DNA of 64,000 nucleotides from contig NZ_CP048286.1 of assembly GCF_010365285.1 (NCBI RefSeq), positions 5,179,501-5,243,500 of the forward strand, read 5' to 3'. The position numbers were made by a program, and so were the translations under genes. Within the stretch, counting starts at the first letter, position 1, and the number at the start of each line of letters is the position of its first letter. Below, one piece after another: positions 1 to 64,000 of the stretch. The stretch is from Paenibacillus rhizovicinus (GTDB lineage Bacteria > Bacillota > Bacilli > Paenibacillales > Paenibacillaceae). The notes below the pieces were generated by a model. It saw only the letters and a list, made by a program, of their open reading frames with translations, had not been told where the DNA came from and searched no databases.

Positions 1-42
1 GGCGAGTAAGGGAGTGAGCGTGCTGTTGGCAGAACCGCATCA

Positions 43-456
43 TCACTCCCGAATATCGGATCCCAGATACTCGAAGGTCGCTTGATCGAAGTACATGACG
101 ATCGGCCCGAGAAGCGCATCGGCCGTTGTCGGGAAAGTGACCTGGAAGACAGGCCGCGCATCGCCCGTGGATTTCATGGCTTTACGGGAAGCTGTGATCG
201 GCATATTCGCTACCTTCGCTTCCTTCCAATTGCCGATGATCGTGCGCTGCTCGGCGGCAGGCAGCCGGTTCCAAGCAATTTCACGGGCCTTGGCGGCTCC
301 TTCCAGGAAGATCGTATCCGCGTCGGGCAACGGCTTGGCCGGTGGTTTAGAGCCGTCGTGTCCGGAATGGATGCCGCTGGCCAAAGCCAGCCCGAGGAGC
401 ACGAATATCGGGAGCAGCAGGAGGAGACGGAAGCGGCGATTGTTCAACAGGTTCAT
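43..456 (-). CDS. Small membrane-anchored protein of unknown function
   Basis: A 137-residue protein I do not recognise. Residues about 7-28 form one strongly hydrophobic segment preceded by Arg residues, so it is probably an N-terminal anchor or uncleaved signal, with the rest (charged, no Cys) outside the cell. The C-terminal half ends in a beta-rich stretch that could be a PepSY-like fold, but this is a guess. The ATG at 456 is chosen over an upstream start near 522 because a good ribosome site (complement of 462-469) sits at the right distance. It diverges from the acetyltransferase at 619. Confidence 0.6.
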   Translation of the reverse strand: MNLLNNRRFRLLLLLPIFVLLGLALASGIHSGHDGSKPPAKPLPDADTIFLEGAAKAREIAWNRLPAAEQRTIIGNWKEAKVANMPITASRKAMKSTGDARPVFQVTFPTTADALLGPIVMYFDQATFEYLGSDIRE

Positions 457-618
457 CGAAACGCTCCTTTCAGCTTGCGGTTCTTTACTCCCTAGACGTC
501 TTGGCGAACCGGATAGTTTCACCGTTCCTCCGTCCGATTCTCGGAATAGGCGGTTTGATGAACGAAGGGATGGAATATGCTAGTATGAAAGGAACATGAG
601 GTATAAGGAGGGATTACG

Positions 619-1179
619 ATGAACCCATTGCTGATTGATATTCCGACGCATTTCGAAACGGAGCGGCTGATGATCCGCGTCCCCCGTCCCGGCGACGGGC
701 GCGTCGTATGCGAAGCGATGAAGGCTTCGCTGAAGGAGCTGCAGCCATGGCTGCCTTTTGCCCAGGAAGAGCCGACCGAAGAAGGCGTGGAGTCCAATCT
801 GCGCTTGGCCTATGCCAGATTCGTGCAGCGGGAAGACATTCGGCTGCTTATCTTCGATAAGGCGAACGGCCAATTCATCGGCTCCTCCGGCCTGCACAAT
901 CCGAACTGGAACGTGCGGAAGTTCGAGATCGGCTATTGGATCGACACGCGCCACAGCGGCAAAGGCTACATGACGGAAGCGGTGCAGGGCATTACGGTAT
1001 TCGCGTTCACGGAACTGATGGCGCGCAGGGTGGAGATTCGCGTGGACGCCTTGAACGAGCGAAGCCAGGCGATTCCGATGCGGCTGGGTTACTGGCATGA
1101 GGGAACGCTGCGCAATGAGGATCTGTCCGCGGACGGCACGCGGGTGCGGGATACGTATGTTTTTGCAATGATTCCATAG
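619..1179 (+). CDS. GNAT N-acetyltransferase, RimJ/RimL type
   Basis: A 186-residue single-domain acetyltransferase. It opens with the RimJ/RimL pattern FETERLMIRVPRPGD (about residues 12-26) and carries the acetyl-CoA binding loop RHSGKGYMTEAV at about 112-123, followed by the usual YWHEGTLR-type C-terminal strand. Family members acetylate N-terminal amines of ribosomal proteins or small-molecule amines; the substrate here cannot be read from sequence. AAGGAGGG lies just upstream of the ATG. It is the first of three GNAT genes in 2.2 kb and is followed after 21 bp by the next. Confidence 0.85.
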   Translation: MNPLLIDIPTHFETERLMIRVPRPGDGRVVCEAMKASLKELQPWLPFAQEEPTEEGVESNLRLAYARFVQREDIRLLIFDKANGQFIGSSGLHNPNWNVRKFEIGYWIDTRHSGKGYMTEAVQGITVFAFTELMARRVEIRVDALNERSQAIPMRLGYWHEGTLRNEDLSADGTRVRDTYVFAMIP

Positions 1180-1200
1180 ACGGAATACGGGGGGAGAGTC

Positions 1201-1734
1201 ATGGGGGAGGAACATGCGAGACCGGTTGATTTCACTGGACCGGCGGAAAATACGAGCTTCATCATTCGATCGGCAGAGGCGGACGAAATTCCGATCGTGC
1301 ATCGGATCATGCGGCAAGCCTTTGAACAATTCAGGGATCGGATCATCCCTCCTTCCGGTGCCCTGCTTGAAGAAATCGCCGATATCGAAGCTAAATTCAA
1401 GCGCGGCGGCGGAGCATTGCTGGCATGGCTTGGCGGCGAGGCTGTCGGTTCGGTGCAGATTGATTTTGCCGCGGATTATATGTATATCGGAAGGTTATCC
1501 GTGGTCGATAGCGCAAGAGGCCTGGGACTCGGAACGGCATTAATGGAAGCGGCGGAGCGGATCGCCGTCGGCCGTGGATATGTCGAAACGAGAATCGGTG
1601 TCCGATTGTCGGTGCCGAAGAATGTTCCGTTCTATCTGGGCATGGGTTACGAAGTGCTGGAGCACCGCGAATATCCGGCGCGTACGGACTCCTGGTACGT
1701 GATGCGCAAACGGCTGGAAGGAGCAGAACGATGA
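1201..1734 (+). CDS. GNAT N-acetyltransferase
   Basis: A 177-residue GNAT protein. The core runs from about residue 20 (FIIRSAEADEIPIV) to 165. The acetyl-CoA loop is DSARGLGLGTALMEAA near residues 103-118, and the C-terminal strand FYLGMGYEVLEHREY is typical of the family. The first 18 residues precede the fold, so a later start is possible, but the ATG at 1201 has a GGGGGAGAG ribosome site. It overlaps the next gene by 4 bp (ATGA), so the two are probably translationally coupled. Substrate unknown. Confidence 0.85.
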   Translation: MGEEHARPVDFTGPAENTSFIIRSAEADEIPIVHRIMRQAFEQFRDRIIPPSGALLEEIADIEAKFKRGGGALLAWLGGEAVGSVQIDFAADYMYIGRLSVVDSARGLGLGTALMEAAERIAVGRGYVETRIGVRLSVPKNVPFYLGMGYEVLEHREYPARTDSWYVMRKRLEGAER

Positions 1735-2315
1735 GCAGAAAACAGTTGATCCTGGATGCCGGGGGCGTAATCGTGACGAACTTGACCCCCGGTTTCTGGG
1801 AGATGATCAGCGATGCGGCGGGCCAGCCCTATGAAAGCATCAGGGAGGCGTATGGGGCCGAAATTCGCGATGGTTTATGGGACGGCAGCTTGCCGGAAGA
1901 TGATTTCTGGCGCTGGCTGAACGCGGTTTGTCCGGCGCTGACGGAGCAGGAGGCCAAGGAACTGCTGCATCGGAATATGTCGCTGCTGCCGGCGTTTCAG
2001 TGCATTCCGGCATGGAGCGAGCTGGCGGACGTTCACATTCTGAGCAACCACCGCGCCGAATGGCTGGCTCCTTACTTGGAGGCGCTGCTGCCGCATCTGC
2101 GTCATGTCGTTATCTCCAGCGAGGCGGGCGCCGTCAAACCGTCCGCTGCGATTTTCGAACAGCTGCATCGGAAGCTGGACGGGAACGCGTCGATTCTGTA
2201 CGTCGACGACCACCGGAACAACATTCACGCCGCCGAACGCGCTGGGTGGCAGGGACTGCTTGCGGACGAGCAAGGCGCATGGATCGGGCAAGTGAATCAT
2301 TGGCTAGCGAATTGA
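1731..2315 (+). CDS. HAD-superfamily hydrolase (phosphatase-like)
   Basis: A 194-residue HAD hydrolase. Motif I is LILDAGGVIV, where Asp9 is the nucleophile; the usual second Asp is Gly, as in the YihX-like branch. Motif II is the HILSNHR Ser, motif III the Lys in SSEAGAVKPS, and motif IV is LYVDDHRNN. It starts inside the preceding GNAT gene (4-bp overlap). The FDxGGV-type branch usually acts on small sugar phosphates or related metabolites; the substrate is not predictable here. An alternative is a haloacid-dehalogenase-like enzyme, less likely given motif I. Confidence 0.85.
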   Translation: MSRKQLILDAGGVIVTNLTPGFWEMISDAAGQPYESIREAYGAEIRDGLWDGSLPEDDFWRWLNAVCPALTEQEAKELLHRNMSLLPAFQCIPAWSELADVHILSNHRAEWLAPYLEALLPHLRHVVISSEAGAVKPSAAIFEQLHRKLDGNASILYVDDHRNNIHAAERAGWQGLLADEQGAWIGQVNHWLAN

Positions 2316-2333
2316 AGAAGGAGTAGACGAACG

Positions 2334-2792
2334 ATGCATGAACCCATACTGAGAGACGTAGAGATAAATAACCCCGATTTGCTGCAATTGATCGCAAGGC
2401 TGGATGCCTACTTATATGAGATCTACCCGCCGGAGGAAGTATTCGTCGTCGATTTGGACGACCCTCACTTGTCCGATATTCATTTCGTCGTCGCCTACGT
2501 GGACGGTAATCCCGTCGGCTGCGGCGCGATCAAGGAAATCGACGAGGCTTCCACGGAGCTGAAACGGTTCTACGTGGAGCCGGCATACCGCAATCAAGGC
2601 ATTGCCGGGCGGCTTCTTCGTTATTTGGAAGAGAAGGCGCGTGGGCTCCGGTACGCCGAGATACGTTTGGAGACGGGGATTCCCCAGGTCGAAGCGGTCG
2701 CTTTTTACAAGAAAAACGGATACTCTTCCATCGAACCGTACGGCGAATATATCGGCTGCCCGTCGAGCTTATGTTTCGAGAAGCAGCTGTAA
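2334..2792 (+). CDS. GNAT N-acetyltransferase
   Basis: A 152-residue GNAT enzyme. The acetyl-CoA loop is PAYRNQGIAGRLLRYLE (about residues 83-99), preceded by the ELKRFYVEP strand and followed by AVAFYKKNGYSSIEPYGEY, the usual C-terminal part. The resemblance is to the small PaiA/YjgM-like amine acetyltransferases. It starts 18 bp after the HAD gene and is probably in the same transcript. Upstream AAGAAGGAG acts as ribosome site. No substrate is evident. Confidence 0.85.
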   Translation: MHEPILRDVEINNPDLLQLIARLDAYLYEIYPPEEVFVVDLDDPHLSDIHFVVAYVDGNPVGCGAIKEIDEASTELKRFYVEPAYRNQGIAGRLLRYLEEKARGLRYAEIRLETGIPQVEAVAFYKKNGYSSIEPYGEYIGCPSSLCFEKQL

Positions 2793-2844
2793 GGCTAGTA
2801 TAGTTGAGGTAGACAGGGTACGACTTATATAGGGAGGTTATTTT

Positions 2845-3774
2845 ATGGCAGGCATCGCCAAGAAATTAACGGATTTGATCGGCAATACGCCGATGCTGGA
2901 GCTCTCGAACTTCGGGGACAAGCAGCAGGCGCAGGCGAGCATCGTCGCCAAACTTGAATATTTCAATCCGGCCGGCAGCGTAAAAGATCGCATCGGCTAC
3001 GCGATGATCAAGGATGCGGAGGAACGCGGGCTATTGAAGCCGGGGTCCGTTATCATTGAGCCGACGAGCGGCAATACGGGCGTGGGGCTTGCTTTTGCGG
3101 CTGCTGCGTTAGGTTACCGGCTGATTATCGTGCTGCCGGAGAGCTTCAGCATGGAGCGGCGGAAGCTGCTTACTGCGCTAGGAGCGGAACTGATTCTGAC
3201 GCCGGCGATGGAAGGCATGGCAGGCGCGATCCAGAAAGCCGAGGAGCTTGCGGCCGAGATTCCGGACTCGTTCATTCCGCAGCAATTCGAGAACCCGGCC
3301 AATCCGGCTATTCACAAACAGACCACGGCGGAAGAAATTTGGCGGGACACGGAAGGCGCCGTCGATATTTTCGTCGCGGGCGTAGGCACGGGCGGCACGA
3401 TCTCCGGCGTCGGCGAAGGCTTGAAGGCGAAGAAGCCTTCCGTCCAAATCGTCGCGGTCGAGCCGTTCGATTCGCAGGTGCTGGCCGGCGGACCGAAAGG
3501 CAGCCATGCGATCCAAGGCATTGGCGCGGGCTTCGTGCCGGGCAATTACAATCGCGAGGTGGTCGACGAGATTATTCCGGTCCATAACGAGGAAGCGATC
3601 GAAACGGCAAAGGCGCTGGCCAAGACGGAAGGCCTGCTCGTAGGCATCTCCTCGGGCGCTGCGGCGTTTGCCGCTGTGACCCTTGCGAAACGTCCGGGCA
3701 ACGAAGGCAAAACGATCGTCGTGCTGCTGCCGGATACCGGCGAGCGGTATTTGTCCACCGCTTTGTTCGACTAA
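2845..3774 (+). CDS. cysK: Cysteine synthase (O-acetylserine sulfhydrylase)
   Basis: A 309-residue PLP enzyme making cysteine from O-acetylserine and sulfide in the cytoplasm. Lys47 in [12 protein letters not shown] is the Schiff-base lysine. TSGNTG (74-79) binds the substrate carboxylate, and [12 protein letters not shown] is the phosphate-binding glycine loop. GISSGA near the C-terminus contacts the PLP ring nitrogen. Length is normal for CysK, shorter than cystathionine beta-synthase. GGGAGG precedes the ATG. The stop is only 16 bp before the tandem repeat array at 3791, and no ordinary terminator is visible between them. Confidence 0.95.
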
Positions 3775-3790
3775 AGGATACTCCTTGAAG

Positions 3791-4879
3791 TTTCGCTGTA
3801 GTGGCCTCCGGCCGGATCGGGACTGCGCTCGCTGTTGTAATTCGGGTTTCCTCTTATTTGATAAGACATTTAGCGGTTGAAATCCGATTACAAAGGCGAG
3901 ACTCCGTCTCCGTTCCGGCCTGCGGCCGAATTTGGCTCTCTTCGTCGTTCGGGCAGGTAAGGCATTGTGTCCCTGGATAACTTGTGGACACGCCTCCGCG
4001 CTTCGCTGTAGTGGCCTCCGGCCGGAAACGCTACTGCGCTCGCTGTTGTAATTCGGATTTCCTTCTATCGGATAAGACATTTAGCGGTAGAAATCCGATT
4101 ACAAAGGCGAGACTTCGTCTCCGTTCCGGCCTGCGGCCGAATTTGGCTCTCTTCGTCGTTCGGGCAGGTAAGGCATTGTGTCCCTGGATAACTTGTGGAC
4201 ACGCCTCCGTGCTTCGCTGTAGTGGCCTCCGGCCGGAACGGGACTGCGCTCGCTGTTGTAATTCGGATTTTCTTCTATCGGATAAGACATTTAGCGGTAG
4301 AAATCCGATTACAAAGGCGAGACTCCGTCTCCGTTCCGGCCTGCGGCCAAATTTGGCTCTCTTCGTCGTTCGGGCAGGTAGGGCGTTGTGTCCCTGGATA
4401 ACTTGTGGACACGCCTCCGTGCTTCGCTGTAGTGGCCTCCGGCCGGAAACGGGACTGCGCTCGCTGTTGTAATTCGGATTTCCTTCTATCGGATAAGACA
4501 TTTAGCGGTAGAAATCCGATTACAAAGGCGAGACTTCGTCTCCGTTCCGGCCTGCGGCCAAATTTGGCTCTCTTCGTCGTTCGGGCAGGTAAGGCGTTGT
4601 GTCCCTGGATAACTTGTGGACACGCCTCCGCGCTTCGCTGGAGTGGCCTCCGGCCGGAAACGGGACTGCGCTCGCTGTTGTAATTCGGATTTTCTTCTAT
4701 CGGATAAGACATTTAGCGGTAGAAATCCGATTACAAAGGCGAGACTCCGTCTCCGTTCCGGCCTGCGGCCTAATTTGGCTCTCTTCGTCGCTCGGGCAGG
4801 TAAGGCATTGTGTCCCTGGATAACTTGTGGACACGCCTCCGTGCTTCGCTGTAGTGGCCTCCGGCCGGAACGGGACTGC
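3791..4879. repeat. Tandem array of 210/211-bp units, each with a long imperfect palindrome
   Basis: The word GTGGCCTCCG recurs at 3801, 4011, 4222, 4432, 4643 and 4854, giving periods of 210, 211, 210, 211 and 211 bp: five complete units and a partial sixth that stops at about 4879. Within a unit (for example 4013-4139) the left arm blocks GGCC, GGCCGGAA, TCGC, TTGTAAT and CGGATTT recur in reverse complement in the right arm, leaving a loop of roughly a dozen bases. The remaining 84 bp carry a second small inverted repeat, GTGTCC with GGACAC around CTGGATAACTTGT. Units differ at scattered positions. Apparent ORFs on both strands follow from the palindromic composition and are not reported as genes. 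Confidence 0.95.
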
Positions 4880-4883
4880 ACGC

Positions 4884-5066
4884 TAACGAATCTAGGCAGC
4901 GTTATTCGCTCCTATTACTGACTTCTAGCATCGTAACGAATCCAGACGTCGCTATTTGGCGTATCTGCTCTGCTGAAGGGCCTTTTGTTCCCGAATAAGG
5001 GGTTTCAGATTCGTTACGTTTTTTACGGGGGTCATTTTGACTGTTTAAGGCGTGTGGAGTTCGTTA
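4884..5066. repeat. Symmetric four-box repeat element (copy A)
   Basis: Four copies of the 7-mer TAACGAA are arranged as two forward boxes starting at 4884 and 4934 and two inverted boxes (TTCGTTA) starting at 5010 and 5060. Spacing is exactly 50 bp within each pair and 76 bp between the inner boxes. The inner pair extends to an 11-bp perfect inverted repeat (4932-4942 with 5008-5018). Two forward boxes and the first inverted box are followed, in their own direction, by a TTATT or CTATTT word 9-13 bases on. A matching element lies at 39261-39451. It lies between the tandem array and the Amj gene. Confidence 0.8.
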
Positions 5067-5173
5067 AGGTAGGCCTCTTCAGCCGATTGCGGCTCGTTTG
5101 GTCGCATTCCCATATTCGCCAGCCGCAGTTTCGCACAACGCGCTTGATCTTTTCCGGGAGAGGAGACACGTGC

Positions 5174-5965
5174 TTGCTGACTAATCTGTTGATCGTCTTC
5201 GCCATGACGACGATCATTCATACGGCGGAGACGCTTTCGTATGCCGTTCGGCTTGCTGGCGTGCGGCTTAATAAAATCGCGGTTGCCCTATCTTTGACGG
5301 GAATCATCGTGCTTGTCTCGCGGACGGCGAATATGGTTCAAGGGCCGATTGCGGCTAAATTCGTCGATTACGGGCGAACCCATGCGTCGTTTCCGATGCT
5401 TCATTATTTGCGCGTGACTTTGCTTGCCTCTTCGGTCGGCACGCTCATCGCCATTATCCTGTTTCCGACCTGCGTGAACCTCTTCGGCCGCATGATTTCG
5501 AAGCTGGAGATTGCCGGATCCGTGCCGAAAATGATTACGAGCGTGACCGTCGGCCAGCTCAAAAACACGCGGCATTACATTCGTTTGCCCCGGTTCAATC
5601 TCAGCCGATACCGGTACTTGGGGATATCGAAGACGTTCATGCTGCTCAGCATTCTCGTCACGTCCTTCTATACCGTCGGCGTGCTGGCGGCGCTGTACGC
5701 AGCTCACTTGTTTCCTCATGTCAGCACGACGGCCTCGCAAGCGTCCGGTATCATCAACGGCATCGCGACAATTTTGCTGACGATCTTCATCGATCCGCAG
5801 CTCGGCTTGATTACGGACAAGGCGCTCAGCAACGCGGAATACCGCACGAAGCTCGGGAAAATCTACGTGGTGCTCATGACGACGCGGTTTCTCGGCACGA
5901 TGCTCGCGCAGCTGATTCTATTGCCGGCGGCGTATGTAATCGGTTATTTCGTTCAATTGATCTAG
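5174..5965 (+). CDS. amj: Lipid II flippase, Amj (YdaH) family
   Basis: A 263-residue polytopic membrane protein. The N-terminal block TIIHTAETLSYAVRLAGVR, followed by VSRTANMVQGPIAAKFVD, is the signature of Amj, the alternate lipid II flippase that can replace MurJ in Bacillus subtilis. Several hydrophobic helices follow, and a cytoplasmic stretch around LPRFNLSRYRYLG. A TTG start at 5174 is chosen because AGGAGA lies 7 bp upstream and family proteins begin just before this helix; the reading frame stays open upstream to 4985, but that part crosses the repeat element and is not protein-like. A terminator follows at 6003. Confidence 0.85.
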   Translation: MLTNLLIVFAMTTIIHTAETLSYAVRLAGVRLNKIAVALSLTGIIVLVSRTANMVQGPIAAKFVDYGRTHASFPMLHYLRVTLLASSVGTLIAIILFPTCVNLFGRMISKLEIAGSVPKMITSVTVGQLKNTRHYIRLPRFNLSRYRYLGISKTFMLLSILVTSFYTVGVLAALYAAHLFPHVSTTASQASGIINGIATILLTIFIDPQLGLITDKALSNAEYRTKLGKIYVVLMTTRFLGTMLAQLILLPAAYVIGYFVQLI

Positions 5966-6002
5966 CTTGGCCGGCTGCTCTCCTGCAGAATAGCCACTTG
6001 TG

Positions 6003-6068
6003 AAAATGATCCGCTGCGCGCCTGTATCGTTGACGAGACGAACGGGCGATTGCCGGGATCATTTTTTT
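6003..6068 (+). terminator. Rho-independent terminator after amj
   Basis: Outer stem AAAATGATCC (6003-6012) pairs with GGATCATTTT (6056-6065), with an inner stem CGCCTGT / ACGGGCG-like, followed by a run of T. Confidence 0.8.
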
Positions 6069-6115
6069 GTTCATCGGCACACGCTCGCAGCGGCAGGAAA
6101 AGCACGAAAAGCAGG

Positions 6116-6143
6116 AAAAGCCCGACTGCCGGAGGCAGCGGGC
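6116..6143 (-). terminator. Terminator for the glycosyltransferase operon (minus strand)
   Basis: Read on the minus strand, GCCCGCTGCC and GGCAGTCGGGC form a stem around TCC and are followed by TTTTC. It lies about 70 bp past the end of the gene at 6214. Confidence 0.65.
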
Positions 6144-6213
6144 GTTATTTAGCTTGTTGGAGGATGCGGTAGCCAGACGTCTCGCTTGTACGGCTGAGTA
6201 CGGCACATGGGGA

Positions 6214-6930
6214 TCACCCCGGAAGCTGGGCGATCAGCGAATCCATCAGCAGCGCATAGTGCTGGTTGACGCTGTTGACTTCGCTTAGGATGGTATCGAA
6301 ATGCTGGACGGTGCCCATCTGGGAATGGCGCCGGTAAAGCGTGAGCGGCTCGTTAATATAATGAAAGTCCACGCGCGACAAGAGCACGCGGATCCAGAAA
6401 TCGTAGTCATGGGTGTACGGAAGTCCCGCGTTGAAGCCGCCGATGCCGTGGAACAGCTCTTTGGTCATCATGATCGTGCAGCCGTTGACCGGGCAGCCGT
6501 GGCGGAAGGCATGGATGAACGCTTTGGCCGAAGGATATTTTACCCCTGCGCCGTACTCCGTGATCGCGCCATGTTCGTTCATGACGTGAAAATCGGTATG
6601 GCTGATCCGCGCGCCCGTCTGCTCCATGTAAGCCACTTGCTTGGCGATCTTGTCGGAGAGAAACCGGTCGTCTGAGCTGAGCCAGGCGATGTATTTGCCG
6701 GAAGCCATGTTGAAGCCGTGATTCAAGGCGCTGCCGGTGCCGCCGTTCGCTTTGCCCACATAGTGGATGCGGGAGCGATAAGGCGCGAGGGCATTCTGAT
6801 GCCGGGTAGAACCGTCGTCGACGACGATGATTTCCACGTTGGGATACGTTTGGTAGAGTGCGCTCACGATCGCTTGATCGACATAGTGATCGTTATAGAA
6901 CGGTATAATGATCGATACTTTAGGCAGCAT
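6214..6930 (-). CDS. Glycosyltransferase, family 2 type
   Basis: A 238-residue GT-A-fold glycosyltransferase. It begins MLPKVSIIIPFYND, the usual GT2 opening, with the nucleotide-binding VEIIVVDDGS near residue 35 and SSDDRF as the metal-binding Asp motif near 90. DYDFWIRVL is the family's acceptor-site/base region (ED-like motif). No membrane segment is present, so it is soluble or peripheral. The start at 6930 has GAGGTG 7 bp upstream; the frame stays open further but has no better ribosome site. It is downstream of the GT4 gene at 7033 and probably cotranscribed. Probable role in cell-surface glycan assembly (inference). Confidence 0.85.
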   Translation of the reverse strand: MLPKVSIIIPFYNDHYVDQAIVSALYQTYPNVEIIVVDDGSTRHQNALAPYRSRIHYVGKANGGTGSALNHGFNMASGKYIAWLSSDDRFLSDKIAKQVAYMEQTGARISHTDFHVMNEHGAITEYGAGVKYPSAKAFIHAFRHGCPVNGCTIMMTKELFHGIGGFNAGLPYTHDYDFWIRVLLSRVDFHYINEPLTLYRRHSQMGTVQHFDTILSEVNSVNQHYALLMDSLIAQLPG

Positions 6931-7032
6931 ATCGTGCACCTCTTCGAAAAAGATTTCTCTAGATACTATATGCGGACAGGGCGAGTGCGACACGGACAGT
7001 TGATCCGGAGGCATAGGACCATCTTGCTCCGG

Positions 7033-8115
7033 TCAGCGATGCACCCCGATCGCGGCGAGGACATTGATGAAATCGGCGGCGTAGCGTCCGAACGAGAAAT
7101 GCGTCCGTATATGCTGCTGCGCCTGCGAGCGGAGCTGTTCGGCAAGCGGGCGGTTGTCCAGCAGTTCCTTGGCTTCTTTCACGGCTTCCTCCGCGCTGCG
7201 GCTCATGAAAAACTTGCCCGTGCGGTTATGGTCGATGAAGCACCGGACGCCGTCGGAATCGGTGGACAGCACGGGGCATCGGCAGCTCATCGCCTCGGCG
7301 ACGGCATAGCCGAAGCCTTCGGTAAAGGAAGTGGACAGCAGCATGCCGCCGGAGTCGCCGATGGCGGACAAATAGTAGGGCATATGGCTGTGCGGGATGT
7401 TGGAACGGACGACGAGACGGGTTTCGAGCCCCAGCTCCTTCACCATGGCGTGAAACTGCTCCCGTTCGCCGGGCCCGGAGATGAACGCGTCCTCGAACAT
7501 CCAGCATTTCATGTTCGGCCGATCCGCTGCCAGCGCGGCGGCGATTCGGAGATAGAGCCGCCAGTTCTTGTTGTGCTCGAGCCGTCCGATCCAGCCGAGG
7601 ATCGGATCGCCCGCCGGATTCAGCCATGGCGCGGCATGATGGCTGAACTGCTGCGTGTCGATCATATTTTGCACATAGAAACGCGGGAAGTTGCCGAGAT
7701 AACGTTGGAACAGCTCCATCAAATGCGAAGTCGGCGGGCTGATGACGCCTTGCGCATTCGATCGAATAATGGTTGTCGCGAATGCGATTGTTCCGGTTGC
7801 GTCTTCTTTCGTGCCGAGGCCCTGGGCTTCATAGAGGATCGGACCGCGGTACCCGAGTCCGCGCACCCGCTGCAGCATGAAATGATCGCAAATGACAATC
7901 ACGGCGTCATACTTGTTGGTTTGAAGAACGTTGATGATTTCAAGATCGTTGTTGGTCACGAAATGGGGAATGCCCGACATGTTCTGGACGCCCGCGCCGT
8001 TCCATAGGTAAAGAGCGTGCGACTCGATGCCGACAGCGCGCAAGGCATGGTAGCGCAGCCGGTTAAGCGTCTCGATTCCACCGCTCGGAATAAAGTACGT
8101 GAACAGCAGCTTCAT
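7033..8115 (-). CDS. Glycosyltransferase, family 4 (GT-B fold)
   Basis: A 360-residue GT-B glycosyltransferase. The N-terminal domain opens MKLLFTYFIPSGGIETLNRL, with the Gly-rich acceptor loop. The C-terminal nucleotide-sugar domain carries LGWIGRLEHNKN and the catalytic-site block STSFTEGFGYAVAEAMSC, where the two Glu in ExxxxxGxxxxE contact the donor. It is the first gene of a two-gene minus-strand unit with the GT2 enzyme. GGGAGGAAGAAGCT precedes the ATG. The pair has no polymerase or flippase neighbour, so the glycan it serves is unknown. Confidence 0.85.
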   Translation of the reverse strand: MKLLFTYFIPSGGIETLNRLRYHALRAVGIESHALYLWNGAGVQNMSGIPHFVTNNDLEIINVLQTNKYDAVIVICDHFMLQRVRGLGYRGPILYEAQGLGTKEDATGTIAFATTIIRSNAQGVISPPTSHLMELFQRYLGNFPRFYVQNMIDTQQFSHHAAPWLNPAGDPILGWIGRLEHNKNWRLYLRIAAALAADRPNMKCWMFEDAFISGPGEREQFHAMVKELGLETRLVVRSNIPHSHMPYYLSAIGDSGGMLLSTSFTEGFGYAVAEAMSCRCPVLSTDSDGVRCFIDHNRTGKFFMSRSAEEAVKEAKELLDNRPLAEQLRSQAQQHIRTHFSFGRYAADFINVLAAIGVHR

Positions 8116-8220
8116 AGCTTCTTCCTCCCGTTGGACACACTTACCGCTAGTTTATGTCAGGGGTCCTCAGCCCGATTGGGTACTTGTTCGCGATTCTTGT
8201 AAGACTCGCAATCCTCCTTG

Positions 8221-8229
8221 TGTTAAAAT
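8221..8229 (+). promoter_or_regulatory. Possible extended -10 promoter for egsA
   Basis: TGTTAAAAT fits a TGn-extended -10 box, but no convincing -35 is found at the right spacing. It lies in the divergent region between the GT4 gene and the dehydrogenase gene. Confidence 0.3.
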
Positions 8230-8345
8230 GGCGGTATTGGAAACATGACGGCGGATGGGAGCCGTTTTCTTCAGGCCGAAATCGAAACAGCGGGTGGCAG
8301 AGTACGCATTCGTCCATCGATTCGAAGAGAGGGGATTGAAGCGAC

Positions 8346-9476
8346 ATGGATATCAAGACAGCGTTACAGGCGATTAACGAAGCAGCGGCTAAACAGCCGG
8401 AGGGTATCGTGCATGCGCCGATTACCATGGCAGGCGTATTGGAGGAGGGGGCGCTCGCGAAAGTCGCTCCATTCATCCGGGAGCAAGGCTTTGCATCCGT
8501 CGTGCTTGTCGTCGACGAGAACACGTGGAACGCGGCCGGCGAACGATTGGCCGCATCGTTGAAACAGGCAGGAGTCGCGTTCGTCGTATGCCGTCTCAAG
8601 CCGAACGGACAAGGTGACGTCATCGCCGATGAGAAGACGATCGTGCAGGTGCTGCTGGAGTCGCCGCAGGAAGCGCAGGCCGTGCTTGCCGTCGGTTCGG
8701 GTACGATCAACGACGTCGTCCGCTTCGTCTGCTTCCAGACGGGACGCAGCTTTATCTCCGTTCCGACGGCGGCATCCGTCGACGGCTTCACGTCCGTCGG
8801 AGCGCCGATTATCGTGAACGGCTTCAAGCAGACGGTACCGGCCATCGCGCCCGCGGCGATCTTCGCCGATTTGACCGTGCTGGCGGCTGCGCCGCAGCGG
8901 CTGACGGCGGCGGGCTTCGCGGATATGCTGGGTAAATTCACCTCGCTGGCGGACTGGCGTTTCTCGCAGCAGATGGCAGGGGAACATTTCTGCCCGCTCG
9001 CGTACGAGCTCACGGAACGCGCGCTCCTGCAATGCGTGGAAGCCGTGGACGAGATCGCGACGGGGTCGCAGCGCGGCGTCGAAGTGTTGATGGAGGCGCT
9101 GCTGCTGTCCGGCTGGTCGATGCTGCTCGTCGGCCATTCGCGTCCGGCTTCGGGCGGCGAGCATCATTTGTCGCATCATTGGGAGATGGCGTACATCGCG
9201 GAAGGCCGCAGGCAGCTGCTGCACGGCGCCAAGGTCGGCGTCGCGTCCGTGCTGCTGGCGAAGCTGTACCGGGAACGGCTCGGCGAGGCGTATCCGGCTA
9301 TTTTCGGCAAGCTGCCGGAGAGCGAGCAGCTGCGGGCATGGCTGCAGCGGGCCGGCGGACCGGCGGATCCCGGCGAGATCGGGTTGACGGAGGCGCTAAT
9401 CGAGGAATCGATGCAAGAAGCGCATAAGCTGCGGGATCGCTACACCGGGTTGAAGCATCTGGTGCTGAACGGTTAA
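8346..9476 (+). CDS. egsA: sn-glycerol-1-phosphate dehydrogenase (EgsA/AraM family)
   Basis: A 376-residue enzyme of the iron-containing-dehydrogenase-like fold. VGSGTINDVVRF is the NAD-binding glycine motif, and PTAASVDGFTSVGAPI is highly characteristic of the glycerol-1-phosphate dehydrogenase branch. His residues in SGGEHHLSHHWEM form the metal site. In Bacillus subtilis the homologue reduces dihydroxyacetone phosphate to sn-glycerol-1-phosphate, the precursor of heptaprenylglyceryl lipids. AGAGGGG lies upstream of the ATG. The gene stands alone and ends at a strong shared terminator. The name AraM is also used for the family. Confidence 0.85.
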   Translation: MDIKTALQAINEAAAKQPEGIVHAPITMAGVLEEGALAKVAPFIREQGFASVVLVVDENTWNAAGERLAASLKQAGVAFVVCRLKPNGQGDVIADEKTIVQVLLESPQEAQAVLAVGSGTINDVVRFVCFQTGRSFISVPTAASVDGFTSVGAPIIVNGFKQTVPAIAPAAIFADLTVLAAAPQRLTAAGFADMLGKFTSLADWRFSQQMAGEHFCPLAYELTERALLQCVEAVDEIATGSQRGVEVLMEALLLSGWSMLLVGHSRPASGGEHHLSHHWEMAYIAEGRRQLLHGAKVGVASVLLAKLYRERLGEAYPAIFGKLPESEQLRAWLQRAGGPADPGEIGLTEALIEESMQEAHKLRDRYTGLKHLVLNG

Positions 9477-9517
9477 GAACGGGCAAGAGAGAGCCAATTA
9501 AGGAAGCATGGCAGCGC

Positions 9518-9577
9518 AAAAAACCAGCGGCAGTCCTGGATCGATTATTGAATCCCGGACTATCGCTGGTTTTTTTA
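9518..9577. terminator. Bidirectional terminator between convergent genes
   Basis: AAACCAGCG and AGTCC on the left pair with GGACT and CGCTGGTTT on the right, flanked by A-run and T-run, so it can stop egsA (+) and the lipoprotein gene (-). Confidence 0.85.
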
Positions 9578-9617
9578 TTGTAGATGGATTATCGTCCGCA
9601 GCATGCAAATGAAATCT

Positions 9618-10442
9618 TTAAGGAATAGGCAGTCTGAAGGTCTCGCTTGGTGCATCTGCGTCCCCGCAGCCGGCAAGCGTATAGAACGTGCCGTACTCCG
9701 TCGTCTCTTCTTTGACCGATTTGCAGAACTCTAATCGCTTCATCGGGGATCCGTATGCATCATGCGTATTATCGAATTGATGCCTGATCGTCTTGCCGTC
9801 GAAACTCAGATTATCGAAGATGGGCCCGCCCTCGATCGTATATTGCACGATTTGAATGTCGTCTTTGGTGCCGGCATTCACGTTCTTCATGAACCGCGTC
9901 CAGACCTCCCAATTGTTGAACTGGTCATTGGCGATCACGAGGTCGCCATTCGCTGCAGCTTGCTTGGAATCGTATGGCATCTCCAAAATGAGCTTCATTA
10001 AATCATGCGTGGATTCGGTCGATAATCGGTATCCCGTGCCCGTGTCGGAGACTTCGGCATACATGCCGTGTTCGCTATTTTTGTTTAGCCACAGGTGGAT
10101 TTCCCGGCGGTTGCCGTCCTGCTGAATGACGGCATCGTAATCCGGTTGAGCCACGTCGAGAACGCCTTCTATTTTCTGGGCGGTTTGGACCGCTTTGGTA
10201 AAGATATCGATCTGTTCCTGAGCAGTCACGATGCCGTAAGGAGCGGGATTGACGCTTCCGAAGCCAAGCGAGCGGCTTACGAACACTTGGTCCGCAGCGT
10301 TCGCTGCCGTGCTCTTGGGAAGCGGCACGGATTCATGAACGGTGTTGGATGGAGCCGGATGATCAGCATGTCCTTGTTCCGTCGCGCAGCCTGCCGCGCC
10401 AAGCAATAATGCGGCTCCAAGCATGATATGTAGAATACGAAT
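9618..10442 (-). CDS. Lipoprotein with YhfM-like and DUF4362-like domains
   Basis: A secreted lipoprotein of about 274 residues. A hydrophobic N-terminus ends in the lipobox LGAAGC. The first half (SRSLGFGSVNPAPYG to REIHLWLNK) resembles the YhfM-like domain; the second (NGDLVIANDQFNNWEVW, YTIEGGPIFDNLSFDGKTI, LEFCKS) resembles DUF4362. Function unknown. The start is uncertain: no ATG, GTG or TTG gives both a ribosome site and a normal signal peptide. An ATT at 10442 lies 8 bp after GGGGG and would give an Ile/Met-Arg-Ile-Leu start; the first ATG is at 10424 and leaves a very short leader. Family assignments come from memory of motif patterns. Confidence 0.7.
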   Translation of the reverse strand: MRILHIMLGAALLLGAAGCATEQGHADHPAPSNTVHESVPLPKSTAANAADQVFVSRSLGFGSVNPAPYGIVTAQEQIDIFTKAVQTAQKIEGVLDVAQPDYDAVIQQDGNRREIHLWLNKNSEHGMYAEVSDTGTGYRLSTESTHDLMKLILEMPYDSKQAAANGDLVIANDQFNNWEVWTRFMKNVNAGTKDDIQIVQYTIEGGPIFDNLSFDGKTIRHQFDNTHDAYGSPMKRLEFCKSVKEETTEYGTFYTLAGCGDADAPSETFRLPIP

Positions 10443-10525
10443 GTAAATTCCCCCTTCACAAGTCTTTAACGCTGCGCTCCCTTGTAAAGTTGCGTAGCAA
10501 ACTGCCAAGCCGGAGTGGACCTGAC

Positions 10526-10572
10526 AAATAAAGACGCAGCCGCGCGTACATGATGTACGGCGACTGCGCCTT
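10526..10572 (-). terminator. Terminator after the J-domain-like gene
   Basis: On the minus strand, GCGCAGTCGCCGTACAT pairs with ATGTACGCGCGGCTGCGT-like sequence, followed by CTTTATTTG. Confidence 0.7.
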
Positions 10573-10612
10573 TGATTAAGCCTTTTACTGCGTTTCTATG
10601 GCGTCAGCTGTT

Positions 10613-11524
10613 CTACTCCAAATATTTCTCGATGAACGCAAGCGCGTTATCCGGTCGGGCGGAGTTGACGCGGACCCCTGCGATGTACTCTTTGCCGACG
10701 ACGGGAAGTCCCTTCAGGAGCGGGCTGCCGGAGATATCGACGCCGTAGACATGCTCTTCGGGAACGTCTTCGGTCGTCGCCTTCAGTTGCAGCTCCGGTT
10801 TGTCGCCGGTGCCCAGCTTCGCGGCATTCGCGCCGTCGAGCGGAAGCAGCGAGCCTTCCGTGGCCAGCTTTCCGAAGTTCGATTTATCCAAGATATAGAC
10901 GTCCGCCTTGTTCATCATCAGATCGATCATGCTCTTCTGGATGAGCGCGGAATCCTGTTCGCTCTTGATGTCGGTCGGCACGTACGTGAAGAAGGCTTGG
11001 ACGCGCTTCCAGTTCGGGAACTGCGACAAGAAATTCGCTTCCAGCGGCTTCAAGTCGCTGACGGGGTAGCTGCCGTCCTGGCTGTAATACTCGCCGAAGA
11101 AGGAGACGCTTACATCAATGGGCGGAAGCTTCGCGAGTTCGGCCATTTTGTGGCGATGGTCGATATAGCCTTTCGTTCCGAAAATAATCACGAGAATGAG
11201 GGCAATGACGCCGAGCACATGGAATTTATAATAGCTGAAGAAATGGTCGACCTTCTGGGCGGAGCCGGCCATGCCTTTGTACTTGCCGTAAGCGGCGGCG
11301 TTGAACTCCTCCATCGTCTTCTTCTCTTCGTATTCCAGAATCAGCTTGTACGCTTTGTTGATGTCTTCCAAATTCATCGCATGCTCGTCCGTTTGTTCGG
11401 TCTCTTCGCGTTGACGGGTCGAGCGTTCGCGGCGAATCAATATGAAGTACCGTTTCTCCACTTCTTCCTTAGCCGCGCCTTCCGGCAGGCCGAGCAGCTC
11501 GTAAGCCTTCTTCAGTTCATCCAT
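10613..11524 (-). CDS. Membrane-anchored J-domain-like protein with extracytoplasmic domain
   Basis: A 303-residue protein of unusual make-up. Residues 1-70 look like a J-domain scaffold (LKKAYELLGLPEGAAKEEVEKRY, then EDINKAYKLI), but the diagnostic HPD tripeptide is missing. A single hydrophobic helix (FHVLGVIALILVIIFGT) at about 100-117 separates this from a C-terminal part of about 180 residues that reads like an exported binding or chaperone-like domain (ADVYILDKSNFGKLA, SGSPLLKGLP). The ATG at 11524 begins the J-like fold; upstream codons look non-coding. Stand-alone minus-strand gene between fabH and the lipoprotein gene. Function unknown. Confidence 0.7.
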   Translation of the reverse strand: MDELKKAYELLGLPEGAAKEEVEKRYFILIRRERSTRQREETEQTDEHAMNLEDINKAYKLILEYEEKKTMEEFNAAAYGKYKGMAGSAQKVDHFFSYYKFHVLGVIALILVIIFGTKGYIDHRHKMAELAKLPPIDVSVSFFGEYYSQDGSYPVSDLKPLEANFLSQFPNWKRVQAFFTYVPTDIKSEQDSALIQKSMIDLMMNKADVYILDKSNFGKLATEGSLLPLDGANAAKLGTGDKPELQLKATTEDVPEEHVYGVDISGSPLLKGLPVVGKEYIAGVRVNSARPDNALAFIEKYLE

Positions 11525-11670
11525 AACGGGGCTACCTTCGCTTTCATTAGGTTCGAATAGGTTCGTATACTCTCTAGTATACTGCCTTTGCCCCCAATCG
11601 ACAAAATGTAAAAGAAACCGGCCTTCCGGCATGCGCCGAAAAACCGGTTTGGTCGTCGCTATTGTCGAAC

Positions 11671-12663
11671 TTACAGCGACCAGCGAAGCAGCAGCGCCGA
11701 CTCCGTCAAGCCTCCGCCGAAGCCGTACAAGAGCAAGGTGTCGCCGGATTTAATGCGGTCTTCCTTCAAGGCCAGATCGATCGCCAGCGGGATAGAAGCC
11801 GCCGACGTGTTGCCGTATTCCCGCACGCTCGTCAGCGTCCGTTCAAGCGGAATGCCGGTCCGTTCGCAGACGGATTCGACGATGCGCATGTTGGCGCTGT
11901 GCGGCACGAACCAGCTGATGTCTTCAAACGTCAGGCTGTTCTGCTCCATCAACGTCTGGATTCCTTTGGTTACCGAGGTTACGGCCCAAGCGTATACCTG
12001 CCGGCCATTCTGGACGATTTTCCCGTTCGTCTGGATCGGAACCCCGTCGATTGCCGAGGCTAGCGACGAACGGTACAAGTGCTGGCCGTCACTGCCCTTT
12101 GTTTTGTTATACGAAGCGAGGAAGGCTCCGTCCTCGCGGCGTTCCACGAGCATCGCCCCGGCGCCGTCGCCGAACAGGATGCAGGTGGTGCGGTCGGTAT
12201 AATCCGTCGCCTTGGACAGCGTCTCGGCGCCGATGACGAGAATTTTATGATAAACGCCAGACAGCAGCAGGCCGTTGGCGAGCTGGAGGGCGGAGACGAA
12301 GCCTGCGCAGGCGGCTTGAATGTCGGCTGCGCCGCAGGAGGCGATGCCGAATTCGGCCTGCACCCGCGCGGCCATGCTCGGGAAGAACGTATCCGGCGTC
12401 GTCGTCGCGACGAGCACGTAATCGACGTCTTCCAGCACGGCTCCGTACCGCAGCTGCAAGTCGCGCACCGCGCCGAAGCACATGTCGCTGCAGAATTGAT
12501 CTTCCGCCGCGATCCGCCGTTCCTTAATGCCCGTCCGCTGGAAAATCCATTCATCCGACGTTTCCACCATTTGTTCCAAATCGTTATTCGTCAAGACTCG
12601 CTCGGGTACGTAAGCGCCGAAAGCGGTGATGGCCGCCACTGAACGTAAAGGATGCTGCAGCAT
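11671..12663 (-). CDS. fabH: 3-oxoacyl-ACP synthase III
   Basis: A 330-residue KAS III, which condenses acyl-CoA (often branched in Gram-positives) with malonyl-ACP to begin fatty acid synthesis. The active-site Cys is in QAACAGFVSAL (about residue 119), the His in WFVPHSANMRI, and the Asn in REYGNTSAASIP, completing the Cys-His-Asn triad. GFGGGLTESALLLRW closes the protein as is usual. AAGGAG lies 9 bp before the ATG at 12663, preferred over TTG/ATG codons at 12672 and 12669 that sit too close. A perfect 17-bp palindrome 27 bp upstream looks like a FapR operator. Confidence 0.93.
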   Translation of the reverse strand: MLQHPLRSVAAITAFGAYVPERVLTNNDLEQMVETSDEWIFQRTGIKERRIAAEDQFCSDMCFGAVRDLQLRYGAVLEDVDYVLVATTTPDTFFPSMAARVQAEFGIASCGAADIQAACAGFVSALQLANGLLLSGVYHKILVIGAETLSKATDYTDRTTCILFGDGAGAMLVERREDGAFLASYNKTKGSDGQHLYRSSLASAIDGVPIQTNGKIVQNGRQVYAWAVTSVTKGIQTLMEQNSLTFEDISWFVPHSANMRIVESVCERTGIPLERTLTSVREYGNTSAASIPLAIDLALKEDRIKSGDTLLLYGFGGGLTESALLLRWSL

Positions 12664-12689
12664 CAACATCAACTCCTTAGTAACAGGTT

Positions 12690-12706
12690 TTAAGACCAGG
12701 TCTTAA
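12690..12706. promoter_or_regulatory. FapR-type operator upstream of fabH
   Basis: TTAAGACCAGGTCTTAA is a perfect palindrome about a central A, placed between the fabH start and its likely promoter. It fits the shape of the FapR box known from Bacillus (TTAGTACC-type half-sites meeting at a central base). FapR, released by malonyl-CoA, represses fatty-acid genes; the regulator gene itself is not in this window. Confidence 0.7.
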
Positions 12707-12924
12707 TTTATTAATAACAATGTACTCCTTTATTTCATTCCTGTCTATAGGAGCGTTGTCATGATTAAATGAAAGATTCAAGAATTTCGGGCAGTATATT
12801 TTCAAGTATTCATAGAGTATTCAGAAAATGTATTAATATACGTTTGGGGACAATTCCTTACTTGTCCAAATCATGGACATGCAATCGACTCCCGGCCGGT
12901 CTGACTGCTTTCGGCATCTTAATA
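12707..12924. other. AT-rich intergenic region, nothing recognised
   Basis: Between the fabH operator and the terminator of the giant gene. It is AT-rich, has no ORF with a ribosome site and family match, and presumably holds the fabH promoter at its left end. Confidence 0.5.
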
Positions 12925-12966
12925 ACAAAAAGGCATAAGCCCCGTACAATACAGGACTCATGCCTT
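12925..12966 (-). terminator. Terminator of the surface glycosidase gene
   Basis: On the minus strand AAGGCAT pairs with ATGCCTT, with inner CC/GG pairs, and is followed by TTTTTGTT. Confidence 0.8.
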
Positions 12967-13031
12967 GAAGCATATTGCGTTTAACTATTTCGGGTCAGTT
13001 CAGGTTGAGGAGAATGTAGAACTTTTGCAGG

Positions 13032-16000
13032 TCATTTGAGGTTATAGATCCTGTAAAGGAATACGGCAGCTTCCGCTCTTGTCGTGTTGGCTTGCGGTTT
13101 GATCAAATCGCCGTCGCCTTCAATCAAGCCTTCCTTCAATAATGCAGCCACGCTGTCCGCGGCATAGGCCGCAACCTGGGATCCGTCCGCAAATTTGTTC
13201 AAATCCGCCGCCGAGCCATGTTGGCTGATTTGGTTGAGGCTTCTTAACGCCTTCTCGGTCAGCGTCATCATTTCCTGCCTCGATATCGAAGCTTCGGGAT
13301 TGAAGCTGTTGTCGCCGACTCCCGTAGCAATTCCCAGCTTCTTGGCGATGCCGATTTCCTTATAGAAGTACGCTTCAGGATTAACGTCAACAAAGTTGTC
13401 CGTGAAGTCCGCCGATAATCCCAGCGTCCTGACCAGCAGAACCAGATAATCCGCTCTCGTAATACGGGCGGCAGGAGAGAAGGTTTGCGCCGATGTGCCG
13501 TTGATGACGCCCTTGGAGGCCAGTACTTCGATCTGTTTCTTCGCCCAGCCGTAATTGCCGATGTCTGCAAAGGTCTTGTTCACGAAGACCACCGCATATT
13601 CGCTGAAGTGGGTGGTGCTAAAGGTCACCATACCCGTTGCTGCGTCGTATTTGCCGCTTGGAATGGATACGGCCTTGCCGGAATTGTCGATATACCAGAT
13701 CGTGATGTGTTCCGGGTCTTTCAACTCTTCCGCCGTTGGTGCATAAGGAATGCCGACCGTCACGGGGGCGCTGTCGTTACGCCATGCCGTCTGTTTGCCA
13801 TCCAACAATAGACGTAGCTCAATAACGGGTTTGTCGCCTATTTGTGCCTGAATATCCGCGGCGAGCGTACTCTTGTCTCCGGCAGCAATGATCAGGGAGA
13901 CATTCTGCGCGTCGGCTGGAGCTTCGGCAGTTAGCATATTCTCCGGAACCGTCACCGTCGCGATGTCGGTCTTGATGTTAATCGCTTGAGCTGAATCCCC
14001 CGCGGTTAAGAGGCTTGCAGGCATGGTTAGCTGATAAGCTTTTGCTCCGTCCGATTTAGGGACTTGAACTTCGACCGTTTTCACGCCGTCCCCGTTCGCG
14101 GCCGCTTTCTCGAATGCGCCGGCCACGGCAGCCGCGGTGATTTGAACCGATGCCGTCCCCGTACTGCTGTCCAATGCTGGCTTGTCCGTTACGATTACAT
14201 TGCCGTTGGACGCATCATTTGAGCCTGAGGAGCCGCCATTCGCCGGTGGAGTTCCGCCGCCAGTATTGTTGGTATTGCCATTGTCGATCGGCAAGTAAGT
14301 GAAGCTGTCGCCCGCAACAGCAGCGCTTGTACCGGCCGGCGTTGTTATGGTCACATCCACCTTGCCGCTTCCGGCAGGAGAGATAGCCGTAATGGACGTA
14401 TCGCTGTTGACGGTATAAGAGGCTGCCGCCTTGGTGCCGAACATCACGCCCGTGGCGCCGGTGAACCCCGTACCGCTGATCGTTACCGATGTACCTCCCG
14501 TTACCGGACCGCTGGCCGGGCTGATACCCGTGACGGCCGGAAGCGTTATTTCACTGCCGTCGTCGTTCGACAAGTAAGTGAAGCTGTCGCCCGTGACAGT
14601 AGCGCTTGTACCGGCCGGCGTAGTTACGGTCACATCCACTTTGCCGCTTCCGGCAGGAGAGTTTGCCGTAATGGACGTATCGCTGTTGACGGTATAAGAG
14701 GTTGCCGCGTTAGCGCCGAACATCACGCCCGTGGCGCCGGTGAACCCCGTACCGCTGATCGTTACCGACGTGCCTCCCGTTACCGGACCGCTGGCCGGGC
14801 TGATACCCGTGACGGCCGGAAGCGTTATTTCACTGCCATCGTCGTTTGACAAGTAAGTGAAGCTGTCGCCCGTGACAGCAGCGCTTGTACCGGCCGGCGT
14901 AGTTACGGTCACATCCACTTTGCCGCTTCCGACAGGAGAGGTTGCCGTAATGGACGTATCGCTGTTGACGGTATAAGAGGTTGCCTCGTTAGCGCCGAAC
15001 ATCACGCCCGTGGCGCCGGTGAATCCCGTACCGCTGATTGTTACCGACGTGCCTCCCGTTACCGGACCGCTGGCCGGGCTAATGCCCGTGACGGCCGGAA
15101 CCGTTACTGCGGAGACATAATCGAACGCGACCTGATTCAGGAAGATACCCCAATTTTGGGCCGGATACGGGTATACGACCTTCAGGTATTCGATGCCGCT
15201 TGGCATCGCGACGGACGTGTTCGTGTAATAGTGATGATTGCTCTTGTAGTCGGCTACGTTCGTCGTAATGACGCTGATCGGCTCATAGGTTTGACCGTCC
15301 GTCGATCCGTAGAAGGTAAACTGGGACTTGTTCTTATCTGCAGCCGAGTCGTTGATCGTCGTTGCGACGTTGAAGGAAGTTATATCTCCGTCGGGCGACT
15401 TGTAAACGGCATACGTAGATGCATCGGTCGTATTCGCCGAAGGATTAAACCTTCCGGAGTCATGGTCGCCAATAGCTGTTACGTTGCCAGCATCATCCGT
15501 AGCATCCGCGCCTTCCCAACCGCCGAAGAAAATGGTGTTCGACAGGCCTCCTACGGGATGCCCCTCGCCATCAAGCACCAAATCTCCATTGTCGTCTACT
15601 TCTTTGCCGGTAAAGTCATACAGCTTCGTGAAATCATCGGCATTGTCGATGAAGGTATGGATATTCGCAGGCTTCGGAGCGTATTGGAAGGAGACGCCGC
15701 CGATATAAGCCTGGTCGTGATTGATGCCTTCCTGTTCATTGATGACCGTGGTCGGAGACGGGAATACAATTTTCAAATACCTGACCTTCAGATTCTCGAC
15801 CAATGGCGTCAAATTGGAACTCCAGAAAGGCCTGCCTTGGGCATCCACGCCTTGGGCGTCAGGGCTGTTGATGAAGACGATCGGCTGGTAGTTCACGCCG
15901 TCGACCGAGCCCAGAACCTGAAAGTTCGACTGCGACGCGAAGTCGCCGAATAGGCCGATATTAATAGTGAACGAATAGATATCGCCTTCGGGCGACTTAT

Positions 16001-19000
16001 AGGTGACATATTCCGTCGGAGTCTTGAGTCCGTCGGTCGTTTGAATGAACTTTGCGGCGTGATCGCCCTCGAAATACGTTTGATTGATCGCTTCGATATG
16101 CGAAGATTTATCGTTTACCATAGTGAGGTCAGCGGCCTCGTCCGTAAAGTCCTTAAGATCCGCCGGTACTTCCACGGTAGGCGTATCGGTCTGCTCCTTG
16201 ATCGAGATGCCGTGAAGCACCAGGTTGCCGAAGGAGGCCGCATCGGTTAGCGCGGAATCGCTGCCGTTCCATCTCAATCGAGCTGCGCTTCCGGCTCCGT
16301 CATCGTCGTTATTGACGATTTCCACCGGGATGCTCCAATCCCTGGTCGGCGTCAAATCAAGGTCGCTCCAAGGGATTTCCAGTTCAACGGAATAGCCGTC
16401 CGCCGTTTTGAACTGGTGGTATTGAATGCCTGTAAGATCTCCGCCGGAGGGAAGGGTTTGATTGTCATAGCCCGCTGCTACTTGGTGAATAGCGCCCGTT
16501 GCATCGGGGAGATACAGTTCGACACCGTCGTTGCTTTGTAGATTCGAATCTTTGACATCCACGCCGACATAGAGGTTGGCGTCGTCGCTCAAGGCGCCGA
16601 ACGTAACGGCATTATCCGAATGCCCTGCCGCAGGATTGGATACCGCGTTGTTCAATGCCCATGAAGGTTCATTCAGGTTTCCGTCGACCGTAATAAATGC
16701 CTGAGGACCTTCGGCTACTGCGGTCTTTGCCCCGTTGCCGAGATACAAGGTGCCGAATTTCGAAGCATCCTTGTAGTTGTCCCCCGTACCGTTCCACATA
16801 AGAACGCTATCTCGGCCGGAGCCGCCGTTATCGTTATCGTTGTTGCCGATATCGAAGCCGATGGACGTACCCGCGGCAGGCTTCGTAATGCCGACAGACG
16901 ACCAAGGGATTTGAAATTCCATTTCATAGCCGCCGTCAATAGCGGACTGCGCCGTCTTCTTGGCTATACCGGCTCCAACGCCTAATTCCGAATCGCTGTA
17001 ACCGAACGTAAGCTGATGATCGTTCTTATCGTAAGTAGCCGCTTTCGAATTGCTGCCGTCGAGATAAACTTCGACCGAGTCATCCTGCCACACATCGTGA
17101 GCGGCGTTCCTTTGAAGGCTTCCGTCCAGTACTTTGACGCCCACATAGAGATTGTCGTCATCCCACATCGTGCCGAAGGTCGTGTCGTTATCGGACATGC
17201 CGGAGATCATCTTGCCGACCTGGTTGTTGATGACCCAGCCTTCGTTAGGATCCAATATGCCATCCACGTCAGGAGCGGTGGACGTCTTAGGGGATTCGGC
17301 CAAACCGGAAGCGATTACGCCGTCCTTCGCCGGCGTGCAGTCAATCGTGATGGCTTTGGTCGTGACGTTTCCGGCCCTGTCCGTCGCGGTAACCGTGATC
17401 GTGTTCGGTCCTTCGACGACAGGCACGACCTGGCTGAACGTTTGATCGGGATTGACCGTTACGGATGAACCGTTGATCGTAACGGCGGCTGTTTCCGACA
17501 CGCTGCCTTTCAAGACGTAGACCAATCTTGAAGCAGTCGTTGCGGAAGTCACGGTGATGTCCGGAGCTGCCTGATCCAAATTGACATGAAGGATCGCCGG
17601 CGCTGCGTCATGGCCTTTCCCATCCGCAGCATTCACGGTAAAGGTGTTCTCGCCGTCATGAAGCGTTACCGTCGATTGGAACGCATACGCATCTGGACTG
17701 ACAGAAACCGGATCATCGTTGATGGTTACAATTCCGTCGGACGCGTTGATGAAACCCGATACCGTATAGTCGGCATTGTTTGTATAACCGTCCGTCTGAT
17801 CCAATGAGATCCCGATATAGTCAGGGTCATATCGGAGCGCAAGCGCGTTTTGGACCGTCTCGGTATTGCCCAATTGATCCGTCGCGGTCGTACTGATCGT
17901 ATTCATCCCGGGCGACAAGGTCACCGTTGCCGAGAAATCGGTATCGTGCTGATCGACCGCAACCGAAGACCCGTTGACGCTCAGTTCGATCGTTCCTGCC
18001 TCGTCAAGATGGCCGGACAGTTCGTACTGCTCATCTCTTACGGCGTGAGTCGCGTCCATTGCATCGGAGCTGCCTGGCTGATCGAAGGTTACCGTAGGTG
18101 CAGCCGTATCCGCGTCGCTAGTGACGACTACAGTTACGCTGAAGGGGGCGAGCGAAACCATGGAGATTTTGCCATTCGCGATATTCTTCTGTTGCGCCAG
18201 ATTCATCGGCTTGTCCGTATCTTTGGTTGACGTCTGATACACTTTTGCCGAAGTCCCCGTCAGACCGCTTACGTTCGTAAGCCTGGCCGTGTTCGTCGGG
18301 TTGGTTAAGACGACGACCGTTTTGTCCCCGTTCACGAACGCGACCTTGTCTTCGACGTTTTTTTGGTTGCTTTCCGCAACCGTAAGGGCAGGGTCATTCG
18401 AAGTCACCGTTCTAACCTTGGAACCGGCGGGAACATTGGTGAATACTTTTTGCAAAATATAATAGAGCGGCGATTTCCGTACATAATCCTTGCCCGGCGT
18501 GCCTACGGTCAGGCCGGAATCGTCGGTGCCGTGATCCGTCAATGCGTTGACATTGGAGAAATTCGTTCCTCCGCCCGTACCGTCCCAATACATCCAGTAG
18601 TTGTTCTTCATGGCGGACATGTCGTTCGAGAACCGCTGCATCGTATAGACGGCCATTTCAAGCGGATCGTTCGCTTCGCCGTCGCCGAGATCGATCGGGC
18701 AGTATTCGGTCATCAGCTTGTCCTTCTCCGGGTATTTATCCGTCGCGCGTACCCAGGACATGATATCCGTGCCACCCCAGTCGTACGAATGCGTGGAGAA
18801 AGCTCCGATTGCATGATCGAGCTCGGGATCTTTGGCCAGATCGGAGAAATCCTCGCCAAGGAATTGCGTGGAGGAGAAATAACCGTCCTCGGGTCCGAGC
18901 AGCGTTACGGCCGACACGTCAGTGGCGGTACCTTGCGTAGCATCCAATGCCGCTCTGACCTTCTTCACTACGCGCTGATACTGCTGAGGGGTATAATAGG

Positions 19001-19625
19001 CCGCATCGTAATCGGCCATCGTCCATGGCTCGTTCTGAATCGCGAAGAATTGGGGAAGAGGCAATCCTTTGCTTTGAATATACTTCATCATGTTCACGAT
19101 ATATTTCGCATACGTGTCCTCTTTGTCCACCCGAAGCGTAACGACGCCGCCATTGCCGTCTTTGTCGCCGGCGATCGGGAGGGTTTTCATGCCGACCGGC
19201 GGACTCCATACCGACATTTCGTAGGGCAGGTTCTTAGCGGCAAGCGCTTGAATCAGTTGGCATTTCTCGTCCATGTATTTGACATTCAAATTGCCTGCCC
19301 CGTCGCCGAGCATGATGTTGACGGGTACCCGGTCGATCGTAATGCCAAGACCCGGATCGGGATCGCCGTTGTTATTAACGCCGCCGAATACGGCGTTGAA
19401 TTCCGCCTTGTGTTCCGCTGAAGTGATCGCCCCGCCCCAGTAGGAATAGTCGTCGCCTCCGTTGATTCCCCAGCCTTTGACGGTCTGTTGGTCCTGGGCA
19501 GAAATTACGGCATCATAGACCTCCGGTGCCGATGCGCTGGCGATTCGCGGCGTATAGCCGTACGACAGCAGGATAGCGGCGCACGAGATCACGCCGGTCA
19601 CCTTTCTTAATGTCTTTCTTCTCAT
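13032..19625 (-). CDS. Giant cell-surface GH30-type glycosidase with CBM9-like, IPT and SLH domains
   Basis: A 2197-residue exported enzyme. Signal peptide is about residues 1-33 (cleavage near ASASA). A GH30-like catalytic domain spans about 40-500: Glu199 in AIQNEPW is the probable acid/base and Glu307 in LMTEYCP the nucleophile. Then bacterial Ig-like repeats (505-780), two CBM9-like domains (782-966 and 969-1136), two related beta-sandwich modules (1146-1322 and 1326-1505), three nearly identical IPT/TIG repeats (1508-1780), a linker domain, and three SLH repeats from about 2018 to the end that bind secondary cell-wall polymer. GH30 enzymes cut xylans, beta-1,6-glucans or galactans; the substrate is not resolved. 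AAAGGTGATC precedes the ATG. Stand-alone gene with a cre-like site upstream. Confidence 0.88.
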   Translation of the reverse strand: MRRKTLRKVTGVISCAAILLSYGYTPRIASASAPEVYDAVISAQDQQTVKGWGINGGDDYSYWGGAITSAEHKAEFNAVFGGVNNNGDPDPGLGITIDRVPVNIMLGDGAGNLNVKYMDEKCQLIQALAAKNLPYEMSVWSPPVGMKTLPIAGDKDGNGGVVTLRVDKEDTYAKYIVNMMKYIQSKGLPLPQFFAIQNEPWTMADYDAAYYTPQQYQRVVKKVRAALDATQGTATDVSAVTLLGPEDGYFSSTQFLGEDFSDLAKDPELDHAIGAFSTHSYDWGGTDIMSWVRATDKYPEKDKLMTEYCPIDLGDGEANDPLEMAVYTMQRFSNDMSAMKNNYWMYWDGTGGGTNFSNVNALTDHGTDDSGLTVGTPGKDYVRKSPLYYILQKVFTNVPAGSKVRTVTSNDPALTVAESNQKNVEDKVAFVNGDKTVVVLTNPTNTARLTNVSGLTGTSAKVYQTSTKDTDKPMNLAQQKNIANGKISMVSLAPFSVTVVVTSDADTAAPTVTFDQPGSSDAMDATHAVRDEQYELSGHLDEAGTIELSVNGSSVAVDQHDTDFSATVTLSPGMNTISTTATDQLGNTETVQNALALRYDPDYIGISLDQTDGYTNNADYTVSGFINASDGIVTINDDPVSVSPDAYAFQSTVTLHDGENTFTVNAADGKGHDAAPAILHVNLDQAAPDITVTSATTASRLVYVLKGSVSETAAVTINGSSVTVNPDQTFSQVVPVVEGPNTITVTATDRAGNVTTKAITIDCTPAKDGVIASGLAESPKTSTAPDVDGILDPNEGWVINNQVGKMISGMSDNDTTFGTMWDDDNLYVGVKVLDGSLQRNAAHDVWQDDSVEVYLDGSNSKAATYDKNDHQLTFGYSDSELGVGAGIAKKTAQSAIDGGYEMEFQIPWSSVGITKPAAGTSIGFDIGNNDNDNGGSGRDSVLMWNGTGDNYKDASKFGTLYLGNGAKTAVAEGPQAFITVDGNLNEPSWALNNAVSNPAAGHSDNAVTFGALSDDANLYVGVDVKDSNLQSNDGVELYLPDATGAIHQVAAGYDNQTLPSGGDLTGIQYHQFKTADGYSVELEIPWSDLDLTPTRDWSIPVEIVNNDDDGAGSAARLRWNGSDSALTDAASFGNLVLHGISIKEQTDTPTVEVPADLKDFTDEAADLTMVNDKSSHIEAINQTYFEGDHAAKFIQTTDGLKTPTEYVTYKSPEGDIYSFTINIGLFGDFASQSNFQVLGSVDGVNYQPIVFINSPDAQGVDAQGRPFWSSNLTPLVENLKVRYLKIVFPSPTTVINEQEGINHDQAYIGGVSFQYAPKPANIHTFIDNADDFTKLYDFTGKEVDDNGDLVLDGEGHPVGGLSNTIFFGGWEGADATDDAGNVTAIGDHDSGRFNPSANTTDASTYAVYKSPDGDITSFNVATTINDSAADKNKSQFTFYGSTDGQTYEPISVITTNVADYKSNHHYYTNTSVAMPSGIEYLKVVYPYPAQNWGIFLNQVAFDYVSAVTVPAVTGISPASGPVTGGTSVTISGTGFTGATGVMFGANEATSYTVNSDTSITATSPVGSGKVDVTVTTPAGTSAAVTGDSFTYLSNDDGSEITLPAVTGISPASGPVTGGTSVTISGTGFTGATGVMFGANAATSYTVNSDTSITANSPAGSGKVDVTVTTPAGTSATVTGDSFTYLSNDDGSEITLPAVTGISPASGPVTGGTSVTISGTGFTGATGVMFGTKAAASYTVNSDTSITAISPAGSGKVDVTITTPAGTSAAVAGDSFTYLPIDNGNTNNTGGGTPPANGGSSGSNDASNGNVIVTDKPALDSSTGTASVQITAAAVAGAFEKAAANGDGVKTVEVQVPKSDGAKAYQLTMPASLLTAGDSAQAINIKTDIATVTVPENMLTAEAPADAQNVSLIIAAGDKSTLAADIQAQIGDKPVIELRLLLDGKQTAWRNDSAPVTVGIPYAPTAEELKDPEHITIWYIDNSGKAVSIPSGKYDAATGMVTFSTTHFSEYAVVFVNKTFADIGNYGWAKKQIEVLASKGVINGTSAQTFSPAARITRADYLVLLVRTLGLSADFTDNFVDVNPEAYFYKEIGIAKKLGIATGVGDNSFNPEASISRQEMMTLTEKALRSLNQISQHGSAADLNKFADGSQVAAYAADSVAALLKEGLIEGDGDLIKPQANTTRAEAAVFLYRIYNLK
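14285..15110 (-). repeat. Three near-identical 279-bp repeats encoding IPT/TIG domains
   Basis: The marker TGACGGCCGG occurs at 14531, 14810 and 15089, giving an exact 279-bp (93-codon) period inside the giant glycosidase gene. The copies differ at only scattered bases, which points to recent duplication or ongoing gene conversion. Confidence 0.9.
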
Positions 19626-19729
19626 TCATGATCACCTTTCTGTTGTGAATTGTCCGGTGCGGATGCGCGCAACCGGCATTTAGCAATGAAGCATAGAGGG
19701 CCTTTCGACTAGAATGATTTCAACTTGAT

Positions 19730-19744
19730 TGTATTCGCTTTCAA
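19730..19744 (-). promoter_or_regulatory. Candidate cre (CcpA) site between the glycosidase and deacetylase genes
   Basis: Minus-strand TTGAAAGCGAATACA fits the degenerate cre consensus WTGNAANCGNWNNCW; it has one mismatch to the stricter palindromic form. It lies 105 bp before the glycosidase start and 160 bp before the deacetylase start, so it could serve either or both. Confidence 0.5.
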
Positions 19745-19901
19745 GAAGGGGTTTAATAAAAGAAACTATGATAACATTTAAATTTCTATCGGAAATCGGA
19801 TGGAGATGAGGATTGTGCTTGTAGAATACGGCATTGGGGAGTCATTAAGGACAGGTCTGTATACTTGTTGTCCGCATGAATCAGTTGCAGGAGGGAAATC
19901 G

Positions 19902-20795
19902 ATGATTGAAAAGTTAGGCTTTACAGCCAATGACCGATTGCTAATTATCAATGCAGACGATTTCGGAATAACGAAGGGAACTAACGAAGCGATTATTAAT
20001 TTGTTTGAAGATAACGCTATAACCTCCGCATCGATTATGATTCCTTGCTCAGATTCAAAGGAAGCTATGGAGATAAGCAAGCAAAAAGGCATAAAGAATA
20101 TTGGAATTCATCTTACACTAACAAGTGGTGAGTTGAGTCCTTATACACCGGCGTTCAATAAAAGGACATTGAATAGTTTAATCGCAGCAGATGGAAAATT
20201 TCACGCTGATGTTGCTTTACTAGAGAGAAATGCCGACGAGGATGAGGTTCGAATGGAAATGGAGGCTCAGATTCAAAGTGCAATCGTTAATGGCATTGAT
20301 CCAACCCATCTCGACAGCCATGCGGGGAGCGTTATGGGATTATTCACAGGTCGCGATTTTTTAGAAATGGCATTTGACTTATGTGAAAAATATTGCCTCC
20401 CATTTAATTTACCTAACAGGATCGTAGAACAGCCTTTTTTTAATATCGATCAACGGAGGTTGTTTCAAAAAAGGATCGCTTCGGCAAAAGATAGAAAAAT
20501 CGCATTAATTGATGATATAGTTTCTCTTCCGTATTGCTTGAATCCCGGAATAGCGTACAGCAAAATGAAGAATCAATTAGCCGAACTGTTAAGGAACATA
20601 AGACCTGGAATAACCCAACTGACTCTACATCCGTCTAAAATAACCGACCAGTTAAAAGCAATAACGAGCTGTTATACAGAAAGGGAAATGGAATATCGTC
20701 TGCTTAAGGATATCGATATGAAGCAATTAATGAACAGTGAGCGGATTAATCTTATATCGTGGAAAGAACTACGAGATTTACAAAGAAGCATGTAG
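19902..20795 (+). CDS. YdjC/ChbG-family carbohydrate deacetylase
   Basis: A 297-residue protein of the YdjC/ChbG family, which removes acetyl groups from chito-oligosaccharides and related sugars. LLIINADDFGITKGTNEAI carries the metal-binding Asp pair; GIHLTLTSG and THLDSHAG supply the His ligands; TLHPSK near the C-terminus is the last conserved block. GGAGGG lies 7 bp before the ATG at 19902; upstream codons in frame (from 19800) are unlikely to be translated. The gene is visibly AT-rich compared with all neighbours (about 40 percent GC in a line I counted), which suggests horizontal transfer. Confidence 0.85.
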   Translation: MIEKLGFTANDRLLIINADDFGITKGTNEAIINLFEDNAITSASIMIPCSDSKEAMEISKQKGIKNIGIHLTLTSGELSPYTPAFNKRTLNSLIAADGKFHADVALLERNADEDEVRMEMEAQIQSAIVNGIDPTHLDSHAGSVMGLFTGRDFLEMAFDLCEKYCLPFNLPNRIVEQPFFNIDQRRLFQKRIASAKDRKIALIDDIVSLPYCLNPGIAYSKMKNQLAELLRNIRPGITQLTLHPSKITDQLKAITSCYTEREMEYRLLKDIDMKQLMNSERINLISWKELRDLQRSM

Positions 20796-20838
20796 AACGA
20801 TGAGCGTAAATGACCGCTTTTTAGCTTGATTTAAACAA

Positions 20839-20864
20839 ATTGACGTGCCGATTGGCACGTCAAT
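20839..20864. terminator. Hairpin between convergent genes
   Basis: ATTGACGTGCC and GGCACGTCAAT form a perfect 11-bp stem around GATT. The T-rich side faces the minus-strand regulator gene; the plus side has no clear T-run. Confidence 0.65.
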
Positions 20865-20899
20865 ATGCTTGTCTTGTATTCCTTCTGCACGAAACAGAG

Positions 20900-22519
20900 C
20901 TACTCATTCAGATACAGCGAACGATGCTTTTGCGGATGCATGCCGGCGTATTTCTTGAACACGGTGCTGAAATAAGTCGCGTTCTCGAAGCCGACCATTT
21001 CGCTGACCTCCAGTATTTTCAGATCCGGAGATTTCAGCAGCTCCATAGCTGCTTCCATGCGCACTTTCGTAATATACTCGGTAATGCTCTCCCCCGTTTC
21101 TTGCTTGAAGATCAAGCTGATGTAGTTCGGCGATAGATAAACTTCTTCCGCAAGCTTCGTCAGGGAAATATGATTCATGTAGGTTTGTTCGATGATCGTC
21201 TTGATTTTGTGAATGGTCCGCGCATTTTTCTGGGAATGCTTCAGGGCGAAATGCGCGGTCAGCTTGCCGAAGAAGGCAAGCATAACCTCCTGCAGCTCCG
21301 CTGCTTCCCGCTTGCCGTAAATATCGTGGAACACGGAGGAATAATCCGGAACGATATGCCGGATGTTCTCGTCGAGCTCGAGCACGGCTTTGCCCGCCAC
21401 GTTGACAAGCTCGGCGCAGACGCTCTGGACGTATCCGACAGGCAAGCGCCTATTGTCGCACAGCGTATTGAAGATGAACCGGATTTTGGCTGCTGCCTGT
21501 TCCGAATCGCCGAGTTTGATGAGCCGGAGCAGATCCTGCTCCGCGTCGAAGAGCTGAGGGAACTCCACGGACCGGTCGTCCGATTGAAAATCCCCGATCG
21601 ACAGTACCGAATTTTTCCCCGTGTAGAACCGGTATTTGATGGCCGCCAGCGCCTCCTGATAGGAGTTGTAAATATCGGTGGCATTCCGTACGGGATTCCC
21701 GATTCCGCACGAAGAGGGCAGCTGCAGGAAGGAATGCACGCATTGAATCATCTCCCGGCAGACGTTCATTGGGCTGCGATCATCGCGCGCTGCGCTGCTG
21801 AACAGAATGACGTGCTCGTTTTCATTCATGAAGAAGGTGACGCAGCTCCCGCTTCGGGACACGATCTCCTCCAGCAAATTGTTGACCGAGAAGCTGAGCA
21901 GCTGTTTATTCGTTCCGCTGTAGCGTTCGACGGCTTTCTCGTAATCGTCGATTTGGAGCACGGCAGCCGTCCATGGTCCTTCCGTCGTGAACGGCAAAGC
22001 GAAGTAAGTCATCTTCTGCCGTACGCTTTCCTCGTCCTTCATCATGCCAAGCGTTAATTGCGTCAGAAATTTCTCGCGAAGCACGGGCATATTCTGATGC
22101 AGCTGCTGCTGCAGCTGTTCGGTCTGCGCTTCCCGGCCGCGCTCGGCGAGGATGGAAGCAACGACCTTGCGGAGCGTCTGCTGCAGCTCGGCGATCTTGA
22201 TCGGCTTCAGAATGTAACCGTCCGCGTTCAGGCTCAGCGCTGTCTTCGCGTAATTGAAATCTTCCGCGCCGCTTATGATAATGAGCCGAACGGGATTGCC
22301 CAGCTCTCTCAATTTGATCGCGGCTTCCAGCCCGTCCATCAGGGGCATGCGGATATCCGTCAGAAGGATATCGGGCTTCAGTTCGCGGCATCGCTCAACC
22401 GCTTCTTGGCCGTCCGCGGCATCCCCGATCACCTGAATGCCGAGCTCCTCCCAACGAACGACTTCCTTCAACCCTTCCCGCACGTTGTATTCGTCGTCAG
22501 CGATAATCATCGTTAGCAT
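20900..22519 (-). CDS. YesN-type response regulator (REC plus AraC-type HTH)
   Basis: A 539-residue regulator. The receiver domain (about 1-120) has IIADDEYNVREG, the phospho-acceptor Asp in LLTDIRMPLMDG, Ser in IIISGAEDF, and Lys in YILKPIK. A middle region of some 280 residues has no recognised domain. The last 100 residues are an AraC double HTH (SLTKLAEEVYLSPNYISLIF, then GFENATYFSTVFKKYAG). It overlaps the end of the kinase gene and is its cognate regulator. Three in-frame ATGs (22531, 22519, 22510) are possible; none has ideal spacing. By analogy it activates the divergent ABC operon at 24406. Confidence 0.9.
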   Translation of the reverse strand: MLTMIIADDEYNVREGLKEVVRWEELGIQVIGDAADGQEAVERCRELKPDILLTDIRMPLMDGLEAAIKLRELGNPVRLIIISGAEDFNYAKTALSLNADGYILKPIKIAELQQTLRKVVASILAERGREAQTEQLQQQLHQNMPVLREKFLTQLTLGMMKDEESVRQKMTYFALPFTTEGPWTAAVLQIDDYEKAVERYSGTNKQLLSFSVNNLLEEIVSRSGSCVTFFMNENEHVILFSSAARDDRSPMNVCREMIQCVHSFLQLPSSCGIGNPVRNATDIYNSYQEALAAIKYRFYTGKNSVLSIGDFQSDDRSVEFPQLFDAEQDLLRLIKLGDSEQAAAKIRFIFNTLCDNRRLPVGYVQSVCAELVNVAGKAVLELDENIRHIVPDYSSVFHDIYGKREAAELQEVMLAFFGKLTAHFALKHSQKNARTIHKIKTIIEQTYMNHISLTKLAEEVYLSPNYISLIFKQETGESITEYITKVRMEAAMELLKSPDLKILEVSEMVGFENATYFSTVFKKYAGMHPQKHRSLYLNE

Positions 22520-24326
22520 GGTCCTCTTCATCCTCCCAGGTTGTAACGGCCGGAATCGTCACGACGACGATAAGGCCTTGTCCGTCCCTTGCGTAATAAC
22601 GAATGCCCGCCTCGTTGCCGAATAACTGCTTAAGCCGCTGATTGACGTTTACCGTTCCGAAGGATTTATTCGTCCCGCTATTGTCGTCCAACATGGCGTT
22701 CAGCGCATTTACATCGGCGCCGATACCGTCATCGGCGATTTCGACATGTATCCACGCCCCGTTCATGCGTGCCCGGATATCGATGCAGCCTCTGCCGTGG
22801 CGCTTCTCTATGCCATGGATGATGGCGTTTTCAACTAGCGGCTGCAAAATCAGCTTCACCGTGTAATGACCGTAAACTTCCGGTTCGATCTGAAGCGAGT
22901 AGTCGAGCCGATCCTTGAATCGGAATTTCTGAATCGACAAGTAGCTCTCGACTTGGCGAATCTCTTCTTCGATCAGGATGATGCTTCTTCCTTTGCTGAG
23001 GCTGTACCGGAAAAAGTCGGACAGGCTCGTCACCATGTGACTGATGTCGGGCACGTCATGACGGAGCGCGATCCAGTTAATCGAGTCGAGCGTATTGTAC
23101 AGAAAATGCGGGTTAATCTGCGATTGGAGCGCTTTAAGCTCGGCTTCCTTCTTCTTGACTTCGCTGACGTACAATTTATTGATCAGTTCTTTGATCTGCA
23201 TTATCATTTTATTGTATTGACTAAACAAATAGGTAAACTCGTCTTTACGCGCGTATTGGATCTGAATGTCGAAATTTCCTTCTTGCGCGTAGGACATCGA
23301 CTTAATGAACTTGCGGATCGGATTCGTAATATTGTTCGACAGCACGAGCGCGATTCCGAAAGCCAGCGCCATGCATAGGGCAAGCACCGCGTACATCGCC
23401 CGCCGGAACGAGATCAGCTTGCCGTTCAGGTCGCTGGTCGGAGAGATGGAGACGGCCGTCCAGCCCAGCGAGTCGATCCGCCGGAAGGAGACGAGCTCGG
23501 ACAGTCCGCCGATGCGTTCGCCGAACGAGCCGATGTTGCTCTGGCTGTTCATTAACTTTTTGATATAGGGCGAATCCGCCATGCTCTCGCTGACTAACGA
23601 CAGGTCCGGGCTCACGATGACGTTCGCTTGGCTGTCGATGATGAAGACGGAACTATGGACGGAAGGTTTCAACTGGTCCAGCATGCTGTTGAAGTCGTTA
23701 ATATCCGCGTCGATCGTCAACAGGCCGACATAGGGAATAGCGACGTTCTTCAATCCGAACAGACGCTTGGCGAGCTTGATCGTGTAGACCGTGCCGGAGG
23801 ACGTAGTATTGATTTGCAATCCGATAACGGAATAACGGGCTTTGGGCGGCAAGTCGGTGTACCATTGCTTCGTTTCGATTTCGCTGATCGTGGATACGTT
23901 GCGAGAGAAATTATACTGAAAGTATTCGGGTCTGTTCAACATGTACAGCTTCGGCACGAATTGGGCATTGGGGCCGTTGGGTTTCGCATAGCTGTCGAGA
24001 ATTTTGTTCAAATTGGCCAGTTCGTTCACGAAGCCGATTTGGTCGGACGGAGGGTCCGCCGACAAAATATCGATCATGTCCGGATTCAGATAGATGGAGT
24101 TCGCCACGTCGCCCATTTCGTCGAACTTTTTGTTGATGACGATTTCCGTCATCGTTAAGTTTTTCTGTATGGAGGCGTTGATGTTGTTCGTGATCGTCTG
24201 GTACGACTCGTTGTAGATGGTCAGAGAAATAATCGAAGTCGGCAGGATAACCAGAACCAGGAAGTAGAGCAGCAATCGGTACTTCAGGTTGACGTTCGGC
24301 ATTAAGGATTCGAGCTTCCGGAGCAT
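22497..24326 (-). CDS. YesM-type sensor histidine kinase
   Basis: A 609-residue membrane kinase. TM1 is at about 15-37 (LLLYFLVLVILPTSIISL), followed by an extracytoplasmic sensor of about 250 residues, TM2 (MYAVLALCMALAFGIALVL), a HAMP-like segment, the phospho-acceptor His in QINPHFLYNTLDSINW, and a HATPase domain with N-box VENAIIHGIEKRHGRG and G-box ADDGIGAD. The ATG at 24326 with GGAAGG upstream is chosen; the frame remains open for 115 more codons, but that part runs through the divergent promoter and gene. It is cotranscribed with the response regulator and probably senses an oligosaccharide directly or through a binding protein. Confidence 0.92.
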   Translation of the reverse strand: MLRKLESLMPNVNLKYRLLLYFLVLVILPTSIISLTIYNESYQTITNNINASIQKNLTMTEIVINKKFDEMGDVANSIYLNPDMIDILSADPPSDQIGFVNELANLNKILDSYAKPNGPNAQFVPKLYMLNRPEYFQYNFSRNVSTISEIETKQWYTDLPPKARYSVIGLQINTTSSGTVYTIKLAKRLFGLKNVAIPYVGLLTIDADINDFNSMLDQLKPSVHSSVFIIDSQANVIVSPDLSLVSESMADSPYIKKLMNSQSNIGSFGERIGGLSELVSFRRIDSLGWTAVSISPTSDLNGKLISFRRAMYAVLALCMALAFGIALVLSNNITNPIRKFIKSMSYAQEGNFDIQIQYARKDEFTYLFSQYNKMIMQIKELINKLYVSEVKKKEAELKALQSQINPHFLYNTLDSINWIALRHDVPDISHMVTSLSDFFRYSLSKGRSIILIEEEIRQVESYLSIQKFRFKDRLDYSLQIEPEVYGHYTVKLILQPLVENAIIHGIEKRHGRGCIDIRARMNGAWIHVEIADDGIGADVNALNAMLDDNSGTNKSFGTVNVNQRLKQLFGNEAGIRYYARDGQGLIVVVTIPAVTTWEDEEDHANDDYR

Positions 24327-24405
24327 GGCTGCAGCCTTCCTTTCGATGCTGGAGAAGACAATTGCGGAATGATTCGTATTTTTAACATTATAAGGGGATA
24401 GGGAT

Positions 24406-25827
24406 ATGATGAAAAGCACTCTCTCGCTTTCGGCGGCGATTTTTGTATGCATGTGGTTGTCGGGCTGCACGGACGCCAATAGCCAGCAAGCGGAGAACGC
24501 CGACAAGGCGTTCAAGCCGCAAGTGAAAATCAAGTTAGGCGTGCAGTCCTCCGCGGCGACGAAGGACCTGGAGAGGCAGCTGGATGATTTTAACGCGAAC
24601 CATGCTGCGTACAAAGTCGAGCTGATGCCCTTGCCGACCGATGGATACGACGAGACGCTTAATATGCTCATGACGTCTGGACAAGCTCCCGACGTGTTCC
24701 AGATTGGAACGGATTGGCTGACGACGTATGTCTATAAAAACTGGCTTCAAGACTTGTCCGAGATCGTAGACGGCAAGATCAGCGAGCATTTTCCGCGTTG
24801 GGCAGCCGAATATACGAAGGAAAACGAACACTACTACGCGGTTCCGTCCAGCATGATGACGCTGCGTCTTGTGTACAACAAAGATTTGCTGAAAGCAGGA
24901 ACTGGCTGCCTGGAAGGGAAGCCGCCGGCCACGCTCGATGAGTTGCGCGTCTGCGCCGATTCCATTACGAAAGCGGGAACAGGTTATCGGAAATACGGGT
25001 TTGCGCTTCCGGCGGGCGAAGATTGGGCCGGCTTCATACAGCCGCTCGAGCTGGCGAATACGTACAGCGGCATCGACTACTATGATTTTGCGCATGGCCG
25101 GTACGATTTCACCGTCTACCGTCCTTGGTTTGAAACGATATTGGCGATGAAGCGGGAGGGAGGCTTGTTTCCCGGCGAAATATCGCTGAAGAGCGACACG
25201 GCCTTGACGCAATTCGCCCAGGGCAATATCGGCATGATGTATATGAGCAACCGGGATTTCGCGCAGTTCAGCGCGATGGATGCGCATGCCTTTCAATGGG
25301 GAGTCGCGATGCCTCCGCTGCTGGATGCATCCCTCAAAGGCAAGGGCGCACTGATCATTTATCCTGATCCGCCGTTCGTCATCAATGCCTTTTCGGAGCA
25401 TAAGCAGGAAGCCGCGGAGCTGTGGGAGTTTTTGCAATCTCCGTCGTTCCTTGGCGCCTTATACAAGCAGGGTAACTTGATTCCGACGCGTCAGGACGTG
25501 ACGGGCGATTCCGGAAATCAGCCTTTGCTGCCCGAATTCGAAGCGTTCCTGCCTGGATCGGAGGAATCGCCATACCCGCAAGAGCCCAAGTTTATTTTGC
25601 AGGATGCGCCATCTTCGAGCGGTCCCAAGAACATAGGCGATTCGCTGCGGATGAAAGTCTACAGGCAAATCGTAGAGGGCGTAGAGAAGCCGGAAGCGGC
25701 CTTGGAAGCGTTAACGGAGCTGTATAACAAGTCGCTTAACGAAGCTAAAACCGCCAAATTGATCAATATTGACCACTATGTGTTTCCTTCGTTCGACCCG
25801 CTGCATCCGCTTTTGGAAAATCAATAG
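24406..25827 (+). CDS. Extracellular solute-binding lipoprotein (family 1 type)
   Basis: A 473-residue lipoprotein. The lipobox LSGC (Cys about 22) follows a short hydrophobic signal. The mature part is a typical sugar-binding fold: VKIKLGVQSS strand, APDVFQIGTDWL, AVPSSMMTLRLVYNKDLL, and FAQGNIGMMYMSN. It lies first in the operon, divergent from the YesM/YesN pair, and is followed by a second binding protein. It may be the main substrate receptor or an accessory sensor for the kinase; sequence cannot decide. A GGGGATAGGG ribosome site precedes the ATG. Confidence 0.88.
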   Translation: MMKSTLSLSAAIFVCMWLSGCTDANSQQAENADKAFKPQVKIKLGVQSSAATKDLERQLDDFNANHAAYKVELMPLPTDGYDETLNMLMTSGQAPDVFQIGTDWLTTYVYKNWLQDLSEIVDGKISEHFPRWAAEYTKENEHYYAVPSSMMTLRLVYNKDLLKAGTGCLEGKPPATLDELRVCADSITKAGTGYRKYGFALPAGEDWAGFIQPLELANTYSGIDYYDFAHGRYDFTVYRPWFETILAMKREGGLFPGEISLKSDTALTQFAQGNIGMMYMSNRDFAQFSAMDAHAFQWGVAMPPLLDASLKGKGALIIYPDPPFVINAFSEHKQEAAELWEFLQSPSFLGALYKQGNLIPTRQDVTGDSGNQPLLPEFEAFLPGSEESPYPQEPKFILQDAPSSSGPKNIGDSLRMKVYRQIVEGVEKPEAALEALTELYNKSLNEAKTAKLINIDHYVFPSFDPLHPLLENQ

Positions 25828-25938
25828 AATTTTGAATGCCGCCGTAGATTATTTTATTTAGCTTGTTGATGGATGCCTCTACAATAGGGACTGTGCAAGA
25901 CGCGAAGAAGACTACGAAGATTGATGAGGGGGATTTCC

Positions 25939-27528
25939 ATGCAGTTCAACAAGAAGATGGGGACGACGGCGCTGGCGGTATCGCTTGTAATGGCTACGAC
26001 ACTTGTCGGGTGCTCCAAGGACAGTAATTCCGATTCGGCTGCCAATGCGGTTCATGCGACGAACGGCGGGACGGCAAACAACGCGTCGACGGACGCGAAA
26101 GCAAACAACGCGTCGACAGACGCCAAAGCAAACAACGCGACGCCAGATGCGGCTCCAAGTCTGGATCCGGTGGAGCTGTCAATTTATTACCCAGGCGGAG
26201 AGCAAAAGGACGTTGCTGCGGTAGAAGAAGAGATGAACAAGCAGCTGAAAGACAAGATCAATGCAACGGTCAAGATTCACGCAGTCGACTGGGGCAACTG
26301 GGATCAAAAAATCAATTTGATGGTCGCTTCCGGCGAACCGTTCGACCTGGTATGGACGGGCAGCGGCGATTACAGCGTCAACGTCGCCAAAGGCGCATTC
26401 ACGGATTTGACGGATTTGCTCGACAAGGATGCGCCTGAACTGAAAGCGCAAATCAATCCGGTGCTTCTCTCGGGCACGCAGATTAACGGCAAAAATTACG
26501 CGATTCCGATCGAGAAGGAACTGGCCGAGCAATTCGGCGTCATGCTGAACAAGGATTTGGTGGACAAGTACCAGTTCGATCTTAGCACCGTCAAGACGTT
26601 GGCCGATCTGGAACCGATGCTGCAGACGATCAAGGACAAAGAGACTGGTGTCGTGCCGTTCTGGGGTTCCAAAAACGTAACGACTTTAATCCCATACGAG
26701 CAAAACGGCAGCGATCCGGTTCCGGGCGTCATTCCGCTTGACGGAACGACCAAGGTTGTCGATCAATGGGAGACGCCGGAGATGCTGCAATTGCTGAAGA
26801 CGATGAAGGAATGGAATCAAAAGGGCTTCTTCCAGCAAGATCCTGCCACGCAGAAGGACAGCACGGCTAATGATCAAGCAGGTACCGTTTTTGCAGAATG
26901 GTCACAGTTGACGCCTGGCAAAGATAAAGTGCTAAGCCAAGGGTGGGGCCATCCGCTCGTGCAAGTCGCGCTTAGCGAGCCTTACACGACAAGTGCCGAT
27001 CTGTCCGGCTCGATGACAGCGATTTCACGCACGTCCAAAAACCCGGATCGCGCGATGATGCTGATCAATCTGCTGCACACGGACGCGCAATTGCTGAATA
27101 CGCTCGTCAACGGCGTGGAAGGCAAACATTTCGTGAAGGTCAGCGATAATGTCATCAAGCTGCCGGACGGCGTGCAAGCGGGTCAAAGCGCCTATGCGCC
27201 GGGAAACAGCTGGCAGGAAGGCAACCAGTTCCTCGATTATCTGTGGGATAACGAGGATTCCCAGAAGTGGGAGGCGTACAAGGCTTTTAACGCATCGGCA
27301 AAACCGTCCCCGATCGTAGGTTTTACCTTTAATGCCGATCCGGTCAAGAACGAGGAAGCCGCAATCAATAATGTTTACAATGCCTATATAGACGGTCTGG
27401 CAACGGGAACGATCGATTACGAGAAGGTTTTGCCTGATTTCGTAGACAAGATGAAGAAGGCGGGACTTGAGAAGGTCATCGCCGAGAGACAAAAACAAAT
27501 CGACGCATTCCTGGCGAATAAGGGTTAA
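25939..27528 (+). CDS. Extracellular solute-binding lipoprotein, LplA type (DUF3502)
   Basis: A 529-residue lipoprotein. The lipobox LVGC is followed by a low-complexity linker with repeats of the pattern NASTDAKAN. The body is an LplA-type binding protein (LVWTGSGDYSVNVAKGAFTDL; IPIEKELAEQFGVMLNK), and the last 130 residues, from FTFNADPVKNEEAAINN to IAERQKQIDAFLANKG, match the DUF3502 C-terminus of this class. GAGGGGG lies 7 bp before the ATG at 25939, preferred over codons at 25921 and 25924. The permeases follow directly, so it is the probable receptor for the importer. Confidence 0.9.
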   Translation: MQFNKKMGTTALAVSLVMATTLVGCSKDSNSDSAANAVHATNGGTANNASTDAKANNASTDAKANNATPDAAPSLDPVELSIYYPGGEQKDVAAVEEEMNKQLKDKINATVKIHAVDWGNWDQKINLMVASGEPFDLVWTGSGDYSVNVAKGAFTDLTDLLDKDAPELKAQINPVLLSGTQINGKNYAIPIEKELAEQFGVMLNKDLVDKYQFDLSTVKTLADLEPMLQTIKDKETGVVPFWGSKNVTTLIPYEQNGSDPVPGVIPLDGTTKVVDQWETPEMLQLLKTMKEWNQKGFFQQDPATQKDSTANDQAGTVFAEWSQLTPGKDKVLSQGWGHPLVQVALSEPYTTSADLSGSMTAISRTSKNPDRAMMLINLLHTDAQLLNTLVNGVEGKHFVKVSDNVIKLPDGVQAGQSAYAPGNSWQEGNQFLDYLWDNEDSQKWEAYKAFNASAKPSPIVGFTFNADPVKNEEAAINNVYNAYIDGLATGTIDYEKVLPDFVDKMKKAGLEKVIAERQKQIDAFLANKG

Positions 27529-27620
27529 TTGTCGCAGCGTTGAATACAATCAGGCCGGTGTTCGAAGGAATTGCCGGCCTTCCCTCCCTAGGGAAGATAG
27601 CGAGTAAAGGAGTGGGCTTC

Positions 27621-28541
27621 ATGATGTCTTCGCAATTTCTCCGAAACATCGTCAAATATCGTGCCTTGTTCTTGATGCTGCTGCTGCCTTTATCGGTATT
27701 GATCTTCAACAACTATATCCCGATGTTCGGCGTCATCGTTGCCTTCAAGAACTATAACTTTGCCGATGGGATCCTGGGAAGTCCTTGGCAAGGGCTGGAG
27801 AATTTCAAATACCTGTTCCAAACGGAAGATGCGTGGATCGCCACGCGGAATACGGTGCTGTACAATCTGTTGTTTATCGTGATGACTACCGTAGTTGCTA
27901 TTTTTCTGGCGATTGCCTTGAATGAACTTCGAAGCACGAAGCTGTCGAGAATGTTTCAAAGCGTCCTGTTATTTCCTTACTTCCTGTCTTTCGTCGTTGT
28001 CAGCTACTTGGCATATGCTTTTCTCGGAGGAAACGGTTATATCAATAAGGCGATTTTGGAGCCGATGGGATTGTCCTCGATCTCCTGGTATACGGAAGCG
28101 AAGGATTGGATTTTCATCCTTCCATTGGTCAATATCTGGAAGAACGTCGGCTACGGGATGGTCGTATATTTGGCCGGCATCGTGGGAATCGATCACGAAT
28201 ATTACGAAGCGGCCGTCATCGACGGGGCCACGAAATGGCAGCAAATCCGCCGGATCACGCTTCCGTTAATGCTTCCGGTCATCATTGTCATGGTGATCTT
28301 GCAGGTCGGCAGAATTTTCAATGCGGATTTCGGTTTATTCTTCCAGGTTCCGCTCAATACAGGGGCATTGTATCCGACGACCAATGTTATCGATACGTTT
28401 GTCTATCGTTCCCTCTTAATTAGCGGCAATGTCGGCATGTCGGCGGCTGCCGGATTCTATCAGGCCGTAATTGGCTTGGTGCTGGTTTTGGCTACGAATC
28501 TCATCGTTCGCCGCGTAAGCAGAGAAAATGCGTTGTTCTAG
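27621..28541 (+). CDS. Sugar ABC transporter permease, LplB type
   Basis: A 306-residue inner-membrane permease with about six helices. It starts with a helix LFLMLLLPLSVLIFNNYIPMFG, then the family phrase VAFKNYNFADGILGSPWQGL. The cytoplasmic EAA loop, EYYEAAVIDGATKWQQIRRITLP, contacts the ATPase. The ATPase is not encoded here; such importers use a shared MsmX-like ATPase encoded elsewhere (known for the family). ATG 27621 has AAAGGAG at good spacing; an upstream start at 27540 is open but lacks a ribosome site. Confidence 0.92.
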   Translation: MMSSQFLRNIVKYRALFLMLLLPLSVLIFNNYIPMFGVIVAFKNYNFADGILGSPWQGLENFKYLFQTEDAWIATRNTVLYNLLFIVMTTVVAIFLAIALNELRSTKLSRMFQSVLLFPYFLSFVVVSYLAYAFLGGNGYINKAILEPMGLSSISWYTEAKDWIFILPLVNIWKNVGYGMVVYLAGIVGIDHEYYEAAVIDGATKWQQIRRITLPLMLPVIIVMVILQVGRIFNADFGLFFQVPLNTGALYPTTNVIDTFVYRSLLISGNVGMSAAAGFYQAVIGLVLVLATNLIVRRVSRENALF

Positions 28542-28553
28542 GAGGAGGCGGAC

Positions 28554-29498
28554 ATGAATCCAAATATCGATTCTCAAATCACGAGCGGGGGCACGGGAGA
28601 TTCCGCTTCGGCAGTGAATCAGATTTCCCGTTTGACGAACGCGCTGTTGGTCGTGCTATTCATACTGCTTTCCATCGCTTGCCTGTTTCCGCTGCTGCTC
28701 GTCATCTCCGTGTCTTTTACCAACGAGCACGCGATCGTGCTGCACGGATATAACATTATTCCGAAGCAATTTTCCGATTATGCGTATCGTTACTTGTTCA
28801 AGGACCCCGGCGAAATCATACGCGGCTACGGGATTTCAATCCTGGTCACCGTTGTCGGCACGATCGGAAGTCTGCTGTTAACGGCGCTGTACGCGTTTCC
28901 GATCTCGCGCAAAGATATGCCGTACCGCAATGCGCTGGCATTCATCGTCTTTTTCACCATGCTGTTCAGCGGCGGGCTCGTCCCTTGGTATTTGGCCTAT
29001 TCGGTCGCGGGATTGAAAGATACGTTGTGGGCGCTGATCATACCCAATCTGGTCGTGCCGTTCAACGTGCTGATCATGCGGACCTTCTTCTCCAATACGA
29101 TACCCGGGTCTTTGATCGAAGCAGCCAAGATCGACGGGTCCGGAGAAGTTCGAATATTCGCGCAAATTATCCTTCCGCTATCTACGCCGGTCATGGCGAC
29201 GATCGGCCTTTTCCAAACGTTAACCTACTGGAACGATTGGTTTACGAGCTCGGTATTCATCAGCAACAATCATCTCGTCAGCCTGCAGTACCTGATGTAC
29301 AAGGTCATCAACAATATTCAATATTTAAACTCGGGGAGGGTAGATGCCTCCGTAGCGGGAAAAGTGGCGGCGACGATTCCGACCGAAACCGTAAGAATGG
29401 CGATGGCCATCGTCGGCATCGGGCCCATCATATTGGTTTATCCGTTTCTGCAAAAGTATTTCGTTAAGGGTCTCACTGTCGGCTCCGTGAAAGGCTAG
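28554..29498 (+). CDS. Sugar ABC transporter permease, YtcP/LplC type
   Basis: A 314-residue permease, partner of the preceding one. Six hydrophobic helices are visible, starting with LLVVLFILLSIACLFPLLLVISVSF. MPYRNALAFIVFFTMLFSGGLVPWYL is characteristic of the LplC/YtcP group, and the EAA loop reads GSLIEAAKIDGSGEVRIFAQIILP. The start has AGGAGG 5 bp upstream and lies 12 bp after the previous stop. The last gene of the transporter set; 110 bp with a small tandem repeat follow. Confidence 0.92.
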   Translation: MNPNIDSQITSGGTGDSASAVNQISRLTNALLVVLFILLSIACLFPLLLVISVSFTNEHAIVLHGYNIIPKQFSDYAYRYLFKDPGEIIRGYGISILVTVVGTIGSLLLTALYAFPISRKDMPYRNALAFIVFFTMLFSGGLVPWYLAYSVAGLKDTLWALIIPNLVVPFNVLIMRTFFSNTIPGSLIEAAKIDGSGEVRIFAQIILPLSTPVMATIGLFQTLTYWNDWFTSSVFISNNHLVSLQYLMYKVINNIQYLNSGRVDASVAGKVAATIPTETVRMAMAIVGIGPIILVYPFLQKYFVKGLTVGSVKG

Positions 29499-29521
29499 TC
29501 AGGGGCTGCAAACCAAGGATA

Positions 29522-29561
29522 TAGCAGATGGTTAGGTAGCAGATGGTTAGGTAGCAGATGG
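29522..29561. repeat. Short tandem repeat, 15-bp unit
   Basis: TAGCAGATGGTTAGG occurs twice in tandem followed by a partial third copy (TAGCAGATGG), in the gap between the permease and oxidoreductase genes. Confidence 0.9.
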
Positions 29562-29607
29562 ATATTCATAGAACGCCAATTACTCATTGGAAGAAGGCAT
29601 GCACCCG

Positions 29608-30615
29608 ATGGAAAATACGCAAATCGTCTTTACGGAACCCTGGAAAGTCGACGTTCAACATGGCAGCATTGCGGATCGCCGGCTAGAAGGAAAGCAAGCC
29701 TTGGTTCGCAAATTATATACATTGATCAGCGCGGGAACGGAACTCGCATGCCTGTCGGGCTTGGAGAGCTGGTTCCTCATGCCGGGCGTGCCGGGATACT
29801 CGGCCGTCAGCGAGATCGTAGAGCTCGGCCCGGAAGCGAACGGCTTCCAGGTCGGAGATCGTATCTACCATCATGGCAACCATGCCAGATACGAAGTGGT
29901 GGAGACGGACGGCTTCTGCCTGAAGGTGCCGAACGGCCTGGAATCGCGCCGGGTTCCTTTTACGCGGCTGGCAACGGTGGCGATCACGGCAATCCGTTCC
30001 TCCCGGATTGAAGTCGGAGACTACGTGGGCGTGAGCGGGATGGGACTGGTCGGCAACATGGCATCCCAACTTGCCAAGCTGCAAGGCGGCAACGTTATCG
30101 GCGTAGACCTGTCGGAGAGCCGGCTGCGCATGGCCCTGCAGTGCGGGTTGAATCATGCCGTTCAGATCGGACAGGGCAGCGTCAAGGAACAGATCATGGC
30201 GTTTACGCAAGGAGAAGGCGTGTCCACGATGATCGAAGCGACCGGCGTGCCGAAGGTGGCCGAAGACGCGCTCGATTGGGTGAAGCGCTCCGGCGAGTTG
30301 ATTCTGCTCGGCAGCCCGCGAGGCGAATATCAGACGGATTTGACGAACGCGCTCAACCATTGCCATCTCTATCAAGGCGGCGACTTGACGCTGAAGGGCG
30401 CGCACGAATGGCGCTATCCCGTCATGCCGAACGAGTTCGTCAAGCATTCAATCTACCGCAACTCCAAGGTCGTGTTCAGCCTCATGGAACAGAACCGCCT
30501 GCAGATCGAACCGCTGATTAGCCATGTCGTGAAGCCGGAAGAAGCTCCTCAAGCTTACGAGGGGCTGCGTTTCCGCAAGGATGATTATAACGGCGTGTTG
30601 TTCGACTGGCAGTGA
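29608..30615 (+). CDS. Medium-chain dehydrogenase/reductase
   Basis: A 335-residue NAD(P)-dependent oxidoreductase of the MDR superfamily. The N-terminal GroES-like domain has LYTLISAGTELACLSG in place of the usual catalytic zinc Cys-Gly-Ser-Asp motif, so it may not use a catalytic zinc. The Rossmann fold is VGVSGMGLVGNMASQLAKL, with Asp in IGVDLSESRL favouring NAD. ATG 29608 is preferred for spacing from GAAGAAGG. It opens the run of catabolic genes after the importer and probably oxidises a sugar or sugar alcohol; substrate unknown. Confidence 0.82.
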   Translation: MENTQIVFTEPWKVDVQHGSIADRRLEGKQALVRKLYTLISAGTELACLSGLESWFLMPGVPGYSAVSEIVELGPEANGFQVGDRIYHHGNHARYEVVETDGFCLKVPNGLESRRVPFTRLATVAITAIRSSRIEVGDYVGVSGMGLVGNMASQLAKLQGGNVIGVDLSESRLRMALQCGLNHAVQIGQGSVKEQIMAFTQGEGVSTMIEATGVPKVAEDALDWVKRSGELILLGSPRGEYQTDLTNALNHCHLYQGGDLTLKGAHEWRYPVMPNEFVKHSIYRNSKVVFSLMEQNRLQIEPLISHVVKPEEAPQAYEGLRFRKDDYNGVLFDWQ

Positions 30616-30664
30616 GCGGCGAACTGGTTGGCTTAATTAGCATTCAGAAAGGAATCTGATAACT

Positions 30665-31384
30665 ATGGTGTTATGGGGAGCAATCGTGAACGCCTGCGCG
30701 ATTATTGCCGGGGGATTTCTCGGCGTTCTGGTTCCTCGCATATCCGATCGCATTCGCAGAACGGTCATGCAAGGGCTGGGTTTGTCGATCGCCGTATTAG
30801 GCATAACGATGGCGATCAAGCCGGCCAACATCTTGTTAACGATCTTCAGCCTGGTAGCGGGCGGCGTTATCGGCGAATTGCTCCGCATCGAAGATCGTCT
30901 CCAGCAGTTGGGAGACTGGCTCGAGAAGGCCGTCGTCCGCGGCGACAAGCAAAACTCGAAGATGGGTTCGGTGGCCGAGGGCTTCGTTACGGCGACGCTC
31001 GTCTTCTGCATCGGAGCGATGGCTGTCCTGGGCTCGCTGGACAGCGGCTTGCGGCATAATCATGACATTCTGTATACGAAGGCCATGCTGGATGGATTCC
31101 TGGCCATCATTTTCGCATCGACATTAGGGATTGGGGTCGTCTTCTCGGCGCTGCCGATTCTTCTGTACGAAGGCATCCTCTCTCTGGCCGCGGCGCTAAT
31201 CTCGAGCGGGCTCAGCAGCGGGGATCTCGACGCGGTCATCGCGCAAATCACGGCCGTCGGCGGCGTGCTGATTATCGGGATCGGCATTAACATTTTGGAG
31301 ATTAAACGAATCAACGTAGGCAATTTGCTGCCGGCTATCGTTATCGCTGCCGTGGGCATGCCGTTGTATCACGCTTTATTCTAA
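30665..31384 (+). CDS. DUF554 family membrane protein
   Basis: A 239-residue polytopic membrane protein. The opening VLWGAIVNACAIIAGGFLG and MAIKPANILLTIFSLVAGG are typical of the DUF554 (YdfK/YqgA) family of unknown function. Around six to seven hydrophobic helices are visible, with a charged cytoplasmic stretch RIEDRLQQLGDWLEKAV. AAAGGAAT precedes the ATG. Its place inside a sugar catabolic run may be incidental; nothing in the sequence suggests a link to sugar transport. Confidence 0.85.
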   Translation: MVLWGAIVNACAIIAGGFLGVLVPRISDRIRRTVMQGLGLSIAVLGITMAIKPANILLTIFSLVAGGVIGELLRIEDRLQQLGDWLEKAVVRGDKQNSKMGSVAEGFVTATLVFCIGAMAVLGSLDSGLRHNHDILYTKAMLDGFLAIIFASTLGIGVVFSALPILLYEGILSLAAALISSGLSSGDLDAVIAQITAVGGVLIIGIGINILEIKRINVGNLLPAIVIAAVGMPLYHALF

Positions 31385-31431
31385 CGACCGGCTTCGGGAA
31401 AATTCGATGATTAATGAGAGGTGTTATTGGA

Positions 31432-32484
31432 ATGAACAAAGTCAGAGTCGGTGTTATTGGCGTAGGAGGCATCGCGAATGCCTGCCATTTGCCTAATTAT
31501 ATGAAGAATCCGCATGTGGAACTCGTGGCGGTAGCCGATCGCGATTTGGCCCGCGCGGGGGAAATCGCCGCGAAGTACGGGATCAATCAAGCATTCGATT
31601 CCGCGGAAGCGATGTTCTCGGGAACCGTGCTGGATGCCGTCAGCATCTGCACCTTCAATGAAAGCCATGTCCGGCTGGCATTGCTGGCGCTGGAGCGCGG
31701 ACTTGACGTGCTGGTCGAGAAGCCGATGGCCGTATCGGTCGAAGATGCGGAGCTGCTTCGCGCGAAGGCGAATGCATCGGACCGGGTCGTAATGGTCGGC
31801 ATGAGCGCCCGTTACAGCAACCCGTTCGCGGCGCTGCATGCGATCGCGGTATCCGGGGAATTAGGCGATATCTATTACGCCAAAGCGCGTTTCATGCGCC
31901 GACGCGGCGTCCCTTACGGCTGGTTCACATCGAATCAATACTCGGGCGGCGGACCGATGATGGATATCGGGGTTCATGCGCTCGATGCTGCTTGGTGGAT
32001 GATGGGCATGCCGGAACCGGAGCGCGCGCTGGGGAAGCTGTTCCATAAGATCGCTCCTTACGACACGAAGGGAGTCGGCTTCTATGAAGCGTTGTCCAGC
32101 GAGAATAAAGCGGATCCGGTCTACGACGTGGAGGATCTCGGCACGGCGTTCATCACCTTCAAGAACGGGTCCGCGCTTACAATCGATGCAAGCTGGGCGA
32201 TGAACGGCGTCCAGGACGATACGATCAAGATCGAGCTGTACGGCACCAAGGGAGGCGCGAGCCTTGATCCGTTCACCGTCTTCAAGGAACTGAGCCATCT
32301 GCCTGTCGACAGCACGCTCAAGGTAGCGGGCAACGACAATTACGAGAGCGAAATCAATCATTTCATCGATTGCGTAAGGGAACGGAAACAGCCGTTGTCG
32401 GGCGTGGATCAAGGCTGCCAAGTCGTCAGAATGCTCGATGCGATCCGCCGTTCGTCGGAAGCGGGAGATTCGGTAATCATTTAA
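31432..32484 (+). CDS. Gfo/Idh/MocA family oxidoreductase
   Basis: A 350-residue NAD(P)-dependent sugar dehydrogenase. VRVGVIGVGGIANACHLPNY is the Rossmann glycine motif, and DVLVEKPMAVSVEDAE carries the family's EKP motif with the catalytic Lys. GGGPMMDIGVHALDAAWWMM holds the conserved Asp and His of the active site. AGAGGTG sits 8 bp before the ATG at 31432. Members act on inositols, sugars or amino-sugar derivatives; the neighbours point to a carbohydrate substrate. Confidence 0.9.
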   Translation: MNKVRVGVIGVGGIANACHLPNYMKNPHVELVAVADRDLARAGEIAAKYGINQAFDSAEAMFSGTVLDAVSICTFNESHVRLALLALERGLDVLVEKPMAVSVEDAELLRAKANASDRVVMVGMSARYSNPFAALHAIAVSGELGDIYYAKARFMRRRGVPYGWFTSNQYSGGGPMMDIGVHALDAAWWMMGMPEPERALGKLFHKIAPYDTKGVGFYEALSSENKADPVYDVEDLGTAFITFKNGSALTIDASWAMNGVQDDTIKIELYGTKGGASLDPFTVFKELSHLPVDSTLKVAGNDNYESEINHFIDCVRERKQPLSGVDQGCQVVRMLDAIRRSSEAGDSVII

Positions 32485-32507
32485 GGCAGCGAAGGAGAGT
32501 GGCTTGC

Positions 32508-33701
32508 GTGAGCGAGGTTACGAATGCAAGACCGGCGACCTGGTATGTCGACGGGACAGTGTTCACCGAAGAAGGAAAGATCGAGGGCGGGCATGTGCTT
32601 GTTCTGCCTGACGGCACGATCGGCGCGATTGCCGCGGAGCTTCCTCAAGCCATGGAGGAGAATACCCGCATCATTCCGTTGAATGGGGATCTGATTATTC
32701 CCGGGTTCGTTGACGTCCATGTGCATGGCGGGAACGGTTTCGCCGTGATGGAGGGAACGTACGAGCATCTCGACGGCATGAGCCGGTTCCACGCTTCTCG
32801 GGGCACGACGGCATTTCTTGCGACGACCGGAGGGGCGGGCACGGGCGAGGAAGGGAACATCGCTGCCCTGAAAGCCGCGGCGCAAGCGGCGGAGCAGGGC
32901 TTGTCCGGAGCGGCGCTGGCGGGCATCCATATGGAAGGGCCGTTTCTGAACGAGAAACGCAAAGGCGCGTTCAAGGTCCATGAATTGAGAACGCCGGACC
33001 TTGGTGAAATGGGACGCTATATCGCCGCAGCGGGCGGCCATTTGAAGCTGATTACAGTGGCTCCCGAGCTTTCCGGGGGAATGGAGCTGGTTCGTTTTCT
33101 TCAAGAACGGGGCGTTACGGTCTCGATCGGCCACTCGGATGCGACGTTCGCAGAAGTGTCCGAGGCCGTCAGAAACGGCGTTACCCATACGACGCACCAC
33201 TTCAACGGGATGCGGCCGCTTCACCATCGAGAGCCGGGCGTCGCCGGAGCGGGGCTGATATTATCCGAGCTGACGACGGAGCTGATCGCAGACGGCGTTC
33301 ATGTCCATCCCGCATTGGTGAAGATGCTCTATGAGGTAAAGGGCGAAATGAACGTATGCGTCGTTACGGATGCCGTTCATTGCACGGGGCTGCCCGACGG
33401 CTTATACGGAAGACAGCGGGTATCGCAAGGAACGATTTATTTGGATGGAACGGAAACGCTCGCCGGAAGCAGTTTGACGATGATTCAGGCCTTCCGCAAC
33501 GTCCTCGAATATACCGGACTGCCTATCGAGAAGGTGCTGCCTTCCTTGACACTGGTACCTGCCCGCCAAGGCGGAATGGACAGCAGGAAAGGCTCGATCG
33601 CGGTCGGCAAGGATGCGGACTTCCTTATCCTGGACAGTGAATTATCGCTAAAGGCGACCTATGTGCAAGGCAAGGAAGTTTACCGAAACGAACTCATATA
33701 A
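32508..33701 (+). CDS. nagA: N-acetylglucosamine-6-phosphate deacetylase
   Basis: A 397-residue amidohydrolase that converts GlcNAc-6-phosphate to glucosamine-6-phosphate and acetate. Metal and substrate motifs: FVDVHVHGGNG, GIHMEGPFLNEKRKGA (metal Glu), SIGHSDATFAE (His), THTTHHFNGMRPLHHREPG (His), and VTDAVHCTG (catalytic Asp). A GTG start at 32508 is chosen because GAAGGAGAG lies 9 bp upstream; the longer open frame runs into the preceding gene. It is followed by an isomerase and a ROK kinase, which could supply the phosphorylated substrate. No NagB deaminase gene is in the window. Confidence 0.93.
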   Translation: MSEVTNARPATWYVDGTVFTEEGKIEGGHVLVLPDGTIGAIAAELPQAMEENTRIIPLNGDLIIPGFVDVHVHGGNGFAVMEGTYEHLDGMSRFHASRGTTAFLATTGGAGTGEEGNIAALKAAAQAAEQGLSGAALAGIHMEGPFLNEKRKGAFKVHELRTPDLGEMGRYIAAAGGHLKLITVAPELSGGMELVRFLQERGVTVSIGHSDATFAEVSEAVRNGVTHTTHHFNGMRPLHHREPGVAGAGLILSELTTELIADGVHVHPALVKMLYEVKGEMNVCVVTDAVHCTGLPDGLYGRQRVSQGTIYLDGTETLAGSSLTMIQAFRNVLEYTGLPIEKVLPSLTLVPARQGGMDSRKGSIAVGKDADFLILDSELSLKATYVQGKEVYRNELI

Positions 33702-33721
33702 GCCGGAGAAGGAGAACGATT

Positions 33722-34585
33722 ATGGCATTGTCTAATAAAATCGGCGTCATGGTGGACAGTTTTAATCTCGGCATTCGCGAAGGGTTGATCAAAGCGAAAG
33801 CGGTTGGCGCCGACGGCGTACAAATCTATGCGGTCAACGGCGAGATGGCTCCCGACCGGCTGTCGCCGTCCGCGCGGAACGAATTGAAGGCCTATCTAAA
33901 TTCCCTCGGCCTGGAAGTGTCCGCGCTATGCGGGGACTTTGGCGGACATGGATTTCAGGATAAGCATATGAATCCCGAGAAGATCGAGAAGTCGAAGCGG
34001 ATTATCGATCTTGCGTTAGAATTGGGCTCGAACGTGGTCACGACCCATATCGGCATCGTGCCGGACGACGAGAACGGCGAAATTTACGACAGCATGCTGC
34101 GCGCCTGCGAGGAGCTTGGCGTGTATGCAAGAAGCCTGAATGCGTATTTCGCGATTGAAACGGGTCCGGAACGGTGCGCGCATTTGAAGTCGTTCCTCGA
34201 TAAACTGAGCACCAACGGCGTGTCGGTTAATTTCGATCCCGCCAATCTGATCATGGTTACCGGGGATGATCCCGCTGCCGGCGTCATTGCGCTGAAGGAC
34301 TATATCGTGCATACGCATGTGAAAGACGGCGTCCGGTACGGAGAGGCCGACCCGAGAGACTTATACGGCTTCCATGGCTACGCGCCCGACAGCGAGAAGG
34401 TGCGGCTGGCTAGACAAACCTGCAAGGAAGTCCCGCTTGGCCAAGGGCATGTCCGCTTCGATGACTATTTTGCGGCGCTTCGGACAATCGGATACAACGG
34501 GTATTTGACGGTCGAACGGGAGACGGGCGACGATCCAGCGCGCGATATCGCGGAAGCGGTGCAGTTTATTCGAAAATACGTTTAA
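33722..34585 (+). CDS. Sugar phosphate isomerase/epimerase (xylose isomerase-like TIM barrel)
   Basis: A 287-residue TIM-barrel protein of the AP-endonuclease-2 family. Metal ligands are visible as Glu in FAIETGPERC, Asp in VNFDPANLI, His in IVHTHVKDG, and Glu in LTVERETGDD. The family includes sugar epimerases, isomerases and inosose dehydratases. It sits between nagA and the ROK kinase with 20-bp and 38-bp gaps and a GGAGAAGGAGAACG ribosome site. Its likely job is to rearrange a monosaccharide feeding the same pathway; which one is not evident. Confidence 0.87.
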   Translation: MALSNKIGVMVDSFNLGIREGLIKAKAVGADGVQIYAVNGEMAPDRLSPSARNELKAYLNSLGLEVSALCGDFGGHGFQDKHMNPEKIEKSKRIIDLALELGSNVVTTHIGIVPDDENGEIYDSMLRACEELGVYARSLNAYFAIETGPERCAHLKSFLDKLSTNGVSVNFDPANLIMVTGDDPAAGVIALKDYIVHTHVKDGVRYGEADPRDLYGFHGYAPDSEKVRLARQTCKEVPLGQGHVRFDDYFAALRTIGYNGYLTVERETGDDPARDIAEAVQFIRKYV

Positions 34586-34623
34586 TGGCGCGTTAGCGTC
34601 TTGGAACGGTCGAGGGATGGAGA

Positions 34624-35592
34624 ATGATGCGCGACGTATACGCCGGGATCGACATCGGCGGGACGAATACCGTTGTCGGTCTATTTAACGAGCAAATGAA
34701 GCTGGTCATGAAAAGCAGTTTCGCGACGGCCAAGCCGGATCGGATCACGGGTGCTGCGCCGATGCTGGATCGCTTGGCGGACGAGGTGCGCCGGCTGGCG
34801 GACGATCGCAGCGCAGGCGGCAGACTGCGCCGGGTCGGGATCGGAGTACCGGGCCAGATCGATGCGGTGCATGGCATCGTTCGCGAGGCCAGCAACCTTG
34901 GCTGGCATGACGTCCACTTGGCGGCGGAGATGAAGAAACGGCTGAACGTGCCCGTGGCGATCGAGCATGACGTGCGTTCGTATGCGAAGGGAGAAGCGGC
35001 CGGCGGCGCAGGCAAGGGCTGCCGCAACTTGATCTGCCTGACCATCGGCACCGGCATCGCGGCAGCCATTATGGCGGATGGCGCGATGGTTCGCGGGGCG
35101 AACGGGCTGGCCGGCGAGTTCGGCCATGACATCGTGGACGGAGAAACGGCGCCATGCTCCTGCGGCAAGTCGGGGTGTCTGGAGACGATCGCCTCCGCGA
35201 CCGGCATTGCCCGTCTCGCGGAAGAGCTGGTGCTTGCGGGCCGCATCCCCGATTTGGCTGCCCGGAGCGGTTCCATTACCGCACAAGAGGTTTATCAGGC
35301 TTGCATGCGAGGAGACAAGGATGCGCGAACGTTGTTTGAACGCGTAGGCACCTTGATCGGGCGCAAGCTTGCCGGGCTCGTGTATGCGCTGGACCCGGAG
35401 ATGATTATCGTCGGCGGCGGCGTGGCGGCGGCGGGCGATCTATTGCTCGAGCCGATCAGGCAGGAGCTGGGGCGCCATTGTCCGCATCAAGCGTCGTATC
35501 TGAAGGTCTCGGCGGCGCAATTGGGTGACGAGGCCGGACTGATCGGCGCGCTTCATACCGGCCTGGCCGGCGATGAACGGGTCGATATGTGA
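34624..35592 (+). CDS. ROK family sugar kinase
   Basis: A 322-residue sugar kinase. AGIDIGGTNTVVGLFN is the ATP phosphate loop; IEHDVRSYAKGEAAGGAG replaces the usual Asn-Asp with His-Asp at the catalytic block; LAGEFGHDIVDG gives the substrate Glu and His; CSCGKSGCLETIAS is the ROK zinc-binding motif. There is no DNA-binding domain, so it is an enzyme rather than a repressor. With nagA in the same run, N-acetylglucosamine or a related hexosamine is a reasonable substrate (inference); glucose is the alternative. It ends the operon at a strong terminator. Confidence 0.9.
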   Translation: MMRDVYAGIDIGGTNTVVGLFNEQMKLVMKSSFATAKPDRITGAAPMLDRLADEVRRLADDRSAGGRLRRVGIGVPGQIDAVHGIVREASNLGWHDVHLAAEMKKRLNVPVAIEHDVRSYAKGEAAGGAGKGCRNLICLTIGTGIAAAIMADGAMVRGANGLAGEFGHDIVDGETAPCSCGKSGCLETIASATGIARLAEELVLAGRIPDLAARSGSITAQEVYQACMRGDKDARTLFERVGTLIGRKLAGLVYALDPEMIIVGGGVAAAGDLLLEPIRQELGRHCPHQASYLKVSAAQLGDEAGLIGALHTGLAGDERVDM

Positions 35593-35642
35593 GTTCTGGA
35601 GAGGGAGAGCAGGGTGACTGCCATCTTGCTCTAGTTGTAACG

Positions 35643-35692
35643 ATCCGGCGAGGCAAAGGGGAACCTTTGCCTCGCCGGATTCGTGCTTTTTA
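35643..35692. terminator. Strong terminator between convergent genes
   Basis: ATCCGGCGAGGCAAAGG pairs perfectly over 17 bp with its complement around the loop GGAA; a CTTTTTAG run follows on the plus side. Confidence 0.85.
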
Positions 35693-35706
35693 GCCCGGTG
35701 GATGCT

Positions 35707-36555
35707 TCATTGGCCTGGACTAGACCTGCTGTATAAGAGCGGATTGAGCGGGCTTTGAATGAGATCTCCCGGCCCTGCGCCAGGTATGCAGCCGGCGAGA
35801 TCGAGCGCTTGGGAACGCGTGCGGATTTCCTCGGCTACTCGCGCGCCGTCGGCTACGTAGATGACGGTCATCACTTCCCGCGCATCTCCGGTCGGATTGG
35901 CCGGCGCATTATGCATCGTCCAGCCGTCATGGAACGTGGCATCTCCCGCCGCCATAGCACCGTAAGTAACGGCCGGGAACCCTTTGGCCGCGATCAGCTC
36001 CTTGAGCGTCCGGTGCGATTCGTCCGAAATCAGCAGATCAACGGCGTAACCGAGCTTGTGGCTGCCGGAAGCGAAAGTCATCGACCCCATCTCTGCGGGA
36101 ATATCGACGATCGGCATCCACATCGTGATCGTCTTGCCCGTATCGATCGGCCACAATACTTGGTCCTGATGCCATGGCGTATGGCCGCCTCCAGGTTCCT
36201 TGAACAATGCCTGATCGTGATACATGCGCACGCCGTCCACGCCCATCAGGTCTGCGGCGATCTTGGCGAAGCGCCGCGCAAAAGCGAATTTCCTGGCCGC
36301 CTCCGAGCGCTCCCATAAATTCGCGACCTGGATGAACGCTTTGCCGTAAGTCGAACGTTTTTCCAACGGTTCCATAGGCTTGGCATCGGCCAACACGCAT
36401 TGTCGGATCACTTCCCGGTAAGGGACGATCTCTTCCTTGGCAGCGACGCCTCTGACGATCGTATGACCGTTCTCGCGGTAATGCGCAATCTGCTCACCGG
36501 AGAGGGAATAGCTCGTTTGCAGATCGGGCAATTGCATGTCTTCGTAAGGTTTCAA
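35707..36555 (-). CDS. Phytanoyl-CoA dioxygenase (PhyH) family protein
   Basis: A 282-residue Fe(II)/2-oxoglutarate-type oxygenase. The His and Asp iron ligands are in HTPWHQDQVLWP, and the distal His in FHDGWTMHNAPAN; Arg in GDAREVMTVIY would bind 2-oxoglutarate. The start is a TTG at 36555 with AAGGAGGAGC 5-6 bp upstream. It diverges from the AraC regulator at 36715 over 159 bp, which suggests that regulator controls it. Bacterial members hydroxylate varied small molecules; the substrate is unknown. Confidence 0.87.
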   Translation of the reverse strand: MKPYEDMQLPDLQTSYSLSGEQIAHYRENGHTIVRGVAAKEEIVPYREVIRQCVLADAKPMEPLEKRSTYGKAFIQVANLWERSEAARKFAFARRFAKIAADLMGVDGVRMYHDQALFKEPGGGHTPWHQDQVLWPIDTGKTITMWMPIVDIPAEMGSMTFASGSHKLGYAVDLLISDESHRTLKELIAAKGFPAVTYGAMAAGDATFHDGWTMHNAPANPTGDAREVMTVIYVADGARVAEEIRTRSQALDLAGCIPGAGPGDLIQSPLNPLLYSRSSPGQ

Positions 36556-36714
36556 TGGAGCTCCTCCTTGCTATTTACTATCTGCCAATTCAGTATAGCG
36601 GGACGTTGGAAGACACAGTTGTCATAATACGATATGCGCATGCGTTTTTTTGATTTTTTTCTATGGTCGGCCGAATTGCGATCCAGGCCGCCATCCGAAT
36701 AAGGAGGATGCCGT

Positions 36715-37587
36715 TTGCAGGTCGAACAGGAAGCCATTGGCGTCGATTCCGGATTCCCCTTTTGGCTGACTTACCGCATGAGAGGCCGGTCGGAGTTCGC
36801 TGCCCCGATCTTTCATTTTCACGATATGCATGAAATCGTCATCGTTCACGAAGGAGAAGGCGACTTCTATATAGACAATCAAAGGTACGCGATGAAGAAG
36901 GGCAGCGTCTTTGCGATTGCCGGCAACGTGCTTCACCGATCGGCTCCGGACAAGAGCCGGCCGTTTCTGTGCTCGGTCGTTTTATTTCGCCCATCGATCG
37001 TGAAGATGCTTGCGGCTGACGGCGATTACGATCCGCTGCAGCCGTTCTATGGGGACGAAGGGCATCGGCAATGGCTGACAGGGGAGGAGCTGAGCCTATG
37101 CGAGCTCACGCTCGTCGAGATGAACGGCGAGTGGTCCGGCGCGCGGGTCGGCTGCCGTCATGCGCTTGTCGTGCTGCTTCATCGTCTGCTGCTCGCAATC
37201 AACCGCCGGCAGACCCGGCAGGACGAAGCTGCGGCGCCGGCCCCTTCGAGAAGCGCTGCATGGATGGATGGAATATTGCGTTATATTGACGATCATCCGC
37301 TGGATGAACGGATGACGCTGGACTGGCTGGCCCGGCAGGCACTGGTCGGACCCGAGCATTTTAGCCGTACGTTCCGGAGAGTGACAGGCTTTACGCTGCC
37401 GGCTTATCTATGTGCCAAACGGATGAGCAGGGCGAAGGAGCTTCTGCTGCATTCGGATCATTCGATTTCGTATATTGCCGATAGCTGCGGCTTCGGCAGC
37501 GTTTCTTATTTTCATCATGCGTTCAAGAAGCAGGCCGGCATAACGCCGGCTCTTTTCCGAAGGATCTCCCGGACGGGGGAGGGCTAG
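36715..37587 (+). CDS. AraC-family regulator with cupin-type sensor
   Basis: A 290-residue one-component regulator. The N-terminal half is a cupin: FHFHDMHEIVIVHEGEGDFYIDN and KKGSVFAIAGNVLHRS. The C-terminal 100 residues form the double HTH (TLDWLARQALVGPEHFSRTF; IADSCGFGSVSYFHHAFKKQ). A TTG start at 36715 follows AAGGAGG by 7 bp. It lies between the divergent PhyH gene and the sulfatase at 37696 and may control either. The cupin probably binds a sugar, as in related AraC proteins. Confidence 0.9.
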   Translation: MQVEQEAIGVDSGFPFWLTYRMRGRSEFAAPIFHFHDMHEIVIVHEGEGDFYIDNQRYAMKKGSVFAIAGNVLHRSAPDKSRPFLCSVVLFRPSIVKMLAADGDYDPLQPFYGDEGHRQWLTGEELSLCELTLVEMNGEWSGARVGCRHALVVLLHRLLLAINRRQTRQDEAAAPAPSRSAAWMDGILRYIDDHPLDERMTLDWLARQALVGPEHFSRTFRRVTGFTLPAYLCAKRMSRAKELLLHSDHSISYIADSCGFGSVSYFHHAFKKQAGITPALFRRISRTGEG

Positions 37588-37695
37588 CTATTCGTTGGCG
37601 GGAAAGGGAGAAGGGGGATTGACCGAAAGAGTCGGATTGCTCTACCTTGTAATCAGGATAGCGATTAGCAAATAGGCTGACAGGGGGAATCTAGC

Positions 37696-39207
37696 ATGGA
37701 TAAACCTAACATTTTGCTCATTACCAGCGATCAGCAGCATTGGAATACGATCGGTGCCTTCAATAAGGAAATTCAGACGCCGAATTTGGACAGGCTGGCG
37801 CAGGAAGGAACGACGTTCACGAGAGCGTACTGTCCGAATCCGACCTGCACGCCGTCAAGAGCATCGATCATAACCGGGATGTATCCAAGTCAGCACGGCG
37901 CGTGGACGCTCGGCACCAAACTGCTGGAAGACCGGCATACCGTCGGCGAGGATTTCGCCGCTAACGGTTATCGGACGGCGCTGGTCGGCAAAGCGCATTT
38001 TCAGCCGCTGATCGACACGGATGCGTATCCGTCCTTAGAGGCCTATCCGATTTTGCAAGATTTGGCGTTCTGGAAGCAGTTCAATGGCCCCTTCTACGGA
38101 TTCGACCATGTGGAATTGGCGCGCAACCATACGAACGAGGCGCATGTCGGTCAGCATTATGTGCTGTGGATGGAGGAGAAAGGCTGCTTGAATTGGCGCG
38201 ATTACTTCCTTCCTCCGACAGGGACGATGGATAAAACGATCGAGCACAAATGGCCGATTCCGGAGGAGTACCATTACAATACGTGGATTGCCGAACGTTC
38301 GAACGCGCTGCTCGAGCAGTTTAAGGCGAATGAGGAGCCGTTCTTCCTATGGTCAAGCTTCTTCGACCCTCACCCGGACTATCTCGTGCCCGAACCGTGG
38401 GATACGATGTATGATCCGGATCGGCTCACGATTCCGAAGGCCGTTCCGGGCGAGCATGACCGCAATCCGCCGCATTTCCGAATGACGCAGGAGGAGGATC
38501 CGGATTTCGGCGCTTTGCGCGAAACGGGATTCGGCATTCATGGCTACCACTCCCATGTTCAGCGTTCTCCCGAAGAGCGCAAGAGACAGGTCGCGACGTA
38601 TTACGGCATGGTTAGCTGCATGGATCAAGCCATCGGCCGGATATTGGATAAACTCGATGCGCTTGGCATGGCGGACAATACGATTGTCGTGTTTACGACG
38701 GACCATGGCCATTTCTTCGGTCAGCACGGCCTGCAGCATAAAGGCGGCTTCCATTACGAGGACTTGATCAGACTTCCGTTCATGGTCCGCTATCCTTCCC
38801 GCGTTCCGGCCGGACGCGTATCGCCGGCGATTCAATCGCTGGTGGATCTGGCGCCTACGTTCCTGTCTCTTGCAGGCTTGCCCGTACCTTCCGCAATGAC
38901 GGGCGTGAATCAAAGCGGCGTATGGCTCGGGGAGCGGGAGACGGCCAGAGATCATGCCATCTGCGAATTCCGGCATGAGCCGACGACCATTCACCAGAAG
39001 ACGTACGTCGATGACCGCTACAAAATCACGGTGTATTACAATCAAACCTATGGCGAAATATTCGATCTCGAAGAGGACCCGGAGGAAATTCGCAATCTAT
39101 GGGATGATCCGGAGCATGCCGCTTTGAAGACGGAGCTGCTGCTGAAATACGCTTGGGCCGAGCTGGGAAAAGAATCGATGCCGATGCCGCGTATCTGGCA
39201 TGCGTGA
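37696..39207 (+). CDS. Sulfatase (formylglycine type)
   Basis: A 503-residue sulfatase without signal peptide, so probably cytoplasmic. NILLITSDQQHWNTIG gives the metal Asp; Cys51 in CTPSRASIITGMYPS is the residue oxidised to formylglycine by a maturase not found here. VVFTTDHGHFFGQHGLQHKGG gives further metal and sulfate ligands. The C-terminus has the normal IFDLEEDPEEIRNLWDDP ending. GACAGGGGG precedes the ATG. It follows the AraC gene by 108 bp. Likely to remove sulfate esters from an imported sugar; arylsulfatase and phosphonate hydrolase activities are alternatives. Confidence 0.9.
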   Translation: MDKPNILLITSDQQHWNTIGAFNKEIQTPNLDRLAQEGTTFTRAYCPNPTCTPSRASIITGMYPSQHGAWTLGTKLLEDRHTVGEDFAANGYRTALVGKAHFQPLIDTDAYPSLEAYPILQDLAFWKQFNGPFYGFDHVELARNHTNEAHVGQHYVLWMEEKGCLNWRDYFLPPTGTMDKTIEHKWPIPEEYHYNTWIAERSNALLEQFKANEEPFFLWSSFFDPHPDYLVPEPWDTMYDPDRLTIPKAVPGEHDRNPPHFRMTQEEDPDFGALRETGFGIHGYHSHVQRSPEERKRQVATYYGMVSCMDQAIGRILDKLDALGMADNTIVVFTTDHGHFFGQHGLQHKGGFHYEDLIRLPFMVRYPSRVPAGRVSPAIQSLVDLAPTFLSLAGLPVPSAMTGVNQSGVWLGERETARDHAICEFRHEPTTIHQKTYVDDRYKITVYYNQTYGEIFDLEEDPEEIRNLWDDPEHAALKTELLLKYAWAELGKESMPMPRIWHA

Positions 39208-39260
39208 GTAAGGGCTGTATGCCGGCTGTATGCCGGTCGAGCCGCCTGCCTTGTCCCTGC

Positions 39261-39451
39261 TAACGAATCCCATGCAGCTTATTTGGCTCAAAAACGGCCT
39301 AATTAAAATCTAACGAACCCAGAAAACCTTATTTTCAGAAAACACGCTATTTAGAGGGTTTTTCGCTTGTTTTCTCAGACATAAAGCCGCTGTGGTTCGT
39401 TAGAATTCGAAAAGCGGTTATGAAAGCAAATAAGCGCGATTCAGTTCCTTA
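39261..39451. repeat. Symmetric four-box repeat element (copy B)
   Basis: Forward TAACGAA boxes start at 39261 and 39311 (50 bp apart), an inverted TTCGTTA box at 39396, and a one-mismatch inverted box TTCCTTA at 39445 (49 bp further). The inner pair extends to an 11-bp perfect inverted repeat (39309-39319 with 39394-39404). Both forward boxes are followed by TTATTT. Layout matches copy A at 4884-5066. It occupies most of the gap between the sulfatase and GH5 genes. Confidence 0.8.
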
Positions 39452-39453
39452 GC

Positions 39454-39493
39454 AAAGAAGACCAGCATCCGTTAATGGATACTGGTCTTTCTT
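39454..39493 (-). terminator. Terminator after the GH5 gene
   Basis: AAGACCAG-C-ATCC pairs with GGAT-A-CTGGTCTT around GTTAAT; read on the minus strand it is followed by a weak T-rich stretch. It may also stop plus-strand transcription. Confidence 0.65.
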
Positions 39494-39531
39494 CGTTGTT
39501 GCTACGATTCCCCCACGGTTGCGATACCCGA

Positions 39532-41340
39532 TTAGTAGATGACGTAATCGTCGCAGTAGATCGTCCCGGAAGACGTCCAGGCTCCGATCTCCAGCTTTGC
39601 GGTACCTGCAGGAGCTACGTAAGTGGCGGTCTTCTGGCTGTAGCTGGAGGATGTAATGTTGAGGTCGACTTCCGAACCCGCGATATCGGCGCCGCTTGCG
39701 TTCTTGGCCTTGATATAGATGGCGCCGCTGCCACCGGTTGCGTCTGCTTTGCCGTAAGCCGAGAGATGATAGGTCGTTCCGGCAGAAGCGTTTAGTTGTT
39801 CGAATACGCCGCTTCCGTTCGTAACTTTGGCCGAATAGCTTCCGGAGTTGGCATTTCCGGTCACGGCTGAAACGCTGCCCCAGCTGCCCCATGAAGTCAA
39901 GCCGGATTCAAAACCGGGGTTGGCAAGTAAATTGGGCGTAAGCGAATAATCATCGCAGTAGATCGTCCCGGACGATGTCCAGGCGCCGACTTCCAGTTTT
40001 GCCGTACCGGCAGGAGCTACATAGGTTGTCGTTTTCTTGCTATAGCTGGAGGATGTAATGTTGAGGTCGACTTCCGAACCCGCGATATCGGTACCGCTTG
40101 CGTTCTTGGCCTTGATATAGATGGCGCCGCTGCCGCCGCCTGCATCTGCTTTGCCGTAGGCGGACAGATTATAGCTGACTCCGGCGCTTGCATTAATATC
40201 CTGATACACGCCGCCGCCGCTCGGCACTTTGACAGAGTAGCTTCCGGAATTGGCATTGCTTGCTACGGCCGAAGCGCTGCCCCAAGTCCCCCATGAGGAC
40301 AAGCCCGACTCGAAACCGGTATTGGCAAGCGAATTCGCCGAACCAAGTCCCGGTTGGCTGCTTAACCACGTTTTCGTAGCCTGGATGGCATTCTTGAGCT
40401 GCGTGCCCCAAGTCGTCAGCACGCCGCTATTTTGCACGTTATCCATGCCGTTGCCGGGTCTCCACCAGCTCCAGCCGCTATAACCTTGCGAATAACCATT
40501 GGTAACTGCCCAGTTGGAGACTGTATCAATGACTTGATTCGCGTTAGCGTCGGTCGACAGGTCATCGGTCGATGGTCCGAACTCCCCGTTGATCAGCGGA
40601 ATCGCCCCGTCGGCGCTGAGGGTGCTGCTATAATACGTGGAGCCGAATTGAGCGTTGTTAACGCCGCCGATCCATTTGGTGCCGTTAAGATAGGCATTCT
40701 GAACGGTACTTGCATTGGTCGAATAGTCGGACAGCCAGCCATAGAAGTGTGAATCCCAGACGACCCCGTGCATCGAAGCATAACTGCTTGGGGTTTGGGC
40801 ATTCGCTCCCTCGGTGTAGAGGACAACGATATTATTGTTGCCGGTACTTCTGACTTGATTGTAAACGGCAACGTGTTCATTGGTTAAAGCGGCGTTCGTG
40901 GGCTCATTCATGGTGCCGATCCAAACATAGGGATTGCTCTTATAGTAATTCGCGAGTGAGTTGATCCAACTAAGGTAATTGCTAGGCTCGCTGCTCGTAT
41001 CGATCGTCGGCCAAGGATGGTATTCGATCTCGCAGACGACGCCGTGCGCGGTCATTGTATTGATGAACGACGAAAAGTAGGAAGGAGCATTCATTCCATC
41101 ATCAGGGATACGGATGAAGTTGATCCCCGGAAACATGGCAAGGACTTGGTCGGCGGTACCGTCGCTGAGATACATGTCTAACCCGCTTGCGACATAGCGG
41201 TTACCGTTGGGGTCGTAAATTTTGCCGTTTACGACCTGGAAATTCCCATTGCCCGCCGCTTGACTGGCGGGTACGAAGGATAAAGACAAGATGAGCGATA
41301 ATGCCAACAATAGTGCGAATTTACTTCTTGCTGCTTTCAT
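39532..41340 (-). CDS. Secreted GH5-type glycoside hydrolase with two carbohydrate-binding modules
   Basis: A 602-residue exported enzyme. The signal peptide ends near residue 28 (ASQAA). The catalytic domain (about 30-335) is of the cellulase/mannanase type: Glu146 in GTMNEPT is the probable acid/base and Glu253 in INGEFGP the nucleophile. Two tandem beta-sandwich modules follow (about 338-468 and 472-602), each opening with NPGFESGL-like words and ending in GTIYCDDY, as in CBM4/9-like domains. No SLH domain, so it is released. AAAGGAGGG precedes the ATG and a cre site lies 36 bp upstream. Cellulose, mannan or another beta-glucan could be the substrate. Confidence 0.88.
   Translation of the reverse strand: MKAARSKFALLLALSLILSLSFVPASQAAGNGNFQVVNGKIYDPNGNRYVASGLDMYLSDGTADQVLAMFPGINFIRIPDDGMNAPSYFSSFINTMTAHGVVCEIEYHPWPTIDTSSEPSNYLSWINSLANYYKSNPYVWIGTMNEPTNAALTNEHVAVYNQVRSTGNNNIVVLYTEGANAQTPSSYASMHGVVWDSHFYGWLSDYSTNASTVQNAYLNGTKWIGGVNNAQFGSTYYSSTLSADGAIPLINGEFGPSTDDLSTDANANQVIDTVSNWAVTNGYSQGYSGWSWWRPGNGMDNVQNSGVLTTWGTQLKNAIQATKTWLSSQPGLGSANSLANTGFESGLSSWGTWGSASAVASNANSGSYSVKVPSGGGVYQDINASAGVSYNLSAYGKADAGGGSGAIYIKAKNASGTDIAGSEVDLNITSSSYSKKTTTYVAPAGTAKLEVGAWTSSGTIYCDDYSLTPNLLANPGFESGLTSWGSWGSVSAVTGNANSGSYSAKVTNGSGVFEQLNASAGTTYHLSAYGKADATGGSGAIYIKAKNASGADIAGSEVDLNITSSSYSQKTATYVAPAGTAKLEIGAWTSSGTIYCDDYVIY
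39541..40328 (-). repeat. Two tandem 402-bp repeats encoding binding modules
   Basis: Within the GH5 gene the stretch 39541-39927 recurs at 39943-40328 with a 402-bp (134-codon) period and very high similarity, including long identical runs around 39650-39710 and 40055-40115. Confidence 0.85.
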
Positions 41341-41374
41341 AAAAACCCTCCTTTTCGAATGAAATACACGTTTA

Positions 41375-41389
41375 TTGTAAACGGTTTCA
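41375..41389 (+). promoter_or_regulatory. cre (CcpA) site upstream of the GH5 gene
   Basis: TTGTAAACGGTTTCA fits both the 15-base cre consensus WTGNAANCGNWNNCW and the stricter TGWAANCGNTNWCA. It lies in the 5' leader or promoter region of the minus-strand GH5 gene, so glucose repression of that gene is expected. Confidence 0.75.
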
Positions 41390-41566
41390 TAAAAAGGCGG
41401 AATTAAATATTCTACACCGACCTTTCATTTTCTACTGTCTTGGCATCGCATTCGATCGTGTAGTCAAGCAAGCAGCTCTTCCGCTCTCCACGCTCTACGC
41501 CGCCGAGACCGGGACCATTCGGTTGCGGCATCAAAAATTCGAAGTGGTGCGCATCGAAGATCCATT

Positions 41567-41575
41567 GCTATAATA
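41567..41575 (+). promoter_or_regulatory. Extended -10 promoter of the ArsR-type regulator
   Basis: TGCTATAAT is a perfect TGn-extended -10 box 25 bp before the start codon; no good -35 is seen. Confidence 0.6.
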
Positions 41576-41599
41576 AAAGGCAGAGAGGGGCGTACGGAC

Positions 41600-42511
41600 A
41601 TGGAGTACAGCTTGGATGTGAGGTTCAAACCATTGTATGAAATCATGGGCAGCCTGCATGCCTATGTTTGTCGTAAATCGCATAAAAAGCTCGATTTATC
41701 CCCGTCCTGGGCGAAACAAGTCAGTCAACGGATCACGCCCGAATTGGCGGAGCTGCTGGACGGCGTTCAGATCGACGGCGACTGGAAGCTGACGTATCTG
41801 CTCGTTCATTTATGCCCCGGGGAAGGCGCCGGCGATTTCGTCGATTGGCTCAAAGGGATGACGCCGGGAGATCTGTATGAATTAATGTCGCCCTACGGGA
41901 ACCAGTTCCCGAACCAGATGGGTGAATTCCGCGATCATACCGCGATGCTGTTCGAGCAGTGGCACGAGCAATATTTTCGGCATGTCGACCCCTTGATCCT
42001 CGAGGGACTCGCCCAAGAAGCGCGTGCCCGCAAGCAAGCGCTTCCGTCCGCGGATCCGTTCGCGTTCGTCGACGAGACGACGAACGGGCTGTCGTTCACG
42101 CCCATGAACGGGCTCGAGCAGGTGGTTCTCATGCCGCAATATCATTTTCAGCCGATCAACGTCATCAGCAGTTTCGGCAAAGTCACCGTCTGTCATTATG
42201 CCGCCAGAGTATACGTAGGCGACGACGATTTCCTGACGCCGCATGAGTACCGCATGATCCGCAGCTTGGCGGAGAAGAGCCGGTTGAAGATTTTGAGATA
42301 TCTCAATCAAGGGCCGCGTTCGTTCATTGAAATCGTGCGTCATATGGAATTATCCAAAGGGATTACCCATGATCATATTTCCAAGCTTCGCCATGCCGGC
42401 ATGCTGACGGCGCACTTCGAGGGCGAGACGCTTACGGCCTACAGTCTCCGAACAAGCGCATTGGAGCAGGTTCACAGCAAAATCATGGGTTATATCGAGC
42501 AGGGCAGCTGA
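41600..42511 (+). CDS. ArsR-type winged-helix regulator with large N-terminal domain
   Basis: A 303-residue protein. Residues 1-205 form an uncharacterised domain, possibly DUF5937-like (MEYSLDVRFKPLYEIMGSLH, typical opening), and the last 90 carry an ArsR-like winged helix (IRSLAEKSRLKILRYLNQGPRSFIEIVRHMELSKGI). No metal-binding Cys cluster is visible, so it is not a metal sensor of the classical kind. It lies just upstream of the peptide-type ABC operon, whose promoter carries an operator-like inverted repeat, so it may control that operon (inference). A strong terminator follows. Confidence 0.82.
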   Translation: MEYSLDVRFKPLYEIMGSLHAYVCRKSHKKLDLSPSWAKQVSQRITPELAELLDGVQIDGDWKLTYLLVHLCPGEGAGDFVDWLKGMTPGDLYELMSPYGNQFPNQMGEFRDHTAMLFEQWHEQYFRHVDPLILEGLAQEARARKQALPSADPFAFVDETTNGLSFTPMNGLEQVVLMPQYHFQPINVISSFGKVTVCHYAARVYVGDDDFLTPHEYRMIRSLAEKSRLKILRYLNQGPRSFIEIVRHMELSKGITHDHISKLRHAGMLTAHFEGETLTAYSLRTSALEQVHSKIMGYIEQGS

Positions 42512-42535
42512 TAGGCAGCCTGCGTGTGTTGTATC

Positions 42536-42580
42536 AACGCTTTCGCATCGCGAGTTCCGCGGTGCGGGAGCGTTTTTTTT
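42536..42580 (+). terminator. Terminator after the ArsR-type gene
   Basis: AACGCT..CGCATCGCG pairs with CGCGGTGCG..AGCGTT and is followed by eight T. Confidence 0.85.
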
Positions 42581-42668
42581 GTGCGGCGCAAAACAATAGG
42601 AATTCTCGCTGATAGTATAGTTGCCGATCATGAACTTCTGTATTATTCTTCATACAAAGAAATTATTT

Positions 42669-42692
42669 TCGGTTCTCTATTTACAGAACCGA
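42669..42692. promoter_or_regulatory. Operator-like inverted repeat over the -35 box
   Basis: TCGGTTCT (42669-42676) and AGAACCGA (42685-42692) are perfect complements separated by 8 bp. The repeat covers the -35 element of the promoter at 42680-42708, the position expected for a repressor site. Confidence 0.6.
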
Positions 42693-42708
42693 TATTCATA
42701 CTTATAAT
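42680..42708 (+). promoter_or_regulatory. Sigma-A type promoter of the first Opp/Dpp operon
   Basis: TTTACA (42680-42685), 17-bp spacer, TATAAT (42703-42708). The start codon of the binding protein is about 70 bp beyond the expected transcription start. Confidence 0.75.
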
Positions 42709-42784
42709 AAGGACAAAGAAAGCAAAGTAATTCTATCGGAATTAAAAAAAGACGGCATATAGCAGTCCATTCCAGGAGGGTATC

Positions 42785-44530
42785 ATGAAGAAAAAAATTG
42801 CAACCTTGTCAACAGCTATACTTGCAAGCGCATTGTTGTTATCTGCTTGCGGCAACAACAACGACAATGCAGGCGCCGCCAACTCGGCGGGAGCCAATCA
42901 GCCTGCCCCGAGCAATTCGGCGAACACGGCCGCGCCTGCCACGGATTCTGACGCTTCAGGGCTTGTCACCGCTTCGGACATGTCCAAACTGCCGGACATC
43001 GCCAAGCAGCGTACGGACACGATTATCGTCGGCTTGACCGATCCGAGCGGAGCGTTCACGCCGTACTTCCAGCAAAGCGGATACGATGGCAACGTTTCGT
43101 CCTTGCTGTACACGCCGCTTGTCAAAGTCGACGAAAAAGGACTTCCGATTCCGGGCTTAGCCGAGAAATGGGACGTATCCGCGGACAACCTGACTTATAC
43201 GTACCATCTCCGCCAGGGTCTGAAATTCAGCGACGGCACGCCGCTCACGGCTGACGATGTCGCCTTCACGTGGACGATTCTATACGACAAATCGTACGAT
43301 GGCGACTCTTTGGTAAACAGTCTGCATGTTCAAGGCGGCGACGCCTATAAAGCCGGGACGGCGACCAGCATCTCCGGGATCAAAGTCATCGATCCGCAGA
43401 CGGTTTCCGTCACGCTCGAGAAACCGAATGCCAGCGCGCTGACGCTGCTCGGATCGGACGTGCTGTCCAAGGCGTATTACGGCAAGGACTACAAGCAAGG
43501 GCAACTGGATTACATGAAGAAGCTGAGCGGAAGCCCCTTGGGTACCGGACCGTACAAGCTGGAGAAATTCATTCCTGGCCAGGAAGTCCGAATGATTGCG
43601 AACGAGAATTATTTCGACGGCAAACCGAAGACGGAGCATTTCATTTATAAGACAGCCCAAGGCGATACATGGCAGTATCTGGAGACGGGCGAGGTCGACT
43701 ATGCATCCTTCACGGCAACGCAGGAAAATATCGATAAGCTGAAAGCGCTCGGCTTCGTTAATATCCTTCCCTATACGCCGAGCACGTACGGCTATCTTCA
43801 ATTGAACCTGAAGCATCCGGCCTTGCAGGACAAGCTGGTCCGCCAAGCGCTCACCTACGGCTTGGATCGTCAAAGCATCTACGTGGACGCGGCGCAGGGC
43901 GCGGGCCAAGTCGCGAACATTCCTTCTTCGCCGATCTCGTGGTCGTATACGGAAGACGGTATCAACCCGTACAAGTATGATGCGGAGAAAGCCAAAGAAC
44001 TATTAGACCAAGCCGGCTGGAAAGCAGGCGCGGACGGCATTCGCGAGAAGGACGGCAAGAAGCTGACGGTTCACTTCCTGGGCTCCAAGAAGCCGGAAAC
44101 CGATATCTTCATTGCCGTGGCGAAAGAAGATTACGAAGCTTTGGGCATCAAATTCGAACCTGAAGTATTCGCGGATTTCAATGCGCTCGTCTCCAAGGTC
44201 GAAGGCGGCGATTACGATATGGCTTCCTTCTCCACGTCGCTCCTGACCGATCCGTCGGACGGCCTGCTCCAATTCGTCGACGGCGAAATTCCGGGCTACG
44301 ACAATCCGGCGTTCAAAGCGTTGTACGACAAGGGCTTGGCAACGTCGAATATCGACGAGCGCAAAGCCGTGTACAAAGATATTTACAAGCTGCTGAACGA
44401 CGAGCTGCCGGTCATCTTCACGAGTTATAAGAAAAGCGTGTATGCCTATAACGGACGGATTCAGAATCTAAGCGTCAGCCCGTTCAACGGCCTTGCTCCA
44501 AGCCTGCCGAGCTGGACGCTGAGCCAATAG
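42785..44530 (+). CDS. Peptide-type ABC transporter substrate-binding lipoprotein
   Basis: A 581-residue binding protein of the SBP_bac_5 (OppA/DppA) class. Lipobox LLSAC (Cys about 22) is followed by an Asn/Ala-rich linker. Body motifs: PLVKVDEKGLPIPGLAEKWD, YHLRQGLKFSDGTPLTADDV, and GTGPYKLEKFIPGQEV. Receptors of this class bind peptides, but also nickel, opines and oligosaccharides. First gene of a five-gene transporter operon with the GGAGGG ribosome site and a strong promoter upstream. Confidence 0.92.
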   Translation: MKKKIATLSTAILASALLLSACGNNNDNAGAANSAGANQPAPSNSANTAAPATDSDASGLVTASDMSKLPDIAKQRTDTIIVGLTDPSGAFTPYFQQSGYDGNVSSLLYTPLVKVDEKGLPIPGLAEKWDVSADNLTYTYHLRQGLKFSDGTPLTADDVAFTWTILYDKSYDGDSLVNSLHVQGGDAYKAGTATSISGIKVIDPQTVSVTLEKPNASALTLLGSDVLSKAYYGKDYKQGQLDYMKKLSGSPLGTGPYKLEKFIPGQEVRMIANENYFDGKPKTEHFIYKTAQGDTWQYLETGEVDYASFTATQENIDKLKALGFVNILPYTPSTYGYLQLNLKHPALQDKLVRQALTYGLDRQSIYVDAAQGAGQVANIPSSPISWSYTEDGINPYKYDAEKAKELLDQAGWKAGADGIREKDGKKLTVHFLGSKKPETDIFIAVAKEDYEALGIKFEPEVFADFNALVSKVEGGDYDMASFSTSLLTDPSDGLLQFVDGEIPGYDNPAFKALYDKGLATSNIDERKAVYKDIYKLLNDELPVIFTSYKKSVYAYNGRIQNLSVSPFNGLAPSLPSWTLSQ

Positions 44531-44598
44531 TAACGAACTAATCAAACGCGATTCCCTGCCGATCTCCGGGCGGGGAATCGCAGGTTAAGGAGTCGATT

Positions 44599-45552
44599 AT
44601 GAGCACGTACATTACGAAGCGGATCCTGTATATGATCGTCATTTTATTCGCGGCTTCCTTCTTGATCTTCTGCCTGTATGCCTTGACGCCGGGCGACTTC
44701 ATCACGGGCAATATCAAGCTGACGCCGGAACGCAAAGCGGAGCTTCGGGAGATCTACGGGCTGAACAAACCCGTGATCGAACGGTACGCGATCTGGATGA
44801 AGAACGCCTTCCACGGAGACTTCGGCTATTCGCTGTCGCAGCAGAAGCCCGTGCTCACTTTGTTTAACCAATACATCTGGAATTCATTCCTGCTCGCGGT
44901 CGTATCCACGTTCTTGACGTGGCTGATTGCCGTCGTCGTCGGCGTCGTCGCCGCGTACAAGCAGTACTCGTGGTTCGATACGATCGTCATGGTGGCGCTC
45001 TTCGCGGCGATGTCGATCCCGTCGTTCTTCATCGGCCTCTTCCTGATCAAGATGCTGGCCGTCGATTGGAAGTGGCTCCCTCCGGGCGGCATGCTGACGA
45101 CGGGAAGCAATTCGACGGGAATGGCTTACATCAAGGAAGTCATTCACCATATGATTCTTCCCGTGATGGTCATGACACTGCTCGGGGTCGGCTCTCTGAC
45201 GCGCTACTTCCGAAGCAACATGATCGACGTCATCAAGCAGGATTATATCCGCACGGCCCGCGCCAAGGGGTTGAAGGAGCGCAAGGTATTGTTCACTCAT
45301 GCGCTGCGCAACGCCTTGCTGCCGGCCATTACGCTGGTCGGTTTCGAGCTTCCCGCGCTGTTCGGCGGCTCGCTCATTATCGAGAAAATCTTCAACTGGC
45401 CGGGCATCGGACAGCTCTATATGCAATCCTTCAGTTTGCGGGATTATCCGCTGCTCATGGGATTCACCTTGTTTATCGCGATTTTGACCGTCATCGGAAC
45501 GCTGGTCTCGGACATTTTGTACCATGTCGCCGACCCGCGGGTCAGGCTGTAG
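44599..45552 (+). CDS. Peptide-type ABC permease, OppB/DppB type
   Basis: A 317-residue inner-membrane permease. It begins with the conserved STYITKRILYMIVILFAASF helix, then TPGDF and the LRSSYGLNKP-like motif EIYGLNKPVIERYAIWM. The EAA loop is DYIRTARAKGLKERKVLFTH, followed by LPAITLVGFELPALFGGSLI. It forms the heteromeric channel with the next gene product. GGTTAAGGAG precedes the ATG. Confidence 0.93.
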   Translation: MSTYITKRILYMIVILFAASFLIFCLYALTPGDFITGNIKLTPERKAELREIYGLNKPVIERYAIWMKNAFHGDFGYSLSQQKPVLTLFNQYIWNSFLLAVVSTFLTWLIAVVVGVVAAYKQYSWFDTIVMVALFAAMSIPSFFIGLFLIKMLAVDWKWLPPGGMLTTGSNSTGMAYIKEVIHHMILPVMVMTLLGVGSLTRYFRSNMIDVIKQDYIRTARAKGLKERKVLFTHALRNALLPAITLVGFELPALFGGSLIIEKIFNWPGIGQLYMQSFSLRDYPLLMGFTLFIAILTVIGTLVSDILYHVADPRVRL

Positions 45553-45565
45553 GAGGTCCATTCGG

Positions 45566-46504
45566 ATGTCAACGATACACAGAGAGGGGATTGCGGCTTT
45601 GTCGCCGTCCGAACCTAAACCCGTTAAACCTGTATATACGTCGCTATGGAGACAATCCGTAAGGCGACTGCTCAAGAATAAACTCGCCGTGTTCGGATTC
45701 GTCGTCGTGGCGTTCATGTTCGCGGCATGCTTCATCGGCCCGCTGTTCTCGCCGTACACGGACAACAAGATCCATATGGCCTTCATGAATAAAGCGCCGA
45801 GTCTCAAGCACTGGCTGGGCACGGACGCGCTTGGACGCGACGTGCTTACCCGCGTGCTGCAGGCGGGGAGAATCTCCTTGACGGTCGGCCTCGCTTCGAT
45901 GGTGCTGTCCGTCTTCGTGGGTTCGCTGCTTGGCGTCATCGCCGGCTACTATCGGGGCATCGTCGATCAGATCATCATGCGTCTGGCCGATCTGCTGCTA
46001 ACGATTCCAAGCTTGCCGCTTCTGTTCATCTTAGGCGCGCTGCTGTCGGAGTGGAAAGTGCCGACGGAATACCGCATGTACATCGTTATGCTGATGCTCA
46101 GCATCGTCGGGTGGCCGGGGCTAGCGAGGATGGTTCGCGGCCAAATGCTCAGCCTGCGGGAACGGGAGTACATGCAGGCGACCGTCGTCCTCGGTCTTCG
46201 CGACCGCCGGAAACTATTCAATCACTTGCTGCCGAACTTAGTGCCGCTGCTCATCGTCATTGCCACGTTAAATATCGGCGGAGCGATCCTGTACGAATCC
46301 GTTCTCAGCTATTTCGGACTCGGCGTGATGGCACCGACGCCGACATGGGGCAATATGATCGACGCGGCCAACAATATGATCGACTTCCAAGACCATCCGT
46401 GGCTTTGGATTCCGCCCGGTCTCTCGATATTCGCGACGGTCATCGCCATTAATATTTTCGGGGACGGGCTGCGGGATGTCTTGGACCCCAAGCAGAAAAG
46501 GTAG
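45566..46504 (+). CDS. Peptide-type ABC permease, OppC/DppC type
   Basis: A 312-residue permease. A short cytoplasmic head (residues 1-40) precedes the first helix [21 protein letters not shown], and [21 protein letters not shown] is the signature of the OppC branch. EAA-loop region [30 protein letters not shown] 45566 has AGGAGG at proper distance, 14 bp after the previous stop. Pairs with the OppB-type permease. Confidence 0.93.
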
Positions 46505-46516
46505 GTGTGCGCGAAC

Positions 46517-47500
46517 ATGAATAACGTTCTTGACATCACGAATTTAAGCACGCATTTCACGACCGAGGATGGCATCGTCCGCGCCGTCGACGACGTTAGT
46601 CTGCAGGTCCGCGAAGGCGAGATTGTCTGCATCGTCGGCGAGTCCGGCAGCGGGAAGAGCATCACGGCGATGTCGGTCATGGGCCTGGTCGAGGCGCCGG
46701 CGGGCCAGGTGGCCGGCGGAAGCATCGCATTCAACGGCGAAGACCTGCTGAAGCTGAGCCGCAACGAGCTTCGCACCATCCGGGGCAACGAGATCGCGAT
46801 GATTTTCCAAGAGCCGATGACCTCGCTCAATCCCGTGCTGCGGATCGGCGAGCAGCTGATGGAACCGCTCATGGAGCATCAGAAATTAAGCAAGAAAGCC
46901 GCGCGGAAGCGGGCGATCGAGCTGATCGGCGAAGTGGGCATCTCGCGCGCGGAGCAGATCGCGAATTCGTATCCGCATGAGCTGAGCGGCGGCATGCTGC
47001 AGCGCATCATGATCGCCATCGCTATCTCATGCGGCCCGAAGCTGCTCATCGCCGACGAGCCGACAACCGCGCTCGACGTTACGATACAGGCGCAGATTCT
47101 GGATATGCTGCGCCGCTTCAAGGAAGAATCGGGCATGTCCATTCTGCTCATTACGCATGACCTCGGCGTAGTGGCGGAGATGGCGGACTACGTGGTGGTC
47201 ATGTACTCGGGCAAGATCGTGGAGGAAGGCGAGGTTGTCGCGCTGTTCGAGAATCCGAAGCATCCCTACACGCAGGGCTTGCTGAAGTCCAAGCCGATTA
47301 TCAACCAGCGCCAAGAAGAACTGTATTCCATTCCGGGACAGGTTCCGAATCCGCTGGAGCTCGCGCCTTCATGCTATTTTCACGACCGGTGCGCGCATTG
47401 CATGGATATCTGCAGGACCAAGCAGCCCGCGTTGAAGGAAGTCGGGGATCAGCAGAAAGTCGCATGCTGGTTGTATGAGGAGGCGATTGCACATGTCTGA
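46517..47500 (+). CDS. Peptide-type ABC transporter ATPase, OppD/DppD type
   Basis: A 327-residue ATPase. Walker A is [10 protein letters not shown], the signature is [12 protein letters not shown], and Walker B with D-loop is [12 protein letters not shown]. The C-terminal oligopeptide-transporter extension with Cys ([21 protein letters not shown]) is complete and may hold an iron-sulfur cluster, as seen in some family members. ATG at 46517 follows AGGTAGGTG. It overlaps the next gene by 8 bp. Confidence 0.93.
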
Positions 47501-48467
47501 GGCACAACGGCCGTTGCTCGAGGTGAACGGGCTGAAGAAACATTTTCCGATCAAATCCGGTCTGCTGGGCCGCACGGTCGGCAGCGTGAAAGCCGTTGAC
47601 GATATCAGCTTTTCCATTAAGCAAGGCGAAACCTTCGGCCTTGTCGGCGAGTCGGGGAGCGGGAAGAGCACGGTAGGACGCACGATACTGCGGCTGACGG
47701 ACAAGACGGACGGCGAAGTGAAATTCAAGGGCGTCGATCTCTATGATTTGCCGCCGGAGGAGCTGCGCCGGCTTCGCCCCAAAATGCAGCTGATCTTCCA
47801 GGATCCGTACAGCTCGCTCAACCCCCGCGTGCGCATCGGCGACGCGATCGGCGAGGCGCTGCTCGACCACGGACTCGTGCCGCGCGAGGCCGTTCGCGAA
47901 CGGGTCATGGAGGTGCTGAATGCCTGCGGCTTGTCGGCGTATCACATCGATCGGTTCCCGCATGAATTCTCCGGCGGGCAGCGCCAGCGCATCGGAATCG
48001 CCCGGGCGCTCGTCTTGAATCCCGATCTGATCATCGCGGACGAGCCGGTCTCCGCGCTCGATGTATCGATTCAAGCGCAGATCATCAACTTGTTCCGCAA
48101 GATGCAGGAGACGCAAGGCTTGACGTATTTATTCATATCCCATGATCTAAGCGTCGTGGAGCACCTCTGCTCGCATATCGGCGTGATGTATCTCGGTTCG
48201 ATGATGGAGACCGCTTCGCGCGACGAGCTGTTCCGCAATCCGCTGCATCCGTACACGAAAGCGCTGCTGTCCGCCGTGCCGATCCCGATTCCGAAGCTGA
48301 AGCGCGAACGAATCGTGCTGAGCGGGGAGCTGCCGAACCCCGCGGATCCGCCGTCCGGCTGCAAGTTTCATACGCGCTGTCCGTTCGCCGTTGCCCGCTG
48401 CCGGGAGGAAGTGCCGCTGTTCCGAAACGTCGGAAACGATCACAGCGTCGCTTGTCATCTCGTATGA
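47493..48467 (+). CDS. Peptide-type ABC transporter ATPase, OppF/DppF type
   Basis: A 324-residue ATPase. Walker [13 protein letters not shown], signature FSGGQRQRIGIARAL, Walker B LIIADEPVSALD, H-loop FISHDLS. The C-terminal Cys extension (CKFHTRCPFAVARCREEVPLF) is present. GAGGAGG precedes the ATG, inside the end of the previous gene. The stop overlaps the ATG of a small unknown gene. Confidence 0.93.
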   Translation: MSEAQRPLLEVNGLKKHFPIKSGLLGRTVGSVKAVDDISFSIKQGETFGLVGESGSGKSTVGRTILRLTDKTDGEVKFKGVDLYDLPPEELRRLRPKMQLIFQDPYSSLNPRVRIGDAIGEALLDHGLVPREAVRERVMEVLNACGLSAYHIDRFPHEFSGGQRQRIGIARALVLNPDLIIADEPVSALDVSIQAQIINLFRKMQETQGLTYLFISHDLSVVEHLCSHIGVMYLGSMMETASRDELFRNPLHPYTKALLSAVPIPIPKLKRERIVLSGELPNPADPPSGCKFHTRCPFAVARCREEVPLFRNVGNDHSVACHLV

Positions 48468-48949
48468 GCGGCGTCATGACGAAGCTGCCCCAGCTCTATG
48501 CGCTGCAGCTGGAGAGATTGATCGCGCACGGGCTTCGGGAGGAGCGGATCCTTGAACTGCTTCGCTCCGGCAGCGAAGCCGAGCTTGCGGCGTTAGTCAA
48601 TCCGGAGGTGAAGTGGGAGCGGCTGATAACGTACGCGCAGGATAACCGGCAGACCCTGGAGAAGGCAGTACGGCACGGGTACAGCTTCCCGTTCATCACG
48701 ATCGGCGGCATCAAGAGCCTGCTGGCGATAAAGTTCGGAAGGCAAGAGGCTGCGGATTATAGCTTCGGCGGCGACCGGATAGAAGGGCTTCGGCTGCACG
48801 CTTCGGAGCATGATCTGCTGAGAGCCATGCTGCCGTCATATTGGGTCTTTACCCGGGCAGCCGCGAGCCTTCCGGATGATAACGTGGAGATTTCGATCGC
48901 GCTTCGGGGTCTGGCAGAGTCGAGGGGCGATGGAAACGCGGGGGAATAA
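48464..48949 (+). CDS. Unknown small protein coupled to the Opp-type operon
   Basis: A 161-residue cytoplasmic-looking protein I do not recognise. It overlaps the ATPase gene by 4 bp (ATGA), so it is surely translated with the transporter. It is predicted helical and charged at the N-terminus (LQLERLIAHGLREERILELL), with a central YSFPFITIGGIKSLLAIKFG segment too polar to be a membrane helix for certain. It ends at a terminator shared with the convergent TetR gene. Function not known; a role in substrate handling or in the transporter is possible. Confidence 0.75.
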   Translation: MSGVMTKLPQLYALQLERLIAHGLREERILELLRSGSEAELAALVNPEVKWERLITYAQDNRQTLEKAVRHGYSFPFITIGGIKSLLAIKFGRQEAADYSFGGDRIEGLRLHASEHDLLRAMLPSYWVFTRAAASLPDDNVEISIALRGLAESRGDGNAGE

Positions 48950-49059
48950 GTTCAAGTTCATAAATGAAGTCAGGTGACGACTATTCGAGGAATTGTTCTG
49001 TTCTAAGCCGCAAACGACCGCCGGGAACACGAACAGTACAACGTTTATACCTGAACAAC

Positions 49060-49103
49060 AAGGAGTCAGCCCTGGACCGGCATAGATCCAGGGCTGGCTC
49101 CTT
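49060..49103. terminator. Shared terminator of convergent genes
   Basis: AAGGAG-T-CAGCCCTGGA pairs with TCCAGGGCTG-G-CTCCTT around a 10-base loop; T-runs are weak on both sides. Confidence 0.75.
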
Positions 49104-49166
49104 GTCATGATGATCGCTTGCCGAGCCTGCATCGTCGGCCATAACAAACAGAAGCGTATCCGCCCG

Positions 49167-49865
49167 TCAGTCCGGGTCCACGGGCAGAGCGGCGGCCGAT
49201 GACAGTTCAAACTTGGTCAGATCCGGGTTCGTGCGGACGAACTGCGACATGAATTGCATGAGATAGATTAAGGTATGCTCGGGGTCAACGCCCCATTGCT
49301 TCTGAATCAGATGTCCTCTCGTAGCCATGCGCAGCACCATGCTGATCAGCGTGTTCTGGATCATCGTCTCCAGGACGATCGGATCGAAGACGTTATGCAG
49401 CGAGCCGTCCCGCATGCCTTCCTCGATGGCGGCTTTGAATTTCTCGCCGCGGTCCTCCATGGAGTTCTTATACCGCTTGCGCAGCTCTTCGGACGGAAAG
49501 GAGCTGCGGTAGAAGTGGTCGAACATCCCGATAAACCGCAGATGATCGGGCTGTTCGCGATAAAGCTGCAGCCAGCCGTTCATCATGATGCCGAGCTTGT
49601 CCGCGCCCGTCTTGCCGGAATTGCCGTCCACCTCGAAATACCACGAAATCTCGTTCATGATTTTGATTTGAATCTCGAACACGATTTCGTGAATGGAATT
49701 GAAATATTTATAAAGCGTGACTCTGCTGACACCCGCCTTTGCCACGATATCGACCATCGTGATTTGAGCCATATCCTTCTCCAGGAAGAGTTCCCTGGCG
49801 GCCTCCAAGATTTGATCACGCCGCTTCATGCGTATTTCGTCTAATTCTTCTTCCCATGTTTTCAA
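49167..49865 (-). CDS. TetR-family regulator
   Basis: A 232-residue repressor-type protein. The HTH is ARELFLEKDMAQITMVDIVAKAG followed by VSRVTLYKYFNSIHEIVFE (about residues 20-65); the rest is a helical ligand-binding domain. It diverges from the second Opp/Dpp-type operon, whose promoter carries a 6-9-6 inverted repeat overlapping its -35 box, so it likely represses that operon and itself. The start is a TTG at 49865 with AGGG upstream; an ATG at 49829 is the alternative. Confidence 0.87.
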   Translation of the reverse strand: MKTWEEELDEIRMKRRDQILEAARELFLEKDMAQITMVDIVAKAGVSRVTLYKYFNSIHEIVFEIQIKIMNEISWYFEVDGNSGKTGADKLGIMMNGWLQLYREQPDHLRFIGMFDHFYRSSFPSEELRKRYKNSMEDRGEKFKAAIEEGMRDGSLHNVFDPIVLETMIQNTLISMVLRMATRGHLIQKQWGVDPEHTLIYLMQFMSQFVRTNPDLTKFELSSAAALPVDPD

Positions 49866-49973
49866 CGCGACCCTGCCTCTTTTCTATGCAGTCTGAGTAC
49901 CAGTTACATTCGGGGAAATAGCTGGCTAATCCTCCAATGACGTTCATTATACCTTTTATTCGACAGGATATGA

Positions 49974-49994
49974 ACAGTGTATAAATAACTGTTT
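49974..49994. promoter_or_regulatory. TetR operator candidate
   Basis: AACAGT (49974-49979) and ACTGTT (49989-49994) are perfect complements separated by 9 bp, overlapping the -35 box at 49993. Position and spacing suit the divergent TetR regulator. Confidence 0.55.
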
Positions 49995-50021
49995 ACAAAG
50001 TGTTAGCAGGGTTGTATGATG
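49993..50021 (+). promoter_or_regulatory. Sigma-A type promoter of the Opp/sulfatase operon
   Basis: TTTACA (49993-49998), 17-bp spacer, TATGAT (50016-50021). The expected RNA start is near 50028, leaving a leader of about 150 nt before the start codon. Confidence 0.75.
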
Positions 50022-50081
50022 TTACCATCAGCTGAATAACCGACTATTCTTATAGGATATAAATCTACCGGACATCCGGAG

Positions 50082-50134
50082 ACACAATGCATCAGCGGCC
50101 GCAAGCGGCGCTTGATTTGCATTGTGTTTTTTTA
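50082..50134 (+). terminator. Intrinsic terminator inside the operon leader (attenuator-like)
   Basis: ACACAATGCA (50082-50091) pairs with TGCATTGTGT (50118-50127), with an inner GC stem (GCCGC/GCGGC type), followed by seven T. It lies between the promoter at 49993 and the gene at 50181, on the same strand, so transcripts would end unless read-through is controlled. Confidence 0.75.
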
Positions 50135-50180
50135 TTAGACGGTTGAACGGCAGTTCATGAATGATGGAGGGTTATAAGAA

Positions 50181-51887
50181 ATGAGCATGCAACCACTGAA
50201 AGCACCGCGTTTGAAAAGGTTTCTTCCGCTCGGCATTGCCGCGCTGCTATCCGCTGCTTTGCTTACGAGCTGCGGCAACAACGCGAACAACTCGCCTGCT
50301 GCGGGCAATTCGACGGAGAAGGCCGGTTCGGAAACGGTCCCGTCCGACAATGCGGCCAAAGCAGAGAAAATCTCCTACCGGCTCGGCGACATTATCAATC
50401 AGGAACAGGTCAACAACTTCAATCCGTATTTGAAAACCGGCAATTATCGTCCGCTGTTCGATTATGTTTACGATTCGCTGTTTTACTTTAATCCGGTCAA
50501 GGGCGAGCTGATCAATCGGTTGGCGACCGATGGCGGAACTTGGTCCGCGGACGGAAAGACGTTCACGGTGAAACTCAATACGGCGGCCAAGTGGCATGAC
50601 GGGCAGCCTTTCACGGCGGACGACGTGGTCTATACGTTCCAAGCGCTCAAGGATCATCCTGTTCTGGATTCCTATCAGCTTTGGAGCGATACCCGGCTCA
50701 GCAAGGTTACGGCGAGCGGTGCGGATACGGTCGTATTCGAACTGAACGGCACGTTCCCTTCCCTGCCGAACTACCTGTCTACGGTATATATTGTGCCGAA
50801 GCATGTGTTCGAGAAAGAAAATCCGGAGACGTTCTTGAACAAGACGCCGATCGGCACGGGGGCATTTGCGTTCAAAAGCATCAACGAGAGCGCCGTTTTA
50901 TTGGCTGCCAACGCGGATTACTTCTTGGGCGCGCCGAAGATCAGCGAATTGGTGCTGCAGCGATTCAAGGACTCGCCGGCGATCACGCTGTCGCTGCAGA
51001 AAGGCGAGATACAGGGCACGACCGGTACCATCGCAATGCCGAGCCTGCCGAAACTGCTGGAGAACAAGGATAACAAGCTTCAGCAGTTCCCGGGACTGTC
51101 GACCTTCGCGGTTATTATCAACAACGACAAGCCGGGTTTGAAAGATCCCGCCGTACGCAAGGCGATTCAGCAGGCGATCAATCGCCAAGAGATCGTGGAC
51201 AAAGGAGAGATGGGAGCCGCGACGCTCGGCAATCCGGGCTTCTTGTCGCAAGGATTCGGCAGTCTGGTGGACGCGGACCTGCAGAAGTCGCCTTCGGCGC
51301 AGTTTAGCATCGAGCAGGCGAACAAGACATTGAGCGATGCGGGCTACAAGAAGAACGGCAAAGGCATCTACGAGAAAGACGGCGTGAAGCTCTCCTTCGT
51401 GTATTACATGGCAGCGAATGCCCCGGCGCAGAACAAGGAAGGCACGATGATTACCGACTGGCTGAAGCAGGCGGGAATCGAGACGTCCATTAAACTCGTT
51501 ACCTGGCCGGAATTGACGAGCTTGGCCACCGCAGGCAACTACGATCTCGTTCAGAACGGCATTACCGTCCCGCCGGATCCGCAGGCGGCGCTTGAAGTGT
51601 TCCATAGCAAGATGACGGCTCCGATCGGCAAGAACGCGCCCGGCCTGAACTGGGAACGATTCAAGGATGCCCAGGTCGATCAATGGCTCGACCAAGCTTC
51701 GGCGGCCGGCGCTGACCAGCGCGCGGAGCTGTACAAGAAAGTGCAGGACCGCATTGCGGAGCTGGCGCCGATCGTCACGCTGTACAGCACGGGCAAGACG
51801 CCATATAGCGAAACAGCCTTCACGGGCTATGATACGTCCGTTCCCGCAACCTCCGTCATCTCGCTTGCCAAGGTAACAAAGAAATAA
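50181..51887 (+). CDS. Peptide-type ABC transporter substrate-binding lipoprotein
   Basis: A 568-residue SBP_bac_5 class receptor. Signal plus lipobox LLTSC (Cys about 32), then an Asn/Ala/Ser linker. Family blocks: GGTWSADGKTFTVKLNTAAK, WHDGQPFTADDVVYTFQALK, and NKTPIGTGAFAFKSI. It differs clearly from the receptor at 42785, so the two importers probably have different substrates. First gene of a seven-gene operon ending in two sulfatases, which hints at a sulfated substrate. Ribosome site GGAGG upstream. Confidence 0.92.
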   Translation: MSMQPLKAPRLKRFLPLGIAALLSAALLTSCGNNANNSPAAGNSTEKAGSETVPSDNAAKAEKISYRLGDIINQEQVNNFNPYLKTGNYRPLFDYVYDSLFYFNPVKGELINRLATDGGTWSADGKTFTVKLNTAAKWHDGQPFTADDVVYTFQALKDHPVLDSYQLWSDTRLSKVTASGADTVVFELNGTFPSLPNYLSTVYIVPKHVFEKENPETFLNKTPIGTGAFAFKSINESAVLLAANADYFLGAPKISELVLQRFKDSPAITLSLQKGEIQGTTGTIAMPSLPKLLENKDNKLQQFPGLSTFAVIINNDKPGLKDPAVRKAIQQAINRQEIVDKGEMGAATLGNPGFLSQGFGSLVDADLQKSPSAQFSIEQANKTLSDAGYKKNGKGIYEKDGVKLSFVYYMAANAPAQNKEGTMITDWLKQAGIETSIKLVTWPELTSLATAGNYDLVQNGITVPPDPQAALEVFHSKMTAPIGKNAPGLNWERFKDAQVDQWLDQASAAGADQRAELYKKVQDRIAELAPIVTLYSTGKTPYSETAFTGYDTSVPATSVISLAKVTKK

Positions 51888-51903
51888 AGAGGAGCTATCC
51901 CCG

Positions 51904-52890
51904 ATGAAGATTCAGTTATCCTATGTTATCCGGAGAGTCGCGTTTGCGATCGCGACTCTCCTCGCGGCCATTGTGATGAACTTCCTGCTGCCGCGGCTCA
52001 TCGGGGGCGATCCCGCTGAGATGATTGCCTCGCAGACGGCACTCGGCTCCGCCGATGTCGCGAATGCGCTTCGGAAGCAGTTCGGGCTTGACAACCCGAG
52101 TCTCATTCACCAGTTCGGCAGCTATGTCGTGCAATTGTTTCATGGCAATCTCGGCATTTCGTATTTCAACTACCCCGTGCCGGTCAAGGACGTGCTCTGG
52201 CACGCCTTGCCCTGGACGCTGGGTATCGTGCTTGTCGCTACCTTGATAAGCTACGCCATCGGTTGGTTCATTGGCATTAAAGGAGCCTTGAAGCCCGGTT
52301 CTTGGTTCGATCAATCGGCGCTCGGCATCAGTTTCTTCATTAATTCGGTTCCGTATTTCTGGGTCGGGATTCTGCTTATTCTGATATTTGCCTACAAGCT
52401 GGATTGGTTTCCCATGGGGCAAGCCATTCCTGTCGAATACGATTCGCTGAGCAGGCTGCACCAAATCGGTTCGATCGCGTATCACGCCGTGCTGCCGGTT
52501 GCCTCGCTGGCCTTGGCTTCGGTCGCCACTCATATTCTCGTCCTTCGCAACAATCTCATTCGCGTCTTATCGGAGGATTATATGGTGCTTGCGCGCGCGA
52601 AAGGGTTGTCGTCCCGGAGGCGGGTGTTTCATTACGGGATCCGGAACGCGTTTCTTCCGTCGTTCACGGGTTTCATGCTTTCGCTAGGGCATGTCGTCGG
52701 CGGCGCGATCACGATGGAAATCGTGTTCTCCTACCCCGGGATCGGCATGCTTGCCTACAACGCGATATTGAATCACGATTATCCGCTCATTCAAGGCGCT
52801 TTTCTGGTTATCGCGGTCTCGATCATCGCAGTCAATCTGTTGGCTGACCTGATCTATCCCTTTATCGATCCGCGCGTCAATTTGAATTAG
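51904..52890 (+). CDS. Peptide-type ABC permease, OppB/DppB type
   Basis: A 328-residue permease with about six helices. Opening YVIRRVAFAIATLLAAIVMN, LPRLIGGDPAE, and FGLDNPSLIHQFGSYV are family blocks. EAA loop: DYMVLARAKGLSSRRRVFHYG, followed by NAFLPSFTGFMLSLGHVVGG. AGAGGAG precedes the ATG. It is the first channel half of the transporter. Confidence 0.92.
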   Translation: MKIQLSYVIRRVAFAIATLLAAIVMNFLLPRLIGGDPAEMIASQTALGSADVANALRKQFGLDNPSLIHQFGSYVVQLFHGNLGISYFNYPVPVKDVLWHALPWTLGIVLVATLISYAIGWFIGIKGALKPGSWFDQSALGISFFINSVPYFWVGILLILIFAYKLDWFPMGQAIPVEYDSLSRLHQIGSIAYHAVLPVASLALASVATHILVLRNNLIRVLSEDYMVLARAKGLSSRRRVFHYGIRNAFLPSFTGFMLSLGHVVGGAITMEIVFSYPGIGMLAYNAILNHDYPLIQGAFLVIAVSIIAVNLLADLIYPFIDPRVNLN

Positions 52891-52896
52891 GAGCTG

Positions 52897-53769
52897 ATGA
52901 TTACAATGAAAGCCAAATCGGCATCGTCGGCAGCGGCTTCAAGACGCAATGCCAAGCAGCTGGCAGGGATCGCGATCCTGGTGTTTTTTGCCGCCGCTGC
53001 TTTTATCGGACCGCGGCTCGCCCCGTATCCCAAGAACGACATCGATTTCGAGCCTTGGCTCAAGCCATCCCTGAAGCACTTGCTCGGCACGGACAGCTAT
53101 GGCCAGGATGTGTTTGCCCAGCTGATCTACGGCACGCATACCTCTTTCCTGGTCGGCATTCTGGCTGGCGCGATCACGACGATTATCGGCGTTCTGGTCG
53201 GTCTCACCGCCGGCTTCTACCGCAGATGGGTGAGCGATGCCTTGATGTTTCTCGTGGACCTGCTGCTCATCATTCCCGTAATGGCGCTTATGATTATACT
53301 GGCTTCGTTCCTGCCCTCCATGGGATTGACGAGTATCATTCTCGTTATCGGTCTTCTCAGCTGGCTCTACATGGCTCGAAGCATTCGCAGCCAGACGCTT
53401 TCGGAGAGACAGCGCGGATACGTGGATGCAGCCAGAGTCGTCGGGATGAGCAATCCGGAAATCATGGTCAAGGAAATTTTGCCGAACTTGTTCCCGATCA
53501 TCGCGGCGAATCTGGTCAGCGTCACGACGCAGGCGGTACTTGCGGAAGCCGGACTCAGCTTTCTCGGCATCGGCGATCCCCGGAGCGTGAGCTGGGGAAC
53601 GATTCTGGCGCTGGCGCACAGCAACAATGCGATCATGTACGACGCGTGGTGGTGGATCGTCCCGCCGGGCATTGCCATTGCGCTCTTCTGCTTCGGTTTC
53701 GTCCTGCTCGGCAACGGGACGCTGGAGCGTTACCGGGCCAAACGCGGCGCGCAGCAGCATTTTTCATAG
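52897..53769 (+). CDS. Peptide-type ABC permease, OppC/DppC type
   Basis: A 290-residue permease. The first helix is LAGIAILVFFAAAAFIGPRL; LKHLLGTDSYGQDVFAQLIYG is the OppC signature; the EAA loop reads GYVDAARVVGMSNPEIMVKEILP. The start is ambiguous: ATG 52897 is 3 bp from AGGAG, ATG 52906 is 12 bp away; the difference is three residues. It lies 6 bp after the OppB-type gene. Confidence 0.92.
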   Translation: MITMKAKSASSAAASRRNAKQLAGIAILVFFAAAAFIGPRLAPYPKNDIDFEPWLKPSLKHLLGTDSYGQDVFAQLIYGTHTSFLVGILAGAITTIIGVLVGLTAGFYRRWVSDALMFLVDLLLIIPVMALMIILASFLPSMGLTSIILVIGLLSWLYMARSIRSQTLSERQRGYVDAARVVGMSNPEIMVKEILPNLFPIIAANLVSVTTQAVLAEAGLSFLGIGDPRSVSWGTILALAHSNNAIMYDAWWWIVPPGIAIALFCFGFVLLGNGTLERYRAKRGAQQHFS

Positions 53770-53779
53770 GAGGTTTGGC

Positions 53780-54778
53780 ATGAGCTTATTGGAGGTTACG
53801 GATTTGCAAGTGGAGTATGCCTCGCCCCGAGGCGCGTTCAAGGCGGTGGACGGCGTCAGCTTCTCCATCGAACGGGGAGAAATCTTCGGCCTGGCCGGCG
53901 AGTCCGGCTGCGGCAAATCGACGACGGCCTACGGCATCAGCCGCCTGCTTCGGCCGCCGGCCCGATTGGCGGGGGGAAGCATCGTATTCGACGGGCAGGA
54001 GTTGACCGGCATGTCCGAGGCGGCGTTTCTGGCTTATCGCTGGTCGCGGATGTCGGTCGTGCTGCAGAGCGCGATGAATAACTTGAATCCCGTCATGCGC
54101 ATCGGCAATCAGCTGACGGACGTGATTCTCGCGCATGAGCCGGGCACCTCCGCGCGCGATGCCTTAAGCCGGGCGGCATCGCTGCTTGCGCTCGTGGATC
54201 TGCCGGCCGGCAAGCTGCGGAGTTATCCGCATGAGCTCTCCGGCGGCATGCGGCAGCGGGTCGTCATCGCAATGGCGCTGGCGCTGCGGCCGGATTTGAT
54301 CATTATGGACGAACCGACGACCGCGCTCGACGTCGTCACGCAGAAAGGCATCGTGAAGCGAATCCTCGAGCTGAAGAGGGAACTGGGCTTCGCCGTGCTG
54401 TTTATTACGCATGATCTGCCCCTGATGTTGGAAATCTGCGACCGGATCGGCATTATGTACGCAGGGAAAATGGCCGAAGTCGGGCGTTCCGATCAACTGC
54501 TTCGCGGGGCAAGGCACCCGTACACGCAAGGACTTCTCCGTTCGTTCCCTTCCCTGACCGGGCCGAAGGTTCGTATTTCCGGCATACCCGGTTCGCCGCC
54601 CGACTTGGTTGCGCCTCCTGCTGGCTGCCGCTTTCAGCCCCGCTGCGCGCATGCGATCGCGGCTTGTTCGGCTGCGCAGCCGGCTTTGAGGACGGATGCC
54701 GGCGGCAGCGTGGCCTGCCATTTATATGAAACGGAGGAGGCCAGCCATGAAACCGTTGCTGCAAGTCGACAGCGTTAG
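53780..54778 (+). CDS. Peptide-type ABC transporter ATPase, OppD/DppD type
   Basis: A 332-residue ATPase. Walker A AGESGCGKSTTA, signature LSGGMRQRVVIAMAL, Walker [14 protein letters not shown]-loop FITHDLP. The Cys-rich C-terminal extension CRFQPRCAHAIAACSAAQPAL is present. ATG 53780 has ATAGGAGG upstream and lies 10 bp after the permease stop. Overlaps the next gene by 32 bp. Confidence 0.93.
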   Translation: MSLLEVTDLQVEYASPRGAFKAVDGVSFSIERGEIFGLAGESGCGKSTTAYGISRLLRPPARLAGGSIVFDGQELTGMSEAAFLAYRWSRMSVVLQSAMNNLNPVMRIGNQLTDVILAHEPGTSARDALSRAASLLALVDLPAGKLRSYPHELSGGMRQRVVIAMALALRPDLIIMDEPTTALDVVTQKGIVKRILELKRELGFAVLFITHDLPLMLEICDRIGIMYAGKMAEVGRSDQLLRGARHPYTQGLLRSFPSLTGPKVRISGIPGSPPDLVAPPAGCRFQPRCAHAIAACSAAQPALRTDAGGSVACHLYETEEASHETVAASRQR

Positions 54779-55577
54779 CAAAGTATTCGAATCCGGCTCA
54801 TTCCTGCGGAAGAATTCGTTCAAGGCCGTTAACGACGTGAGCTTTACCCTGGGCAAAGGCGAGGTGCTGGCCATCGTGGGCGAATCCGGCTGCGGCAAAA
54901 GCACGCTTGCCCGCATGATCGTCAATTTGATTCCGCCCACGAAGGGAAAAATTCTGCTTGAGGGCAGAGAAGTCGGCAGCAAACTGCGCAGCCGCAAGGC
55001 CGTTGCCCGGGAGCTGCAAATGATTTTCCAGGACCCGTTCGAAACGATGAATCCCAATCATCGGGTTCACGATATCATCGGGCGCCCCCTGCGATTGCAT
55101 GGCGCGAAGGGCGATATTCGGGAACAGGTACTAGCGCTGCTTGGCCAGGTCGGGTTGATGCCCGCGGAGGAGTTTATCGACAAATACGCCTCGCAGCTCT
55201 CCGGCGGGCAGAAGCAGCGGGTGATGATCGCCAGAGCGCTCGGCATTAAGCCGAACGTGCTTGTCGCCGACGAGCCGACATCCATGCTGGACGTATCCGT
55301 CGGCATCGACATTATGAATTTGCTGCTTGACCTGAAGAATGACTACGATCTCTCCTTGATCTGGATTACGCATAATCTGGGGAGCGCGCGATATATGTCG
55401 GATCGGATGCTCATCATGTACGGCGGGGAGATCGTCGAGAGCGGGGAAACCGAAGCGGTTATCGCGGAACCTCGGCACGCGTATACCCGTACGCTGCTTG
55501 ATGCATCGCCTGATCCATGGAGGCAGAAAGACGGCGGAGCAGCGGAACAGCGGCTTGCGGAAGGAGCATTAGTATGA
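54747..55577 (+). CDS. Peptide-type ABC transporter ATPase, OppF/DppF type, short C-terminus
   Basis: A 276-residue ATPase. Walker A GESGCGKSTLARM, signature LSGGQKQRVMIARAL, Walker B VLVADEPTSMLD, H-loop WITHNLG where the usual His-Asp reads His-Asn. Unlike the OppD-type partner it lacks the Cys-containing C-terminal extension. GGAGGAGG precedes the ATG, within the previous gene. The stop overlaps the ATG of the first sulfatase by 4 bp, so sulfatase and transporter are translationally coupled. Confidence 0.92.
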   Translation: MKPLLQVDSVSKVFESGSFLRKNSFKAVNDVSFTLGKGEVLAIVGESGCGKSTLARMIVNLIPPTKGKILLEGREVGSKLRSRKAVARELQMIFQDPFETMNPNHRVHDIIGRPLRLHGAKGDIREQVLALLGQVGLMPAEEFIDKYASQLSGGQKQRVMIARALGIKPNVLVADEPTSMLDVSVGIDIMNLLLDLKNDYDLSLIWITHNLGSARYMSDRMLIMYGGEIVESGETEAVIAEPRHAYTRTLLDASPDPWRQKDGGAAEQRLAEGALV

Positions 55578-56905
55578 GACGTCCGAATTTGATCGTGATT
55601 TACTGCGATGATTTGGGTTACGGAGACTTGGGCTGCTACGGATCCGAAGACATTCAAACCCCGCATCTGGACCGGCTGGCGGAGGAAGGGGTCCGGTTCA
55701 CGAATTGGTATTCCAACTCGCCGGTTTGCTCGCCGTCCCGGGCGTCGCTGCTGACCGGCCGTTATCCCGCGCGCACCGGGGTCGAACGGATTCTGAGCGG
55801 CAAGCGGGGAACGGCCGGATTGCCGTTGGAACAGAAGACGATTGCCTCCGTGCTGAAGCCGGAGGGTTATCGGACCGGATTGTTCGGAAAGTGGCATCTG
55901 GGCGTAACGCCGGAGCAAAGTCCCAACGCGCACGGGTTTGACGAATTTTTCGGCTTCCTGGCCGGATGCGTCGACTATTATTCTCATATTTTTTATTGGG
56001 AGCAGCGCGGTGGCGTCAATCCCGTCCATGATTTGTGGCATAACGACCGTGAGGTCTGGAGCAACGGCGAATACCTGACGGAGCTGATTACGGCGAAGAC
56101 GGTCGCATTCATTGAAGCGGGGCGAGAGCTGGAACAGGGGGATGAGCAGGAGCAGCCTTTCTTCGCGTATGCGGCCTATAACGCGCCGCATTATCCGATG
56201 CATGCCCCGCAAAAGTATGTGGACCGTTATCCCCGTCTGCCGCCGGATAAACGGATCATGGCAGCGATGATTTCCGCGGTGGACGACGGCGTCGGCGAGA
56301 TTGTCGAAGCCTTGCGCAGAACGGGACAGTACGAGAATACGGTCATTTTCTTCTCCAGCGACAACGGGCCTTCCACGGAATCGCGCAATTATTTGGACGG
56401 CACGGAGGATCTCTATTACGGCGGATCGGCCGGGATTTTCCGGGGGCATAAAGGAAGCTTGTTCGAGGGCGGCATTCGCGAGCCTGCGATCATGAGCTAT
56501 CCATCGAAGGTAAGCAGCGGGCGCGTAGAGCACCGGCCGCATGCCATGATGGACGTGCTCCCGACGTTTCTGGAGCTGGCGGGCATCGAATCTCCGGCGG
56601 TCACGCTGGATGGGAGGAGCGCCGCGGAGCTTCTTCTGAGCGGAAACGGTCCGCAGGCCGGGCAGCATGAGCGCCTGTTCTGGTCTTACGAGGACCAGTT
56701 AGCTGTTCGCGAAGGGAGCTGGAAGCTGGTGTTGAACGGGAAGCTGGACTTCGGCCGGGAGGCGCCCGATGCCGTCCATTTGTCCAATCTGGAGACAGAC
56801 CCTGGCGAACGGAGCAATCTGAGCCTGCAATTCCCGGACAAAGTGCGGGAGCTTCGGGAAGCGGTTATCCACTGGTACGAGCAATCCCATCAGGAGGGCC
56901 GATAG
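55574..56905 (+). CDS. Sulfatase (formylglycine type), coupled to ABC operon
   Basis: A 443-residue sulfatase without signal peptide. Metal Asp pair in IVIYCDDLGYGDLGCYG; Cys52 in CSPSRASLLTGRYPARTG is the formylglycine site; FGKWHLG and FFSSDNGPSTESRNY give sulfate and metal ligands; HKGSLFEGGIREPAI is the arylsulfatase C-region block. The ATG lies in the stop of the ATPase gene (ATGA). It resembles aryl- or carbohydrate N-acetylgalactosamine-type sulfatases. Position implies it acts on the substrate imported by this transporter, inside the cell (inference). Confidence 0.92.
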   Translation: MRRPNLIVIYCDDLGYGDLGCYGSEDIQTPHLDRLAEEGVRFTNWYSNSPVCSPSRASLLTGRYPARTGVERILSGKRGTAGLPLEQKTIASVLKPEGYRTGLFGKWHLGVTPEQSPNAHGFDEFFGFLAGCVDYYSHIFYWEQRGGVNPVHDLWHNDREVWSNGEYLTELITAKTVAFIEAGRELEQGDEQEQPFFAYAAYNAPHYPMHAPQKYVDRYPRLPPDKRIMAAMISAVDDGVGEIVEALRRTGQYENTVIFFSSDNGPSTESRNYLDGTEDLYYGGSAGIFRGHKGSLFEGGIREPAIMSYPSKVSSGRVEHRPHAMMDVLPTFLELAGIESPAVTLDGRSAAELLLSGNGPQAGQHERLFWSYEDQLAVREGSWKLVLNGKLDFGREAPDAVHLSNLETDPGERSNLSLQFPDKVRELREAVIHWYEQSHQEGR

Positions 56906-56962
56906 ATGAAAGTCGAATGGATGGCGACCCCGTTCGGGCAAACCGGACAGCCGGCGGCATAA
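56906..56962 (+). CDS. Possible 18-codon ORF or gene remnant between sulfatases
   Basis: ATG at 56906, 7-9 bp after CAGGAGGG, opens an 18-codon frame ending TAA at 56962. It could be a leader peptide coupled to the next gene, or the leftover start of a lost gene. Coding status is uncertain. Confidence 0.3.
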   Translation: MKVEWMATPFGQTGQPAA

Positions 56963-57005
56963 AGACAATTTCAATTTGACCCGCGAGAGGAGCAGTGAGC
57001 CATAA

Positions 57006-58766
57006 ATGAAAGCTGTAATGGTCATGTTCGATTCTTTAAACCGGCATATGCTGCCGAATTACGGCTGCGAATGGCTGCAAGCGCCGAACTTCCGACGGCT
57101 CTCGGAGACGACCGTGACCTTCGATAACTGCTATGCGGGGAGTCTGCCTTGCATGCCGGCCCGCAGAGAGCTCCATACCGGGCGGCATAATTTCCTGCAC
57201 CGCAGCTGGGGACCGCTGGAGCCTTTCGACGATTCCATGGTCGATGTTTTGCGCCGGAAGGGGGTTTACACGCACTTGGTCACGGATCATACCCATTATT
57301 TCGAAGACGGCGGGGCGACCTACCATACGCGCTTCAATTCGTGGGAATACGCCAGGGGGCAGGAAGGCGATCCCTGGAAGGGCAATGTGCGGGATCCCCA
57401 TATTCCGGAATCGCTGTCAGGCCCCAAAATCGGCGATTTGTGGCGTCAGGACTGGGTGAACCGCTCCTATCTGGATACGGAGGAGAAGCAGCCGCAAGCG
57501 GTTACCTTCGATAACGGGATCGCGTTCATTGAAACGAACCGGTCGCAGGATAATTGGTTTCTCCAGATCGAAACCTTCGATCCGCATGAGCCGTTCTTCA
57601 CCCAGCAGAAGTACAAAGACCTCTATCCGCATGCGTATAACGGCAAGCATTTCGATTGGCCGGATTACGGCAGGGTCTCGCAGCAGCCGGAGGAGGTTCA
57701 GCACGCGGTTTATGAATATGCGGCTTTGGTCAGCATGTGCGACGCCTACCTGGGCAAAGTGCTGGATCTGTTCGACCGGCATGATCTATGGCAGGATACG
57801 ATGCTGATCGTGAACACCGATCATGGGTTCCTGCTCGGGGAGCATGAATGGTGGGGCAAAAACATTCAGCCGTTCTATAACGAGATCGCGCAGCTGCCGC
57901 TCTTCGTCTGGGATCCCCGAAGCGGAGCGAAAGGGGAGCGCAGCGATACGCTTGCGCAAACGATCGATATCGCGCCGACGCTGCTCGAATTCTTCGATGC
58001 GGCGCTTCCGGCGGATATGCTTGGCAAACCGCTCCGCGGCGCGAACGGCTCCGACAGGCAGCCGATTCGGGAAGCGGCGTTATTCGGCATGCACGGCGGA
58101 CATATTAACGTGACGGACGGCAGATATGTCTACATGAGGGCGCCGCAGCGCTTCGATAACGGACCGCTCTTCGAATACACGCTCATGCCGACGCATATGC
58201 ACAATCGGTTTGACGTGAAGGAACTGAACGATCTTCGGCTGCGCGAGCCGTTCTCGTTTACGAAAGGATGCCGCACGCTGGAAATCCCCGCGCATACCTA
58301 CGTGAATCCGTATGTGCACGGCACATTGCTCTTCGACTTGGAACGGGATCCGAAGCAGCAGTCGCCGATCGAGGATATCGCCGTCGAGGCGCGAATGATC
58401 AGGCTCATGGCAGGGTTGATGCGCGATAATGATGCGCCGAAGGAGCAATTCGAGCGGATGGGTATCCCCGTTGACGGCATTGTAGATGAAGAGGCGCTTC
58501 GGCAGGAGAAGGAAGTCCGGCGGGAGCATCGGAAGGCTGATCTGGGCCTCAACGAAGAATGGACGGAGAAAGGCCGGGACGCATATTTCGGACTACGCTG
58601 TTTTACGCCGGAAGCGCTGCGTCCCTCCCTGCGGGAAGGATTGATCGGTTTCGTTCAAGCCGCGGGCAAGACGGTCATCGATGATTCCGCGATCGTCGAG
58701 TGGGTTTCCGCAAGCGGTCCTCAAGGCCAGCAGATGCTCGGGGTGCTTAAGAGGCTTGTGCTCTAG
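57006..58766 (+). CDS. Sulfatase/phosphonate-hydrolase-like enzyme (formylglycine type)
   Basis: A 586-residue alkaline-phosphatase-superfamily enzyme without signal peptide. VMVMFDSLNRHMLPNYG is the metal-Asp block; Cys49 in SLPCMPARRELHTGR fits the CxPxR formylglycine motif, with Met and Ala in variable places; IVNTDHGFLLGEHEWWGKN supplies metal ligands. The last 100 residues are charged and helical. This divergent type includes sulfatases and phosphonate monoester hydrolases. It lies 100 bp after the first sulfatase and is the last gene of the operon, which ends at a terminator. Confidence 0.87.
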   Translation: MKAVMVMFDSLNRHMLPNYGCEWLQAPNFRRLSETTVTFDNCYAGSLPCMPARRELHTGRHNFLHRSWGPLEPFDDSMVDVLRRKGVYTHLVTDHTHYFEDGGATYHTRFNSWEYARGQEGDPWKGNVRDPHIPESLSGPKIGDLWRQDWVNRSYLDTEEKQPQAVTFDNGIAFIETNRSQDNWFLQIETFDPHEPFFTQQKYKDLYPHAYNGKHFDWPDYGRVSQQPEEVQHAVYEYAALVSMCDAYLGKVLDLFDRHDLWQDTMLIVNTDHGFLLGEHEWWGKNIQPFYNEIAQLPLFVWDPRSGAKGERSDTLAQTIDIAPTLLEFFDAALPADMLGKPLRGANGSDRQPIREAALFGMHGGHINVTDGRYVYMRAPQRFDNGPLFEYTLMPTHMHNRFDVKELNDLRLREPFSFTKGCRTLEIPAHTYVNPYVHGTLLFDLERDPKQQSPIEDIAVEARMIRLMAGLMRDNDAPKEQFERMGIPVDGIVDEEALRQEKEVRREHRKADLGLNEEWTEKGRDAYFGLRCFTPEALRPSLREGLIGFVQAAGKTVIDDSAIVEWVSASGPQGQQMLGVLKRLVL

Positions 58767-58814
58767 ATCGGACGCATCGTTCCCACGACTTTCCATTATA
58801 GATCGTTCTTCAGA

Positions 58815-58853
58815 CAAGCAGCCGTCAATAAGTACGGCTGCTTGAATGTTTTT
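58815..58853 (+). terminator. Terminator of the Opp/sulfatase operon
   Basis: CAAGCAGCCGT pairs perfectly with ACGGCTGCTTG around CAATAAGT, followed by a T-rich tail. Confidence 0.85.
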
Positions 58854-58941
58854 AATGCGTTTGCTTTCTTATGTATGGCAGAACGGGTACACGATTGCGG
58901 ATAGCAAGGATACGTTGAACGCGAGCAGCTAAGGTTGCGTG

Positions 58942-58970
58942 TTTATGGACAGGCGGACTCATGCTAGAAT
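58942..58970 (+). promoter_or_regulatory. Promoter of the second YesN/YesM pair
   Basis: TTTATG (58942-58947), 17-bp spacer, and TGCTAGAAT, an extended -10 (58962-58970). The start codon of the regulator is 55 bp on. Confidence 0.5.
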
Positions 58971-59025
58971 AGGAGACATCTTTAGGGCGGCTTGCTAGAG
59001 AAACTCTTACCCGAGGTGAATGCTG

Positions 59026-60591
59026 GTGTTCAAGATGCTGATCGTTGACGACGAACGGTTTGAGAGAGAAGGCGTGAAGTTTCTGATCGAGAAGTACGGG
59101 CTTGCGCTGGAGACGTTCGAAGCGGACAGCGGCGAGAGCGCGCTGGCGTTTATCAAGCAGAATCCGGTCGATATTCTATTCTCCGATATCCGGATGAAAG
59201 GCATGGACGGACTCGAGCTGGCGGCTTGCATCCGGGAGCTGGACATTCCCGTCAAGGTGATCTTCATGAGTGCCTACGGGGAGTTTGAATATGCGCAGCG
59301 GGCGATCGATTTGAAGGCCATCCGATATATCTTGAAGCCGGTGCAGGTCGAAGAGTTTCTGAAAGTGGTGCAACAGGTCATTCGGTCGTGCGAGGAAGAA
59401 CAGCTTGAACAAGCGCAGAAGCTCCGCATGGAAGAGGCTTACCGCAATGAGGCTTATTATACGAAACAGAAGCTGCTCTCCGACCTGATCTTGGGCAAAA
59501 CGGCCGCGCTGCCGGACGAATCCGCTCCGATCGAGCTTCCTTTCCCGGTGGCGGGCCTGGACGGCAGTCCTCATGTGCGTCTCGTCATGCTGGATTCGCG
59601 GCACCGGTTCTTTGATCTGCTCGATCAAGATTTCGAACGCCGGCTTGCCGAAGTGATCCGAAGCGGCTTCGAGGTCGCGCATTTGAACGAATTCCAGAGC
59701 TTGCTCGTGATGGAGGCCGATGCGGAACAAACCAGGGAGCAGCTGATCGAAGGGGGCAAACGGCTCCTTCAATGGTTCCGGGAAACCTACGGCGGGGACG
59801 TGAGCGTCGTGATCGGCGGCTGCGCAGGCGACATCAAGCAGCTCTATCATCAATTCCATGCGCTGGAGTCCATGCTGGAGTACAAGTTCTTCTTCGACGA
59901 AGGAACGGTGCTGCTCGCCAATCCCGATTCGAGCGACGCAAGCGCGCAGTCCTTCTCCGCCGACGAGGCCTTGGAAGAATTGAAGACGAGCATCGGGCGT
60001 TCCCGTTATGATCACGCCAAGCTGCGCTTCGAGCAGTTGTTCGACGAGCTGCATAACAGCGATCGATTCCAGGTGGTCTACATTAAATACATGTGCACGG
60101 AAATCGTAAAAGCCCTGTTCGACGCGTCCGCGAACAAGAGCGCGGAGACGTTCAAGCAGAATTTGGAGCGGATTTATAAGGCGCCCAAGCTAAGCGACTT
60201 GCGCCGAATTGTCCTGGCGATTCTGGAGGAGAGCATCCAGCCCGCGGCTACGGGCACGTCCGAATCGGTGCGCAAGGTCATCGAGGATATCGTGCGCATT
60301 ATCGAATGCGAATACGGGACCGACTTGTCGCTGGAATCGCTGGCGGAGCGCGTTTACCTTTCACCCAGCTACTTGAGCCATTTATTCAAGAAGCATATGG
60401 GAATCAGCTTTAACAAATACCTGACGCTGCACCGGATGGAGAAAACGAAGGAGCTGCTCCTGACGACGAACCGCAAGATCGTCGATATCGGACTTGAGGT
60501 CGGCTACGGGAATTTCCCGTATTTCAGCACGCTGTTCAAGACGCATTACGGCAAGACCCCCTCGCAGTTCCGCGAAGAGGCGGCGCCATGA
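59026..60591 (+). CDS. YesN-type response regulator (REC plus AraC-type HTH)
   Basis: A 521-residue regulator. Receiver domain: MLIVDDERFEREG, phospho-acceptor Asp in ILFSDIRMKGMDG, IFMSAYGEFEYAQ, and ILKPVQ. A middle region of some 280 residues is unclassified. C-terminal double HTH: LSLESLAERVYLSPSYLSHLF and EVGYGNFPYFSTLFKTHYG. A GTG at 59026 is favoured over ATG 59020 by spacing from GAGGTG. It overlaps the kinase gene by 4 bp and probably controls the importer starting at 62458. Confidence 0.9.
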   Translation: MFKMLIVDDERFEREGVKFLIEKYGLALETFEADSGESALAFIKQNPVDILFSDIRMKGMDGLELAACIRELDIPVKVIFMSAYGEFEYAQRAIDLKAIRYILKPVQVEEFLKVVQQVIRSCEEEQLEQAQKLRMEEAYRNEAYYTKQKLLSDLILGKTAALPDESAPIELPFPVAGLDGSPHVRLVMLDSRHRFFDLLDQDFERRLAEVIRSGFEVAHLNEFQSLLVMEADAEQTREQLIEGGKRLLQWFRETYGGDVSVVIGGCAGDIKQLYHQFHALESMLEYKFFFDEGTVLLANPDSSDASAQSFSADEALEELKTSIGRSRYDHAKLRFEQLFDELHNSDRFQVVYIKYMCTEIVKALFDASANKSAETFKQNLERIYKAPKLSDLRRIVLAILEESIQPAATGTSESVRKVIEDIVRIIECEYGTDLSLESLAERVYLSPSYLSHLFKKHMGISFNKYLTLHRMEKTKELLLTTNRKIVDIGLEVGYGNFPYFSTLFKTHYGKTPSQFREEAAP

Positions 60592-62288
60592 AGCGGGCGA
60601 TTACGGGACTGCTCAACCGGCTGCGGTTTAAGCAGAAGCTGTTCTTATCCTACCTGGTCGTCATCATCATCCCCATTCTCGTTCTCGGTGTTTACGCTTA
60701 CAATCAGTCCAAGGAAATGCTGCGGATTCAGGGCATTCAAGGCATCGTGAAGAACGTGGATACGATATCCGGCAGCATCGACGGCTCGGTCGAGCGCTAC
60801 AATCACGCGGTTCAGTCCATCGTGCTCAACAAGACGTTCCAGAAGATCGTGACGAACGATTACAGCGATTTGGTCAATCTCTCTTATGATCTGCAAGAGT
60901 ATTTGACGCCGTATTTCAACATGATGGTCATGCTCGATCAGGAAATCGACGACGTCAAGTTCTACACGCAGACGTACGTGCCGGAGTACGGCGATTCGGT
61001 GCAGTCGGCCGACCGGGTCAAGGACGAAGACTGGTATCAGTCGGCCTTGAAAGGCAAGGGCAGCCAGTGGTTCTCCGATAACGGCTTGATCGTGGTTGCC
61101 GCGTTCCCGAGATTCTTCTCCGACAAAGCGACCAATCTCGTCTATATGCGGATCAACGAAGCCAGCATGTTCAAGAACGTGGCAGCGCTTGCGAAGGACG
61201 GTACGGTCGCCATTACCAACGACCGCGGAGACGTCATCTATTCGAACCAAGGCGCCACGGGAGAGCGGTTGGAAGCCGGGCAATTGCAGGGCATGAAAGA
61301 AGGCGCGATCCGTATCGGCGGCATCGAATCGTATCTGGTGAAGAAGACGGTCAAGCAGACGGGCTGGACGATTTACTTCATCGTGCCCGCCAAGGAGCTG
61401 TCCCGGAACGCGGGTTCCATCATCAATGCGACGCTCATCGTCATCGCGGGCTGCATCGTCATCGTGCTGATCATGATTTGGATGTTCTCCAAGACGATGA
61501 TCCGCAGGATCTATGCCTTGAATTCGGTCATGAAGCGGGTAGAAATCGGCGATTTGAGCATACGCATCCGCAGCGAGTCCAAGGACGAAATCGGCGAACT
61601 GACGAATCGGTTCGGCAGCATGCTCGCGCGTCTCAACGATCTCATCGACGAGCTGTTCCGCAACAAGATCGTGCAGAAGGAAGCGGAATTCAAAGCGCTG
61701 CAGTGGCAGATGAATCCGCATTTTCTCTACAACACGCTGTCGTTCATCAATTGGAAGGCGCTGCGAAGCGACGACGCCGACATCAGCCGCGTCGTTACGA
61801 CGCTCTCCAAGTTTTACCGGACGGGGCTTAACCGGGGCAATAACATGATTCCGGTGCGAGACGAGCTGGAGCACGTCAAGTCTTATATCGAAATCATTCA
61901 AACGATGAAGGATCACAGCTTCGACGTGGAATACGATATCGATGAAGCCGTGTTCGGCCATACGACCATCAATTTCATCCTGCAGCCGCTAGCCGAGAAC
62001 GCGATCATGCACGGTATCGCTCGGAAAGAATCCGGAAGAGGGCTGCTGCGCATATCCGCGAAGCTGTCCAACGGCAAGGTCGTCTTCCAGGTTCAAGACA
62101 ACGGGATCGGAATGCCCCTGGAGACGGCGAATACGCTGCTGCAGAACGATTCCTCGGGCTACGGCATGAAGAACGTCAATGAACGGCTGCGGCTGAAATA
62201 CAGCTCCGATTACAGCTTTACGGTGGAAAGCGCGGTTGACCGCGGCACGCAAATGAGTATCGTCATTCCCGCATATCTACAGTCCTGA
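60588..62288 (+). CDS. YesM-type sensor histidine kinase
   Basis: A 566-residue kinase. TM1 (KLFLSYLVVIIIPILVLGVYAY) at about 14-37, an extracytoplasmic sensor of some 240 residues, TM2 (TLIVIAGCIVIVLIMIWMF), a HAMP region (YALNSVMKRVEIGDLSIRI), His in WQMNPHFLYNTLSFINW, and HATPase boxes VENAIMHGIARKESGRG and VQDNGIGMP. Starts in the stop region of the regulator gene (ATGA). A terminator follows, so the importer genes downstream have their own promoter or read-through. Confidence 0.92.
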   Translation: MKRAITGLLNRLRFKQKLFLSYLVVIIIPILVLGVYAYNQSKEMLRIQGIQGIVKNVDTISGSIDGSVERYNHAVQSIVLNKTFQKIVTNDYSDLVNLSYDLQEYLTPYFNMMVMLDQEIDDVKFYTQTYVPEYGDSVQSADRVKDEDWYQSALKGKGSQWFSDNGLIVVAAFPRFFSDKATNLVYMRINEASMFKNVAALAKDGTVAITNDRGDVIYSNQGATGERLEAGQLQGMKEGAIRIGGIESYLVKKTVKQTGWTIYFIVPAKELSRNAGSIINATLIVIAGCIVIVLIMIWMFSKTMIRRIYALNSVMKRVEIGDLSIRIRSESKDEIGELTNRFGSMLARLNDLIDELFRNKIVQKEAEFKALQWQMNPHFLYNTLSFINWKALRSDDADISRVVTTLSKFYRTGLNRGNNMIPVRDELEHVKSYIEIIQTMKDHSFDVEYDIDEAVFGHTTINFILQPLAENAIMHGIARKESGRGLLRISAKLSNGKVVFQVQDNGIGMPLETANTLLQNDSSGYGMKNVNERLRLKYSSDYSFTVESAVDRGTQMSIVIPAYLQS

Positions 62289-62304
62289 ATATCCATTTCG
62301 TGCC

Positions 62305-62334
62305 GAGCTTGTCCCTTGCGGGGCAGGCTTTTTC
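62305..62334 (+). terminator. Terminator after the sensor kinase gene
   Basis: AGCTTGTCCC pairs (with G-T pairs) with GGGGCAGGCT around TTGC, followed by TTTTT. Confidence 0.7.
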
Positions 62335-62457
62335 TGTTTGTTCAATGTTCGTAGAAAAACGAAAGCATTCCAAAATATTTGATAATTTCATCCGAAGCGG
62401 CCTTTGTTATAGTTTGGTTAAGGGAATTGAGAACGCATACATAAGGGGGTGCCGAGC

Positions 62458-63438
62458 ATGAACGACACCGTAATCGTCAGCGGCGCGGAAGCGCGGCTTG
62501 CAGGCAAGAAGCGGGACAAAGCGATGCTCAGACGATCGAAGATGAAAAAAATCAAGCAATATCGCGTGCTGCTTCTAATGATGGTCCCGGCGATCGTTTA
62601 CTACGTCGTTTTCCAATACTTGCCGATGTACGGCGTGCTGTTGGCCTTCAAGGATTTTAAGATTTTGAAAGGGATCATGGGCAGTCCGTGGGTGGGACTC
62701 GATCTGTTCCGCACCATCTTCCACGACGACTATTTCTACACGGTGCTCAAGAATACGCTCATCATCAGCTTATACAAGCTCTTGTTCGGCTTCCCGGTTC
62801 CGATCGTCTTCGCGCTTCTGCTCAGCGAAGTGACGAACGGCAAATATAAACGGGTCGTCCAAACCGTGACTTACTTGCCCCATTTTATTTCCTGGGTCGT
62901 GCTGGCCGGCATCTTCTTCTCCTTCTTCTCGCTGGAGGGCCCGCTTAACACGATCATCCGCTTCTTCGGCGGCAACCCGGTGCTGTTTCTGGCCGATGCC
63001 GGCTACTTCCGCTCCATTCTCGTCATCACCGGCATCTTTCAAAGCTTCGGCTGGGGCTCCATCATTTACTTCGCGGCGTTATCGAACATCGACCCGCAGC
63101 TGTACGAAGCGGCGATCATCGACGGCGCGGGACGGTTCAAGCGGATGTTCTACATCTCGATTCCGATGCTCGTCCCGATCATTGCCATCATGCTGATCCT
63201 CTCGATGTCCGGCGTGCTGGATGCGGGCTTCGACCAAATCTTCAACATGTACAACACGCAGGTATACAACGTCGCCGATATCATCGACACCTACGTCTAC
63301 CGCAAGGGGATCGTCGAAATGAGCTACAGCTACGCAACGGCGGTCGGGCTGTTCAAATCGGTCGTTGCCTTGATTCTCATCTTCATCGTCAATCGGATCG
63401 TGAAGCTGATCGGCGGCAAGGACCACGCCTTATGGTAG
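62458..63438 (+). CDS. Sugar ABC transporter permease, LplB type
   Basis: A 326-residue permease with about six helices. YRVLLLMMVPAIVYYVVFQYL begins the first helix; YGVLLAFKDFKILKGIMGSP is the LplB phrase; the EAA loop reads QLYEAAIIDGAGRFKRMFYIS. An unusual basic N-terminal head of about 30 residues (KKRDKAMLRRSKMKKIKQ) precedes the membrane part. ATG 62458 has AAGGGGG 8 bp upstream, preferred over GTG 62449. No binding protein precedes it; one may follow outside the window. Confidence 0.92.
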   Translation: MNDTVIVSGAEARLAGKKRDKAMLRRSKMKKIKQYRVLLLMMVPAIVYYVVFQYLPMYGVLLAFKDFKILKGIMGSPWVGLDLFRTIFHDDYFYTVLKNTLIISLYKLLFGFPVPIVFALLLSEVTNGKYKRVVQTVTYLPHFISWVVLAGIFFSFFSLEGPLNTIIRFFGGNPVLFLADAGYFRSILVITGIFQSFGWGSIIYFAALSNIDPQLYEAAIIDGAGRFKRMFYISIPMLVPIIAIMLILSMSGVLDAGFDQIFNMYNTQVYNVADIIDTYVYRKGIVEMSYSYATAVGLFKSVVALILIFIVNRIVKLIGGKDHALW

Positions 63439-63469
63439 CCCAAGCGATAGCGAAAGGAGGAATGGAGCC

Positions 63470-64000
63470 GTGTTAAACGTTAAGAAAACGCCGGCGGACA
63501 GGTTGATCGATTTCGTGATTTATGCCGTGATGGCCGCCATCATGCTGATTACGCTCTATCCGTTCTGGACGCAGGTGGTCATCTCGCTGGACGGAGCGGG
63601 CGTCGACGGCGCCGCGTATGCTTCCGGAATCGTCTTGCTTCCCTCGAAATTGACGTTCGGAAGTTACAAGCTTGCTTTCAAATTCGACGCGATCTGGAAC
63701 GGTTACGCCTACACCGTGCTCCGTACGGTACTCGGGGTGCTGCTATCGATCGTCTTCACGTCGATTACCGCATATCCGCTCTCGAAGAGGGATTTGCCGT
63801 TCAACAAGTACTTCACCGGCATGATCCTGTTTACGATGCTGTTCGCCGGCGGAACGATTCCGTCCTATCTGCTGATCAAAGAGCTTCATATGATGAACAC
63901 GATCTGGGCGCTCGTCGTGCCGGGCATGATCGGGGCCTTCAATGTCCTCATCATGCGCAACTTCTTTCGGGCGATTCCGGAAGAGCTTGAAGAGTCGGCG
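63470..64000 (+). CDS. Sugar ABC transporter permease, YtcP/LplC type (cut by window end)
   Basis: A GTG start at 63470 with AAAGGAGG upstream opens a frame that runs to the window end (177 codons). It begins with LNVKKTPADRLIDFVIYAV and the helix MAAIMLITLYPFWTQVVISL. LPFNKYFTGMILFTMLFAGG is the LplC/YtcP signature; the EAA loop begins at the end (FRAIPEELEESA). Partner of the preceding permease. Confidence 0.88.
   Translation, partial: MLNVKKTPADRLIDFVIYAVMAAIMLITLYPFWTQVVISLDGAGVDGAAYASGIVLLPSKLTFGSYKLAFKFDAIWNGYAYTVLRTVLGVLLSIVFTSITAYPLSKRDLPFNKYFTGMILFTMLFAGGTIPSYLLIKELHMMNTIWALVVPGMIGAFNVLIMRNFFRAIPEELEESA

Follow-up and report, generated by a model that had tools for sequence, protein, structure and literature searches.

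A 183-bp segment of the Paenibacillus rhizovicinus chromosome raises the question of what kind of element carries four copies of one short box at so rigid a spacing. The segment, copy A, lies within the stretch of 64,000 nucleotides analysed here (the window). The first-pass annotation had offered two answers, a target bound by protein at several sites and a non-autonomous mobile element; the first is now well supported and the second in part. The four TAACGAA boxes were confirmed at 4884 and 4934 on the forward strand and at 5010 and 5060 on the reverse strand. The spacing of 50 bp is exact in both arms, in agreement with the unit coordinates, and the inner pair forms the 11-bp perfect inverted repeat described earlier, CGTAACGAATC at 4932-4942 against GATTCGTTACG at 5008-5018. 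TAACGAA occurs 18 times in the window versus 6.6 ± 2.6 expected, and a count of at least 18 was reached in 0 of 100 shuffles. The window holds another complete element, copy B, whose fourth box is TTCCTTA with one mismatch. The tandem array that ends 4 bp before copy A contains internal inverted repeats, and parts of it have matches among dispersed copies in other members of the genus. Just after copy B, at 39545-40329, a 402-bp tandem repeat is found in two copies with 81% matches, probably within a gene.

Table. Coordinates of the elements, their units and the adjoining array in the window.
Feature	Position	Strand	Description
Copy A, whole element	4884-5066		183-bp class, order L1-L2-R2-R1
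Unit L1	4884-4906	+	TAACGAATCTAGGCAGCGTTATT; box A at 0, box B CGTTATT at +16
Unit L2	4934-4956	+	TAACGAATCCAGACGTCGCTATT; exactly 50 bp from L1
Unit R2	4994-5016	-	inverted
Unit R1	5044-5066	-	inverted; exactly 50 bp from R2
Copy B, complete element	39261-39452		192-bp class; boxes at 39261, 39311, 39396 and 39446
Tandem array	3792-4879		211-bp unit, 5.2 copies

A genome-wide scan for box pairs, the check that the earlier description had proposed, revealed further copies with the spacing kept. In the 7.5-Mb host genome 106 pairs were found at spacings of 35-65, against 9 for the reversed pattern, and 98 pairs at exactly 50 bp, against none in the reversed control. The host possesses about 65 elements, and every one has both arms, as seen from inspecting the surroundings of nearly all copies. 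Solo arms are absent among these elements except for one weak partial match, and no arm is parted from its partner by genes within the inspected host stretches. By DNA similarity copy A matches 16 places in its own genome, itself included, and host paralogues are only 67-80% alike in such matches. Relatives carry up to about 130 box pairs per genome.

Alignment of the copies adds to the earlier description a second motif, CGyTATT at +16 of each unit, two length classes 10 bp apart and an outer dinucleotide. The unit is laid out as TAACGAAyC at 0, rCGyTATT at +15 to +22 and an A- or T-tract near +30; TAACG and CGyTA together make a 21-bp imperfect palindrome, with unit size ranging from 21 to 23 bp. 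Two units 50 bp apart constitute an arm, and the two arms face one another. Because each unit is an imperfect palindrome (TAACGAAyC...CGyTATT), the element reads as four predicted dimer-type sites, two facing two. Terminal inverted repeats are present, with the consensus (G/T)C-TAACGAAyC...GrTTCGTTA-G(A/C) at both ends, and most arms of the 183-bp class in the host belong to one of two types, CCAG...GCTATT and CGTA...CCTTA. Among 291 unique copies from many species, scored with a 50-bp arm expected so that the unbiased support for the 50-bp rule lies in the genome-wide pattern scans, the lengths are almost always 182-183 bp (156 copies) or 192-193 bp (128), with one of 203 bp. The length classes are thus steps of 10 bp, one helical turn each.

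The distribution among genomes is confined and patchy. Of 197 genomes from the host's family, 77 have pairs at 50 bp, a few of these being chance single-pair matches; the three-box geometry was found in 19 of 37 genomes of the family versus 0 of 361 other Bacilli. In the scan of named genomes all cases belong to Paenibacillus or Cohnella, among the matches listed. Some close relatives of the host have none or only a few copies and some have tens; within its genus, for example, G066, G045, G087 and G194 are element-rich like the host, and G113, G182, G105 and G121 are element-free. Plasmid and phage record collections gave no match to copy A; two viral contigs carry an element. The papers searched yielded no description of a repeat with this four-box layout. 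According to the sections of PMC6542083 drawn on here, the bcr1-bcr18 repeats of the Bacillus cereus group are likewise chromosomal repeats confined to one bacterial group, 100-400 bp in size with 11-130 copies of bcr1, a named TTTAT motif and a proposed recombination-like mobility; unlike the present element they belong to another bacterial family, and those sections describe no four-site 50-bp geometry for them.

That the copies might lie between genes, as had been suggested for checking, was borne out for 64 of 65 in the host, with genes called by a purpose-written program. Copy A is the sole host copy that overlaps a gene call, and the overlap concerns only a probably false upstream start. 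In the host the median distance to a gene end is about 390 bp, and that to a gene start about 440 bp. A role as promoter operator was considered and rejected, the gene starts being too distant and the orientation classes roughly tracking intergenic length. The largest element-free gaps of the host chromosome, 1.10 and 1.31 Mb, are located at the origin (~3.6 Mb, from dnaA and skew) and the inferred terminus (~0.1 Mb); these zones, G000:C1 3.18-4.28 Mb and 6.38-0.64 Mb, have P <= 2.5e-4 versus uniform placement. Avoidance of origin and terminus was dismissed as a general rule, as G221 has copies near the origin and G234 near the terminus. Two full-length dnaA-type genes were observed in the host (G000:C1 3617796 and 6799151), one of them at the origin and the other close to the inferred terminus, and the relative G168 likewise has two, at 180470 and 2974581.

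Orthologous copies were compared in eight clusters with 94 pairs, search seeds excluded; pairs within a cluster are non-independent and badly decayed copies would escape detection. Substitutions per site amount to 0.076 and 0.088 in the boxes, 0.163 in the spacers and 0.205 in the flanks, and thus the boxes change at half the rate of the spacers at orthologous positions. Small indels occur at 0.0025 per site versus 0.0156 in the flanks, a roughly sixfold deficit. Both comparisons agree in all eight clusters, and the picture is unchanged in a more permissive set of 158 pairs. Slow boxes and rare small indels are unexpected for dead repeats; resident copies are therefore held by selection. The base that follows TAACGAA is genome-specific at all four sites. 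It is A in 68 of 68 boxes of one Paenibacillus and in 35 of 35 in G019, and T or C only in the host. A single partner acting in trans is implied by this agreement among the four sites, and we infer that one putative protein co-evolves with the element set.

Comparison of loci shows both gain and loss of copies. Relatives in the genus lack the element and the 211-bp array in the cysK-like/amj interval. In a cluster of prophage tail genes, the gap between the genes is much shorter in ~30 relatives than in one contig, which there holds an element and ~130 bp of flanking sequence. Both cases denote gain of the element and constitute insertion polymorphism between relatives. Three of four loci inspected in G168 share the intergenic region with host copies; of these three, one is the best match of its host counterpart (rank 1 of 64), one has rank 29 and the third is matched by location only. 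The shared regions and the mixed ranks together make it likely that the same long intergenic regions hold both inherited and recurrently gained copies. In another genus of the family, g6 (centred on P. xylanexedens and P. amylolyticus), species share many copies by descent; some copies were lost through partial deletion, with about 30-47 bp or less remaining. Some species have lost whole copies by deletion, so that no single copy is essential. At L320, L329, L330, L341, L381 and L384 internal deletions have spared both outer boxes but only about 30-47 bp in all, and may be traces of a process that operates between the arms. A search for empty sites, as the first-pass annotation had advised, gave one near-clean case (L328) with no clear target duplication, and most of the other apparent empty sites proved to be deletion remnants.

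We give about an even chance to the reading in which the element is a four-site platform, maintained by the host, for a putative sequence-specific protein encoded elsewhere, and is also spreading. The kept geometry, the length steps of 10 bp, the purifying selection on the boxes and their co-variation by genome are what support a multi-site target. Spreading follows from the gain, tandem duplication and loss of copies, and may proceed in a way similar to that of a MITE. A dimer of one protein would occupy each of the four sites, and the two arms would pair into a looped or wrapped complex. Such pairing would require a fixed helical face, which could account for lengths of 183, 193 and 203 bp. 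Given that hundreds of bases separate the copies from gene starts, the complex would act on the chromosome (through architecture, insulation or an intergenic roadblock) and not as the operator of a promoter. Counting against the platform are the patchy distribution, the loss of whole copies in some species, the non-uniform placement between genomes, and the genes near the elements, among which no recurrent recombinase or other candidate was found; the large clusters of neighbouring genes, judged by eye, look like common transporter and regulator genes.

A MITE is the main rival: its arms would be transposon ends, each carrying a pair of transposase sites at a distance of 50 bp, and an unlinked transposase would mobilise it in trans. 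MITEs of Tn552/Tn402/Tn7-type transposons likewise carry at least two direct-repeat protein sites at each end, with the ends inverted. The strict geometry would then be a requirement of transposition. We regard this as possible but rather improbable. It accommodates the inverted arms with their slightly different left and right types in the 183-bp class, the clear gain in the prophage, the near-clean empty site and the recent amplification in G136 and G019, and to this extent (gain, tandem duplication and amplification in some genomes) the proposed mobility stands. Exact ends, a target duplication, an autonomous partner and a recombinase did not emerge. The loci inspected (about 0.5 Mb from the host, plus the others) contain no autonomous copy or split ends; no transposase recurs nearby, and the sole near-clean empty site shows no clear target duplication. 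Moreover, orthologous copies are still conserved long after insertion, and the amplified units of G019 include flanking DNA. In the lack of a parent transposon in the inspected loci and of a clear target duplication, and in the conservation of its copies, the element differs from the Tn552/Tn402/Tn7-type MITEs.

A selfish repeat with no dedicated protein, hitch-hiking when intergenic DNA recombines or is duplicated in tandem, seems unlikely. Copies do adjoin minisatellites and tandem arrays and are duplicated along with their flanks, but such a process leaves both the selection on boxes and spacing and the 10-bp length steps unexplained. Recently amplified larger units including flanking DNA were observed in G019 (L414-L426) and G136 (L132-L149), and in G136 most copies have a contig end ~300 bp away and adjoin a long repeat that they share. 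At L067 (after 4340) and L076 (before 4105) the adjoining minisatellites have repeat units containing the terminal sequence of the element. A structured non-coding RNA or terminator-like feature would suit the intergenic position and the long inverted symmetry, and is highly improbable, given that Rfam has no match in the window and that folding of the stacked alignments involves only the inverted repeats of the boxes or nothing. Least probable of all are REPIN-like elements moved by RAYT, a Y1 transposase: REPINs (PMC3116915) share with the element short, intergenic, inverted, non-autonomous doublets, genome-specific families and tandem clusters that include flanks, but the element has four sites instead of two over 183/193 bp, its units are not stable hairpins, and a PF01797 search for Y1_Tnp/RAYT, as far as that profile detects them, gave no match in the host and five other element-rich genomes of its genus (G066, G045, G087, G020 and G056; 23-118 exact pairs each).

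Returning to the protein platform, its widest form would be a chromosome-scale nucleoprotein system of the Paenibacillaceae, which we put forward as a doubtful and speculative extension. A putative fast-evolving protein seated on tens of platforms would fold or insulate the chromosome, with one platform design, one helical face and, in the host, siting away from origin and terminus. Noc, RacA and parS sites in Bacillus are dispersed single short palindromes with a biased chromosomal distribution. The element is similarly dispersed, palindromic and biased in distribution, but it is a rigid four-site array, and their motifs do not resemble TAACGAA. The repeat is present in over a third of the sampled genomes of a large bacterial family, its spacing is under selection and the papers searched describe no such geometry, all of which points to a DNA-binding protein still to be discovered; since some close relatives have tens of copies and others none, the partner gene may be sought by presence/absence comparison. 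Copies may also be grouped locally: Paenibacillus sp. GM2 has tandem arrays with as many as four elements spaced ~240 bp apart, and P. lignilyticus has clusters (L199, L249, L255 and L259).
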